A stretch of DNA of 44,002 nucleotides. Origin: Chloroflexota bacterium. GTDB lineage: Bacteria > Chloroflexota > Dehalococcoidia > Lucifugimonadales > UBA826. Numbering within the stretch: position 1 is the stretch's first letter; the number at the start of each line of letters is the position of its first letter. The position numbers and the translations under genes are program-made. Where the stretch lies: the NCBI GenBank assembly GCA_002722155.1, contig PBKS01000009.1:66748-110749 (forward strand). Reading direction: 5' to 3'. Under the pieces are notes generated by a model that saw nothing but the letters and a program-made list of their open reading frames with translations, had not been told where the DNA came from and made no database searches. Shown in pieces: positions 1 to 44,002 of this stretch.

Positions 1-1248
1 ATATATGCTGACATCGGAGACCAGCAAAGCATAACCAATTCGGTTTCGACATTTAGTTCGCATATTCAAAATCTTAATGATATTTTAGACAATTGTTCCT
101 CTCAATCACTGTTACTTTTAGACGAAGTCGGTTCAAGTACAGACCCTGAGGAGGGTTCAGCTATAGCTAAGGCGATCTTAGAATATTTGGCCGAGAAGAA
201 AATACCAACCCTAATTACTACACATCACAGCACCGTGGCTTTAATGGCTGAATCGGACAGTAGAATGAAAAATGCCAGTTTCCAACTGGATCCTGAGAAT
301 TTAACCCCTACCTATAACATGATTCTTGGACTACCGGGCCAAAGCTACGCAATGGCAGTTGCTACTAGGCTAGGTATGAACATCGAGATAATAGAAAAGG
401 CGCACAAATATCTATCAGAGGAATTTAAGGAAGTATCAGATTGGATCTCAAAAGCAAACCAAGAAAAGTCTAAAATTTCCGAAACCACTGAAATGATGGA
501 GAGAAAATATCAGGAGATTGAGTCAATCCGAACAAAGCTAGATGAACAAATACACTATTTAATTGACAACAGACAAAATATATTGGATTCCATCCATCGT
601 ACTGCTGAAGAAAAATACAATGAAATTGAAGACCTTCTGGGAAAAGCTCGTATGGCATATTCTTGGAACAAACATGGCGGGCAATCTTCAGATTCTCTCG
701 AAACAGTCATCGAAGATACACAGAAGAGTTTAAATCAGATACGACTGGATAAATTGACACCAAGTATTCCTGATATCCCAACCGAAGATCTCAAAATAGG
801 CGACACAGTTACAGTCAGAGGCATGAATCTATCGGGTGTGATTACCCAACATAACCCAATAACACAAATGGCCGAACTCAAAATAGGTAATCTTCGCATG
901 GATGTGGATATATCTAGACTGGAAAAAGAACTATCCGGACAAAAAACTCCATTAATCCATGAACCTATAAAATCATCTCGTCTTAACCTAGAAGAACAAA
1001 TTTCCTATAGCGATAAGGTGGACATAAGGGGAAGGAGAGCCGAGCCTTCACTCAAAATAGTAGAAACTTTCCTAGACCAATCTCTCAAAAACGGCCTGAG
1101 CAAAGTAATTGTGATCCATGGTAAAGGTAGCGGGGCACTTCGAAAAGCCATCAGGGACTTCCTAGAAGGACATCCCCTAGTCAGTAGTTATGGATCAGAA
1201 CCAGACGCCTTGGGTGAAGACGGAGCAACATACGTCATGCTGAATTAA
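1..1248 (+). CDS. mutS2: MutS2 family ATPase/Smr endonuclease, 3' part
   Basis: The frame is open from the first base of the window, so the gene starts upstream; 415 residues are visible out of roughly 780-800 usual for the family. Seen: a Walker B region at nt 106-130 (LLLLDEVGSSTDP), the TTHHS switch motif at nt 208-222, a long charged helical stretch (nt 400-720) typical of the MutS2 coiled coil, and a C-terminal Smr domain with VDIRGRR (nt 1018-1038) and HGKGSGALR (nt 1117-1143). Known of the family: MutS2 acts on branched DNA and limits homologous recombination, and in some bacteria acts in ribosome-collision rescue; it does not do mismatch repair. It converges on the MMPL exporter with 2 bp between the stop codons. 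Internal TTG codons such as the one at 187 are not starts, because the conserved ATPase core lies upstream of them. Confidence 0.95.
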   Translation: MYADIGDQQSITNSVSTFSSHIQNLNDILDNCSSQSLLLLDEVGSSTDPEEGSAIAKAILEYLAEKKIPTLITTHHSTVALMAESDSRMKNASFQLDPENLTPTYNMILGLPGQSYAMAVATRLGMNIEIIEKAHKYLSEEFKEVSDWISKANQEKSKISETTEMMERKYQEIESIRTKLDEQIHYLIDNRQNILDSIHRTAEEKYNEIEDLLGKARMAYSWNKHGGQSSDSLETVIEDTQKSLNQIRLDKLTPSIPDIPTEDLKIGDTVTVRGMNLSGVITQHNPITQMAELKIGNLRMDVDISRLEKELSGQKTPLIHEPIKSSRLNLEEQISYSDKVDIRGRRAEPSLKIVETFLDQSLKNGLSKVIVIHGKGSGALRKAIRDFLEGHPLVSSYGSEPDALGEDGATYVMLN

Positions 1249-1250
1249 AC

Positions 1251-4046
1251 TTATACTCCGTCAGATCCGCCCGTGGAATTTGGGGTTACCATTATCAAAA
1301 GGGCTGGTAATACAACCAAAGATGAAATTAGTGCAAATCCGATCATAAGGGAAGTTAATTGTCCATAAGAAGCAAACATGGGCATAGGAGCAAAACCCAT
1401 TATCGCAAACCCCACTACGCTAGAAGCTGCCGAAGCAACTAAAGCTACACCAGTACCTCTGGCCGCCTTTTGAATAGCAGCAATTTTAGATTCACTCCTA
1501 TTAAATTCTTCCCTAAATCTAACAGTCATATGTATTGAATAATCTATCCCTACTCCAATAGAAATTGCCCCGATCATGGCAGTTACAAAATTTAACGAAA
1601 AGCCAAAAATATACATGACGCCATAGAGCCATGCGACGACTAGACCGATAGGAATTACTGTTACAACTGCGTAACGAAAAGACCTCATAGTGACCAAAAG
1701 CAGCAGAGTAGCAGCGATCATTGCTATAGGAAGAGATGTATACAGTGTCCGAGTAGATTCAGACAACTGTACCTCACGCTGAAAAGGTGAGCCAGTTAAA
1801 GCAACCCTCGATAGAGATGAATGCTTTTCTAATTCTAATACTGCAGGTGTAATCTCCTTTAACGCTGCTGTGACTACGGCTTGGTCTCTAGTGCCAGGCA
1901 TCTGAAATTGAATTGTAGTCAAACTCTCCTCACCCGCACTGTAATATATGGCACCTTGTACTTGATCCGGTCTAAGAATCATATTTTTGTTATCACCCCA
2001 GACCCCATTAACCAACGAATATTCAAAAATCATGTTTATTTGATTTCTCGTATCCGGTATACCGTCATTATTGGTATCTGTAATAGATATTCCAGTCGCA
2101 TCCTCCACCACGGACACGGCAAAGGAATTCCCCATCAATGTAGTAAGCAGGTTTAGAGCATTCAACCCAAATGTAACTTCTCCACTCGGCGTCTGTCCCA
2201 CAAAATCAATTTCTCTCAAGCTATCTATGTAAATCCTCATATCTTCATAAACCGTAGGATCGGTCAAATCACCTTTAACATAAGTAACCCCTGGTTCCCC
2301 ACCAGCTATAAATTCGTCAAATTTATCAAGTCCAACCACAAAATCTGACTCTGAATCAAAAAAATCTTTGACATCAAAAGAAGGGGTCAATTTTAGGGCA
2401 GCATAGAGAGAGTAAGAAGTCACTATTACAGTCACAAAAATCACTAACAGAACATTTGTGGCAGCTAATGTCACTATCTTTGAAACAATATGAGCAAATC
2501 TATCTTGGTTTAATGATTTTATTTCCGGCTTTCCTGTTTTACCGCTAGACTCTGCACTAGTATTTTTCGACAGTATCAGAATTGGCAACATAATAAGAAA
2601 AACGATACAAAAAGATAGGAGAAGCAATCCTATCAATTTACTCACAGCGACGATCATAATGATGGAAGCGCCTGAAAGCGAAGCGACTAGTGCTGAACCG
2701 ACGATTCTATAAAACGTCCATTTTTTAGCCTTGAAATTGAACTGGACTTGACTCATAAGTTGATCTATTTTCATAGTTAACAAAGGAGCCACCACGCCGA
2801 GTATGAAGAAAGAAGATATAACCGCTATTGCAGCGGCGCAGCCAAAATGTATTACTGCCTCAATATTTGATGACAAATTTGAGAGGAACGCTATGCTGTC
2901 ACTGGCCATTGCCAAAAGAAGTGCTCCGAGTACTGATGTGTAACCCAAAGTGAAACTAAGTTTTGGATCATTACCTTGCGACAACTCTTCCCGATATCTC
3001 CGAACAGCATGCACCACAAAATCAACTCCCAATGAAATCATCCCAATGGGTACAACTAAATCTATAACCAACCCACTTTTTAGCCCTAATAAAGCAGAAA
3101 CACCTTTCAGCCAAACCATCAATACAGCAAGGCCAACCCCTGTTATAGCGGTAGCCCAATAGGAATTAAGGCTAAGACCTACCACCAATACAGCAGCGAT
3201 GGCAGTAAACATTATAAAAATCCCAGCCTTCTTACCTTCGTCTTCAGATTCTAAATTGGCATCTATAGCAATTCCCCAAATCTCATAATTCTTTCCCAAA
3301 CCTTCCATCACAGAACCTATACTTCTATTCAGGTGCTCTTTATTAATTACATCAGGTCCTCCTCCCATTCCAATTTCCAAACCAGCTCCACCTAGTTTTG
3401 AATTATCAGCCAAAGCATGAAATACCATGACAGGTGCAACCCAGTAGTCAATTTCCTGGCCAAGAACAGTTCTCTTTGTGGAATGGGCCTTAGTAGAAAT
3501 TAAGTCTTTAACATTAGAAAACTGGGGATTAGACATGATGTGGTGAAAAGCCAGTTTAATTTGTTCTTCAGTAGCTGATTCCAAGATTAAATTCTGACTC
3601 GCAAGAAAAACTTCCACAGCGTCCACAACAGAAATAATCCCATCTATTTGTATTCCCAAATCGAAATCGTAGTAATTAGCAAGATAGGATTGTTTCTTTA
3701 AAGTACCTCTTTGATTTCCTTCCTCAGTCATTGCTAAATCTCCTGTCAGGTCCAACTCAATCAAGCGATTTCTATTGACCTTCAGGTCTAAAAGCACAGA
3801 TTTAGATAAAACGTCGCCCTGATGTGCTTCCATAACAAAACTAGCAAAATGAAGAGGAGTAGGGAATTTTCTGTCAATCTCTTTTTGAAGTTCGTAAACT
3901 TCCCCAGGCGGGTTTGAAGAAGCTTGTTCATCAGGTGCCAACAGAAACAAAGGGAAAATTAAGACTAAAGTAACCAAAGCAACGATTGATAAAATCGGGT
4001 AAGGTCTATTTGCCAAAAATATAGCTATTGATTTATTCAAATTCAA
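1251..4046 (-). CDS. RND/MMPL family exporter (HAE3-like)
   Basis: A 931-residue integral membrane protein with the duplicated layout of the RND superfamily: one N-terminal helix (about residues 17-38), a large extracytoplasmic domain, a block of several helices, then a second loop domain and a second helix block ending near the C-terminus. The segment IGAISIGVGIDYSIHMTVRF is the typical MMPL/patched-like core helix with its charged turn. These proteins export lipids, hopanoids or hydrophobic compounds using the proton gradient; the substrate cannot be told here. The second loop carries DTNNDGIPD, a D-x-N-x-D-G-x-x-D pattern like calcium-binding loops, which is unusual. The start is a TTG, the first possible codon after an in-frame stop, with AAGGA about 11 nt upstream. 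It diverges from fmt. Confidence 0.85.
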   Translation of the reverse strand: MNLNKSIAIFLANRPYPILSIVALVTLVLIFPLFLLAPDEQASSNPPGEVYELQKEIDRKFPTPLHFASFVMEAHQGDVLSKSVLLDLKVNRNRLIELDLTGDLAMTEEGNQRGTLKKQSYLANYYDFDLGIQIDGIISVVDAVEVFLASQNLILESATEEQIKLAFHHIMSNPQFSNVKDLISTKAHSTKRTVLGQEIDYWVAPVMVFHALADNSKLGGAGLEIGMGGGPDVINKEHLNRSIGSVMEGLGKNYEIWGIAIDANLESEDEGKKAGIFIMFTAIAAVLVVGLSLNSYWATAITGVGLAVLMVWLKGVSALLGLKSGLVIDLVVPIGMISLGVDFVVHAVRRYREELSQGNDPKLSFTLGYTSVLGALLLAMASDSIAFLSNLSSNIEAVIHFGCAAAIAVISSFFILGVVAPLLTMKIDQLMSQVQFNFKAKKWTFYRIVGSALVASLSGASIIMIVAVSKLIGLLLLSFCIVFLIMLPILILSKNTSAESSGKTGKPEIKSLNQDRFAHIVSKIVTLAATNVLLVIFVTVIVTSYSLYAALKLTPSFDVKDFFDSESDFVVGLDKFDEFIAGGEPGVTYVKGDLTDPTVYEDMRIYIDSLREIDFVGQTPSGEVTFGLNALNLLTTLMGNSFAVSVVEDATGISITDTNNDGIPDTRNQINMIFEYSLVNGVWGDNKNMILRPDQVQGAIYYSAGEESLTTIQFQMPGTRDQAVVTAALKEITPAVLELEKHSSLSRVALTGSPFQREVQLSESTRTLYTSLPIAMIAATLLLLVTMRSFRYAVVTVIPIGLVVAWLYGVMYIFGFSLNFVTAMIGAISIGVGIDYSIHMTVRFREEFNRSESKIAAIQKAARGTGVALVASAASSVVGFAIMGFAPMPMFASYGQLTSLMIGFALISSLVVLPALLIMVTPNSTGGSDGV

Positions 4047-4121
4047 TTAACTAAAAATCCTTGAAACCCTAGAGTCGTGGTATTTAGACAAAATTCCGAT
4101 TCCAATATTTACATAACTCAC

Positions 4122-4148
4122 CTGAAAAATGATAGAGGGTCTTATAAT
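4122..4148 (+). promoter_or_regulatory. Candidate promoter for fmt
   Basis: A perfect TATAAT lies at 4143-4148 with a CTGAAA hexamer at 4122-4127 (15 bp spacer, shorter than ideal), about 30 bp before the fmt start. The -10 element is good, the -35 element weak. Confidence 0.35.
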
Positions 4149-4179
4149 TTAAACTTCCAAAACGGGAGATGTTTTATTG

Positions 4180-5112
4180 ATGAAAATAGTCTTTATGGGA
4201 ACACCAGATATAGCTATACCTGTTCTTGAGCAGATTGCAGATGCAGATTATGGTCACGAAATTTTATCTGTCTACACCCAACCAGATCGAAAAGCAGGCA
4301 GAGGTAGGAAAATCACAACAACCCCTATAAAAGAGTATGCCATCTCTAAAAAGTACAAGGTACTACAACCTCAGAATTTTAAAGATCCTGATAGCGTATC
4401 GGTTTTGAAAGGATTCAATGCAGACATAGCTGTTGTCGCAGCATATGGAATAATATTACCCATCCAGGTTCTAAATCTATTTCGCCACGGCTGTATTAAT
4501 CTTCATCCCTCACTCCTGCCCAAATACAGAGGTCCTTCACCTGTAGCGTCAGCTATTCTTGCAGGAGAAAGAATTACGGGTACCACAATTATCAAGCTCG
4601 ACTCAGGAATGGATTCAGGATCTATATTAGACCAGAAAGAAATGAATATCCTAGAAAATGAATTCTGTGGAGAATTAACGGCAAGATTGTTTACTTTAGG
4701 CTCAATAATGATTCCAGAAATAATTTCAAAATTAGAAAATAGGGGAGGAGCGTCTACTTTTGATCAAGATCACGATAAAGCTACCTTCACTGAGAAACTA
4801 TCACGAAACGATGGATTAATAGATTGGACCAAAGGATCAGACATAATATGGAGGGAGATCCGAGCATATAACCCGTGGCCAGGATCACATACCAAGTTCA
4901 AAGGCAAAAATTTAAAGATAATCGAATCCAAAATTTCTACAGAGTACAAATTGCCATCTGGGCATGTTTCAATCCATAGAAATGAAGTTTATATAGGCAC
5001 CGGCGACGGGGCACTAAATATCAAAAAACTTCAAGCGGATGGCGGAAAAATCGTCTTAGCTGCAGATTTTACTAGAGGTCATAAGGATTTTGAACACACG
5101 ATCCTTGGCTAA
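4180..5112 (+). CDS. fmt: Methionyl-tRNA formyltransferase
   Basis: Transfers a formyl group from 10-formyltetrahydrofolate to Met-tRNAfMet, making the initiator tRNA. The N-terminal Rossmann domain begins MKIVFMGTPD, and the active-site segment INLHPSLLPKYRG (about residues 106-118) carries the Asn and His used in catalysis, followed by LDSGMDSG (about 140-147). The C-terminal domain follows a RAYNPWPGS motif typical of Fmt. The length of 310 residues is normal. The ATG at 4180 was chosen over the adjoining TTG at 4177; GGGAG lies about 11 nt upstream. A long inverted repeat follows the stop. Confidence 0.95.
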   Translation: MKIVFMGTPDIAIPVLEQIADADYGHEILSVYTQPDRKAGRGRKITTTPIKEYAISKKYKVLQPQNFKDPDSVSVLKGFNADIAVVAAYGIILPIQVLNLFRHGCINLHPSLLPKYRGPSPVASAILAGERITGTTIIKLDSGMDSGSILDQKEMNILENEFCGELTARLFTLGSIMIPEIISKLENRGGASTFDQDHDKATFTEKLSRNDGLIDWTKGSDIIWREIRAYNPWPGSHTKFKGKNLKIIESKISTEYKLPSGHVSIHRNEVYIGTGDGALNIKKLQADGGKIVLAADFTRGHKDFEHTILG

Positions 5113-5155
5113 AGATATACAATCCCCAGCATAGCATTTGGATTGTCGAATATCT
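5113..5155 (+). repeat. Long inverted repeat just after fmt
   Basis: ACAATCC (5119-5125) pairs with GGATTGT (5140-5146), and AGATAT (5113-5118) pairs with ATATCT (5150-5155), leaving a 3-nt bulge. This gives 13 base pairs directly after the fmt stop codon. There is no T-run, so it is not a classical terminator; it may be an mRNA 3'-end or processing hairpin. Confidence 0.5.
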
Positions 5156-5170
5156 CAAATATAGACAGTC

Positions 5171-5186
5171 GGTTTATACTTAAACC
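5171..5186. repeat. Short inverted repeat before the 5210 gene
   Basis: GGTTTA and TAAACC flank a 4-nt loop (TACT), 24 bp before the start of the unknown gene. It may be a small hairpin or an operator half-site pair; no function can be assigned. Confidence 0.35.
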
Positions 5187-5209
5187 ATAATTAGCATGCT
5201 TCGACCAAG

Positions 5210-5848
5210 ATGGCAGTAACAGTAATGACAAATTCTTTAGCGCAAGCAACATACGAACTCACAAGTGAATCCCTTCAAAATATGACGTTGGATTTAGAAC
5301 AGCTACCAAATGAACTATCAGAATTTTCACTACTGAGAGAAAGTGTCTTAGATAACAAAACCATGGCCACTCATGGCTTTCCGGGTAACACAGAGGAAAG
5401 CTATAAAAACGCTGGCCGACTTACTGGATTCCTAAAAGAATTTGCTTCTGCTTCCGCCATACCTCAAAGTGAAGACGGATCAGACATTGTGGCTGCTACA
5501 GTCGTTCATTTATTCAAAGATCAAAAATGTTCCGAGAAATGGATGACCGATACATTCGTAGCTCAGTTTAAAGATAATGTGGGCAATGAAGTTGGTGAAA
5601 GTCAAACTTTAGTTGCCGTTGAAGAATTAGAGATTGATGATTTTTATGATAGGTCGGTTGGAATAAGAGCTGTTCAATCGGGTGAAGAAGGAGTGCTATC
5701 AACAACAGTTATTGATTTTAAAATTGGACGTCTGTTAGGAGTTTCTTTTGTCGTCACAATTGGTGACCATGGAAGAACCGAATTAACCACTATGCTAGGT
5801 TTGGAACTCGAAAGAAATATTGTGAGAGAACTTTTAGCAACAAGCTAA
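5210..5848 (+). CDS. Hypothetical protein, 212 residues
   Basis: I do not recognise this family. The product is acidic, without a signal peptide or membrane helix. The N-terminal part (to about residue 85) looks helical and the C-terminal part (about 95-200) alternates strand-like segments, including a FVAQFKDNVGNEVGES hairpin-like stretch and a hydrophobic segment ending in FVVTIGD. No catalytic motif stands out. The codon use and open length argue for a real gene. The ATG at 5210 lacks a clear ribosome binding site, and ATG 5225 is an alternative. It sits between fmt and the convergent dnaE2, with 17 bp to the latter. Confidence 0.7.
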   Translation: MAVTVMTNSLAQATYELTSESLQNMTLDLEQLPNELSEFSLLRESVLDNKTMATHGFPGNTEESYKNAGRLTGFLKEFASASAIPQSEDGSDIVAATVVHLFKDQKCSEKWMTDTFVAQFKDNVGNEVGESQTLVAVEELEIDDFYDRSVGIRAVQSGEEGVLSTTVIDFKIGRLLGVSFVVTIGDHGRTELTTMLGLELERNIVRELLATS

Positions 5849-5865
5849 AACCATTTATCTTTAAA

Positions 5866-8800
5866 TTAATGCCAATTATGTGCCGAAGGTAACCCGTTTT
5901 TGGGTTCTAGGGTTTCCAAATGAAATACCACCACACTGGTTGTACCATCTTGTCGTGATATTTTGCCTTTAGCTAAAATAATTGGATCTTCTAAAACACC
6001 CATATATTTTTTATGTATATCTGGCCAAAGTATCAACTGAACATCTGAACATTCATCTTCTACAGTAACAAAAACAGTTCCTTTATGACCTCGAGGGTGT
6101 TGCCTAGCAATACCAATTCCACATACAGATACTGTTTCACCTTCCTCCACTGAATAAACCTCGTATGTACTCAAAACATTTTTAGGTAGTGAAGGCCTAA
6201 TAAATTCCATAATATGGCCTTTAGGATACATACCCATAGAGTCATACTCGAGTATCATTTTTTCATACTCAGAAAAATCCATTAAATCCGGTGTGCTCTC
6301 ATCCATTGAAATCGGCAAGGTTATTTGATATTCAGATGGACCTTTGTAAAACCCTGATTTCCATAAAGCTAATTTGCGATTAGGTTCGACTAGATCAAAT
6401 GCTCCGGAAAAAATTATTGCTTCAATTACATCTGGTTTTATTTGAACTCTACGAACAAAATCTCCTACAGAATCAAATGGCCCTCGGGCATTACGCTCAT
6501 CCAAAATATTTTTAGAATTATGAACTCCAACACCCTTAATAAATTCAAATCCAATTAAAAGTGCATTCCCATTAATCGTACATTTACCATGACTAAGATT
6601 AATATTCGGATTACAAAAATCAATTCCAAATTTCCTAGCATCTTGTTTAAGGGTTTCCAAAGGATAAAACCCCATAGGTTGGTTATTAATAAGGCTGATA
6701 TAAAACTCTAAGGGATAATGAGTTTTCAACCACGCTGATTGATATGCTGAAACAGCAAAAGCATGGGAGTGAGACTCTGGAAACATATATTGCCCATTTA
6801 TTTTAGAAAATATTTTGTGTGCGATATCCTCCGAAATACCATTTCCTATTGCACCTTTTCTAAAACGATTCCAATAACTTCTGATAAGACTCTCATTGTT
6901 AGATCTAGCAAATCCTCTTCTCATCTCATCAGATTCAGCCTGACTTATTCCTGACATATCTGATATCAACTGAACAACTTGTTCCTGCCATACAATAATT
7001 CCGCAAGTTCGTTCAAGAGCACGTTTTTCTAAATAGTGATCATATTCCCACGGTATTCCATATCTATACCGATCTACAAACTGTGAAACTGAATTGCCCT
7101 GGACACCAACTCCAGGTCTTATCAAAGCAACTTGATACGCAAGATCATTCAAATTACGTGATCGGAGACGTTGTCCCATTTTTAACTGAGCAGGAGATTG
7201 AAGAAGAAAAACTCCTTTTGATAACCCTCTATTTATCATGTCAAAGACATCATTATCTTCAGGATCTATCTGACTGATATCAATTAATTCATTTTTTGTA
7301 TCTTTAATTAGCAATATCGCTTCATCTATTTGATCCAAAACGGGAAGAGAAAGTATATCTATTTTTGCAAATCCTGCATCAGCAATACTATCTTTATCCC
7401 AATCAATGATGTATCTACCATCTAAAGCGCTTCTTCTAAAAGGAACCATCTCAGAAATAGGAGATGAACTAAGAATCATTCCTCCAACATGCTGACCCAA
7501 GGCTTTAGGGGCATTTTTAAGCTGCGATGCAAGAGAAATAATATTTTCCCATTCCGGTAAATCAACAACTTTTTTAAATTCTGGAATAGAAAGCATTTCA
7601 GATTTTAATAAAGAAGGGTCAGAATTATGAACTTGCCTTGAGAGAGTGCTTATATCTCCATCGGGTATTCCAAAAACTTTACCTAAATCTCTTAAAATAC
7701 CCTTTAATTTATACCTAGTTATCATTCCAGTAAGAACCGCAAATTGAGGTCCAAAATATTCATGAACTCTGGGTATTAATTTTTCTCTTATTGACCTAGG
7801 AAAATCTATATCTATATCAGGTAATGTTTTTAAATCATCTGGCATAAACCTTTCTAAGGTTAAATTGTATAGTAGGGGGTCTACATGAGATATTCCTATT
7901 AGGTATCCTGTCAACATCGCAACAGAAGACCCTCTACCTCTACCTGGAGATCTAATTTCTATAGGCTCTTCTAATTCTGACTTACCCATCTCAATACTTA
8001 TCTCTCGTGCTATAAGAACAATTTCTCGGTAGAGAAGCATGAACCCTGCCAGATTATGTTTTTTTATAAGCCTCAATTCCTCCTTTAATCTATTATCGAC
8101 AGAATTGTTAACTTCTCCATAACGTCTTTGCGCAGCTTCATAACACAGATACTCAAGATAAGAAAAAGGGGTAAATCCATCTGGCACATTAGGTGATGGC
8201 AGTTCATAACCAAGATCCGAGGATAAATTAAAATCACATACATTAGATATCTTAAGTGTATTTGTAAGGGCATTTGGTACAGATTTAAACAGATTCTGCA
8301 TTTGCAATTCTGATTTTAAATAAAACTCAGAATTTATTTTAAGCGTGTGCGCCAAAGCGTCTAAACTTTCATTACTCCTAATTGAAGCAAGCACGTTTTG
8401 TAACTTGTACCTGTTAGAAATATGATAATGAACATTGTTAGTTGCAACTAAGGGAAGTTTCACATCTGATGCTATGGAAATCAAAGAATTTATTCGACTA
8501 GAGTCACCATGCATGAAATTACGATTTAATTCTATATAGATTGAATTATCTTCGAAACATTCTCGTAATTCTTTAAGTACCGATTTTGCTTTTTCTGTTT
8601 TATTCTCTTTAATAGCATTTGAAATTAGACCATTTTGTGACCCTGTAAGTAATATAGTTCCAGAGGCATATTGAGAGATATACTTAGAGTCTAACCTTGG
8701 TTCCCTTCGATCAGATCCATTAGCTAACGTAAGTAATTGCGATATGTTGGAATATCCGATCTTGTTTTTAGCTAGTAGCACTATATGTGAGTCATCTTCA

Positions 8801-9015
8801 AGAATGATTTCAGCACCCGTTATAGGTTTTATACCAAAATTATTAGACTGCCTAGAAAATTCTAAGGCTCCGCACATGTTGTAATCAGTAAGGGCCATCG
8901 CAGGATAATCTAGTTCATAAGCTCTATTAAGCAGCTCATCTATGTGGGACGCGCCTTCACCAAACGAATAAAAACTATGGGAATGTAGTTCTACATATTT
9001 AGAGTTAAATTGCAT
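5866..9015 (-). CDS. dnaE2: Error-prone DNA polymerase DnaE2 (ImuC)
   Basis: A C-family polymerase alpha subunit of about 1049 residues, the size typical of DnaE2. The N-terminal PHP domain begins ELHSHSFYSFGEGAS. The palm has PDIDIDFP (about 399-406) carrying two catalytic aspartates, and KIDIL (Asp about 553) supplies the third. The C-terminal OB fold carries QHPRGHKGTVFVTVEDE, the signature that separates DnaE2 from replicative DnaE1. It works with ImuB in SOS-induced translesion synthesis. The start was set at ATG 9015 because the upstream imuB stop overlaps it as TGATG, a translational coupling arrangement; a GTG at 9036 would extend it by 7 residues but has no better ribosome binding site. 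It converges on the 5210 gene. Confidence 0.95.
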   Translation of the reverse strand: MQFNSKYVELHSHSFYSFGEGASHIDELLNRAYELDYPAMALTDYNMCGALEFSRQSNNFGIKPITGAEIILEDDSHIVLLAKNKIGYSNISQLLTLANGSDRREPRLDSKYISQYASGTILLTGSQNGLISNAIKENKTEKAKSVLKELRECFEDNSIYIELNRNFMHGDSSRINSLISIASDVKLPLVATNNVHYHISNRYKLQNVLASIRSNESLDALAHTLKINSEFYLKSELQMQNLFKSVPNALTNTLKISNVCDFNLSSDLGYELPSPNVPDGFTPFSYLEYLCYEAAQRRYGEVNNSVDNRLKEELRLIKKHNLAGFMLLYREIVLIAREISIEMGKSELEEPIEIRSPGRGRGSSVAMLTGYLIGISHVDPLLYNLTLERFMPDDLKTLPDIDIDFPRSIREKLIPRVHEYFGPQFAVLTGMITRYKLKGILRDLGKVFGIPDGDISTLSRQVHNSDPSLLKSEMLSIPEFKKVVDLPEWENIISLASQLKNAPKALGQHVGGMILSSSPISEMVPFRRSALDGRYIIDWDKDSIADAGFAKIDILSLPVLDQIDEAILLIKDTKNELIDISQIDPEDNDVFDMINRGLSKGVFLLQSPAQLKMGQRLRSRNLNDLAYQVALIRPGVGVQGNSVSQFVDRYRYGIPWEYDHYLEKRALERTCGIIVWQEQVVQLISDMSGISQAESDEMRRGFARSNNESLIRSYWNRFRKGAIGNGISEDIAHKIFSKINGQYMFPESHSHAFAVSAYQSAWLKTHYPLEFYISLINNQPMGFYPLETLKQDARKFGIDFCNPNINLSHGKCTINGNALLIGFEFIKGVGVHNSKNILDERNARGPFDSVGDFVRRVQIKPDVIEAIIFSGAFDLVEPNRKLALWKSGFYKGPSEYQITLPISMDESTPDLMDFSEYEKMILEYDSMGMYPKGHIMEFIRPSLPKNVLSTYEVYSVEEGETVSVCGIGIARQHPRGHKGTVFVTVEDECSDVQLILWPDIHKKYMGVLEDPIILAKGKISRQDGTTSVVVFHLETLEPKNGLPSAHNWH

Positions 9016-10484
9016 CAGTAATTTTGACGATACCACCGTTTTTCAACAGTATCTTTAAATATCGTCATAACCTTATTGTCAGGTGTGCTAATACTGTAAT
9101 AAGTACGACTAATTGGGCTCTGAATCCACCATAAGTCAATTTTCCAGATATCTAAAACTTTAACTTTTAGATTATCTCCATCATATAAAGATATAAATTT
9201 GGGAATATCACTTGATTCTCGAACCTTAATTTTTTTAGGTATATTAATAGCCTTAACAAAGAATTTTGTCTCTGGATCTATAGAAACTTGTACTGCCCTT
9301 CTCTCAGGAATTGGGTGATCTGGATTCACAGTCAAAAGTTTATAAATAGAATTTTTGGCAGGCATTTTTTTACGGATATGACGATCTGTTTTGATCAATT
9401 TATTTTTCCTATCACGAATATCATCACGAATACCCGTAAAAGCCCTATATTGCACCCCATATTCTCCAACAAAATCTGAAATTGTCATTGAGATACCTTC
9501 GATTAATCTAGGTAATTTCAAATCTCCTAATTCCGACCTAAGTAGTGCGCTCAAATCATGCGAATTTTTAAGAGGATTTTTTAAAATGAGGTCCTTGCTC
9601 CAGGTTGAAAATCCAATAAGGTCAAACAAAATAGATATTTTTCTAACATATCTACCTTTTAAAACAGGTCTCATAAAAGATTTTTGTGCTAAAAGGTCCA
9701 ACGCTGTGAAAAGAACAGAGCTAGAGTTGGTTGGAAATGGTAGCGATACACGTTCAGTTATATTCTCAATAGGTTTATCAGAATAAATATAATCTCTATT
9801 CTCTGCACGTGACAGTGATAAAGCCTTACATCCTTCATTTCCAAATTTAGAATAAATCAATCCATAATCTTGGATGCCTATATCTCCAATTGTGTGCATA
9901 CCGAATTTATGAAAATCAGCAATAGTACTTTTTTTGATAGGTAATATATCCACACTGAAAGAAGCTAAAAAAGAATCGATATTATTTAATATTCTTGTAG
10001 ATCCACCAGGAATAGAAGAAAGAGCTGCAGTATACGCAGCAAATTTATTCGTAGAGATTCCAAATCTTGGTTCTAAAAAATATGGAATTGTGTCCAGTAC
10101 AGTAGTAACTAATTTCGGCTCACCTCCATACATTTCGCTTAGACCACGCATATTTAAATAAATAATGCCTAGATCCGACCTCTCAATTTTTGGGGTTATG
10201 CGTGCAACATTTGATATGACCGAAGCAAAAATTTGTTCATAATTTTTATGATCAAATTCAAATTTCAAAGCTTCCGGATATCTAGACAATGCGTACGAGA
10301 GCGATACCCCTCTAGAAATATTTTTTATCCCTTTAGAAAAATCTTCAACAACAGGTGACTTATGAGGTTTCTGAGAATACAAAAACAGTTTTTCATCAGA
10401 AATGTCGGGATTTTTATTAATCTCTGATTTAATACCAAAATGGGTAATTAAAAGGCATCCGATTTTAGAATTTATGTTAGGCAT
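9015..10484 (-). CDS. imuB: ImuB-like Y-family polymerase homologue, catalytically degenerate
   Basis: A 489-residue Y-family (DinB/UmuC-like) protein. The region that normally reads D-x-D at the N-terminus is ITHFGIKS, and the usual SIDEAYLD is SDLGIIYLNMRG (about 103-114) followed by SEMYGG, so the catalytic carboxylates are absent, as known for ImuB. The C-terminal end (about residues 415-489, with WWIQSPISRTYYS and RWYRQNY) resembles the DUF6504 domain often found on ImuB relatives. ImuB bridges the beta clamp and DnaE2. I could not find a clear QLxLF-type clamp motif. It is coupled to dnaE2 through TGATG. No imuA or lexA lies next to it. A LexA box is located in its promoter. Confidence 0.88.
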   Translation of the reverse strand: MPNINSKIGCLLITHFGIKSEINKNPDISDEKLFLYSQKPHKSPVVEDFSKGIKNISRGVSLSYALSRYPEALKFEFDHKNYEQIFASVISNVARITPKIERSDLGIIYLNMRGLSEMYGGEPKLVTTVLDTIPYFLEPRFGISTNKFAAYTAALSSIPGGSTRILNNIDSFLASFSVDILPIKKSTIADFHKFGMHTIGDIGIQDYGLIYSKFGNEGCKALSLSRAENRDYIYSDKPIENITERVSLPFPTNSSSVLFTALDLLAQKSFMRPVLKGRYVRKISILFDLIGFSTWSKDLILKNPLKNSHDLSALLRSELGDLKLPRLIEGISMTISDFVGEYGVQYRAFTGIRDDIRDRKNKLIKTDRHIRKKMPAKNSIYKLLTVNPDHPIPERRAVQVSIDPETKFFVKAINIPKKIKVRESSDIPKFISLYDGDNLKVKVLDIWKIDLWWIQSPISRTYYSISTPDNKVMTIFKDTVEKRWYRQNY

Positions 10485-10525
10485 ATCTTTAATGCAATTT
10501 CTATGAATACAAAACTAAGGAGGTA

Positions 10526-10555
10526 AGAATAACAGAACATAAGTTCTATTATCAA
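10526..10555 (-). promoter_or_regulatory. Promoter of the imuB-dnaE2 cassette
   Basis: On the minus strand TTGATA (10550-10555) is followed after 18 bp by TATTCT (10526-10531), about 40 bp before the imuB ATG. The spacer contains the whole LexA-type palindrome, so repressor binding would block RNA polymerase. Confidence 0.6.
10534..10547. promoter_or_regulatory. SOS box (LexA operator) for imuB-dnaE2
   Basis: AGAAC-ATAA-GTTCT: a perfect 5+5 palindrome containing GAAC-N4-GTTC, the core of the LexA/DinR box known from Bacillus and actinobacteria. It lies 50 bp before imuB, the expected target of SOS control, so position and content support each other. Confidence 0.8.
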
Positions 10556-10578
10556 CTATTAAAACACTGAGGGGTTTT

Positions 10579-10767
10579 ATGTATTTCAAAAAAATCGACT
10601 GCACTTCTAGTTAACGTTATCTTTCGGATCAAGAAGCGTATTTCCATAATGGAGAGGAGTTATATGTATGCCTACATGTTCGTGAAGCCTCTCATGCAAT
10701 TGAAGGCAATCATATGAATCCACCTAAAGAACTACACCGCATAAATAAATTTAAAAAAGTAAGTTAA
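10579..10767 (+). pseudogene. Possible broken small gene, interrupted by TAA
   Basis: An ATG at 10579, preceded by GAGGGG, opens 11 codons and then a TAA at 10612. The same frame continues without a stop for 50 more codons to a TAA at 10765 (begins RYLSDQEAYFHNGEE, contains REASHAIEGNH). There is no other start codon early in the second part. The composition of the second part looks protein-like, but I do not recognise it. It could be a decayed gene or chance. The interruption is TAA, so selenocysteine does not explain it. It fills most of the 287-bp gap between imuB and the acetyltransferase gene. Confidence 0.25.
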
Positions 10768-10771
10768 TTTA

Positions 10772-11314
10772 CTACACCACTGCATCAGATGTGGGACAAC
10801 AATCAGGTATAGGTTGCACATCACGCTCAACCTTGTATACCTTCATTCCACGGGCCTTGTAATTCCTCAACGCATACGGATGATCTAAGCTACATGTATG
10901 TAACCACACCCTAGTGGCATCCATTGAAAATGCCTCATTCAGAGCATTTGTCAGAAGATGCCCACCAAAACCACCTCCAATATAACCTGGGAGCAGTCCA
11001 AAATATGCTACTTCAATATTGGCTTCGCTTTGAGGATGAAGCATATAAAATCCTATAAAATTCCCCAAAAGTTCCATTGTCCACATAGAGATATTTGAGC
11101 CATAAATCCATTCCTCCCACTCTCCCAAACTCCAATAATACCTATCAACCCAGTACCATTTTTTGCCAACCGATCTATAAAACCATCTCGCAAATGCAGG
11201 ATCTGGTTTCTTTACATTGAGTATTTTAAGATCACTTTGCACAACTGATTTTGGATTGATATCTTCTTTTGCAAATATTTCAAGATAATGCACAGTAATT
11301 GGAAAATTTCTCAT
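10772..11314 (-). CDS. GNAT family N-acetyltransferase
   Basis: A 180-residue protein whose second half matches the GNAT fold. The acetyl-CoA pyrophosphate loop is visible as LPGYIGGGFGGHLL (about 108-121), followed by a strand with RVWLHTCSLDHP (about 135-146) and ALRNYKARGMKVYK (148-161), the usual C-terminal helix and strand. The first half is rich in aromatic residues (RWFYR, WYWVDRYYW) and probably forms the acceptor site. The substrate is unknown. Its start overlaps the end of the enolase-family gene by 4 bp (ATGA), so it is the third gene of an operon with that enzyme and a DMT transporter, and may modify a product or cognate amine. Confidence 0.85.
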   Translation of the reverse strand: MRNFPITVHYLEIFAKEDINPKSVVQSDLKILNVKKPDPAFARWFYRSVGKKWYWVDRYYWSLGEWEEWIYGSNISMWTMELLGNFIGFYMLHPQSEANIEVAYFGLLPGYIGGGFGGHLLTNALNEAFSMDATRVWLHTCSLDHPYALRNYKARGMKVYKVERDVQPIPDCCPTSDAVV

Positions 11315-12429
11315 GACAATTTATATCTGTTTAGCAGGTCCATGTTTAGTTCAAATCCAATACCTGGCCTATCAGGAACAGTGACATAACCATCAGGATC
11401 AGGAACCATACGAGGCATAAACATCTCTGCTCTAAGTGGATCTACAGCAACTGGATAATATTCTAGAAATTCCCCATGAGGTATCCCTGCTGCAAGGGGC
11501 AATTGAAGTTCTTGGCAACCATGTGGAGCAATAGACACACCTTTTTCCTTAGCCAGGTCAGTTATGTCTTTAGCGATATCATACCCAGGGCAAATCGCAA
11601 CATCAACATTCAAAATATCTGCTCCATTATGACCAAGAAGGGTTTCAAAATGAGACAAATGATATCCATTCTCCCCAGTAGCAATCTTCACATTGGAAGC
11701 CTCTTTCAAAACACCGTGTTCTCTATAGCGATGTATAGGCATAGGTTCTTCAAACCAATAAACTCCAAAATTTTCTAGTTCGCTTGCAAAATTTAAAGAC
11801 TGTTGTAGATTCAATGCACAATTGGCATCAACCATCAAAACTACATCATCGCCTACAGCCTTTCTAGCTGCCTCTACTCTAAGCAAATCACCAGTAATGC
11901 CTTCATTCGGATCACCAATTTTAATTTTTACTGCACCAGCATTCATTTCATTGACATTGAAAAGAACTTCATCTTGAAGTTCTTTCAAACCTTTTCCTTC
12001 AGCATAATAACCACCGGCAATATAAGTTCTAATCCGATCCTGGGCCCCTCCCAATAATTGATGAACCGATTTCCCTAAAGATTTGCCTTTTATATCCCAA
12101 CAAGCAATATTTATTGCGGCCAACACTTGTGTGTTAACTCCTCCAGGACCCAATATTTTTATATGTTTCTCCCCTAGATCTTCCGCTATCTTCCTAGTCT
12201 CTCTAGGATCTATACCAATTAATAACTCGCGAAAATACTCGACAAAAGGAGGAAACACATTCAAGGGCCTTTCCGCAGCAGTACCTCCGTTCCAACCAAA
12301 CCCGTCGATACCTTCATCCGTTTTTACTGTAACTTTATGGAGCCTCCCCGGACCATAGAAATGTCCTCCATTCCAGATACCGGGCCTCTCCCATTCAAAA
12401 ACTTCACTTGTTACATCGATGATTTTCAT
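11311..12429 (-). CDS. Enolase-superfamily enzyme, mandelate racemase-like
   Basis: A 372-residue protein with the capping domain (about 1-125) and TIM barrel of the mandelate racemase/muconate lactonizing group. The barrel carries K168-x-K170 in AVKIKIG (general base), metal ligands in MVDAN (D201), WFEEP (227-228) and ATGEN (E253), then NVD (D276) and APHG (H303), the Asp-His dyad of the mandelate racemase subgroup. Such enzymes abstract the alpha-proton of a carboxylate, most often dehydrating a sugar acid or racemising a hydroxy acid; the substrate is not readable. TAATG overlap with the DMT transporter upstream and ATGA overlap with the GNAT gene downstream show tight translational coupling. 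Confidence 0.92.
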   Translation of the reverse strand: MKIIDVTSEVFEWERPGIWNGGHFYGPGRLHKVTVKTDEGIDGFGWNGGTAAERPLNVFPPFVEYFRELLIGIDPRETRKIAEDLGEKHIKILGPGGVNTQVLAAINIACWDIKGKSLGKSVHQLLGGAQDRIRTYIAGGYYAEGKGLKELQDEVLFNVNEMNAGAVKIKIGDPNEGITGDLLRVEAARKAVGDDVVLMVDANCALNLQQSLNFASELENFGVYWFEEPMPIHRYREHGVLKEASNVKIATGENGYHLSHFETLLGHNGADILNVDVAICPGYDIAKDITDLAKEKGVSIAPHGCQELQLPLAAGIPHGEFLEYYPVAVDPLRAEMFMPRMVPDPDGYVTVPDRPGIGFELNMDLLNRYKLS

Positions 12430-13373
12430 TAGACTAAAATCTCCTTTCTTCTAGCTTTAATAAATGATTCTGAACCAAACGTAATAGCACCCGCAACTAC
12501 AAAAACAAGACCGACTAACAAGCCCCTCCCTGGAGCTTCAGAAAGAACCAGCCAAGCCAATAAAACACCTGCTGGTGGTTGGATAAAGGAATAAAAAGTC
12601 ACCGTTGAGGGTAAGTATTTTTTTACCAACCATGCGTTTGCAAGAAATCCAAGCCCGGCTATTACAAATCCTTGGTACGCCAAGGCCAACCAAAACCGCA
12701 ATTCCAGCGAATATTGAGGGGATTCAAAAATGAAACTACCAATCAAAAAAAATGATATTCCCATCACAGATTGACCGAACATAATTTTAACTTCCGACAT
12801 ATTTTGAGCGAAGTTAGACATCAAAACTAATCTCAGTCCCAATAAAATAGCCGACAAAAGACTCATAAAGTCACCCTGTACAGATACCCCTGATGCAACA
12901 ATTCCAGTGTCTCCAAAAACTATGATGAGTATCCCTATATAGGACATCACGATTGCCAAGACTTTCCATTTGGTAAGGGTGTCGGTAACCACCAAGAAAT
13001 GAGCTATAACAGATGCCCATACAGGATAGGTCGCATTTAGAGCCGTCGCATGTCCCGCAGTAGTCAGATACTGACCCACATTCATAAACACAATTTGAAC
13101 TGTGAAAAGAACACCTATTATTAAAAGTGGCCGTATCTCACTTCTTACAACATATAACGATTCTTTCCTTATAAGAATGTACATGAAAGTCACAAATCCC
13201 CCCGCAACAAATCTCATCCACCCAACCTGGAGAGGAGAAGCATACTCTAGAGATGTTTTTATGCTGACGTTATTTCCTCCCCAAAGTAAGGAAAGAAAAA
13301 TCTGAAAAGCGGTTGGAAGAAGACCTGCAGGCTTTCTTTTTTCGAATGTATATATATTTTCTGAATTGTTCAA
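12429..13373 (-). CDS. EamA/DMT family transporter
   Basis: A 314-residue membrane protein with about ten hydrophobic helices in two repeats of five, the EamA (RhaT/YdcZ-like) pattern; the early helix contains LSLLWGGNNVSIK, a typical first-helix motif, and the second half has a matching EAPGRGLLVGLVFVVAGA end. DMT carriers move metabolites such as amino acids, sugar acids or drugs across the inner membrane. It is the first gene of the operon with the enolase-family enzyme (1-bp TAATG overlap) and the GNAT gene, so it may carry that enzyme's substrate or product. The start is a TTG without a good ribosome binding site; no other start fits. Confidence 0.88.
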   Translation of the reverse strand: MNNSENIYTFEKRKPAGLLPTAFQIFLSLLWGGNNVSIKTSLEYASPLQVGWMRFVAGGFVTFMYILIRKESLYVVRSEIRPLLIIGVLFTVQIVFMNVGQYLTTAGHATALNATYPVWASVIAHFLVVTDTLTKWKVLAIVMSYIGILIIVFGDTGIVASGVSVQGDFMSLLSAILLGLRLVLMSNFAQNMSEVKIMFGQSVMGISFFLIGSFIFESPQYSLELRFWLALAYQGFVIAGLGFLANAWLVKKYLPSTVTFYSFIQPPAGVLLAWLVLSEAPGRGLLVGLVFVVAGAITFGSESFIKARRKEILV

Positions 13374-13424
13374 AGTTTTTAATCATCTATTAGAGCGAAG
13401 ATAGAGGACAAGATTCTACATTAC

Positions 13425-13450
13425 ATACCTAAATGCAGACAGTTAGGTAT
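13425..13450. promoter_or_regulatory. Palindromic operator candidate in a divergent promoter
   Basis: ATACCTAA (13425-13432) and TTAGGTAT (13443-13450) form a perfect 8-bp inverted repeat with a 10-bp spacer. It lies between the divergent DMT-enolase-GNAT operon and the luciferase-like gene. The geometry fits a dimeric repressor; no regulator gene is nearby. Confidence 0.55.
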
Positions 13451-13477
13451 CTCCTTTGATATCCTTTGTTAACCTAT

Positions 13478-14542
13478 ATGCCATCATCAAAAGACATAAA
13501 ACTAACGGTTGTAGACCAATCACCAATCCGACGAGGCGGTACTCCTGTCGACGCACTTAATGAATCTGTCGAACTGGCGATCCACACAGAAAACCTAGGT
13601 TATTCTAGATATTGGGTAGCAGAACACCACAACTCAAACTCTTTTTCTGGAACAAGTCCAGAAATTCTGATTGGACAAATAGCTGCAAAAACCTCTGCTA
13701 TTCGAGTTGGTAGTGCTGGGGTTATGTTAAGCCACTATTCCGCACTCAAAGTGGCAGAACAGTTCAGTGTATTAGATTCATTCCATCCAGACCGAATTGA
13801 TTTAGGAATTGGCAGAGCCCCAGGCAGTGACCGAAAAACTGCGGCTGCTTTAACTTACCCAAGACCAACAATGGATGTATTCAGTGATTTCCCCCAAATG
13901 GTTAGCGATTTGTTGAGCTTTTTAGAAGATGGTGTTCAAAGTGATCACGCTCTATCAGGCATAAAAGCTCAATCTTCAGGGAAAGAGACCTCCCCTTCAG
14001 TATGGCTCCTCGGTTCAAGCGACTACAGTGCTAGATTAGCAGCAGAGATGGGCCTTCCATTTAGCTTTGCAGACTTTTTTGGAAATACATCAGAATATGG
14101 TCCCCAGGTTACTGATCTGTACAGAAATAATTTCATACCATCTGATTATTTGCCGGAACCAAAGGTTAATGTGAGCCTTCAAGTGATATGCGCTGATACT
14201 GAGGATCATGCCAGATTTGTTGGATCCTCAAGAAATATAAACAAAATTATCTCAACTATGGGAAAAAGCACAAAAGGTTTGCTCCCTCCAGAAGAAGCCT
14301 CTGTTTGGCCAATGGATGACCATGTTAGAGCTTATATGGAACAGACCACACAAAGCTATATAGAAGGCAACCCAGAGCAAGTGAAGGAAGGAATTCTCGC
14401 ATCATCAGAACGTTATCAGACTTCTGATATAGGAATAGTATCCAACTGCTACTATTTTGACGATAGAAAGAGATCCTACGAGCTAGTTGCAAAATCCATG
14501 GATATTCGTCAAAATCTACAACCCAATGTGACTACTGGATGA
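13478..14542 (+). CDS. Luciferase-like (LLM class) flavin-dependent oxidoreductase
   Basis: About 354 residues of the bacterial-luciferase-like TIM-barrel family. Diagnostic segments are VVDQSPIRRGGT near the N-terminus, YWVAEHHNSNSFSG, GSAGVMLSHYSALKVAEQF and IDLGIGRAPGSDR, characteristic of the group containing YhbW/MsnO8-like proteins. These use reduced FMN or F420 with oxygen to oxidise or cleave organic substrates. Marine SAR202 bacteria are known to carry many such enzymes, and that supports the lineage guess. The ATG at 13478 was preferred to a TTG at 13466; neither has a clear ribosome binding site. The gene diverges from the DMT operon across the palindrome at 13425. Confidence 0.9.
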   Translation: MPSSKDIKLTVVDQSPIRRGGTPVDALNESVELAIHTENLGYSRYWVAEHHNSNSFSGTSPEILIGQIAAKTSAIRVGSAGVMLSHYSALKVAEQFSVLDSFHPDRIDLGIGRAPGSDRKTAAALTYPRPTMDVFSDFPQMVSDLLSFLEDGVQSDHALSGIKAQSSGKETSPSVWLLGSSDYSARLAAEMGLPFSFADFFGNTSEYGPQVTDLYRNNFIPSDYLPEPKVNVSLQVICADTEDHARFVGSSRNINKIISTMGKSTKGLLPPEEASVWPMDDHVRAYMEQTTQSYIEGNPEQVKEGILASSERYQTSDIGIVSNCYYFDDRKRSYELVAKSMDIRQNLQPNVTTG

Positions 14543-14761
14543 TTTTCTCAAAATCCACAATTTTTAAAAAGTTATTCTAGTCACCTGTGATTAGGTCAAT
14601 TATGTTTCCGTCCTTTCTCCTTCCCCTCTTAAAAAATTCAGTGTATCCACAATTATCACGAATTATGTCGGCAAATTTTTGATTCTGCGAACCACAAAAT
14701 CTCGAAAGTCCCGCTCCAGTAGTTCGGATGTTACCAATCTCAAACGAATTGTTTGAGCATC
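14543..14761. other. Intergenic region between two convergent genes
   Basis: About 219 bp. A 7-bp inverted repeat CTCAAAC/GTTTGAG (14739-14745 and 14751-14757) follows the stop of the minus-strand MFS gene without a T-run. On the minus strand an unbroken frame without a start codon runs to a TAG at 14577-14579; I regard it as weak evidence for a gene remnant. Confidence 0.4.
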
Positions 14762-16087
14762 TCAGACCGGTGAAATAGCTGAGTATGAATCAGGGTGAAC
14801 TGGTTTCTTTGCGAATAGAAAACAAAACCCTCCAACTACGGCCATTACGCCAAGTACTGCGAAGGCTGTCTGATAGGTACCCGTTGAATCACGCATTACC
14901 CCAGCGAAAATTGGTCCAATTAGTAAAAGTACATTCATCGGAACCTGAGAAATACCCATTATTTTCCCATAATGCTTCCTACCAAAGTAATCCCCTCGTA
15001 TAGATGATGATATAGGGTTTCTACCACCAAATCCTATACCAAACAATAAAGCAAATCCGTAGGCGGACAAGAGATTAGGGGGGCCAAATGTGAGAATAAA
15101 AACACCAAAAGCCTGACATAGAGTGAACATCAATAATGCTATATTTTTGGGCACTCGATCACCAACATAACCCCCAATCAATTGAAATACCATAGAAACA
15201 GCAGTGTATCCAGAAACAACAAAAGCTGCTGTCTGTAAGCTATACCCCATATCGGTCATCATGGGTGCAAGATGCAACATAAATGCAAGTAAAACCATCG
15301 ATGTGAATCCATGTCCGAGACTAATGAACCAAAATGCAGGGGTTCTTAAGGCCTGTTGCACCGTAAAATCGTACTGGGGATCGATTCGTATACCGCTGCT
15401 TACCGCTGCTTCTCTTCGTCTTCTAAGATCGTCTTCTGTATCTCCATCTGGGAGTAATCCATAATCTTCTGGCCTATTCCTAAGAAGACTAGTCAACGGG
15501 AAGGCCAACAGAATGGTGATTATGCCAAGCATAAAAGCAGTCAAACTCCAGCCCGGCCGATCTAAAAAGTCTGGATCTACAAGCCAAGCCAATAATGGCA
15601 CAAAAAATAAGGACCCAAACCTCGCTAAGGCATTTGAGGTACCCATAGCAAAAGAACGTTTCCTGACGAACCAATTGTTCATCATAGTATTCAGAGCTAA
15701 CCAACTACCTAGCCCTTGACCTAATGCAATCACCAAATAAGCAAAATAAAAAATCAGCAAATGATTTACACGGCTGAATACCAACCACCCAAGCCCCATT
15801 ATTATCATACCTATTAAAACCATTCGCTTGGTACCAAATCTATCTACTAGATACCCTTCAACAGGCCCTAAAATACCACCTTCAACTCTAGTAAAAGACA
15901 ACGCTAGGGAGAGTTGAGTCCTATTCCATCCAAAAGCCCTTTCCATAGCAACCGCCCAGATACCCATAGCATGGAAAAGAGGTGTAGTTGCTATCAGCAT
16001 TACGGCACCAAAAACTGGGACCAGGTACCAACCATAGAACGTTTTCTTTCGTTTGTCGGCTAATTTATTTCTAGCATTCAGGAACAA
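14762..16087 (-). CDS. MFS transporter, OFA/monocarboxylate type
   Basis: A 441-residue carrier with about 12 predicted helices in two six-helix halves joined by a polar loop (about 205-240). FGWNRTQLSLALS and GYLVDRFGTKRM (loop 2-3 motif A, G-x-x-x-D-R-x-G) place it in the OFA/MCT-like MFS group, which often moves carboxylates such as oxalate or formate. The C-terminal half contains FGIGFGGRNPISSS. Its substrate is unknown, but the neighbouring enzymes act on carboxylic acids. The start is a TTG with no clear ribosome binding site. It lies downstream of another MFS gene on the same strand with 170 bp between them. Confidence 0.88.
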   Translation of the reverse strand: MFLNARNKLADKRKKTFYGWYLVPVFGAVMLIATTPLFHAMGIWAVAMERAFGWNRTQLSLALSFTRVEGGILGPVEGYLVDRFGTKRMVLIGMIIMGLGWLVFSRVNHLLIFYFAYLVIALGQGLGSWLALNTMMNNWFVRKRSFAMGTSNALARFGSLFFVPLLAWLVDPDFLDRPGWSLTAFMLGIITILLAFPLTSLLRNRPEDYGLLPDGDTEDDLRRRREAAVSSGIRIDPQYDFTVQQALRTPAFWFISLGHGFTSMVLLAFMLHLAPMMTDMGYSLQTAAFVVSGYTAVSMVFQLIGGYVGDRVPKNIALLMFTLCQAFGVFILTFGPPNLLSAYGFALLFGIGFGGRNPISSSIRGDYFGRKHYGKIMGISQVPMNVLLLIGPIFAGVMRDSTGTYQTAFAVLGVMAVVGGFCFLFAKKPVHPDSYSAISPV

Positions 16088-16257
16088 AATATAAGCACTT
16101 TGAATGAAAAGATTTCATGGCGAAGATAATAGCTCGACAAACGCAATAAGTTAGTAAAATACAGGAATTAAGATTCACAAATAATAACTCAGAAGCACTT
16201 CTCAGTAAAGTTTGAGATTACAGTTCAAAGTGTCCATATTTAGAATTTAACCTAAAT

Positions 16258-17508
16258 TTATTCCTGGTTTCTCACGGATGGAGAAAATAACCAGAATCCT
16301 ATGGAGATGAAAATCCCAATTATACCCATGATAACTAAGGTAGGTTGAACAGAAATAAGCCCAGCCAACCAACCTACAAAAATACTAAAAAAGACTACCA
16401 TACCCATTCCTATTCGATAGGCACTCATAGCGCGAACCCGATAGTGATCTTCGGCCAAAGTCTGGGTTAGGACACCATTAGTCGTTCGAAACGCCGTTTG
16501 AGTAGCGCCAAAAATTGCCAAAACTACAAAGGCTGAAGCTACCCATACAGATTGACTTAATAATATTGCCATGAGCGCTCCACCTAAGGCAGAAACGATA
16601 CATATCATTCCTCGCCATTTAGGGAAACCGAATGCAGAAAAAACAAGAACCATTAGTAAGCCTCCGGCCCCGTTAACTGCCATCATATATCCCCCATAAT
16701 CAACGTCTCGATGAAGAACGTCAGTGGTGAATAGAGGGAGCAAAAATAACACTGGGTGCAAAACAACATTTGGAGCAATAGACAGAATATAAATCAAAGA
16801 CAAAGAACGCTGTTTATTCCAAAGATATTTGAAACCATCGGCCATATCAGTAAGCATTTGGGACATTCCAAATTTGGTGGTGAATTCCCGGCGAATAAAA
16901 TATGGTGTGGACATAGGAATTAAGGCAATAATAACACCGAGATATAGAGCTGCCTCAATCGTAAAATTCCAGAAAAACCCAACTTTTGCAACAATAATTC
17001 CACCTATAAAGGGACCTATCATACGGGTTCCGGGAATGGTAAGAACGCTAGTCGCATAGGCATTGCTTAGAGCATGAGCAGGTACAGTGTTAGCGATAAG
17101 AGCTTGTCTAACTGGCATTTTTAAGGCTTCACACGAACCAGCCATCAAAGCGAAAGCATAGACATGCCACACCAAAACAAATTCTGTTCTAACTAGTAAG
17201 GCAAAAGAAAACGCCAGTGCAACCATGAATAGTTCGAGAGATATAACTAGTTTTCTTCTATCTAACCGATCCCCAAGCACTCCTCCCCACGGGCCTATAA
17301 TAACTCCCGGCAAAGCAGCAGTTCCACCGACTCCGACAACCAGCAAAGCAGAATTGGAATCAAATTGTGTTAATTCCTTTACTAGCCACCCCAAAGTAAG
17401 CAACTGTAGCCATTGAGCGGTATTGGCACAAAAATTTGCCGTCCACAAATATCTATAATCTGGATATGCACGCAAGGAATCCAAGGTGTGTATTGTTGGT
17501 AATTTCAT
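16258..17508 (-). CDS. MFS transporter, MFS_3/EntS-like
   Basis: A 416-residue protein with about 12 hydrophobic helices. The N-terminus (YLWTANFCANTAQWLQLLTL), the GVLGDRLDRRKLV motif A and the GSCEALKMPVRQALIANTVP helix are typical of the MFS_3 group that includes the enterobactin exporter EntS. Such proteins are usually drug or siderophore exporters. The substrate is not known here. It follows the second enolase-family gene with 72 bp between them on the same strand, so it may be cotranscribed with it and export or import the related acid. Starts at an ATG with a weak ribosome binding site. Confidence 0.87.
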   Translation of the reverse strand: MKLPTIHTLDSLRAYPDYRYLWTANFCANTAQWLQLLTLGWLVKELTQFDSNSALLVVGVGGTAALPGVIIGPWGGVLGDRLDRRKLVISLELFMVALAFSFALLVRTEFVLVWHVYAFALMAGSCEALKMPVRQALIANTVPAHALSNAYATSVLTIPGTRMIGPFIGGIIVAKVGFFWNFTIEAALYLGVIIALIPMSTPYFIRREFTTKFGMSQMLTDMADGFKYLWNKQRSLSLIYILSIAPNVVLHPVLFLLPLFTTDVLHRDVDYGGYMMAVNGAGGLLMVLVFSAFGFPKWRGMICIVSALGGALMAILLSQSVWVASAFVVLAIFGATQTAFRTTNGVLTQTLAEDHYRVRAMSAYRIGMGMVVFFSIFVGWLAGLISVQPTLVIMGIIGIFISIGFWLFSPSVRNQE

Positions 17509-17580
17509 ATCCGCAAGGTGAAACCCAACAAAGTTGGTAAATTAAAAAATGACTTATTCCTCAATCTGTTCGGAAATCTA

Positions 17581-18681
17581 CTATTCTACGGTGGCAGTGT
17601 ATTCGTTTTTCAACATGTCCCAATCGATATCGTAACCCAACCCTGGCTTAGTCGGAGCATAAACAACTCCTCCATCATATTGAATGTCTTCAACGAGCCC
17701 ATACATATTGGCGCCAGTGCAAGGGAAAAATTCGAAAAATTCACAGTTAGGCACAGCCATTGTTACGTGCAAATTCGCCACGTTATTTAAAGAATTACCA
17801 CCATGATGAATCTCGCATTTCATGTTAAAACCATCCGCAAGATGGCAAAGTCTAATCATAGGCGTGATACCTCCAGTTACCGCAACATCACCTCTAAGTA
17901 TGTCTGTAGCATATTGCGTTATCCATTGAGTCATACCGTAATACCTGCCTGGGGCATATTCCGTCGACATGATTGGTATATCAAGCTTATCGTGCAATTT
18001 CACATAGTTATATATATCTTCCTCGACCAAGGGGTCTTCATACCAATAAAAATTTAATTCCTCAATAGCTCTACCTACCCTCATTGCATCCTCATATTGG
18101 TATGCCCACATCGAGTCCAACATGAGTTTCATGTCATCGCCTACTGCATCACGGACCGCCTGAGATATTTGTATGTCATAGGCCGGATCACCATGTGGAT
18201 GAATTTTATGAGCCGTCCAACCCATTTCTTTAAATTTGATTGCCTCTTCAGCATATTCTTCTTTTGTCTCATGAAATGCAGTACTCGAATAAACCGGCAC
18301 AGATTCTTTGCAAGTTCCCAAAAGACGATGTATGGGCTGTTGAGCAATTTTTCCATTTATATCCCATAAACAAATATCAATCGCACCTATCACATAGGTA
18401 GAAACTGACCGATTCATTTTCCACATATCCCACCATATGGCACCAATATCCTGCGGATTCCTACCCATGACTATAGGTTTGATGAATTCTATTAGACCAG
18501 GGGCAAAATGATCTGCACCCACACGTGATGATCCTAAAAAGGCGTTCCCGCTTATACCTTCATCTGTTTCAACAGTAACTATTCCCAGTTGTCGTGTATT
18601 ACCAAATGAAGTTCCTACTCCTGTCTTCCAAGATTCTGTGGTCCAGTTAAACATCTCGACCTTAACATTCGTTATTTTCAT
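17581..18681 (-). CDS. Enolase-superfamily enzyme with a K-x-H motif
   Basis: A 366-residue mandelate racemase/muconate lactonizing-type protein, only distantly like the one at 11311. Metal ligands are in LMLDS (D189), YEDP (E215) and STEY (E241), followed by RGDVA (D265) and EIHHGG (H292/H293). The third barrel strand reads AHKIHPHG, so the usual K-x-K base motif is K159-x-H161. That suggests a dehydratase rather than a racemase, but the substrate is unknown. The ATG has AAAGGCGA upstream. The gene diverges from the nitroreductase gene at 18799 and is followed on its own strand by an MFS gene. Confidence 0.9.
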   Translation of the reverse strand: MKITNVKVEMFNWTTESWKTGVGTSFGNTRQLGIVTVETDEGISGNAFLGSSRVGADHFAPGLIEFIKPIVMGRNPQDIGAIWWDMWKMNRSVSTYVIGAIDICLWDINGKIAQQPIHRLLGTCKESVPVYSSTAFHETKEEYAEEAIKFKEMGWTAHKIHPHGDPAYDIQISQAVRDAVGDDMKLMLDSMWAYQYEDAMRVGRAIEELNFYWYEDPLVEEDIYNYVKLHDKLDIPIMSTEYAPGRYYGMTQWITQYATDILRGDVAVTGGITPMIRLCHLADGFNMKCEIHHGGNSLNNVANLHVTMAVPNCEFFEFFPCTGANMYGLVEDIQYDGGVVYAPTKPGLGYDIDWDMLKNEYTATVE

Positions 18682-18798
18682 AATTCGCCTTTTTTGTTAT
18701 AAATTCCGAATAGTGTATTGCACTAGGATAATATCAGCACAGTAGATAATCGTACAGGCAGGAATATCTTTCCAAACCATAACTTTGCGGAGGTTGTA

Positions 18799-19467
18799 GT
18801 GAATACAAAACTAGTCCCATTAAAAAACATAGAACATCTAAACAATGAAGAAATGGAATTAAAATCCCGAAACTTCTATGAAACTATGAAACAACGCCGA
18901 ACAGTAAGAGATTTTGCCAAAAAAGATATATCGCGATCTATAATTGATAACTGCATCCTAACTGCCGGAACCGCTCCTAGCGGAGCAAATATGCAACCGT
19001 GGCATTTCGCTATTTCTGGTTATGGTGATGTTAGAAAAGTCATCCGTCAACAAGCGGAAAAAGAGGAACGAGAATTCTATAAATCAAAGGCATCAGCAGA
19101 ATGGTTAAAAGCACTGGAACCTCTAGGTACAGACGCAAATAAGGAATTTCTAGAAACTGCTCCGTATGTAATTGGAGTTTTCGTTAAAAACTATGGCATA
19201 CTGCCGGATGGGACCCAGGTAAAGCATTACTATGCAACAGAGTCAGTAGGAATAGCCACGGGCATACTTATTACAGCTCTGCATAATGCTGGGATGGTTA
19301 CGCTTACACACACTCCTAGCCCAATGGGATTCCTAAACAAAATATTTAAACGACCAAAAAATGAACGCCCATTCTTACTTCTTGTAACAGGACATGCAGA
19401 AAAAGATACTCAGGTCCCGGATATTAAAAAGTTTCCCCTAAGCCGCATTTCATCCTATATTGATTGA
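18799..19467 (+). CDS. Nitroreductase-family flavoprotein, iodotyrosine deiodinase-like
   Basis: A 222-residue FMN enzyme. RRTVRDF (33-39) and PSGANMQPWHF (60-70) form the FMN-binding N-terminus, and SVGIATG then HNAGMVTLTHTPSP give the later flavin contact and helix. The segment EEREFYKSKASAEW resembles the lid that holds the amino-acid zwitterion in iodotyrosine deiodinase (IYD), so reductive dehalogenation of aromatic compounds is possible; simple nitro or quinone reduction is the alternative. The start is GTG with a strong GGAGG 5 nt upstream. It diverges from the second enolase-family gene and converges on the amidase with 6 bp between stops. Confidence 0.88.
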   Translation: MNTKLVPLKNIEHLNNEEMELKSRNFYETMKQRRTVRDFAKKDISRSIIDNCILTAGTAPSGANMQPWHFAISGYGDVRKVIRQQAEKEEREFYKSKASAEWLKALEPLGTDANKEFLETAPYVIGVFVKNYGILPDGTQVKHYYATESVGIATGILITALHNAGMVTLTHTPSPMGFLNKIFKRPKNERPFLLLVTGHAEKDTQVPDIKKFPLSRISSYID

Positions 19468-19473
19468 AGGCTT

Positions 19474-20892
19474 CTAACTGCAAATTGCAGGTACAGATTT
19501 CCAAAATCCAGTGGCGTTTTCAAAAGCTTTAGCGAGTTGTAAGACTCCGAAATCATCCCGATACCTTCCTACAATTTGAATCCCGACGGGAAGGCCTTCT
19601 GGAGTAAAACCGCAAGGTACTGAAATGGCCGGATGTCCGGTTGCAGTTATGTAATAGCAAGATTTCATCCAAGCGATAAAATTTTCCATTTCGATCCCAT
19701 TAATTTCCGAAACCCACCTCTGTTTGACACTGAAAGGAGGCCTCTGACTAACCGGACATATAAGAAATTCGTATTCTTCCATAAAATTGTGCATACGCTG
19801 AAACAATTCCATCCTCTTAGCTTCAGCCCACCCCACATCGGGTCCCGACAACTTGACACCTTGTTCAATATCCCAAATCATCGTATCTTTCAATTGATCT
19901 CTATGATTCCTCAAAGTATCCCCTTGAGTTAACTCTCGTGCCCATCCCCGCCAAATTAAAAACTGTTCATTTACATCTGAAAAATCAGGTTCCGCTTGGT
20001 CGATTAAACATCCGATGTCTTGGAAGATTGATCGCTGTGATTCAAGGACTCCTGTGGTTCGTGGATCAATCGGCAAACCACCCAAATCGCTGCTCCAGGC
20101 AATTTTCACATTTTTGAAATCCCTTTCCAAGGATTGCAAAAATATTTCCCCTTTTTCACTAATCGATATTGGAACTCTTGAATCAGGACCAGCTATCGCA
20201 GCAAGAAAAAGAGCACAATCAGAAACGGTTCTAGCCATGGGACCTTGAACTGACGTAGGGTTCCAGCCAACCTTTGAAGGATAGGAAGGTACTCTTCCTG
20301 GAGAAGTCCGAAAGCCGACAACATTACAAAAATTAGCCGGGTTTCGTAATGATCCTCCGGTGTCACTTCCATCTGCTATGGGAAGCATTCTAGTGGCAAG
20401 GGCGACAGCTGCTCCACCACTACTACCTCCGCACGTCATATCGGTATCGTACGGATTCAAAGTTTCCCCGAAAACTTCATTGTAAGTTTGAGATCCTGCC
20501 CCAAATTCTGGAGTATTGGTTTTCCCGATTGTAATGGCCCCGGCACCTTGCATTCTTTCCACGATCAGAGCGCTGTGATCGGGTACATAATCTGCATATA
20601 AAGGTGATCCGTAAGTAGTCAATATTCCCTTTGTTGGTACGAGATCTTTGTGGGCAGTCGGTAGACCATGTAATATCCCCAAATCATCTCCTTTTGCGAT
20701 TGCTTCATCCGCCAGTTTGGCTCCTTCAAGGCCAAGTTCAGCATGTAAAGTAACAATCGCGTTAACCTTGGGGTTTACAAAATCTATCTGGGCAAGATGA
20801 GCATCCATAACTTCAGAGACTGAAATCTTCCTATTTTTAATCAAATCCACCATATCGGTAGCAGTCATATTTACTATTTCTTTCGAAGACAT
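19474..20892 (-). CDS. Amidase (amidase-signature family)
   Basis: A 472-residue enzyme with the Ser-cisSer-Lys triad: Lys82 in TAHKD, Ser157 in GGSSGGAA, and nucleophile Ser181 in DTGGSLRNPA. The Gly/Ser-rich amidase signature extends over about 150-185. The family hydrolyses amides of carboxylic or amino acids, or acts in the GatCAB complex; nothing beside it (no gatB or gatC) suggests tRNA amidation, so a catabolic amidase is more likely. ATG start with a weak AAGAAG. It follows the MFS gene at 20957 by 64 bp on the same strand, so the two are probably one transcription unit (transporter, then amidase). Confidence 0.92.
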   Translation of the reverse strand: MSSKEIVNMTATDMVDLIKNRKISVSEVMDAHLAQIDFVNPKVNAIVTLHAELGLEGAKLADEAIAKGDDLGILHGLPTAHKDLVPTKGILTTYGSPLYADYVPDHSALIVERMQGAGAITIGKTNTPEFGAGSQTYNEVFGETLNPYDTDMTCGGSSGGAAVALATRMLPIADGSDTGGSLRNPANFCNVVGFRTSPGRVPSYPSKVGWNPTSVQGPMARTVSDCALFLAAIAGPDSRVPISISEKGEIFLQSLERDFKNVKIAWSSDLGGLPIDPRTTGVLESQRSIFQDIGCLIDQAEPDFSDVNEQFLIWRGWARELTQGDTLRNHRDQLKDTMIWDIEQGVKLSGPDVGWAEAKRMELFQRMHNFMEEYEFLICPVSQRPPFSVKQRWVSEINGIEMENFIAWMKSCYYITATGHPAISVPCGFTPEGLPVGIQIVGRYRDDFGVLQLAKAFENATGFWKSVPAICS

Positions 20893-20956
20893 CTTCTTAC
20901 CCTAATATATAGCTTGTATAAATATCTTTAAGATCAAATCTATCAATTCACTGATT

Positions 20957-22276
20957 TTATGAAATAACCTCGACAGTTCGTTGGTATTCTTCTTCGGACT
21001 TTCTCCAGTCAGGAATTATTAATTTTGATGGGTTCTCCAAAAGAACTATGCTTAATGCCCCCCCGAAACTGGCCAGTACACTAATCCAAAAAGCTGCATT
21101 ATACGAATTAAAAATATCGAAAACTGGCCCTCCAATCCATCCCCCTACAGCCATTCCTATACCAGCCCCTAGCATTTGAAATCCGTGAGCTCCTCCCATA
21201 GGGGCATGACCAAAATATTTCCTGTTGAGAATAGGGAATCCGCCAGTTTCACCTCCATATCCAATGCCGAACGTAACGGCGAATACAATAAAAACACTAT
21301 CAGCAGAGAAAAAAATCAAAAGAAGCACTGGTGCTCCCTGCAAGATATAAAATACCGTCATCACGGTACGGACACCCATTTTTTCACATAACATCGGTGT
21401 AGTTAATCTAGTGGCTATGCTAACCGCTGAAAACAACGTCAAAATCAAAGATGCATCTATGGGGGTCAATCCCTTACTAGTTGCCATTGGAATTATCCAA
21501 ATCAATATTACTGCGTGTCCAACACATCCCAAAAAATGGATTGAACTCATATTCCAATAAGCCGCTGTTTTCTTCATGTGACCTTTGAATTCTTTTAGTA
21601 AAACTGCAGGAGGCAATTTATTGCTAAGAGAAGGGTCCCCTGAAACAGTACCGTACGCCTCGCTTCCTACGTCAGCGGGTCTGTTACGAAACACTGCAAT
21701 TAGGAAAAACATGATCGAAGTCGTCACTATCCCTAGAGAAAGGAAAGCAAAAGTCCAACCATAAGACTCAATCATGTACGCAACCAAAGGGGTTGCCAGC
21801 GCAGGCCCTAAGCCCCATGAAGCCATAACAAGACCCATAGCCATACCGAGGTGCCTTCTAAACCAGATCATTGCTGCTGGTATTAGAGGCACTAGAAAAA
21901 TAGCCTGAGCAATCCCTAAAATCACTCCATATGTAAACCAAAACTGCCATAGCGTTGTCACGAACGCCGTGGCCAACATACCAATCAGGTAGATAATAGT
22001 CCCAACAACCATGGCGTTTTTAGCCCCATATTTGTCCCCCAAATTTCCTGCCCAAGGAGACACTACGGCTGAAACAACACTAGTAATTGCATAAGCAAAA
22101 GCTATACCGCCCTGACTCCAACCAAATTGTGCCTGTAAAGGATCAATAAAAACGCCAAAAGCCATTCTGATGGAGGTACCTACTATCTGCATGCTTGCAA
22201 TAATTACTACTATTACCCATGCGTAATGCCAGTAAAAGGTTTTCAATCCTGGTGGATTTAATTCATCTTCAGTCAT
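20957..22276 (-). CDS. MFS transporter, OFA/monocarboxylate type
   Basis: A 439-residue, roughly 12-helix carrier. The first helix ends in QFGWSQGGIAFAYAI and motif A reads WAGNLGDKYGAKNAM; the C-terminal half contains FGIGYGGETGGFP, a pattern shared with the other OFA-like carriers here. A long cytoplasmic loop lies near residues 205-235. Substrate unknown; a carboxylate or amide is plausible because the next gene on the strand is an amidase. The ATG has GGAGA about 11 nt upstream. A small membrane-protein gene (22297) sits 20 bp upstream on the same strand. Confidence 0.88.
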   Translation of the reverse strand: MTEDELNPPGLKTFYWHYAWVIVVIIASMQIVGTSIRMAFGVFIDPLQAQFGWSQGGIAFAYAITSVVSAVVSPWAGNLGDKYGAKNAMVVGTIIYLIGMLATAFVTTLWQFWFTYGVILGIAQAIFLVPLIPAAMIWFRRHLGMAMGLVMASWGLGPALATPLVAYMIESYGWTFAFLSLGIVTTSIMFFLIAVFRNRPADVGSEAYGTVSGDPSLSNKLPPAVLLKEFKGHMKKTAAYWNMSSIHFLGCVGHAVILIWIIPMATSKGLTPIDASLILTLFSAVSIATRLTTPMLCEKMGVRTVMTVFYILQGAPVLLLIFFSADSVFIVFAVTFGIGYGGETGGFPILNRKYFGHAPMGGAHGFQMLGAGIGMAVGGWIGGPVFDIFNSYNAAFWISVLASFGGALSIVLLENPSKLIIPDWRKSEEEYQRTVEVIS

Positions 22277-22296
22277 TTATATTAATGTCTCCAACC

Positions 22297-22497
22297 TCAA
22301 TGAAGAGGGCACATCCAAAGTGCCGCAGATTCCCAAGCATAAGTTTCTGTATGTACTTCGACATTTCTAATATCATTACGCTTTTCTACACGTATCGAAG
22401 CCGACATAGCAACCACATATAAAACAAGTAATGCTGCAGCAAAAACTACCAACATAAACTGTACTGGCATACCTAAAATGAAAATATTTCTTTTCAA
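22297..22497 (-). CDS. Small single-helix membrane protein (66 residues)
   Basis: A short open frame with a TTG start. It has one strongly hydrophobic segment (about residues 12-32, FMLVVFAAALLVLYVVAM) followed by a charged tail with IRVEKRNDIRN, so the product would be a small inner-membrane protein. An ATG codon at residue 10 (MPVQFML) is an alternative start. I recognise no family. It lies 20 bp upstream of the MFS gene on the same strand, suggesting a possible accessory peptide. The length is short, so chance cannot be excluded, but the strong membrane segment and location support a real gene. Confidence 0.45.
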   Translation of the reverse strand: MKRNIFILGMPVQFMLVVFAAALLVLYVVAMSASIRVEKRNDIRNVEVHTETYAWESAALWMCPLH

Positions 22498-22532
22498 TTA
22501 ATCACTTATATGTAGAAAAGAATTGAAGCGTG

Positions 22533-22542
22533 TTTCATGAAA
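22533..22542. repeat. 10-bp palindrome TTTCATGAAA
   Basis: A perfect 10-bp palindrome in the 194-bp divergent region between the small membrane-protein gene and the aldolase gene. It could be an operator, but palindromes of this length also occur by chance. Confidence 0.2.
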
Positions 22543-22632
22543 TCTATATGCAGATTATATTCCTGATACACACCTGATTACTAGCTCAAAAAATATGATT
22601 TAAATAGAATCTATGTTAAAGAGATGATCCGA

Positions 22633-22638
22633 TATAAT
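22633..22638 (+). promoter_or_regulatory. Possible -10 element for the aldolase operon
   Basis: A perfect TATAAT 53 bp before the aldolase ATG. No convincing -35 sequence is seen at the right distance. Confidence 0.3.
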
Positions 22639-22691
22639 CTTTCTGATAACCTACCGCCACTAAAGAAAAACATAATATTACGGAGGAATCC

Positions 22692-23483
22692 ATGGTTAGG
22701 CCCAACTTAATCAGACAAAAATTGGAGTCGGGTGAACCTACCCTTAGTACTCATATACACAGTGTGTGGCCCGCAGAAATAGAAGCTATCGGGCATACAG
22801 GGATATACGACTACGTTGAATTCGTAGCTGAATATGGGCCTTCTGACTTGCATGACCTAGATAACATGTGCAGGACTTCAGAGCTGCATAACCTCGGAAG
22901 TATGATCAAGATAGACCAAAGCTTGATGCCCTTCCTTGCCCAAAGAGGTATCGGATCAGGATATGAAAGTGTCTTATTTACAGATGTAAGAAATATTGAA
23001 GAAGTTCGAGACTGCATTAAATCTGCCAGACCAGATCATCCTGATCATGGCGGCTTATATGGGGTAGCTACCAGAAGAAATTCCTATATGGGATATGGTG
23101 GCTCTCCAGAATATGTAGATATGCTTGCTAATGTGGTATTAGCGTTCATGATTGAAAAAAAGGGTGCCGTTGATAATTTGGAGGAAATTTTATCGGAGCC
23201 TGGAGTCGAGATGATTCAATGGGGCGGTGCAGATTATTCAATGAACATTGGTAAGCCAAGACAGATGAACGACCCTGAAGTTCAAGCAGCTAAAAAGAAG
23301 ACTTTTGAATTAGGTATCAAAATGGGGGTTCCTCCCAGGGCTGAAATTCAGTCGGCAGACGAAATGAAAGAATATTTGGATATGGGAGTGAGGCATTTCT
23401 CAGTAAATACTGACATAGTAATCCTTTATAACTTTTGGAAGAGCGAGGGGGAGAAAGTATTGAGAGCAATGCAAGGAGAATAG
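22692..23483 (+). CDS. HpcH/HpaI aldolase-family protein, divergent
   Basis: A 263-residue TIM-barrel protein with features of the HpcH/HpaI class II aldolase family: an N-terminal LIRQKLESGEPTL start like the family, a Glu-Val loop (VEFVAEYG, residues 40-47), a mid-barrel MIEKKGAVDNLEEIL metal-binding-type segment, and IQWGGADYSMNIGKP in place of the usual GPxDLS. These enzymes cleave 4-hydroxy-2-oxo acids, usually to pyruvate and an aldehyde, with a divalent metal. The usual RGG-containing active-site region is altered, so its activity is not certain. Strong GGAGG 7 nt before the ATG. First gene of an operon with the dienelactone hydrolase and DUF6295-like genes. Confidence 0.8.
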   Translation: MVRPNLIRQKLESGEPTLSTHIHSVWPAEIEAIGHTGIYDYVEFVAEYGPSDLHDLDNMCRTSELHNLGSMIKIDQSLMPFLAQRGIGSGYESVLFTDVRNIEEVRDCIKSARPDHPDHGGLYGVATRRNSYMGYGGSPEYVDMLANVVLAFMIEKKGAVDNLEEILSEPGVEMIQWGGADYSMNIGKPRQMNDPEVQAAKKKTFELGIKMGVPPRAEIQSADEMKEYLDMGVRHFSVNTDIVILYNFWKSEGEKVLRAMQGE

Positions 23484-23566
23484 CAAAAATTATCGATACC
23501 GATAGAACACAAAATTTTTATTTGAACTGGCATCAATTCATCAAAAGAGAAACAAGGAGTAGTTAG

Positions 23567-24322
23567 ATGTACACAACAGATCAATATGAGGGAATGATCG
23601 CAGAAACAATCACTATAAAAGGAACAAACGGCGACGCAATTAACACATATTTCGCTAGGCCTATGGGACCAGGTCCCTTCCCTGGGGTAGTATTAGCCCA
23701 TCACTTACCAGGCTGGGACGAATTATATCGAGAATTCACCCGGAGACTGGCACACCACGGATACTTGGCGATTTCACCAGATTTATATTGCAGAGAAGCA
23801 CACGGGACTCCAGAGGACGTTGCAGCTGCGGTAAGAGCGGAGGGAGGCGTATCGGATGACCAAGTAATGGGAGATCTAGAAGCAGCGGCTAAATACCTGA
23901 AGTCCTTGCCAAGTTCTAACGGTAAAGTTGGTGCATTTGGTAGCTGTTCGGGGGGACGACATGTATTTCTTGCCGGGTGCCGACTTGAATGCTTCGATGC
24001 AATAGTGGAATGTTGGGGTGGAAACATAATCATGTCTGACGACCAACTCACAGACAAACAACCCGTTTCTCCGAATTCGTATACAAAGGATTTAAGCGCG
24101 CCATTACTAGGTCTTTTCGGAGATCTAGATCAAAGTCCGACTCCTGAACAGGTAAATCAACACGAAGAAGAGTTAAAGGCAGCAGGAAAAGACATCGAGT
24201 TCCACAGATACCCAGAAGCTGGCCATGGTTTCTTTTATTTTGACAGGCCTATTTACCATCAAAGTTCTGCTGTTGACGGGTGGGACAAAATGTTTACCTT
24301 CTTAGGTAAGAAATTAAGTTAA
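23567..24322 (+). CDS. Dienelactone hydrolase family protein
   Basis: A 251-residue alpha/beta hydrolase. The catalytic nucleophile is Cys127 in FGSCSGGR, with an Asp in FGDLDQSP (186 or 188) and His220 in AGHGFFYF, the Cys-Asp-His triad known for dienelactone hydrolases. Such enzymes open lactones from aromatic or halogenated-ring catabolism or other cyclic esters. AAGGAG precedes the ATG by 7 nt. It lies 83 bp after the aldolase gene and 19 bp before the small DUF6295-like gene, all on the plus strand. Confidence 0.92.
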   Translation: MYTTDQYEGMIAETITIKGTNGDAINTYFARPMGPGPFPGVVLAHHLPGWDELYREFTRRLAHHGYLAISPDLYCREAHGTPEDVAAAVRAEGGVSDDQVMGDLEAAAKYLKSLPSSNGKVGAFGSCSGGRHVFLAGCRLECFDAIVECWGGNIIMSDDQLTDKQPVSPNSYTKDLSAPLLGLFGDLDQSPTPEQVNQHEEELKAAGKDIEFHRYPEAGHGFFYFDRPIYHQSSAVDGWDKMFTFLGKKLS

Positions 24323-24341
24323 GCCAGAGGAAATATCCATT

Positions 24342-24620
24342 ATGTGCACAATGATATGTGAAAGGGCTGAGATGGAAGGAAGTGGTAAAGGAAGAGATGG
24401 GTGGTTCCCACTTGAAATGGTGAATGTTTCCTACGACCATCCTTTTAATGCCCCCTGGGAATACGGTGTAAACATCGATTTTGTTAACCAATCGCGAGGG
24501 GTCGGGTCCAGAGTAGCCGTAGAGTTAAGCCCACAGTCGGCAAAACGACTCGCTGATACCATAATACAAGCGCTTCAAAAAGGTGAAAAGGATCCCCAGA
24601 TTCAAATCTCAGTGCTCTAA
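24342..24620 (+). CDS. DUF6295-like small protein
   Basis: A 92-residue protein starting MCTMICERAEMEGSGKGRDG and containing YDHPFNAPWEYGVNIDF and a RVAVELSPQSAKRLADTI ending. From memory this fits the DUF6295 family, whose function is unknown. Two early Cys (residues 2 and 6) and a His at 33 are visible, so a metal or redox site is possible, but this is inference. It is translated right after the dienelactone hydrolase gene with 19 bp between them, a close pairing that suggests a shared task. It converges on the DUF454 gene with 9 bp between the stops. Confidence 0.75.
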   Translation: MCTMICERAEMEGSGKGRDGWFPLEMVNVSYDHPFNAPWEYGVNIDFVNQSRGVGSRVAVELSPQSAKRLADTIIQALQKGEKDPQIQISVL

Positions 24621-24629
24621 TACATTCAC

Positions 24630-25007
24630 TTATTTAGAAGTAGGACGGGTCAAGATATACGAAGTACCTATGCCTGCAAGGCAAAGTACTATGGTTTTGA
24701 ACACCCAACCATAAGGGGTAATCGGAGACACTGATATCGCCGAGAAGAGCCAAATACAGGTTATTGAAATGATTTTGGCTCTTTTAGGCATGGCTCCTGT
24801 CTCCATAAATTGCTTTATTTGGCTGCCGAATAGCTTATGTTCCGTAACCCATCGGTACATTTTTTCATTCGAGCGCATAAAACAAACTGCCGAAAGAATA
24901 AGAAATACAGTACCAGGTAACCCTGGCAGAAAATAACCTGCTATCCCTATCCCCAAAAATACCAATCCCAGACAATAAAGTAGGATTTTCTTTAATTTAG
25001 CCAACAA
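24630..25007 (-). CDS. DUF454 (YbaN-like) inner-membrane protein
   Basis: A 125-residue protein with three to four helices. GYFLPGLPGTVFLILSAVCF (about 26-45) and FMETGAMPKRAKI (about 68-80) are the hallmark of the DUF454/YbaN family, whose function is unknown. The start is a TTG with GGGAG about 11 nt upstream; a second TTG follows immediately. It diverges from hemH with 76 bp between them; in many bacteria DUF454 proteins sit near respiratory or transport genes, but no role is fixed. Confidence 0.85.
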   Translation of the reverse strand: MLAKLKKILLYCLGLVFLGIGIAGYFLPGLPGTVFLILSAVCFMRSNEKMYRWVTEHKLFGSQIKQFMETGAMPKRAKIISITCIWLFSAISVSPITPYGWVFKTIVLCLAGIGTSYILTRPTSK

Positions 25008-25083
25008 AACATACTAACTCCCGATTTGATAAAACGCCCAAAGATTATCACTTCTCTTAAACATATGTTGGAAAACTAAAATC

Positions 25084-26148
25084 ATGCCATATAATGATAG
25101 TGACAAAAATCACATGGAGTTTTTTTTGCAAGCACCTGAAAAAATCGGATTCCTTTTAATGAATATAGGAACCCCCTCTGAGCCTACCACCAAAGCCGTT
25201 AGGTCCTATCTGACGGAATTCCTCTCTGACCCCGATGTTATTGATACAAATCCTCTATTGAGATGGATAATCGTTAACTTATTTGTCTCTCCATTTAGAC
25301 CAAGGAGAGTTCTTCCGCAATATAAAAGTATATGGATGGAAAAAGGATCACCCTTACTTGTACATTCAAATGAATTCAAAGAATCCTTAATGAGATATGA
25401 CAATGATTTATTAGTGAATATAGGAATGAGATACGGACAGCCATCCATTCAGGAAGCTATAGACGAATTGTTAGAATCCGGTGCGCAGCGAATAATAATG
25501 TGCCCAATGTTTCCCCAGTATGCGCAGGCTACAACGGGATCTTGTCTTTCAAAGGCTATAGAAATTCTAGAAAATAGAAACGTTTCATATCAAACGATAA
25601 CTGATTTTTTCAGAGAACGCTTTTACATAGATTGTCTCGTGGGCACTATCCGAGAAAGTACGGCCTATAAAAATTCCGAAATGCTCCTATTTAGCTTCCA
25701 CGGTCTACCAGAACGCCAAATCAAGAAGCTTGATTCCTCCGGGTCATATTGTCTCGTAGATAAAAATTGTTGTGCCTCCGAATCAACCTACAACAAATTT
25801 TGCTATCGTTTTCATTGCACAGATACGGTTAACAAAATTATGGAAAAATTGAACACTTCAAAACCATTCAAGATATGCTTCCAAAGCCGCTTTGGAATGG
25901 ATAAATGGATACAGCCAGATATATTGGATGTCTTGCAACAAACCGTGGATGATGGAATAAATGATATAGCAGTGGTCTGCCCATCATTTGTCGCCGATTG
26001 CTTGGAAACCTTAGAGGAAATTTCTATCCGTGACCAAGAATATTTTTCAAGAATTGGTGGAGGGAAATTGACTTTGGTTCCATCACTTAATTCATCACCT
26101 AAATGGGTTTCAGGATTTGCAAAATTTATCGCTGGTAAGATAGCTTGA
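25084..26148 (+). CDS. hemH: Ferrochelatase with an internal cysteine cluster
   Basis: A 354-residue enzyme that inserts iron into a porphyrin in the last steps of haem synthesis. The catalytic His206 is in FSFHGLPER, and the conserved acidic site is in CPSFVADCLETLEEI (about 299-313). The usual GDPY-type segment after HGLP is replaced by five cysteines at about 223, 229, 230, 240 and 245. A class of bacterial ferrochelatases is known to hold a [2Fe-2S] cluster through an internal four-Cys insert, so a cluster is likely here. Whether the substrate is protoporphyrin or coproporphyrin cannot be told. No other haem genes lie nearby. It diverges from the DUF454 gene. Confidence 0.93.
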   Translation: MPYNDSDKNHMEFFLQAPEKIGFLLMNIGTPSEPTTKAVRSYLTEFLSDPDVIDTNPLLRWIIVNLFVSPFRPRRVLPQYKSIWMEKGSPLLVHSNEFKESLMRYDNDLLVNIGMRYGQPSIQEAIDELLESGAQRIIMCPMFPQYAQATTGSCLSKAIEILENRNVSYQTITDFFRERFYIDCLVGTIRESTAYKNSEMLLFSFHGLPERQIKKLDSSGSYCLVDKNCCASESTYNKFCYRFHCTDTVNKIMEKLNTSKPFKICFQSRFGMDKWIQPDILDVLQQTVDDGINDIAVVCPSFVADCLETLEEISIRDQEYFSRIGGGKLTLVPSLNSSPKWVSGFAKFIAGKIA

Positions 26149-26269
26149 TCTGCTATTCCCAGGTTTAATGTGGCCTCGAATTGAGCTTTAAACATCGAGC
26201 AACGTTAGAACCGTCAAATTAGACCACTCACATAACTTTAAATTCTTACCGAATGCATAGGAGAAATAA

Positions 26270-27052
26270 GTGAGATTAGAAAATAAAGTTGCTGTTATAA
26301 CAGGCGGAGCCTCTGGAATGGGTAGGGCCACCGCCGAACTTTTCGCACTACAAGGATGCAAAGTCGTTATAGCTGGACGCCGAGAAACCCTGGGCACTCA
26401 AATAGCAAACAACATCAAGAATAATGGGGCAGATTGTATTTTTGTTAGTACTGATGTCTCTGTATCACAGGATGTACAGAATTTAATGCAACAGACAGTC
26501 GATACGTTCGGCAAGATAGATATCCTATTTAATAACGCGGGAATAAATAACCATGCTCAAACCGATCCACATGAGGAGGAAGAAGATTTTTTCGACTCAG
26601 TAATTTCAATAAATCTAAAAGGGGCCTTTTTATGTATCAAATATGCAGCCGCAAACATGATTCAGAGTAATTCTGGGTCAATAATAAATAATTCCTCCGT
26701 TTTAGATTTTCGGGCCGCCGATAATTCTTCCACTTCGTATCACATGTCAAAAGGCGGTATGTCAATGCTGACGAAAAAAGCATCTTTATCCTATGCGAAA
26801 TACAACATTAGAGTAAATTCCATACAACCAGGGGCAATTGCGACTGAGATGTCTGGTGTGAACTGGGATGAACTTAGTAACGAAGATATAAGTGATAGCC
26901 GAAGCAAAATACAACCGCTACAACGTATGGGCCTACCAATGGACGTAGCATACGCAGCCTTGTATTTTGCTTCTGATGAATCATCTTTTGTGACTGGATC
27001 CTCGTTGCTTGTGGATGGAGGTATGAGTGCTGCCCATAATTGGAAATCCTAA
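26270..27052 (+). CDS. Short-chain dehydrogenase/reductase (SDR)
   Basis: A 260-residue classical SDR. TGGASGMG (11-18) binds the cofactor and NNAG (88-91) follows; the active site has Ser143, Tyr157 and Lys161 in SYHMSK. The C-terminal SSFVTGSSLLVDGGMSA segment is typical. The loop after the second strand (AGRRETLG) has two Arg, favouring NADP(H). The substrate, likely an alcohol or ketone, is unknown. GTG start with AGGAG 6 nt upstream. It lies 122 bp after hemH and is followed on the same strand by an MFS gene at 27138 (85 bp gap with a TATAAT). Confidence 0.93.
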   Translation: MRLENKVAVITGGASGMGRATAELFALQGCKVVIAGRRETLGTQIANNIKNNGADCIFVSTDVSVSQDVQNLMQQTVDTFGKIDILFNNAGINNHAQTDPHEEEEDFFDSVISINLKGAFLCIKYAAANMIQSNSGSIINNSSVLDFRAADNSSTSYHMSKGGMSMLTKKASLSYAKYNIRVNSIQPGAIATEMSGVNWDELSNEDISDSRSKIQPLQRMGLPMDVAYAALYFASDESSFVTGSSLLVDGGMSAAHNWKS

Positions 27053-27074
27053 ACAGATCTACACTTAAATAGGC

Positions 27075-27080
27075 TATAAT
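27075..27080 (+). promoter_or_regulatory. Possible -10 element before the MFS gene
   Basis: A perfect TATAAT 58 bp before the TTG of the MFS gene at 27138. No good -35 element is seen. Confidence 0.25.
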
Positions 27081-27137
27081 TCGTCCTCGTGAAATCATAT
27101 GAAATCGTACTGCACCCTTTGATCCCAATACTCAGAG

Positions 27138-28421
27138 TTGGTTCGGTATCGCTTGGATAACACACAGGATTCTCCAAATATAAAACCTTGGTCTGCATTC
27201 AAGTTCCCGGATTTTAGATTGTTGTGGATATCAGGATTATCATCCTCAGTGACGATGCAAATTCGGTTGCTGGGATTCGGCGTTTGGCTTTACCAAGAAA
27301 CAGGTTCGGGAGTACAACTCGGCCTACTGGGACTAGTGCAGCTTGCTGTCCAGATGCCTGCTACGTTGTTTGGAGGTGCTTTCGCCGACCAGTTTGACCG
27401 AAAAAGATTGATTTCTATTACACAGTGTTTTAGCTTCTTTTTAATATCTTTTGCTACAGCTCTATTAATAACCGATGAATTAAAACCTTGGCATATATAT
27501 TCAATGGTTGCTGTACTTGGAGTAACCAGCACAATGGGAGGCCCGGCACGTTCAGCGATTACAGCGAATGTAGTGCCTACCTCTCACTTAATGCACGCTG
27601 TCACCTCTAATACTGCTACCTATCAAATAAGCTCAATATTAACGCCTTTACTATTTTCCCTGGCATATAAATTATTTGGTTTACCTGCTGTTTTTATGAT
27701 AGGTATTATTTTCTCTGTTCCTGCTTCCTTAATTCCTTTGCTAATCAAAACAAAATATGGCGTTGACGGCAAAAATAAATCTTCAGAAGGTTCTATGATT
27801 TCAAGATTATGGGAAGGATTTACCTTTGTGAGGACACATCCTATTCTTCCCGGTCTATACATCATGGACCTCGGAGTTACCGTAGTAAGTTTTTACAGGG
27901 AAATCATGCCTTTGATAGTGGATAAATTGTTCAAGCAGGGCGCCTGGGCAATAGGGCCACTTTCAGCAGCTAATTCACTAGGTGGGGTTTGTGGCAGTTT
28001 TCTCGTCCTATTCTTAGCCAAATACCGCTCTAAGGGTATGCTAGTCCTCTATGCTACCGGAATATATTCCCTGCTGCTATTCGGTTTTGGCTCAATTCAA
28101 TTCCTTAATACGCACCCAATATTTTTATTACTGATTGGTGGGGTAATAATTTCTGGACTCGGTGCAACTGACGCCATTGGTATGACGACAAGACAAACCA
28201 CAGTTCAATTAACTACACCTGATCATATGAGAGGCCGCGCCGTTAGCTTTCACTCTTTTTGCGCAATGGCAGCAAATAACATTGGAACCTTCGAAGTCGG
28301 TTTCATGTCTGATCGAATAGGAGCTGGAAATACTATGCTATTGGGCGGTACGGTCTCCATATGCGTAGTGCTTCTTGTATGGCGGTTAATTTCTGGACTG
28401 AGGAATTACAGATATCCTTAA
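27138..28421 (+). CDS. MFS transporter, MFS_3/EntS-like
   Basis: A 427-residue carrier with about 12 helices, clearly related to the MFS gene at 16258: MQIRLLGFGVWLYQETGSG replaces its first helix segment, motif A reads GAFADQFDRKRLI, and GGPARSAITANVVPTSHLMH matches the corresponding fourth helix. Likely an exporter of unknown compound. The start is TTG at 27138 with little ribosome-binding signal; TTG 27153 is possible. The last 4 bp overlap the convergent aldo/keto reductase gene. Confidence 0.86.
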   Translation: MVRYRLDNTQDSPNIKPWSAFKFPDFRLLWISGLSSSVTMQIRLLGFGVWLYQETGSGVQLGLLGLVQLAVQMPATLFGGAFADQFDRKRLISITQCFSFFLISFATALLITDELKPWHIYSMVAVLGVTSTMGGPARSAITANVVPTSHLMHAVTSNTATYQISSILTPLLFSLAYKLFGLPAVFMIGIIFSVPASLIPLLIKTKYGVDGKNKSSEGSMISRLWEGFTFVRTHPILPGLYIMDLGVTVVSFYREIMPLIVDKLFKQGAWAIGPLSAANSLGGVCGSFLVLFLAKYRSKGMLVLYATGIYSLLLFGFGSIQFLNTHPIFLLLIGGVIISGLGATDAIGMTTRQTTVQLTTPDHMRGRAVSFHSFCAMAANNIGTFEVGFMSDRIGAGNTMLLGGTVSICVVLLVWRLISGLRNYRYP

Positions 28422-29284
28422 ATAATGGCTAATCTCGGCTCAGGATTGATTGGAATTCTTGTTGATACTATGTTTTCTTGATCTTTGAGTGGTAATCGCT
28501 GAAAACGCGAGCCAGCATCTAAAACCTTCTTCAGTAAAGAAAACTCGCCACAGCTGGGTGCGGTATCTATATCCTGGGATAACAGCCACCATAACGACTC
28601 ATCTATTTCCTTCTGATCTCGGTAAGGATCGTACCATGTACCACAATCCTTAACCGAATCTGACCATCCTCCGCGAGCTATCATTTTTATGGTCTGAACA
28701 CCTACATCTTTTTGCCTACACACTTTAAGTAATTCGTCTGAATTTTTCCTATATTCAGAATTTCTGTACATAGAAGCATTCACTGGAAACATCACCGTAT
28801 CGAAGTCAAATCTTCTGAGGGCTTCTAAATGGGTCGAGGGAGAAGAGGGGCCATGTCCAGTGATACCAAGCCATTTCGCCAATCCCTGTTCCTTCATTTC
28901 TACCAACGCCTCCAAGGCTCCACCTTTACCGGTAACCACATTCAACGTTTCCAAATCTATAACTGAATGTAATTGAAACAAATCAAAAGACGCTACATTC
29001 ATTCGTTGCATTATGTCTTCAATATTGCGCCATGCGTCATCTCGGGTTCTCATCGGAGTTTTGCACCCGAGAAACATCTTGGAACGAAGTTCAGGCATCC
29101 ACGGAGCAACCCGCTCCATCGATTCCGAATATCCAGGAGCGATATCTATATGGTTAACCCCATAATCTAGGCACATCTGGATGGCAAAATCCGCTTCTTC
29201 CTGACCTAATTTCCCTATGGAATAAGCTCCGAAAGTAATTACTGTACTATTATGCCCCGTTCTTCCAAGCCGACGTTTCTCCAA
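28418..29284 (-). CDS. Aldo/keto reductase
   Basis: A 288-residue NADPH-dependent reductase of the AKR superfamily. The catalytic tetrad is Asp47 and Tyr52 in HIDIAPGYSES, Lys75 in LGCKTP and His106 in QLHS. It reduces aldehydes or ketones; the substrate is unknown. TTG start with AGGAG 6 nt upstream. It overlaps the convergent MFS gene by 4 bp at its 3' end and diverges from the nuclease gene across a perfect palindrome. Confidence 0.9.
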   Translation of the reverse strand: MEKRRLGRTGHNSTVITFGAYSIGKLGQEEADFAIQMCLDYGVNHIDIAPGYSESMERVAPWMPELRSKMFLGCKTPMRTRDDAWRNIEDIMQRMNVASFDLFQLHSVIDLETLNVVTGKGGALEALVEMKEQGLAKWLGITGHGPSSPSTHLEALRRFDFDTVMFPVNASMYRNSEYRKNSDELLKVCRQKDVGVQTIKMIARGGWSDSVKDCGTWYDPYRDQKEIDESLWWLLSQDIDTAPSCGEFSLLKKVLDAGSRFQRLPLKDQENIVSTRIPINPEPRLAII

Positions 29285-29308
29285 AACATACTCCTTTCTT
29301 TTTTGCGA

Positions 29309-29323
29309 TAATGGTTACCATTA
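29309..29323. promoter_or_regulatory. Perfect 15-nt palindrome in a divergent promoter
   Basis: TAATGGT-T-ACCATTA: seven-base arms around one central base, placed 24 bp before the aldo/keto reductase start and 30 bp before the nuclease start. It looks like the binding site of a dimeric repressor. The regulator is not in the window. Confidence 0.6.
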
Positions 29324-29353
29324 CATTGAAACTAGTATAACCAGATCTATCAA

Positions 29354-30085
29354 ATGCCTATTACTGTTTCCGCAACTGAATTAGGTACCTATGCAACGCG
29401 ATATCCTTGCTTAAGGTGCGCCTGGGTGAGAATGCACGTCAAGGATCTACCCTACCAGACATTTCCGTCAATATTTAGTTCTATAGATAGTTTTAGTAAA
29501 AATGCTATCTCATCATACTTTGCCAATTCTTTAGAAATGCCTGTTTGGTTACAAGAAATTGGAAACATCAGTGAAAATATCAAACCCCCTAGTTGGAGAA
29601 AATTTTATAGAGATGATAAGACTACTGGAATAAGAGTAAGAGGCGAGGCAGATGCTATATTTCGTCTCACGGACGGATCCTACGTAATCGTCGATTACAA
29701 AACATCGCGCTACAACCCCGATAGGAAAACCTCGCTTCTTTCATATCAAATGCAACTGAATGCCTATGCATGGATAGCCGAATCCTATGGTTGCAGTCCT
29801 GTCAGCCATCTCTACCTGATCTTTATGGAACCAGAGAGTCAAAAAGAATTCGCATCATTGGATTCAGCTATCTCCGATATAGGAATGGTATTGGGATTTA
29901 AATCAAATATAATCGAAGTAGAAAGAAAACCGGAAAAATTGATACCTCCCGCACTAGACTTGGTCCATTCTATTTCAGAAATGCAAATACCACCTGTAGC
30001 AAGAAGCAGATGCAGAGATTGTCTGAAATTAGACAAAATGATTATACAAATGACATATGGGGCTACTGAACATGTCGGTCAATAA
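29354..30085 (+). CDS. PD-(D/E)XK nuclease with two CxxC pairs (Cas4/RecB-like)
   Basis: A 243-residue protein. The nuclease core is visible as GEAD (Asp100), VDYKTS (Asp114, Lys116) and QMQLNAYAW (Gln132, Tyr138), the motif order of RecB/Cas4-family PD-(D/E)XK enzymes. CxxC pairs stand at Cys19/Cys22 and Cys220/Cys223; together they could hold an iron-sulfur or zinc site, as in Cas4 and AddB, though the arrangement is two plus two. No CRISPR array or cas gene lies nearby, so a DNA repair role is more likely. ATG start. The next gene, a PIG-L deacetylase, overlaps by up to 29 bp. Confidence 0.82.
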   Translation: MPITVSATELGTYATRYPCLRCAWVRMHVKDLPYQTFPSIFSSIDSFSKNAISSYFANSLEMPVWLQEIGNISENIKPPSWRKFYRDDKTTGIRVRGEADAIFRLTDGSYVIVDYKTSRYNPDRKTSLLSYQMQLNAYAWIAESYGCSPVSHLYLIFMEPESQKEFASLDSAISDIGMVLGFKSNIIEVERKPEKLIPPALDLVHSISEMQIPPVARSRCRDCLKLDKMIIQMTYGATEHVGQ

Positions 30086-30812
30086 CCAAGAATTCGTTTG
30101 GTTGGGAGTGTATGGCCACCCAGACGACGAAACATCTGCTAGTGCCGGAACCATGGTAAAACTGACCCATAAAGGTCACAGCGTCTACGTTGTAACTGCC
30201 ACTGGTGGTGAATTGGGCACGTTAGGAACCGGGGATATGAAAATCAAAAGAGAAGATCTTGCTGAGGTTAGAGAATCGGAATTGAAGGCAAACATGAAAA
30301 CATATGGAGCCAACGCACCTTTTATGTTGCGATATGTGGACCAAGAACTAGAAAAAACGCACCCCGAAATATTAGCTATGGAAATTTTGGACATAATGAA
30401 TAGCATTGAACCTGACATCATATCGACTTTCGGGCCTAGTGGTATATCTAATCATCCCGACCATATAGCAGTACATAAAGCGACGCTGATAGCTTATAAA
30501 AAATATCTCACCGATGGAAATAAAAAAACCGCTCTTTTAGTCTACCCTTCCATACCTGACGAGGAAGCCGAAAAATACAACCTACAGTTGAGTGAGATTG
30601 AAAAAAACACCGATATAATAATAGGAATTGATGACACTATTAATTACAAAATAGAAGGCCTGAAAAATTACAAGAGCCAAGAAGACGCCCAGGAATTTGC
30701 GGCCTATATATCAGAAAGTGAAGGTCCTTATTTTGAGACATTCGCCGTAAGCGAAGCCTCACCCAGGAATTGGGAATCTTTATCAATAGTTGAATACCTT
30801 CGTTCGCTATGA
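30057..30812 (+). CDS. PIG-L family (LmbE-like) deacetylase
   Basis: A 251-residue zinc-dependent hydrolase. HPDDE at 21-25 and HPDH at 133-136 are the metal-binding motifs of the PIG-L/LmbE family. Known members deacetylate N-acetylglucosaminyl lipids, mycothiol or bacillithiol precursors; the substrate here is unknown. ATG 30072 (MSVNN) is an alternative start with a GGGG upstream; the ATG at 30057 is reported. It overlaps the nuclease gene and its 3' end overlaps the convergent MFS gene by 6 bp. Confidence 0.9.
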   Translation: MGLLNMSVNNQEFVWLGVYGHPDDETSASAGTMVKLTHKGHSVYVVTATGGELGTLGTGDMKIKREDLAEVRESELKANMKTYGANAPFMLRYVDQELEKTHPEILAMEILDIMNSIEPDIISTFGPSGISNHPDHIAVHKATLIAYKKYLTDGNKKTALLVYPSIPDEEAEKYNLQLSEIEKNTDIIIGIDDTINYKIEGLKNYKSQEDAQEFAAYISESEGPYFETFAVSEASPRNWESLSIVEYLRSL

Positions 30813-32039
30813 ACTAGACTTCACCGGTGATGTGGGCAAGTTTTGATCTTGATTGCCGTGAGCGAATTTTAGAGACACCGCCCCAAGGGCAAAAATCAAA
30901 GCCGTAATTAGGAAAGAAGCCGCATAACTGCCAGTAATATCAAAGCTCATTCCTGCAATTATCGGCCCGAGAAACGCGGAAACAGCATTAGATATAGAAA
31001 TAACCCCCATTATTGAACCAAAATGCTTAACACCAAACGCGTCTATTACTATTAGCTGGAATAAGGCCCCAAAAGCTCCTAGGAAAAACCCCATGACAGG
31101 AACAATAACCCACACTGGCAGCCCGTCTCCAGCATATATCAACAAAGATGCAAAAGTGGCTTGACCACAGAGATCTATTAATAGGGCTAACCGTGGCCCA
31201 TATTTGTCAGATAGATTACCAAATACAAATTTCCCTCCCATTCCACAAGTCGCAAACAAACTCACTGCCATTGATGCTGTACTTTCGGTAACTCCATTGA
31301 TAATCAAGTGAGAAGAAACCTGAGGTAATAGGGCACTATACGTAAAGGTTCCACATAGTATTGCAACCGAAATAGCATAGAAGGTTCTAGTCCTGACCGC
31401 CTCTCTCAAAGTTAATCCGACAAGACTTTCATTCCTTGTATTTTGTTCCGGTTTTTTCTCACTGAAAGGATCTGGGTTTTTTACAACCAAATAAGAATAT
31501 ACAGACACAATAAGTGCCATGACACCGACAATTGTATAACCTGCCCTCCAGTTATATATACTGACTAGAAATGCTATGATTGGTTGTATCACCATACCAC
31601 CAAAATTATTTCCCATTGCCGTTATTCCAATGACTCTCCCCCGGTTCTCAGGAAACCACAACCCAACCAATTTACCTGGTGGTAGCATTGCAGCACCTAC
31701 GATAGAAAAAGACTGCACAACGCTCAAAAAATATAAATGCCAGAGCTCGGTCATAAAAGGCCTAATGAGATAACTAATACCAAAAACAGCCATAGAAAAA
31801 GCCATTATCTTTCTTGAACCGTGTCTATCTATAAGGGACCCAATTAAAGGGGATATGAATGCCCCGAAAGCAATCAAAGACAAAGACAGCCCAATTTGGG
31901 TTCTTGACCAACCAAAAGTCTTCTCCAGCGGTTCAACGAAAAGACCGAAAGAGTATTGAGACCCACCTATAGCAACTGAGGAGGCAAAAAAGCATGCCGC
32001 TGCTATAGCCCAGCCTCTATGGAATTTGATGTTATTCAA
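30807..32039 (-). CDS. MFS transporter, OFA/monocarboxylate type
   Basis: A 410-residue carrier with about 12 helices. FGWSRTQIGLSLSL and GSLIDRHGSRKIM (motif A) match the OFA/MCT-like pattern, and the fourth helix contains GLWFPENRGRVIGIT. The C-terminal half has AFGVKHFGSIMG, the last-helix motif shared with the truncated MFS at the window end. Carboxylate transport is plausible, not proven. TTG start. Overlaps the convergent PIG-L gene by 6 bp. Confidence 0.88.
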   Translation of the reverse strand: MNNIKFHRGWAIAAACFFASSVAIGGSQYSFGLFVEPLEKTFGWSRTQIGLSLSLIAFGAFISPLIGSLIDRHGSRKIMAFSMAVFGISYLIRPFMTELWHLYFLSVVQSFSIVGAAMLPPGKLVGLWFPENRGRVIGITAMGNNFGGMVIQPIIAFLVSIYNWRAGYTIVGVMALIVSVYSYLVVKNPDPFSEKKPEQNTRNESLVGLTLREAVRTRTFYAISVAILCGTFTYSALLPQVSSHLIINGVTESTASMAVSLFATCGMGGKFVFGNLSDKYGPRLALLIDLCGQATFASLLIYAGDGLPVWVIVPVMGFFLGAFGALFQLIVIDAFGVKHFGSIMGVISISNAVSAFLGPIIAGMSFDITGSYAASFLITALIFALGAVSLKFAHGNQDQNLPTSPVKSSS

Positions 32040-32319
32040 AGCGGACTCATTCTAGAGGGCTTATACACATTGATACAAGTAGTTATAGTCATGTCTCCAA
32101 TATTCTAGACCGATACCTTACAGGAAATCGGGTAATCAATTTAATTTAATAGTCATCATGCCGAACAAAATCCACCCAGGTCAGAGTAATTGATTTCAGG
32201 ACGGGTTGGAATAACGCAAAGTTTAGGTAACTACTCAGAGTTCGAATTTACCGATCTCAGTAAGTGTTATATCCTCATAAAGTTTCTGGATTTGAATCAA
32301 GAAATGCTAGGAGTAGGAT
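32040..32319. other. 280-bp divergent region before the catabolic operon
   Basis: Separates the MFS gene on the minus strand from the eight-gene plus-strand operon. I found no convincing sigma-70 promoter, palindrome or RNA gene in it, only AGGAG before the dehydrogenase gene. Confidence 0.5.
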
Positions 32320-33285
32320 ATGCCAAAATTTGTTTTTATGCCGCCTCAAGATAACCTTAAACGCGAGTTTGCAGCCAGATTATCGGACACTTTACCAGAA
32401 TATGATGTTCACTCTCCACAAACCGATGAGGAAGCTAAGAAAGCAATCCAAGATGCCGATGCAGCCATGGGCTGGATTCCCCCGGAAACCCTTCAGACAG
32501 CTCAAAAAATAAAATGGCTTCACAATCCTGACGCTGGGCCATTTTTCGGATACTACTATGAAGAACTATGTAAACACCCACTCATTATCACCAATCCCAG
32601 AGGTATCTACTGGGATCATATATCTCATCACATACTAATGTTCATACTCGCCTTATCCCGGGGTCTTCCGTGGTATATGGATGCAAAACGTGAACGTATT
32701 TGGGATAAAGAAGCGAGAAAAACACCCTACATTTTTTTGGGCGATTCCACGGCCTTGATTAATGGGGTAGGCGGAATAGGACACGAGACAGCAAGACTAT
32801 GTCGAGAACTCGGTATGCGAGTGATAGGAATTGATCCAAGGCAAGAATATAGAATTGAGGGTGTAGAAATGCACCAGCCCAATTCTCTATCAGAACTGCT
32901 CCCGCAAGCTGATTTTATAATCACTACAGTGCCTCACACTCCTGAAACAGAGTTCACATTCAACAAGGATACATTTGCCCTCATGAAAAGTACCTCGTAT
33001 TTTATAAACATTGGAAGGGGTATGGTTTGCAAATTGGATGACCTCGCTGAAGCAGTTGAAACTGGTGTCATTGCAGGATGCGGGCTTGACGTTTATGAAA
33101 CAGAACCCTTACCTTCAAACCATAAATTATGGGGATTGGACAACGTTATAATGACTCCCCATATTGCTGTAGCAGATGCCGAAAACCTATCCGAAAGGAG
33201 ATTCCAAATCTTAATCGAAAATGCAAGACAATTTCTCGATAATAAGGAACTCCACAATGTTGTTGATAAAGACAAATGGTTTTAA
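32320..33285 (+). CDS. D-2-hydroxyacid dehydrogenase family protein
   Basis: A 321-residue NAD(P)-dependent enzyme of the D-isomer-specific 2-hydroxyacid family. The Rossmann motif is GVGGIG (149-154), and the catalytic Arg233 (NIGRG), Glu262 (YETEP) and His281 (TPHIA) are all present. It interconverts 2-oxo and 2-hydroxy acids; glyoxylate, hydroxypyruvate or a sugar-derived acid are candidates. ATG start with AGGAG 7 nt upstream. First gene of an eight-gene plus-strand operon with gaps of 32, 34, 62, 28, -4, 32 and 13 bp. Confidence 0.93.
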   Translation: MPKFVFMPPQDNLKREFAARLSDTLPEYDVHSPQTDEEAKKAIQDADAAMGWIPPETLQTAQKIKWLHNPDAGPFFGYYYEELCKHPLIITNPRGIYWDHISHHILMFILALSRGLPWYMDAKRERIWDKEARKTPYIFLGDSTALINGVGGIGHETARLCRELGMRVIGIDPRQEYRIEGVEMHQPNSLSELLPQADFIITTVPHTPETEFTFNKDTFALMKSTSYFINIGRGMVCKLDDLAEAVETGVIAGCGLDVYETEPLPSNHKLWGLDNVIMTPHIAVADAENLSERRFQILIENARQFLDNKELHNVVDKDKWF

Positions 33286-33317
33286 CTAACAATGAAACTA
33301 AATAAAGGAAAAATATT

Positions 33318-34073
33318 TTGACCTTAAGACAAAATAGAGCAAAAAATAACTTAAATGAAGGGAAAATTGTGTCAGTCCCTATGGGACCTCTGAATGGAGA
33401 TTTAATAGAACATTTTGGCCCTTTGGGATTTGATGCCATATGGCTGGAAGGAGAACATGGCCCTGTTGATTTCAACAACATACCCGATTTAACTAGAGCC
33501 TGTGACCTTTGGAATATGACCCCTATCGTCAGAGTCCACCAAAATGAACCTGCGACTATATACCGAACTTTTGATCTCGGTGCCCAAGGAATTACAGTGC
33601 CCCATGTAAACACCAAAAAGGAAGCACTCTCCGTCGTAGATTCTGGTAAATTTGCCCCTCTCGGAAACAGAGGTTCCTTTACAAGCCGGCAAGGAATCGG
33701 CGTAAAGAACTATTACAGCCAAGCAAATGACCAAACAATGCTGATCATCTTAATCGAAGACATCGTGGCAGTGAACAATCTTGATGAAATACTTGAAGTA
33801 GAAAATATCGATGTGTTTTTTGTGGCACCGGGAGATTTAGCCCAGACGATGGGATATCCAGGAGAAGCGGGCAGAACTGAGGTAAAAAAAGTGGTAGCAG
33901 AAGCCATCAAAAAAATCACTTCCTCAGGAAGAACGGCTGGTACTTTGGCTGGCACAGATGCAGTGGGAGAATATATTGATCTAGGAGCCCGATTCTTCTC
34001 TTTTAGCTACCTTCCATGGCTAGCTGAAGGAGCAGAAAAATTCCACGAGGCTGTCACGAAAGCAGTTCGATGA
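33318..34073 (+). CDS. HpcH/HpaI family aldolase
   Basis: A 251-residue class II pyruvate-type aldolase. GEHGPVD (about 44-50) carries the catalytic His, RVHQNEPATIYRTFDLGAQG (about 72-91) the conserved Arg/acid loop, GNRGSFT follows, then IEDIVAVNNLDEIL with a metal-ligand Glu, and FVAPGDLAQTMG matches the family GPxDLS motif. It cleaves 4-hydroxy-2-oxo acids. Together with a KDG-type kinase next door, it could cleave 2-keto-3-deoxy sugar acids. TTG start with AAGGA about 8 nt upstream. Second gene of the operon. Confidence 0.92.
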   Translation: MTLRQNRAKNNLNEGKIVSVPMGPLNGDLIEHFGPLGFDAIWLEGEHGPVDFNNIPDLTRACDLWNMTPIVRVHQNEPATIYRTFDLGAQGITVPHVNTKKEALSVVDSGKFAPLGNRGSFTSRQGIGVKNYYSQANDQTMLIILIEDIVAVNNLDEILEVENIDVFFVAPGDLAQTMGYPGEAGRTEVKKVVAEAIKKITSSGRTAGTLAGTDAVGEYIDLGARFFSFSYLPWLAEGAEKFHEAVTKAVR

Positions 34074-34107
34074 ACAACGAACATAATATTCTCCAAGGAA
34101 ACCATTT

Positions 34108-35094
34108 GTGCAAAAATTCGTAACTTTTGGGGAAACGATGGTTCAGTATAACGCTGAATATACTGGTGAGTTTGACCCAAATGAACAGTATTTCCTTGAC
34201 GTTGCAGGTGCCGAATCGAATGTTGCAATCAATCTTTCAAAGATAACTAAAAATCATGTCGAAATTTTCTGGATCAGTCGCTTGGGGGAAGACGAAGCCG
34301 GACATCTAATACATAACACACTCTCCAAAGAAATTAAAATTGATGCCCCAATTTATAAAGGTGAACAAACAGGAATTTCGTATTTAAACCACCACGCAGA
34401 TGGTCGGCATCTTAAAAGATACCTGAGAGAGGGAAGTGCTGCTAGTGAGATCCCATTTCAACAAGTAAAAAAACATCTAGAGGGAGCGGATATCCTCCAT
34501 GTAACTGGAATCACTCCAGCACTTAGCAAAACAAATTTAGAAACTACATTTCAGATCATAGAATTATGCAGCGAAATGGATATCCCTGTATGTCTGGATG
34601 TTAATTACCGGGAGCAACTTTGGACTCCGGAGCAAGCAAAAAACACCCTGAATCGCCTTCTCCCGCATATTGATATATTTAAGGTCGGCCGTGATGAAGC
34701 TGAAACTATTTGGCAATTAAAGTATTCAGCCGATGAATACGCTGCCTACTTTTACCAAAAATTGAGCATGTTGACTATAGTGACTGACGGAAAATCCGGA
34801 GCTGTACTTTTTAATGGAACCGACTACATTCGTGAAAAAACCATTGAAATAGAAGTCGTTGACCCTATCGGTGCCGGCGACGCATTTGTTGCTGGCTTCC
34901 TTGGAACTTTGATGCGACACGACATTCCTTTGCGTCAGTTGCTCAAATCGAATTCTAGAAATCAAATAACATTAACCAAAGCATTGAAAGTAGGGAACAT
35001 CTGTGGCGCACTCACATGCACTAAAAAAGGAGACACTGCTGCTATGCCAACGCTATCAGAAATTGAGGATTTCGTGGGATTGCTGGAGTCATGA
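34108..35094 (+). CDS. kdgK: PfkB-family sugar kinase, KDG kinase-like
   Basis: A 328-residue ribokinase-fold kinase. The C-terminal ATP and phosphate-binding motif DPIGAGDAFVAGF (252-264) has the catalytic Asp258; LDVNYREQLW (163-172) and the AESNVAINLSK (36-46) substrate loop are typical of 2-keto-3-deoxygluconate kinases. It would phosphorylate 2-keto-3-deoxy sugar acids for the Entner-Doudoroff-like path. The C-terminal third includes a short insert (about 279-295). GTG start with AAGGAA about 9 nt upstream. Third gene of the operon, directly after an aldolase. Confidence 0.88.
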   Translation: MQKFVTFGETMVQYNAEYTGEFDPNEQYFLDVAGAESNVAINLSKITKNHVEIFWISRLGEDEAGHLIHNTLSKEIKIDAPIYKGEQTGISYLNHHADGRHLKRYLREGSAASEIPFQQVKKHLEGADILHVTGITPALSKTNLETTFQIIELCSEMDIPVCLDVNYREQLWTPEQAKNTLNRLLPHIDIFKVGRDEAETIWQLKYSADEYAAYFYQKLSMLTIVTDGKSGAVLFNGTDYIREKTIEIEVVDPIGAGDAFVAGFLGTLMRHDIPLRQLLKSNSRNQITLTKALKVGNICGALTCTKKGDTAAMPTLSEIEDFVGLLES

Positions 35095-35156
35095 GATACC
35101 CCACAGTATTCTTGTCAGTTAATATGTAATCATCATAACAATACCGGAGGTGACCA

Positions 35157-35477
35157 ATGTACAGAATTAGACGTGTTTACAGAACCAAACCTGGAGAGGC
35201 AGGCAACGTGGCTAAACTTGTTTACCAACAGGCAAAAATCTACCGAGACACAGGACACAGAGGTGAATTCACTGTGTCTTACAACGGCTATACTCTTCCA
35301 GGAGAACAGAATGTCGTCGTTTTAGAATGGTTTGACGAAAAGATCATGTCCCCAAGCAGGGAAGGAAACAAAATTCCCAAGGAAGCAATGGAAGCAGGGG
35401 CCAAATATAGGCCTTTCCTCGAAAGCCAGCGTATAGAATTTTATGAAACTATAGATCCATCCTCTATGGGAGATTAA
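35157..35477 (+). CDS. Small operon protein, possible dimeric alpha-beta barrel
   Basis: A 106-residue protein with an alternating strand-helix-strand pattern: VYRTKPGEAGNVAKLVYQQA (about 7-26) and a terminal strand IEFYETID. That fits a ferredoxin-like alpha-beta barrel of the NIPSNAP or antibiotic-monooxygenase type, but I cannot name the family with certainty. No catalytic residue is obvious. Strong GGAGG 8 nt before the ATG. Fourth gene of the catabolic operon, between the KDG-type kinase and the cupin. Confidence 0.75.
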   Translation: MYRIRRVYRTKPGEAGNVAKLVYQQAKIYRDTGHRGEFTVSYNGYTLPGEQNVVVLEWFDEKIMSPSREGNKIPKEAMEAGAKYRPFLESQRIEFYETIDPSSMGD

Positions 35478-35505
35478 TCTCATATTCGTTAAAGATTAGG
35501 TTTAT

Positions 35506-35922
35506 ATGTTTGCTAAATTCCAAACAGGTCGTATTAGTTCTAAGCATGTGGCAGCTCCTGACGGTTCGGAAATAAGACTCTTTCACCAAATGAAAGGCGG
35601 AGGGCTAAGCCAATGCACATTGCCTTCAGGGCTAACTTCAAGTGCCGTATCGCACAAGAGCGTAGATGAGATTTGGTTTTTCACGGAAGGATTTGGATTA
35701 GTATGGAGAAAACAAGAAAACATCGAAGAAACCATCAAAGTGGAGCCAGGAATTTCTCTAACCATTCCAAAAGGCACAAAATTTCAATTCAAAAACACAG
35801 AAAACATACCTCTTAGATTCATTATTTCCACTATGCCTCCGTGGCCAGGAGAATCTGAAGCTTTGCCAGAAGAAGGCCCATGGCCAACCAGTTTTCCAAA
35901 TAACAAGGAGATGCAAACATGA
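35506..35922 (+). CDS. Cupin domain protein
   Basis: A 138-residue beta-barrel protein. HKSVDEIWFFTEGFGLVW (about 51-68) is a cupin motif 1 and GISLTIPKGTKFQF with FRLISTM-like strand (about 84-108) is motif 2; the ending is MPPWPGESEA. The first motif has one His and a Glu; a metal site is possible. Cupins act as isomerases, dioxygenases or sugar-acid binding proteins. Its last 4 bp (ATGA) overlap the start of the SMP-30 gene, so the two are coupled. Fifth gene of the operon. Confidence 0.85.
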   Translation: MFAKFQTGRISSKHVAAPDGSEIRLFHQMKGGGLSQCTLPSGLTSSAVSHKSVDEIWFFTEGFGLVWRKQENIEETIKVEPGISLTIPKGTKFQFKNTENIPLRFIISTMPPWPGESEALPEEGPWPTSFPNNKEMQT

Positions 35923-36803
35923 CCTCATCTTTCGATGTACATTCAGATTCATTCCAAAAAATACTCAATGAAAACTCCTCGGTGGAACACCTAGCGACAG
36001 GATTTGGTTTTACAGAAGGACCAATATGGGTCGAGGATCACCTACTTTTCTCTGACATTCCAAATAGCAGAATTGTCCAGTATGAAGTTGGCGAAGAAGG
36101 CGCAAGCATATCTACCTTCAGGTATCCAAGTGGAAACTCCAACGGACTTACACTTGATCATAGCGGTAACCTAATAGCCTGTGAACATACCAATCGACGG
36201 GTATCAATCACTGATACAAAAGGAGATACACAACCAGTAGCAACTCGTTACAAAGGCAAAAGATTGAACAGCCCAAACGATGTAGTTGTAAAGTCAGACG
36301 GTTGGATCTACTTCACGGACCCTCCATATGGTCTGATGAATCGCACTCAAGGGAAGGAATTGGATTTTAATGGTGTCTTTAGGGTGTCCTCAAACGGTAG
36401 TGGATTGGAACTGCTAATCAAAGATATGACTGGCCCCAATGGGATAGCCTTTTCCCCAGATGAAAAAAAATTGTATGTAGCTGATTCATTAGAAAAATTT
36501 ATTAATGTATATGACGTTGATGACGACGGTTATCCTACCAACGGCAAACAGTTCGCCGATTTAAACACAGGAGAGCCAGGAGTACCAGACGGAATGAAAG
36601 TTGACACTGAGGGACGGGTTTACTCAACCGGACCAGGAGGCATTTGGGTATTTTCGCCAGAATCCGAGCTCTTGGGTAAAATACTAACCCCGGAAATCCC
36701 GGCAAATTGTGCATGGGGAGAAGATGGCCATACCCTATTCATGACAGCTAGGACAGGCCTATACAAAATCAGGTTAAACTCAAAGGGATCTAGTTCCACA
36801 TAG
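35919..36803 (+). CDS. SMP-30/gluconolactonase family lactonase
   Basis: A 294-residue six-bladed beta-propeller. The metal site is recognisable in TEGP (Glu33), LNSPNDV (Asn120), GPNGIAF (Asn174) and VPDGMKV (Asp224). Family members hydrolyse sugar lactones to aldonic acids, the step before a sugar-acid dehydratase. With an aldolase and a KDG-type kinase in the same operon, the pathway lactone, acid, keto-deoxy acid, phosphate is a reasonable reading. No dehydratase is in this operon, but two enolase-family enzymes lie elsewhere in the window. Starts within the ATGA overlap with the cupin gene. Confidence 0.93.
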   Translation: MTSSFDVHSDSFQKILNENSSVEHLATGFGFTEGPIWVEDHLLFSDIPNSRIVQYEVGEEGASISTFRYPSGNSNGLTLDHSGNLIACEHTNRRVSITDTKGDTQPVATRYKGKRLNSPNDVVVKSDGWIYFTDPPYGLMNRTQGKELDFNGVFRVSSNGSGLELLIKDMTGPNGIAFSPDEKKLYVADSLEKFINVYDVDDDGYPTNGKQFADLNTGEPGVPDGMKVDTEGRVYSTGPGGIWVFSPESELLGKILTPEIPANCAWGEDGHTLFMTARTGLYKIRLNSKGSSST

Positions 36804-36812
36804 CCATAAACA

Positions 36813-36826
36813 ACCTCCATAGAGGT
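36813..36826 (+). promoter_or_regulatory. Hairpin covering the ribosome binding site
   Basis: ACCTC (36813-36817) and GAGGT (36822-36826) form a 5-bp stem with a 4-nt loop CATA. The GAGGT arm is the Shine-Dalgarno sequence of the next gene, 9 nt before ATG 36836, so pairing would lower its translation. Confidence 0.5.
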
Positions 36827-36835
36827 CAAAAAAAC

Positions 36836-38212
36836 ATGATAAATCATGACATAGTAATAAATCATGCTCGAGTAATGGATCCGGCATCCGGATTAAACCA
36901 ATTGAAAAATGTCGGAATTTCCCAAGGTAAGATAGCGAGCATCAGCGACTCTCAAATAGAGGGTCAACAGATTATATCTGCTCCTGGGCAAATCTTATGC
37001 CCAGGATTTATTGATCTACACTGCCACCCTCAGGATCCTCAAATTTTTGAGGTTCAAGCATTAGATGGAGTTACTACTACTCTAGAACTTGAGGTAGGGA
37101 CAAATGATATAGAGGCTTTCTATTCGAAATGGAATAATCAATCACCAATAAATTTCGGTGCTAGCGTCGGTCACATACCAGTCAGAATGAAGGTAATGAA
37201 TGACCCAGGAGTATTTTTGCCCTCTGGGGATGCTGGAAGAAAACTAGCTAACAATACAGAAATACTAGCCATGCAAAACCTAATAAGAGTAGGGCTAGAA
37301 AAAGGCGCTCTTGCAGTCGGTTTTGGACTGGATTACACAAGAGGAGCTAGTCGCTGGGAAATCATACAGATGTTCAAAATAGCATCAGAATACAATGCAT
37401 CCTGTCACGTACATCTCAGAGGCAAAGGACACCTAGAACCATCAAATGCTATAGAGGCTTTAGAAGAGGTGATAGCAGCTTCAGCGATAACAGGGGCTCC
37501 TTTACATGTGGTACATCTAAATAGCACAGGAATGAGAGCCGTCCCGCAACTTTTGGATATGATCACTGGTGCAAATCAATCAGGTCTTGATGTAACAACC
37601 GAATGCTATCCATACAATGCCGGAATGACAAAAATAGAATCGGCCTTATTTGATGATGGTTGGCAAGAAAATTACGGAATAAGTTATGAGCAACTCATGC
37701 GACCAGATACGGGTGAATACCTAACTGCTAAAACATTTTCAGAATATAGAGAAAGTGGGGGGTGGGTCATAACATTCTCTACACCAGAGGAATCAATGCG
37801 GGCAGCAGTAAAAAGTCCATTAACCATGATAGCCACTGACAGCATTATTGAGAATGGAAAAGGACATCCTAGGACGGCTGGGTCTTACACTAAAGTTCTT
37901 GGAGAACACGTAAGGGAGAAAGGTGATCTTGACCTAATGACCGCCCTCGCAAAAATGACTATTATGCCGGCAAGAAGGCTCGAAGCAAGGGCACCTGCAT
38001 TTCTAAAAAAAGGCCGAATCCAAGTGGGTGCCGACGCCGACATAGTGATTTTTGACCCCCTGACTGTGAAAGACCAATCGACCTATGCCGATCCAATCAA
38101 ACCACCCATAGGTCTAAATCAAGTGATTGTTAATGGAATTCCAGTAGTTTCAGACTCAAAATTAGAAGAGGGTGCACTACCAGGCAAAGGTATCCTGGCC
38201 AAAACAAAATAA
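36836..38212 (+). CDS. N-acyl-D-amino-acid deacylase-like amidohydrolase
   Basis: A 458-residue metal-dependent amidohydrolase. DLHCHPQD (60-67, His62 and His64) is the N-terminal metal motif; CHVHLRG (190-196) and VVHLNS (225-230) carry the later histidines, and Asp335 in ATDS completes the site. The chain fits the N-acyl-D-amino-acid deacylase/dihydroorotase group; the substrate is unknown. The gene is 7th in the operon. Its ribosome binding site is paired in a hairpin (36813-36826). ATG start. Confidence 0.88.
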   Translation: MINHDIVINHARVMDPASGLNQLKNVGISQGKIASISDSQIEGQQIISAPGQILCPGFIDLHCHPQDPQIFEVQALDGVTTTLELEVGTNDIEAFYSKWNNQSPINFGASVGHIPVRMKVMNDPGVFLPSGDAGRKLANNTEILAMQNLIRVGLEKGALAVGFGLDYTRGASRWEIIQMFKIASEYNASCHVHLRGKGHLEPSNAIEALEEVIAASAITGAPLHVVHLNSTGMRAVPQLLDMITGANQSGLDVTTECYPYNAGMTKIESALFDDGWQENYGISYEQLMRPDTGEYLTAKTFSEYRESGGWVITFSTPEESMRAAVKSPLTMIATDSIIENGKGHPRTAGSYTKVLGEHVREKGDLDLMTALAKMTIMPARRLEARAPAFLKKGRIQVGADADIVIFDPLTVKDQSTYADPIKPPIGLNQVIVNGIPVVSDSKLEEGALPGKGILAKTK

Positions 38213-38225
38213 CTCGGAGAAAAAT

Positions 38226-38519
38226 ATGGCAATTTATTCAATTAGTAACATTGAAGTTAAAGACTGGGCAATATACGAAGAATACATGAAAAAAGTTCCT
38301 AAAATCATAGAGAAATATGGAGGTAAATATCTGGTCCGTGGAGGTCAAATACTATCGGATGACACCAAGTGGCAGCCAAAAAGAATAGTCATATTGGAAT
38401 TTCCGACAAAGGAAGATATGGATAATTTTCGGAATTCAGAAGACTATAAACCTGTAGCGGCTTTGAGACATAAAGCGGCTAACACAGAAGGTTTTGTTGT
38501 CCTAGGATATGACGGTTAA
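38226..38519 (+). CDS. DUF1330 family protein
   Basis: A 97-residue protein with the DUF1330 signature: IEVKDWAIYEEYMKKVPKII (about 9-28) near the start, KYLVRGGQ (34-41), VILEFPTKEDMDNFRNSEDY (about 55-74) and a terminal strand. These are ferredoxin-like dimers of unknown function. The ATG at 38226 with CGGAG upstream was chosen; a longer frame to 38172 would run into the amidohydrolase. Last gene of the operon, 13 bp after the amidohydrolase, and its stop overlaps the stop of the convergent lipoprotein gene by 4 bp. Confidence 0.88.
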   Translation: MAIYSISNIEVKDWAIYEEYMKKVPKIIEKYGGKYLVRGGQILSDDTKWQPKRIVILEFPTKEDMDNFRNSEDYKPVAALRHKAANTEGFVVLGYDG

Positions 38520-39484
38520 TTGGCTGGTGAAGGAAGGTCCAGATCGAAGTCTTCTCCCAGTCGGCTAAAACTTATATGGAACTCCACATCAGTAGTTCCT
38601 ACACCTGATAGCCCTTCCATACCAAAGACTTCCGAAAGAAACAGACCTCCATTTTTTAAAGAAAACTCAGAAGCAATCTTAGACATTTGGTAGCTTATAG
38701 GATTCACTTCTAATTTAACTTCCCATGTTTCGGGGGAAAATTTTTGAATTTCCTCTTGCGTAGCAATTAACTCAAATAGCGGGGTAACCGACCCAACGGT
38801 TCCACTATCGTCAAATAAGAAGGTGATTTTTCCTTCTGTGGATTGGATATTGAAGTCGCTGACTTCTGTTTTCAAAAAAGAATCCCCGACAGCCTTCCAA
38901 AAATCATTCGTAATGTGACCGATACCAAGATTTTCCCCAACTTCCCATTTATCTGTAGGAGATTCTTTAATGTAAATCTCATCTCCAATTTTTGCAGACT
39001 CAACGTATAAGCCTATACCCAACAAATTAGCTTCAAATTTGGATAAAGAACCCAAGGAGGTCACTGCACCAGAACCTGACAATGGCACCGCTACGAAAAT
39101 GCCTCCCGCATCGACTCTCGCTACACCTTCCAAGATATATTTAAACGAATTTATTCGGTGGAATGAGTCTAAGGTTTTTTCCTGCACATTCTCCGTTTTA
39201 TTTTCAGTTTCCGGTAAATCAGTAATATCAATAGCTGTAAAAGATGGTTTAGAAACCAGAGTTGAAATTGGAGGAGGATTTACAGTTACATGATCTGGAA
39301 TCACAGTAATAGGTAAAGGATTGGAGGTCGCCACTGGATGCACGGCCACCTCAGCATTTTGAGTCCGAATGTAATGGGGGGGTTCTTCTTTCTCCGAATC
39401 TACAAAAAAACAGCCAGTAATGCTTATTATTACGATCAGGCATAAGAATTCATAACCAAAAGTTTTGGTGCTCATGGCTGGCAA
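38516..39484 (-). CDS. Lipoprotein, LppX/LolA-like
   Basis: A 322-residue exported protein. A signal peptide with the lipobox ITGC places Cys25 as the lipidated residue. After a low-complexity Pro/Thr/Val-rich linker (about 40-100), a folded domain follows with strand-rich segments and a long C-terminal part that resembles the LppX/LprG or LolA fold; that resemblance is inference. Such proteins bind lipids in the cell envelope. TTG start with GAGGA 8 nt upstream; ATG 39475 is the alternative. It overlaps the convergent DUF1330 gene by 4 bp and follows the dehydrogenase gene by 16 bp. Confidence 0.75.
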   Translation of the reverse strand: MPAMSTKTFGYEFLCLIVIISITGCFFVDSEKEEPPHYIRTQNAEVAVHPVATSNPLPITVIPDHVTVNPPPISTLVSKPSFTAIDITDLPETENKTENVQEKTLDSFHRINSFKYILEGVARVDAGGIFVAVPLSGSGAVTSLGSLSKFEANLLGIGLYVESAKIGDEIYIKESPTDKWEVGENLGIGHITNDFWKAVGDSFLKTEVSDFNIQSTEGKITFLFDDSGTVGSVTPLFELIATQEEIQKFSPETWEVKLEVNPISYQMSKIASEFSLKNGGLFLSEVFGMEGLSGVGTTDVEFHISFSRLGEDFDLDLPSPAN

Positions 39485-39500
39485 AAATTGGATCCTCTGA

Positions 39501-40481
39501 CTACTTTGCTGCCTCCGGATTTAGACAAGCCGGCATCGGTTTTCCTTTTAAGTATGAAATGATGTTGTCAGCTGACATTAATCCCATCCGACGAAGAGTG
39601 GCCGCACTAGCGCTGGCAATATGAGGTGTGACTATGACATTCTCCATATGAACCAAAGGGTCATCCGGTAATATTGGTTCAGGCAATGTAACATCCAAGG
39701 CCGCCCCTGCTATTTCTCCTGCTGCTAAAGATTCTCTCAAAGCGTCCGGATCGACCGTTCCTCCTCTCGATGTATTTATCAAAAAGGCGTCATTATTCAT
39801 CTTTTTAATTTCTTCTCTTCCAATTAAGCCTTGAGTTTCAGGTCCAAGAGGCACATGGATAGAAACATAATCAGACGAGGATAAAAGTCCATCTAAATCG
39901 GCAGTCCACTGGACCCCATACATATCTTCAATATCTGGTTTTCGTGTTCGGGAATGATAGAGGATGTTCATATCAAAGGCTTTTGCCCGTTTAGCAACCG
40001 CCGTACCAATCAAACCCAACCCAATTAGACCTAACGTCTTACCATAAACATCTGTACCCAAATATGGAGTTTGATCAAAGATTTTCCATTCACCGGCTAT
40101 TACTTTTCTATTAGAACGTGTTACCTGACGGGCCAAAGAAAGTATCAACCCCATCGTAAAATCAGCACACGATTCATGTAATATCCCAGGTGTATTACCG
40201 ACAATAACCCCATTCCTTGTCGCTGAAGCCAGGTCAATGTTATCAATTCCTATTGCCCTAGTAGAGACCACTTTCAGACGACCAGCAGCTGAAAAAACCT
40301 CGTCATCCATCATGTCGTTGGACTCGATCATGAATCCATCACATTCTTTAACCTTCTGAAGCAAGAGAGCCTTCGGAGGAGGTGTAGGCTCCTGCCATAC
40401 CTCTACTTCAAAATTTTCTTCCAACTTGGTAATAGCATCTGGCACTATAATTCTGGTAACAAATACTTTTTGCTCTGCCAT
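39501..40481 (-). CDS. D-2-hydroxyacid dehydrogenase, glyoxylate reductase-like
   Basis: A 326-residue NAD(P)-dependent enzyme. GLGLIG (154-159) binds the cofactor; Arg239 (NTSRG), Glu268 (LPEP) and His287 (TPHIAS) are the catalytic residues. The loop after the second strand reads YHSRTRK, favouring NADPH. It is closer to glyoxylate/hydroxypyruvate reductases than the gene at 32320 is. Strong AAGGAG before the ATG. It diverges from the MFS gene at 40646 across a structured region and is followed on its strand by the lipoprotein gene. Confidence 0.93.
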   Translation of the reverse strand: MAEQKVFVTRIIVPDAITKLEENFEVEVWQEPTPPPKALLLQKVKECDGFMIESNDMMDDEVFSAAGRLKVVSTRAIGIDNIDLASATRNGVIVGNTPGILHESCADFTMGLILSLARQVTRSNRKVIAGEWKIFDQTPYLGTDVYGKTLGLIGLGLIGTAVAKRAKAFDMNILYHSRTRKPDIEDMYGVQWTADLDGLLSSSDYVSIHVPLGPETQGLIGREEIKKMNNDAFLINTSRGGTVDPDALRESLAAGEIAGAALDVTLPEPILPDDPLVHMENVIVTPHIASASAATLRRMGLMSADNIISYLKGKPMPACLNPEAAK

Positions 40482-40519
40482 TTATAACTCTCCTTGTAAA
40501 TCACACTCTCGGGCCAAAA

Positions 40520-40547
40520 AGTATACACCTCCACATCAAACACTAAA
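40520..40547 (-). promoter_or_regulatory. Candidate promoter of the hydroxyacid dehydrogenase gene
   Basis: On the minus strand TTTAGT (40542-40547) and TATACT (40520-40525) are 16 bp apart, about 40 bp before the ATG. The -10 is good, the -35 weak. The outer repeat arm at 40552 begins just upstream. Confidence 0.3.
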
Positions 40548-40551
40548 CTGA

Positions 40552-40640
40552 GTTAGTCTTTTTACCCTTGCGCTAAAGGGAACAGTACATCACAATTTTA
40601 TTGATGTGTGAGCAATTTCGTATAAACCAAAAAGACTAAC
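40552..40640 (+). promoter_or_regulatory. Three-hairpin structured region before the MFS gene
   Basis: A 12-bp perfect outer stem (GTTAGTCTTTTT at 40552-40563 with AAAAAGACTAAC at 40629-40640) encloses CCCTT/AAGGG (40565-40569, 40576-40580) and ACATCA/TGATGT (40587-40592, 40602-40607). As RNA this would form a three-way junction ending 5 nt before the ATG at 40646. It could be a leader RNA or a set of DNA operator repeats. Confidence 0.55.
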
Positions 40641-40645
40641 CGTTA

Positions 40646-41860
40646 ATGAGAGATTGTTCACAAAGTGATGCCAGATATAGATGGGTGATGTTGGCCGGGG
40701 TTTGGTTAGCATACTTCTCATTCGGAGTTGTACAGGGTGGTATCCCACCTTTAATCAGTCCAGTTAGTGCAGACCTTGGTTTGAGTCGATCCACAATGGG
40801 TACAGTTCTGGGTGCTTGGCCGTTAATCTATATTTTAACGGCAATACCAGCCGGGGCCCTGTTGGATAGATTTAGTCTCAGATTCACAATTATGACTGGA
40901 GTATTGTTTATTGGCATATCGGGATTACTCAGAGCCCTAGCAGTCGATTACAAAACCATACTTTTTGCCGTAATGGTATTTGGGATAGGGGGACCATTTA
41001 TTTCTATTGGTGCCCCAAAATTAATCAGCACATGGTTTCCTGAATCTGATCGAGGCCGCGCGATGGGCATTTATCTGACTGCCCCCGCCATAGGCAGGAT
41101 ACTGGTCCTATCTGCTACCAATAGTTTACTAATGCCATTGTTTAACAATAGTTGGCGATTAGCCCTACTGACCCTGTCTGGAGTAGCCTTTGCCACTTCA
41201 CTGATATGGATTCTGATCGCTAGAGATCTAAAAACAAACAACTCTGAATCAGGCGAAAAAAAAGACCTTTTATCCAGTATGAAAACATTTCCTGATCTAG
41301 TACGAATCAGAGAGGTGAGATTGATTCTCATAATTGTACTCGGAATGTTTTTATTCAATCATGCCACCAATAACTGGCTGCCTGAAATTTTAATTGAAAA
41401 AGACATGGGCTCATCAAAGGCAGGTTTACTAGCCGCTATTCCAGTTGCTACCGGTGCAATCGGATCAGTAATTATCCCCCAGATAGCAAAGCCACAGTCG
41501 CACAGGAGGATTATGTTTTCTTTGTTCTCTGTCGCGGCAGCATCGACGATTTGCTTAATTTATTTTGATAATTCCTTCCTTGTGGGAACATTAATTCTGC
41601 TTGGAATTTCTTCCAGGGGGGTCATGCCAATAATAATGCTTACCCTGATATCTTTGGTGGGCAGCGAAAAAACAGGTGCCGCAGGCGGATTGTATTTTAC
41701 TGCCGGAGAAGTAGGGGGTGTAATGGGTCCTATACTATTAGGGGTCTCCGCGGATCTTTTTAGTGGATTTACACCAGGGCTCATCTTTCTGTCTGGTTTA
41801 TGTATCGTACTTTCATTTGGATCTACTATTATCAAAGAGAAAAAACCTACACCATACTGA
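40646..41860 (+). CDS. MFS transporter
   Basis: A 404-residue carrier with about 12 helices. Motif A reads GALLDRFSLRFTI and the fourth helix has STWFPESDRGRAMGIYL, as in the nitrate/OFA-like MFS groups. The substrate is unknown. No ribosome binding site precedes the ATG; the region directly upstream is the structured region at 40552-40640. The stop codon directly abuts the stop codon of the convergent selenoprotein candidate at 41861, so the two genes share no space. Confidence 0.87.
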   Translation: MRDCSQSDARYRWVMLAGVWLAYFSFGVVQGGIPPLISPVSADLGLSRSTMGTVLGAWPLIYILTAIPAGALLDRFSLRFTIMTGVLFIGISGLLRALAVDYKTILFAVMVFGIGGPFISIGAPKLISTWFPESDRGRAMGIYLTAPAIGRILVLSATNSLLMPLFNNSWRLALLTLSGVAFATSLIWILIARDLKTNNSESGEKKDLLSSMKTFPDLVRIREVRLILIIVLGMFLFNHATNNWLPEILIEKDMGSSKAGLLAAIPVATGAIGSVIIPQIAKPQSHRRIMFSLFSVAAASTICLIYFDNSFLVGTLILLGISSRGVMPIIMLTLISLVGSEKTGAAGGLYFTAGEVGGVMGPILLGVSADLFSGFTPGLIFLSGLCIVLSFGSTIIKEKKPTPY

Positions 41861-42346
41861 TCAATTCTCAGGCAATAGCGAATTAATTAAAGAATATTCC
41901 GGTACCCCGTTTGTTCGATATTGTGTAGCACCATACTGATCGAACATTATGAAAGTGGGTACTAAATTTGCCTCATATTCTACATACAAAAGTTTCCCGA
42001 CTTCGCTTTGCACTTCCAATTTTACAAAGGTCAACTTTTGACTTAATCGTTCCTCTAACCTGTCAACGGCAGGTTTCATAGTTAAACAACCAATTCAAAG
42101 ATCAGAATATAAATACAACAAGACAGGGCTTCCAGAATCACGTATTGAGTTCCAATGCTCAATCCCATTTAATTCATTGGAAGCTGTCGTGAGAGAACTG
42201 CGCAACAAAGCCACGGCGACCAAAAGGATTAAGGCAGAAAATAAAGCAACCTTTAAAGAAAAGGTACGATAGAGCAGGAAGAAGGATACCGCAATAACAA
42301 CACCTGAAACGAATAAATAAGAATACTGATTTATATATCCGAACAT
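41861..42346 (-). CDS. Candidate selenoprotein: membrane-anchored thioredoxin-like protein with UxxC
   Basis: Normal translation gives two pieces, 83 residues (42346-42095) and a later ATG frame (42079-41861), but both are in the same frame and only one TGA (42095-42097) separates them. Read through TGA as selenocysteine, the product has 161 residues: two membrane helices (about 10-27 and 31-51), then PVLLYLYSD, Sec84-Ile-Gly-Cys87, KPAVDRLEERL and LVPTFIMFD with the cis-Pro at 130. That is the order of a thioredoxin fold, with Sec in place of the first Cys of CxxC. A hairpin lies 26 nt after TGA. A nonsense mutation in a CxxC gene is the alternative. The start is an ATG without a good ribosome binding site, 11 nt after a terminator T-run. 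Confidence 0.78.
42057..42075 (-). promoter_or_regulatory. Candidate bacterial SECIS hairpin
   Basis: On the minus-strand transcript AACCUG pairs with CAGGUU around a 7-nt loop CCGUUGA; a further C-G pair would leave loop CGUU with a G among its first two bases. The loop begins 26 nt after the UGA, inside the 16-37 nt range known for bacterial SECIS elements. Confidence 0.6.
42095..42097 (-). other. In-frame TGA, proposed selenocysteine codon
   Basis: The only stop in a 162-codon frame. It falls exactly on the first position of a thioredoxin CxxC motif (TGA-Ile-Gly-Cys). Confidence 0.72.
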
Positions 42347-42357
42347 GTAATTTTCAC

Positions 42358-42388
42358 AAAAAAAATGGGCCGCCTATGGCGACCCATT
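42358..42388 (-). terminator. Rho-independent terminator after the zinc-ribbon gene
   Basis: On the minus strand an 11-bp stem (AATGGGTCGCC with GGCGGCCCATT, one U-G pair) with a 3-nt loop is followed by eight T (plus-strand A-run 42358-42365). It lies 26 bp after the stop of the zinc-ribbon gene and ends 11 nt before the start of the selenoprotein candidate. Confidence 0.9.
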
Positions 42389-42414
42389 CAATTGATTCGT
42401 TCAAATTCACCAAA

Positions 42415-42606
42415 TTAGGCAACGGCCATGTCATGCCCGCAACACATTGGTGATTTGATCTTTCCACAACCATTAGTGCACTCTGCTACACCAACGGTTG
42501 TACCGTCATCTTTCTCAATATTTACGTGACTTAGTTCTGTTCCACACTTGCCACACGTAATTGGGTGTACTTCCATTCCACAATCACCACAACTATATTT
42601 AGCCAT
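42415..42606 (-). CDS. Small zinc-ribbon protein
   Basis: A 63-residue protein with CGDCG (Cys6, Cys9), CGKCG (Cys18, Cys21), then CTNGC (Cys43, Cys47) and PMCCGHDM (Cys55, Cys56, His58). The first four Cys form a zinc ribbon and the later group could hold a second metal. It resembles desulforedoxin/rubrerythrin-type zinc ribbons but I do not name a family. The ATG at 42606 has a strong AAGGAG 7 nt upstream; a longer frame begins at 42648 without such a signal. It has a consensus promoter (42676-42704) and a strong terminator (42358-42388), so it is a one-gene unit. Confidence 0.8.
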   Translation of the reverse strand: MAKYSCGDCGMEVHPITCGKCGTELSHVNIEKDDGTTVGVAECTNGCGKIKSPMCCGHDMAVA

Positions 42607-42675
42607 TATGCTCTCCTTAATTCCATTCACCTTCATTTGTTTAACCATTCCATCTGACCAACTCAGATTCTAAAA

Positions 42676-42704
42676 AGTCTATCTCTCACTAAAAACACTG
42701 TCAA
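42676..42704 (-). promoter_or_regulatory. Sigma-70-type promoter of the zinc-ribbon gene
   Basis: On the minus strand a perfect TTGACA (42699-42704) is followed after exactly 17 bp by TAGACT (42676-42681), 70 bp before the ATG. It is the clearest promoter in the window. Confidence 0.75.
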
Positions 42705-42831
42705 TGAATCCTAAGTAAAATCAACCTATTGAATAGATCTACTTAACAACGTATAGTTTCGATCCTACGAAATATCATTACTCAAACGATATATCTATGC
42801 CTAAGATACGGAATTATTTAAGGAGAATGAC

Positions 42832-43755
42832 ATGGCAGACAAACCTTTGAGAGTAAGTTATGGAGAGTACACTTATGAGAGTGTCCCGGACTGGGCTCCT
42901 CTACCGGAAGGTTGGGAATGGAACCATGTCGTTGGGGTTACTGTAGACAGCCAAGACAGAATTTATGCCTACAATAGAAGTGACCATCCAATGATAGTGC
43001 TTAACCAGGATGGAGATATTTTAAATACTTGGGGTGCAGACACTTTCAAAAGAGCCCATCATGTTGAAGTCGGGCCCGATGATTCAATATGGACAACTGA
43101 CAATACTGACCACACTGTTAGAAAATGGACCTCTGACGGTAAAGAATTAATGGTCATAGGGACTCCTGATAAACCAGCACCACCTCAAAGTGGAGAGCCG
43201 TTTAATCAACCTACCGATGTCGCTTTTGGTTTGGATGGATCTATCTATATCGCTGATGGATACGGCAACTCCAGGATTCATCATTTCACACCACAAGGCA
43301 AGTTAATTAGATCTTGGGGGGAAAGGGGCACTGGACCGGGCCAATTTATGATTCCACACGGCGTAACTGTGGACCCAACTGGCTTAGTCTATGTTTGCGA
43401 CAGAGAAAACAGCAGGATTCAGATTTTCACCCCAGATGGCCAATATGTTACACACTGGAAGGGAGTACACAGGCCAAACCAAATAGTTCTCGGAAAAGAT
43501 GGAAGCATGTACGTGACTGAACTTGGATTCAAGACCGGCATGGCATCTGGTAGTGAAGAACCTAATGTAACCACTCACAATTCTGGTTTGAAAATAATGT
43601 CCAAAACCGGCCAATGGCTTGGAGGCTGGGGCGCTAGCACACACACACATGGAGATCTAATCGCAGCTCATGCTGTTGGAATAGATTCACAAGGAAGCCT
43701 TTATATCGGTGAAACTCTAGAAGGAGCAAGACTCCAAAAATTTGTTAGAGTTTAA
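42832..43755 (+). CDS. NHL-repeat beta-propeller protein
   Basis: A 307-residue protein made of NHL-type repeats: GVTVDSQDRIYAYNRSDHP, VAFGLDGSIYIADGYGNSRI, GVTVDPTGLVYVCDRENSRI and VGIDSQGSLYIGE mark successive blades of a six-bladed propeller. The HxxD-type residues and WGERGTGPGQF are like those of the peptidylglycine amidating lyase/PAL-like family, but activity is not clear. There is no signal peptide. AAGGAG 7 nt before the ATG. It stands alone between the zinc-ribbon gene (divergent) and the convergent MFS. Confidence 0.88.
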   Translation: MADKPLRVSYGEYTYESVPDWAPLPEGWEWNHVVGVTVDSQDRIYAYNRSDHPMIVLNQDGDILNTWGADTFKRAHHVEVGPDDSIWTTDNTDHTVRKWTSDGKELMVIGTPDKPAPPQSGEPFNQPTDVAFGLDGSIYIADGYGNSRIHHFTPQGKLIRSWGERGTGPGQFMIPHGVTVDPTGLVYVCDRENSRIQIFTPDGQYVTHWKGVHRPNQIVLGKDGSMYVTELGFKTGMASGSEEPNVTTHNSGLKIMSKTGQWLGGWGASTHTHGDLIAAHAVGIDSQGSLYIGETLEGARLQKFVRV

Positions 43756-43756
43756 G

Positions 43757-44002
43757 TTAATCAGCCCTTCGATCTTTGGGATTCTCTTCTCTTGTCGGAG
43801 GGCTAGCTAAAACAAAGCACAAGAACGAAAGAAACAAAAAAACCAAGATTATTTTAAAAGCCAAATCATAGCTCCCGCGGCTATCGTAAACGGCACCTGC
43901 CAGCAATGGTCCCACAATACCAGGGATAACAACTCCCTGCCTAATTAGCCCATTTAACGTCCCAAAATTCTTCATTCCAAAAAGTTCTGTCACGGCCAAC
44001 GG
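43757..44002 (-). CDS. MFS transporter, C-terminal part only
   Basis: The frame is open to the last base of the window, so the N-terminus lies outside. The visible 81 residues start PLAVTELFGMKNFGTLNG and include IPGIVGPLLAGAVYDSRGSYDLAF and two final helices with a charged tail, the C-terminal end of an OFA/MCT-like carrier closely like the genes at 14762 and 30807. It converges on the NHL gene with 1 bp between stops. Confidence 0.85.
   Translation of the reverse strand, partial: PLAVTELFGMKNFGTLNGLIRQGVVIPGIVGPLLAGAVYDSRGSYDLAFKIILVFLFLSFLCFVLASPPTREENPKDRRAD

Follow-up and report, generated by a model that had tools for sequence, protein, structure and literature searches.

Two short open reading frames lie in one frame in the 44,002-nucleotide stretch of DNA analysed here (the window), parted by a single TGA, and the question is whether they are the remains of a broken thioredoxin gene or one gene in which the TGA is read as selenocysteine. 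The first-pass annotation, which favoured the second reading, had the coordinates right but gave no strand; the gene lies on the minus strand (Table 1). Its frame runs from an ATG (42346-42344) through the in-frame TGA (42097-42095) to a TGA stop (41863-41861), with 83 amino acids encoded upstream of the in-frame TGA. The readthrough product, MFGYINQYSY...YLYSDL-U-IGC-LTMKPAVDRLEERL...LVPTF...LLPEN, has 161 amino acids and a Sec-Ile-Gly-Cys (UIGC) active site, with one TGA in the whole frame. Window-wide, this was the sole TGA that both joined two long frames and looked gene-like; four other candidates lay in shadow frames or past ordinary stops and were rejected as genes. From the comparisons described below, we are almost certain that this seemingly stop-broken gene, from an uncultured SAR202 bacterium of marine origin, specifies a thioredoxin that is bound to the membrane and uses selenocysteine at its active site.

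Table 1. Features of the seleno-thioredoxin locus, in window coordinates
Feature	Position	Strand	Basis
Selenoprotein gene, UIGC thioredoxin-like protein, 161 codons plus TGA stop	41861..42346	minus	translation with TGA as U; PF00085; family alignment
In-frame TGA taken as the selenocysteine codon; residue 84, which opens the UxxC motif	42095..42097	minus	Cys in homologues without the TGA
Cys87, which closes the UxxC motif	42086..42088	minus	invariant in family alignment
Pro130, cis-proline of the thioredoxin fold (VPTF)	41957..41959	minus	invariant in family alignment
SECIS-like hairpin, stem AACCUG/CAGGUU, 7-nt loop CCGUUGA	42057..42075	minus	covariation; covariance model, 54 bits
Transmembrane helix 1, residues 7-28	42263..42328	minus	predicted
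Transmembrane helix 2, residues 31-52; positive charges in the loop before it	42191..42256	minus	predicted
Intrinsic terminator, upstream of the seleno-thioredoxin gene and downstream of the zinc-ribbon-like gene	42363..42389	minus	12 pairs, then a T-run
63-aa cysteine-rich (zinc-ribbon-like) protein	42415..42606	minus	gene order shared within the genus

Homologues were collected from the 147 nearest genomes (own genome, genus, family and order). A single-protein scan of genome contigs gave no match, and a closer alignment succeeded. In this set, 46 full-length genes carry a TGA in the same frame at the same residue, a recurrence far beyond chance, while the nine full-length genes without the TGA all have Cys there. 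Class- and phylum-level searches added dozens of TGA-bearing homologues. The first-pass annotation had placed the TGA at the first Cys of a CxxC motif, and throughout the homologues this position holds TGA or Cys and no other residue; an in-frame UGA aligned to Cys of homologues is one of the marks by which bacterial selenoproteins are recognized. The named relatives, independently assembled SAR202 cluster / Dehalococcoidia genomes (Chloroflexota) with the single-cell genome AC-647-P02 among them, all have TGA at this codon. A sequencing error at 42095-42097 is excluded because independent records, including a single-cell genome, share the TGA. In an alignment of 39 members, Asn6, Ser9, Ser81, Sec/Cys84, Cys87 and Pro130 are invariant. 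The spacing between the UGA and the KPxVxRL block is constant across the family, and the Cys forms share their N terminus with the Sec forms. A lone TGA in an otherwise open frame would also be expected of a nonsense change or read error in an ordinary membrane thioredoxin, and two Cys copies elsewhere (L063 in G123 and L142 in G484) have an in-frame TAG and are likely decaying, but this reading, to which we give next to no credence, is on the sequence record already refuted by the recurrence of the TGA at one codon in many genomes and across the phylum, and by the purifying selection seen in invariant residues past it.

The two states of residue 84 have been exchanged repeatedly. In a quick tree with 76 Sec rows and 19 Cys rows, the best topology requires no fewer than 11 switches, at least four of which are forced by well-supported branches, and a relative in the same genus (G098) has a Cys copy as well as a Sec copy. 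Cys homologues also occur in Anaerolinea (L091) and in a Verrucomicrobia record (L090); no relatives were found in the viral contigs searched. Taken together, the searches indicate that the gene occurs across much of Chloroflexota: the form that the first-pass annotation discussed for one lineage is not confined to it. We also compared full-length members with the machinery of their genomes, taking genomes of 85% completeness or more from which SelA and SelB are both missing. The members of the three such genomes (G043, G068 and G072) are all Cys forms, compared with 6 of 51 members in genomes with the machinery (Fisher P about 0.003, counted by hand).

Further UxxC proteins were seen beside or near the family. 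In genomes G075 and G047, the gene immediately downstream of the membrane seleno-thioredoxin (L048, L050) encodes another UIGC thioredoxin, this one with a signal of lipoprotein type (IIGCGEDQ / ILGCGDSS), an arrangement that, as read from the sequence, puts two Sec proteins in tandem. L067 and L068 have lipoproteins of a similar kind, with UAEC and UATC.

The genome from which the window comes (1.65 Mb; completeness 86%) contains all four genes of selenocysteine synthesis and insertion that the first-pass annotation had proposed to look for, as expected of a selenoprotein-bearing bacterium. The tRNA-Sec (selC) scored 64.2 bits against a cut-off of 47 and has a UCA anticodon; SelA scored 539.8 bits, SelB 331.9 bits and SelD 389.9 bits, and SelD has an in-frame TGA of its own within a CAGU motif. 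Each of the three conditions that the first-pass annotation had named as refuting (Sec machinery absent, stops or unrelated residues in homologues, a sequencing error) has thus come out in favour of its reading. On contig C21 of the same genome (L071:152-2492), the tRNA-Sec adjoins an ordinary soluble thioredoxin (WCQPC), with a NifS-like Cys desulfurase about 1 kb from the tRNA; the three could possibly form a selenium-delivery cluster.

Downstream of the UGA, the transcript can form a short hairpin. It starts 19 nt past the UGA, with positions +20 to +25 pairing with +33 to +38 (6 bp) around a loop that begins at +26 and contains GU in 76 of 77 Sec forms. Since the distance from the UGA to KPxVxRL is constant, the alignment used to assess pairing is free of gaps. 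We analysed 77 distinct Sec forms and 19 Cys forms, with synonymous codons shuffled among sequences in 1,000 trials. In the Sec forms, standard pairs filled 426 of the 462 cells, against a shuffled mean of 371 +/- 4, and none of the 1,000 shuffles reached this value, whereas the Cys forms showed no hairpin signal (55 of 114 cells, 55.2 expected). When 40 Sec forms were taken, 94% of the cells were paired and two-sided changes occurred in five of the six pairs; 45 cells were double-changed (shuffled mean 13.9), and sliding the pairing partner abolished this covariation. The paired codons are CCT/AGG (35 times), CCC/GGG (22 times) and CCG/CGG (4 times), and residue 96, 12 positions after Sec, is therefore Arg or Gly, as the hairpin requires. 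By its covariation, the hairpin is a bacterial SECIS element, a line of evidence beyond those in the first-pass annotation. Folding of the single sequence was no better than that of shuffled sequences (z = -0.33, -7.4 kcal/mol), so that it is covariation that carries this assignment. Published rules for bacterial SECIS elements call for an upper stem of 4-16 bp and a loop of 3-9 nt with G(G/U), located 16-37 nt past the UGA (PMC13188914). Stem, loop size and spacing of the hairpin agree with these rules; the G position agrees marginally, being the third loop base unless C27 pairs with G31, and so does the energy, at -7.4 (45 nt) or -11.9 kcal/mol (52 nt) for a rule of -7.5. A covariance model of the hairpin had its only strong match in the window at this site, and in the whole genome it reached a convincing score only at the UIGC gene, which means that it does not map the remaining selenoproteome. 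The weaker genome matches were set aside as chance; one of them, on C11, has an in-frame TAA just upstream.

Two readings retain the TGA but give it another meaning. The codon might be translated otherwise, through a changed genetic code or through tRNA-Sec inserting Cys when selenium is scarce. Cys is the homologous residue, and insertion of Cys by the Sec machinery at low selenium occurs in other systems. However, TGA is the ordinary stop of both the seleno-thioredoxin gene and the adjacent MFS gene, other frames show no systematic in-frame TGA, and a true tRNA-Sec, SelA, SelB and SelD are accompanied by a SECIS element, which makes this reading very improbable. Alternatively, the UGA could act as a switch that leaves at low selenium only an 83-residue two-helix peptide with a role of its own. 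The N-terminal motif is indeed among the most conserved parts of the protein, but the Cys forms keep the same N terminus without any stop, so that the motif is independent of a switch, and we regard such a role as equally improbable.

The protein belongs to the thioredoxin superfamily by its cis-proline, its predicted fold and its match to Pfam Thioredoxin PF00085 (33.4 bits, cut-off 23.5). AlphaFold2, run on a 10-sequence alignment, gave a mean pLDDT of 79, with 84-94 per 10-residue block in the thioredoxin domain (residues 61-160), and the best PDB matches of the predicted structure were ordinary solved thioredoxins. The two N-terminal membrane helices described in the first-pass annotation are real and conserved. 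The loop between them carries a mean of 2.1 Lys/Arg compared with 0.14 in the N-terminal tail and is the more positive of the two in every one of the 51 members; under the positive-inside rule, this would leave both ends, and with them the thioredoxin domain, outside the membrane, as charge and hydropathy suggest. The opposite orientation, a selenoprotein whose thioredoxin domain faces the cytoplasm and is served by ordinary thioredoxin reductase, would fit two observations: the region after the second helix is not free of positive charge, and no extracytoplasmic donor (DsbD, CcdA or VKOR) was found in the genus. The uniform charge difference between loop and tail speaks against it, and we consider it unlikely.

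Thioredoxin-like selenoproteins with UxxC are well known (PMC13188914, PMC2398784, PMC1088965). The selenocysteine thioredoxin of PF00085 shares with the UIGC protein the fold, the cis-proline, Sec at the first position and a UGA with a bacterial SECIS element, but the UIGC protein differs in having two N-terminal membrane helices and SDLUIGC in place of a WCGPC context (PMC13188914, 2026). Against the NCBIfam thioredoxin equivalog TIGR01068, it scored 33.6 bits where 96.8 are required. A second comparison involves cd02950, which we take to be the entry for the membrane-anchored thioredoxin TxlA. The 'Trx-like 3' group of the GOS survey matches this entry at a weak E-value, has UxxC, comprises 212 Sec and 183 Cys sequences and is commoner in marine samples; its text contains no analysis of topology, organism or SECIS (PMC2398784). 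Compared by description only, that group resembles the UIGC protein in its marine origin and UxxC motif, and it may include the UIGC membrane family without describing it. TlpA, ResA and CcmG, together with Sec-containing TlpA-like proteins, share a membrane-tethered extracytoplasmic thioredoxin fold. They usually have one helix and a family-typical inserted segment, whereas the UIGC protein combines a plain thioredoxin domain with two helices; its TlpA match was insignificant (E = 0.2, 11.4 bits against 230), there was no ResA match, and across the family these models matched few members, and weakly. The Anaerolinea and Verrucomicrobia homologues share the FN(Q/H)YS N-terminal motif, the two helices and the MKPAVDRLE block but have CxxC where the window protein has UxxC. 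No NCBIfam model names the family, and the 2026 selenoproteome catalogue has no membrane-anchored form, the words transmembrane, membrane-anchored and periplasm being absent from it (PMC13188914). The first-pass annotation knew of no description of the membrane-anchored form in this lineage, and 'Trx-like 3' qualifies that statement. Our literature search found no work joining SAR202 with selenoproteins; a sponge-symbiont study in which both SAR202 and selenocysteine figure reports SelA/SelB in symbiont bins.

The gene neighbourhood was searched for a functional partner, and none was found. The Cys-rich ORF, an MFS gene and an NHL protein are kept as neighbours only within the family-level group, with other genes elsewhere, and the Anaerolinea and Verrucomicrobia Cys genes stand alone. 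Within the genus, the 63-aa Cys-rich protein shows 95-97% identity, an unusual degree of conservation for so short a protein, and it has no NCBIfam name and only a weak Pfam match. On the other side, the seleno-thioredoxin gene and the convergent MFS gene abut without a gap, their stops sharing the palindrome TGATCA (41858-41863). The terminator is strong and ends 16 nt ahead of the seleno-thioredoxin start codon; judging by the frames upstream of the gene in relatives, it appears to be retained throughout the genus. No promoter scored above chance there, and we count this combination as a point against the explanation that we prefer.

We consider it very probable that the product is a seleno-thioredoxin anchored in the membrane with its domain outside the cytoplasm, and that it acts as follows. 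SelB bound to the hairpin would deliver Sec-tRNA-Sec to the UGA, yielding one 161-residue protein, a step strongly supported by the sequence data. The two helices, from charge and hydropathy, would anchor it with both ends outside. By analogy with the thioredoxin mechanism, Sec84 would be the exposed nucleophile, acting on disulfides or oxidised thiols in proteins of the envelope; Cys87 would resolve the mixed selenenylsulfide, and a donor would then re-reduce the Sec84/Cys87 pair. Most likely, Sec brings quicker exchange and resistance to over-oxidation in the marine surface environment, and the Cys forms would be the same protein after or before Sec replacement. Counted against this explanation is the missing electron donor: neither DsbD/CcdA nor VKOR was found in the own genome or in any of 16 family-level genomes, and the one protein of the genome with a borderline match to DsbD_2 scores better as a NicO-type nickel transporter. 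In four phylum-level relatives (L126, L128, L129 and L124), Cys87 is replaced by Ser, giving three UGAS and one UAKS motif. The resolving Cys would thus be dispensable in the wider family, and these relatives appear to fit a plain dithiol cycle less well. A broader proposal, which we find doubtful, is that there is an unnamed phylum-wide family of cell-surface seleno-thioredoxins served by a relay free of DsbD/CcdA and VKOR, with Sec ancestral in Chloroflexota and the UGAS/UAKS sub-branch acting as a one-site selenol enzyme.

The missing electron donor is a concrete question that this family raises. Annotation that treats every TGA as a stop overlooks the gene itself. The family also offers an unusually clear case in which an RNA element within a gene would dictate amino acids, the hairpin pairing calling for Arg or Gly at residue 96, and in natural Cys variants this constraint is gone. 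The deep ocean is rich in SAR202 bacteria, and a conserved selenoprotein of their envelope would tie their redox biology to the supply of selenium.

Follow-up and report, generated by a model that had tools for sequence, protein, structure and literature searches.

The minus strand of the window, by which we mean the whole stretch of 44,002 nucleotides analysed here, carries a small perfect hairpin at 42075..42057, a short distance behind an in-frame UGA at 42097..42095. An earlier note on this DNA had taken the hairpin for a bacterial SECIS element, and the question raised by the locus is whether it encodes a selenoprotein whose mRNA contains the signal for its own recoding, or whether the UGA simply ends a reading frame. 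We conclude, with little room left for doubt, that the hairpin is the apical part of the bacterial SECIS of a membrane-anchored, UxxC thioredoxin-like selenoprotein; its position, its covariation, its coupling to UGA and not to Cys, and the complete selenocysteine machinery of the genome all agree with the note's reading. In the mechanism that we envisage, SelB carrying Sec-tRNA(Sec) would bind the apical hairpin on the mRNA, the upstream UGA would be decoded as selenocysteine and not as a stop, and the product would be a thioredoxin-like protein of 161 residues, anchored in the membrane and presumably redox-active, with U-I-G-C as its active site.

The gene and its in-frame UGA

The gene comes from a marine bacterium of the SAR202 cluster (Chloroflexota, Dehalococcoidia) and occupies 42346..41861 of the minus strand, from an ATG at 42346 to a terminal TGA at 41863..41861. 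A mechanical list of ORFs splits it at the UGA into 42346..42095 and 42079..41861, the second with an ATG of its own. The UGA is nevertheless in frame both with the ORF that ends there and with the one that follows, which places the hairpin inside the coding sequence, as had been claimed. Reading through gives a product of 161 residues with the motif U84-I-G-C87, in which the proposed selenocysteine is residue 84 and the resolving Cys87 is encoded by a TGT at 42088..42086 that is invariant in the 15-row alignment of the family. The Pfam thioredoxin domain (PF00085) matches residues 63–148 (41903..42160) with 33.4 bits (cut-off 23.5), a match that extends across the UGA. In an AlphaFold2 model built on the 15-row alignment (mean pLDDT 88.4), the N-terminal part forms two long hydrophobic helices (residues 9–28 and 31–52; 42191..42322), after which strands and helices succeed one another in the order typical of thioredoxins; residue 84 comes just before helix 85–101, where the active-site helix begins. 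Foldseek searches against the PDB returned thioredoxins and the C-terminal domain of DsbD (best E 4.6e-6), and a sequence profile matched 122 distinct PDB sequences at E ≤0.001, of which most among the 60 listed are thioredoxins. From their sequence, the two N-terminal helices look like a membrane hairpin and probably serve as an anchor. An invariant Arg27 and a nearly invariant Lys32 lie near the turn between the helices, which by the positive-inside rule would place the thioredoxin domain on the outside.

The gene neighbourhood gave no functional lead: genes for an NHL-repeat protein and a 2-hydroxyacid dehydrogenase recur inside the family, and the neighbours further away are unrelated. Just upstream of the selenoprotein gene, at 42415-42612 of the minus strand, lies a gene for a small Cys-rich protein (65 aa from an ATG in the 42609 region) with zinc-ribbon-like matches that are weak and below cut-off; behind it come a G+C-rich repeat that resembles a terminator and a T run.

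Within the family, the gene was found in 15 of the 16 genomes searched, each time with exactly one internal TGA. A query with the single protein confirmed no related loci among genome contigs or viral contigs, and a query with the alignment yielded 18 named loci; the named relatives come mostly from the SAR202 cluster, Dehalococcoidia and other Chloroflexota, with one Bacillota and one Verrucomicrobia record in addition. At the level of the order, profile matches at E ≤1e-8 came from 161 of 250 genomes, the strongest full-length ones mostly having one TGA and others none. The DNA around the site was read in 70 of these 161 genomes (the 15 of the family, 15 more with loci and 40 further ones), the matches left unread including short ones resembling ordinary thioredoxins, full-length stop-free homologues in the family f27 and short-frame TGA matches (in genomes G142 and G106). 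Of the distinct sequences thus obtained, 53 have TGA as codon 84 and 22 have TGC or TGT, with a TGY three codons later; in the alignment, the UGA takes the place of the first Cys in CxxC. Downstream of the UGA, dN is lower than dS in nine of ten pairs, these being the pairs with a computable dS. In a tree of the 75 proteins, seven Sec–Cys changes are needed and the starred branches force at least six, in a topology whose deep branches are weak and in which several long branches meet. The sequences thus suggest repeated exchange of Sec and Cys in this thioredoxin family, with a hairpin that would come and go with the UGA. Surveys call selenoproteins from Sec/Cys pairs of this kind (PMC1088965, PMC2398784). 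Pairs of the UGA thioredoxin-like gene arranged in tandem, with a UGA in both copies, were also seen, in two genomes of the SAR202 order and in one Bacillota record (L085:456-1110, L086:456-1107 and L051:2670-3189).

The hairpin in the window and among relatives

Read as RNA, the hairpin consists of AACCUG (42075..42070), a loop CCGUUGA (42069..42063) and CAGGUU (42062..42057), that is, the perfect 6-bp stem that the earlier note had described, around a seven-base loop whose third base is a G (42067), near the 5′ side as stated. The figure of 26 nt after the TGA given there applies to the first loop base, whereas the stem begins at nucleotide 20, leaving a gap of 19 nt from UGA to stem and of 25 nt from UGA to loop. 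With an inner C–G pair, formed across a C–A mismatch, the loop could shrink to a GUU triloop (42067..42065), which would lie 27 nt from the UGA. The published bSECIS model (PMC13188914) allows 16–37 nt between UGA and apical loop, an upper stem of 4–16 bp and a loop of 3–9 nt, and expects a G within the first two loop positions and a minimum free energy of −7.5 kcal/mol or lower. The window hairpin resembles it in lying in coding sequence downstream of an in-frame UGA, in having a small loop with a G followed by a U, in its stem of 6 bp and loop of 7 nt, and in its distance, which with either loop form is inside the range, as had been proposed. It differs in that the G is third in the 7-nt loop of the minimum-energy fold, being first only if the inner C–G pair closes the triloop, and in that the hairpin by itself reaches only −6.2 kcal/mol; if the inner pair and the flanks are counted, it comes nearer to both limits. 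SelB may see either loop form, and the relatives L082, L084, L085, L051 and L100 have a textbook GUN triloop on 8 bp.

Folding of the window sequence gives a divided answer to the comparison with shuffled sequence that the note had called for. The 61 nt from the UGA (42037..42097) fold at −15.0 kcal/mol (z −2.44, with 4 of 200 shuffles as good), which supports it, but much of this energy is due to a longer lower stem, and the 45 nt from the UGA to just past the hairpin fold at −7.4 kcal/mol (z −0.71, 52 of 200 shuffles as good), which does not. The lower stem, which includes the UGA, was considered as a part of the SECIS; it is strong in the window, occurs in some near relatives too, and is not claimed here because it is not general in the family. 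Against synonymous recodings of its own peptide the window hairpin gives p ~0.085, the peptide alone predicting 4.3 of the six pairs. Taken singly, then, the window sequence indicates only weakly that the hairpin is more than chance, and it is not significant there; a scan of 40000-44002 against Rfam with E up to 1 also gave no match. Since single-sequence folding is weak, the case for the hairpin rests on the comparison with relatives.

For that comparison, 91 rows were reduced to 75 distinct sequences (53 with UGA and 22 with Cys) by removing duplicates, judged on the 45 nt that follow the codon, and sequences with an N in the first 48 nt, and the ungapped alignment was scored at eight possible pairs. 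Pairing in the UGA members is 80.9%, against a shuffled mean of 71.0, and falls to 19–41% when the partner is slid by 1–3 columns. Covariation in homologues, which the note had also asked for, is clear: seven of the eight pairs have changed on both sides among UGA members, in 61 cells against a shuffled mean of 20.2, with none of 500 shuffles as high, and in the Cys members no pairing measure departs from chance. The two inner pairs are limited to roughly half of the UGA members, and the six outer pairs form the core. In the loop, G31 is nearly invariant and T32 invariant among UGA members, the T saying little because it is invariant in the Cys members too. RNAalifold predicted no structure for all 53 UGA members together; for 22 of them it returned the 6-bp stem with both-side changes at four of six pairs, a result that is biased because these members were picked as well-folding and is therefore not part of our main evidence. 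Our own implementation of the published bSECIS limits is a poor classifier here, finding some fitting hairpin in 47 of the 53 UGA and 14 of the 22 Cys members (19 and 2, respectively, at −7.5 kcal/mol or lower).

Since a conserved peptide can by itself bias pairing, each peptide was also held fixed while its codons were drawn according to local usage. With this control, UGA members pair at 5.40 of six positions where 3.96 are expected, and Cys members at 3.09 where 3.02 are expected (Mann–Whitney p 1e-9 between the two sets, with relatedness ignored). When relatedness was limited by taking one sequence per group, the 22 UGA groups had 124 of 132 stem positions paired against 92.9 expected (sd 4.0), a value reached in none of 20,000 simulations, which never rose above 108, and the five Cys groups had 17 of 30 against 17.2. 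The same preference can be seen in a single codon: where an Arg is encoded in the 3′ arm, UGA members use AGG in 35 of 39 cases, whereas AGG accounts for 40 of 180 among the Arg codons nearby. Two Cys homologues with the same KPAVDRLE peptide as the window, L050 and L048, use CGA for this Arg and break the stem at three and one of the six pairs, respectively.

The earlier note had named UGA homologues lacking the hairpin as evidence against its reading. Most UGA members keep the stem, but 8 of the 53 pair at four or fewer of the six positions, and seven of these have another hairpin. In L089, L090 and L093 other hairpins fit, whose loops have a G at or near their start. L091, L092, L094 and L099, all from one genus (f27/g54), have another hairpin instead, displaced by about 7 nt downstream; from a reading of the sequences and a joint fold, it has the stem CGUCC/GGACG and a 10-nt loop starting with GU, 31 nt from the UGA, with one pair preserved although both of its bases change. 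In L099 one pair is broken, and its genome shows no tRNA-Sec. The eighth, L072 (L072:465-512), is unexplained: it forms four of the six stem pairs, comes from a genome with tRNA-Sec and showed no model-fitting hairpin in the scan. Apart from these 8 of 53, covariation maintains the structure in homologues with UGA but not in those with Cys, as expected of a bacterial SECIS. In the tree, the four genes with the shifted hairpin group together with support, within a clade rich in Cys members, and we tentatively raise the possibility, which we regard as rather doubtful, that they regained Sec together with a SECIS that evolved anew at another position; several losses of Sec would also explain the pattern. 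If there was such a regain, the genus would hold a natural record of a SECIS arising inside coding sequence.

Selenocysteine machinery in the genome

The genome carries a tRNA-Sec (64.2 bits, over cut-off; called as tRNA-SeC with anticodon tca by Aragorn) together with SelA (539.8 bits, cut-off 267.9), SelB (331.9 bits, cut-off 242.25) and SelD (389.9 bits, cut-off 125). A check of 71 genomes located tRNA-Sec in 42 of the 50 with a UGA gene and in 14 of the 20 with a Cys gene, and because of the latter its presence alone is not discriminating; the eight UGA genomes in which it was not found are 55–92% complete, and G007, in which the search for the family gene was negative, gave no tRNA-Sec either. 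SelD of this genome is probably a selenoprotein as well, since its gene has one in-frame TGA of its own (L122:1300-2700, contig C25). The stretch after that UGA can form an ACCUG/CAGGU or a GUU-triloop hairpin; as an internal comparator it is ambiguous, a 23-nt piece giving the GUU-triloop hairpin at −8.0 kcal/mol and the minimum-energy fold of 60 nt preferring other pairs. On another contig of the same genome (C21), a second, ordinary thioredoxin gene with the motif WCQPC (L001:1134-1597) ends ~94 nt upstream of the tRNA-Sec gene. Counted from coordinates, 19 genomes have a thioredoxin-like match on the strand of the tRNA-Sec gene and 37–173 nt upstream of it, and the linkage of selC with a thioredoxin gene is thus conserved.

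Rival readings and relation to known selenoproteins

One alternative to a SECIS is that the UGA is a true stop, which separates two short genes (42346..42095 and 42079..41861) or marks a decaying pseudogene, with an incidental hairpin behind it. The ORF list, with its second ATG, and the weak folding of the single sequence are what one would then expect. Such a reading is very improbable, however, given that PF00085 spans the UGA, that the same single TGA is present in 15 of 15 family homologues and aligned elsewhere with the codon of an active-site Cys, that the sequence after the UGA is under constraint, and that the hairpin is retained beyond the needs of the peptide. This last point also decides against the idea, to which we give a comparably slim chance, that the hairpin reflects nothing but conservation of KPAVDRLE and similar peptides and that Sec is inserted via another structure nearby. 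The peptide does account for a good part of the pairs in the window, and the four UGA genes of one genus do use another hairpin, but the synonymous-codon control removes the effect of the peptide, and L050 and L048 show that an identical peptide can be encoded with a broken stem. Finally, a reassigned UGA could encode one of the ordinary amino acids, for instance Trp or Gly, in this genome. Nothing was found that speaks for this specifically, an in-frame UGA alone being compatible with it, whereas the gene itself terminates in TGA, the aligned residue is Cys in 22 distinct homologues and never Trp or Gly, and tRNA-Sec, SelA, SelB and SelD are present; we consider it less probable still than the other two.

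Thioredoxins (PF00085) with a UxxC motif are tabulated in PMC13188914, and Trx-like 1 and Trx-like 3, two of the GOS groups, are described in PMC2398784. The window protein shares with the UxxC selenoproteins described there the thioredoxin fold, PF00085, the UxxC motif, the existence of Cys homologues and a marine origin, and differs from them by the added N-terminal pair of hydrophobic helices. A match to Trx-like 3 (cd02950, 212 Sec sequences) is plausible on a comparison by description only. Canonical thioredoxin (TIGR01068, NCBIfam) is matched by 15 of 15 family members, in keeping with the fold matches, but the window protein (P0001) scores 33.8 bits, below the curated equivalog cut-off of 96.8; it also has U for the first Cys and the membrane anchor. 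The NCBIfam model seleno_TsoB weakly matches 8 of 15 family members (best E 5.5e-5), and TsoB differs in being a rhodanese/DsbD fusion-like protein. SaoT and HUIPC-motif models, named in PMC13188914, were absent from the 12 NCBIfam families matched at E ≤0.01.

In a full-text literature search, with subscription journals mostly outside its reach, no paper joined SAR202 with ‘selenoprotein’, although SAR202 and ‘selenocysteine’ do co-occur. With the SECIS reading of the hairpin, SAR202 very probably joins the organisms that make a UxxC thioredoxin-like selenoprotein, as a further example of a known mechanism. The family amounts to a natural experiment, in which one protein is made with either Sec or Cys and the hairpin is kept in the former case and lost in the latter, so that the requirements of a SECIS can be read from sequence at a fixed peptide.
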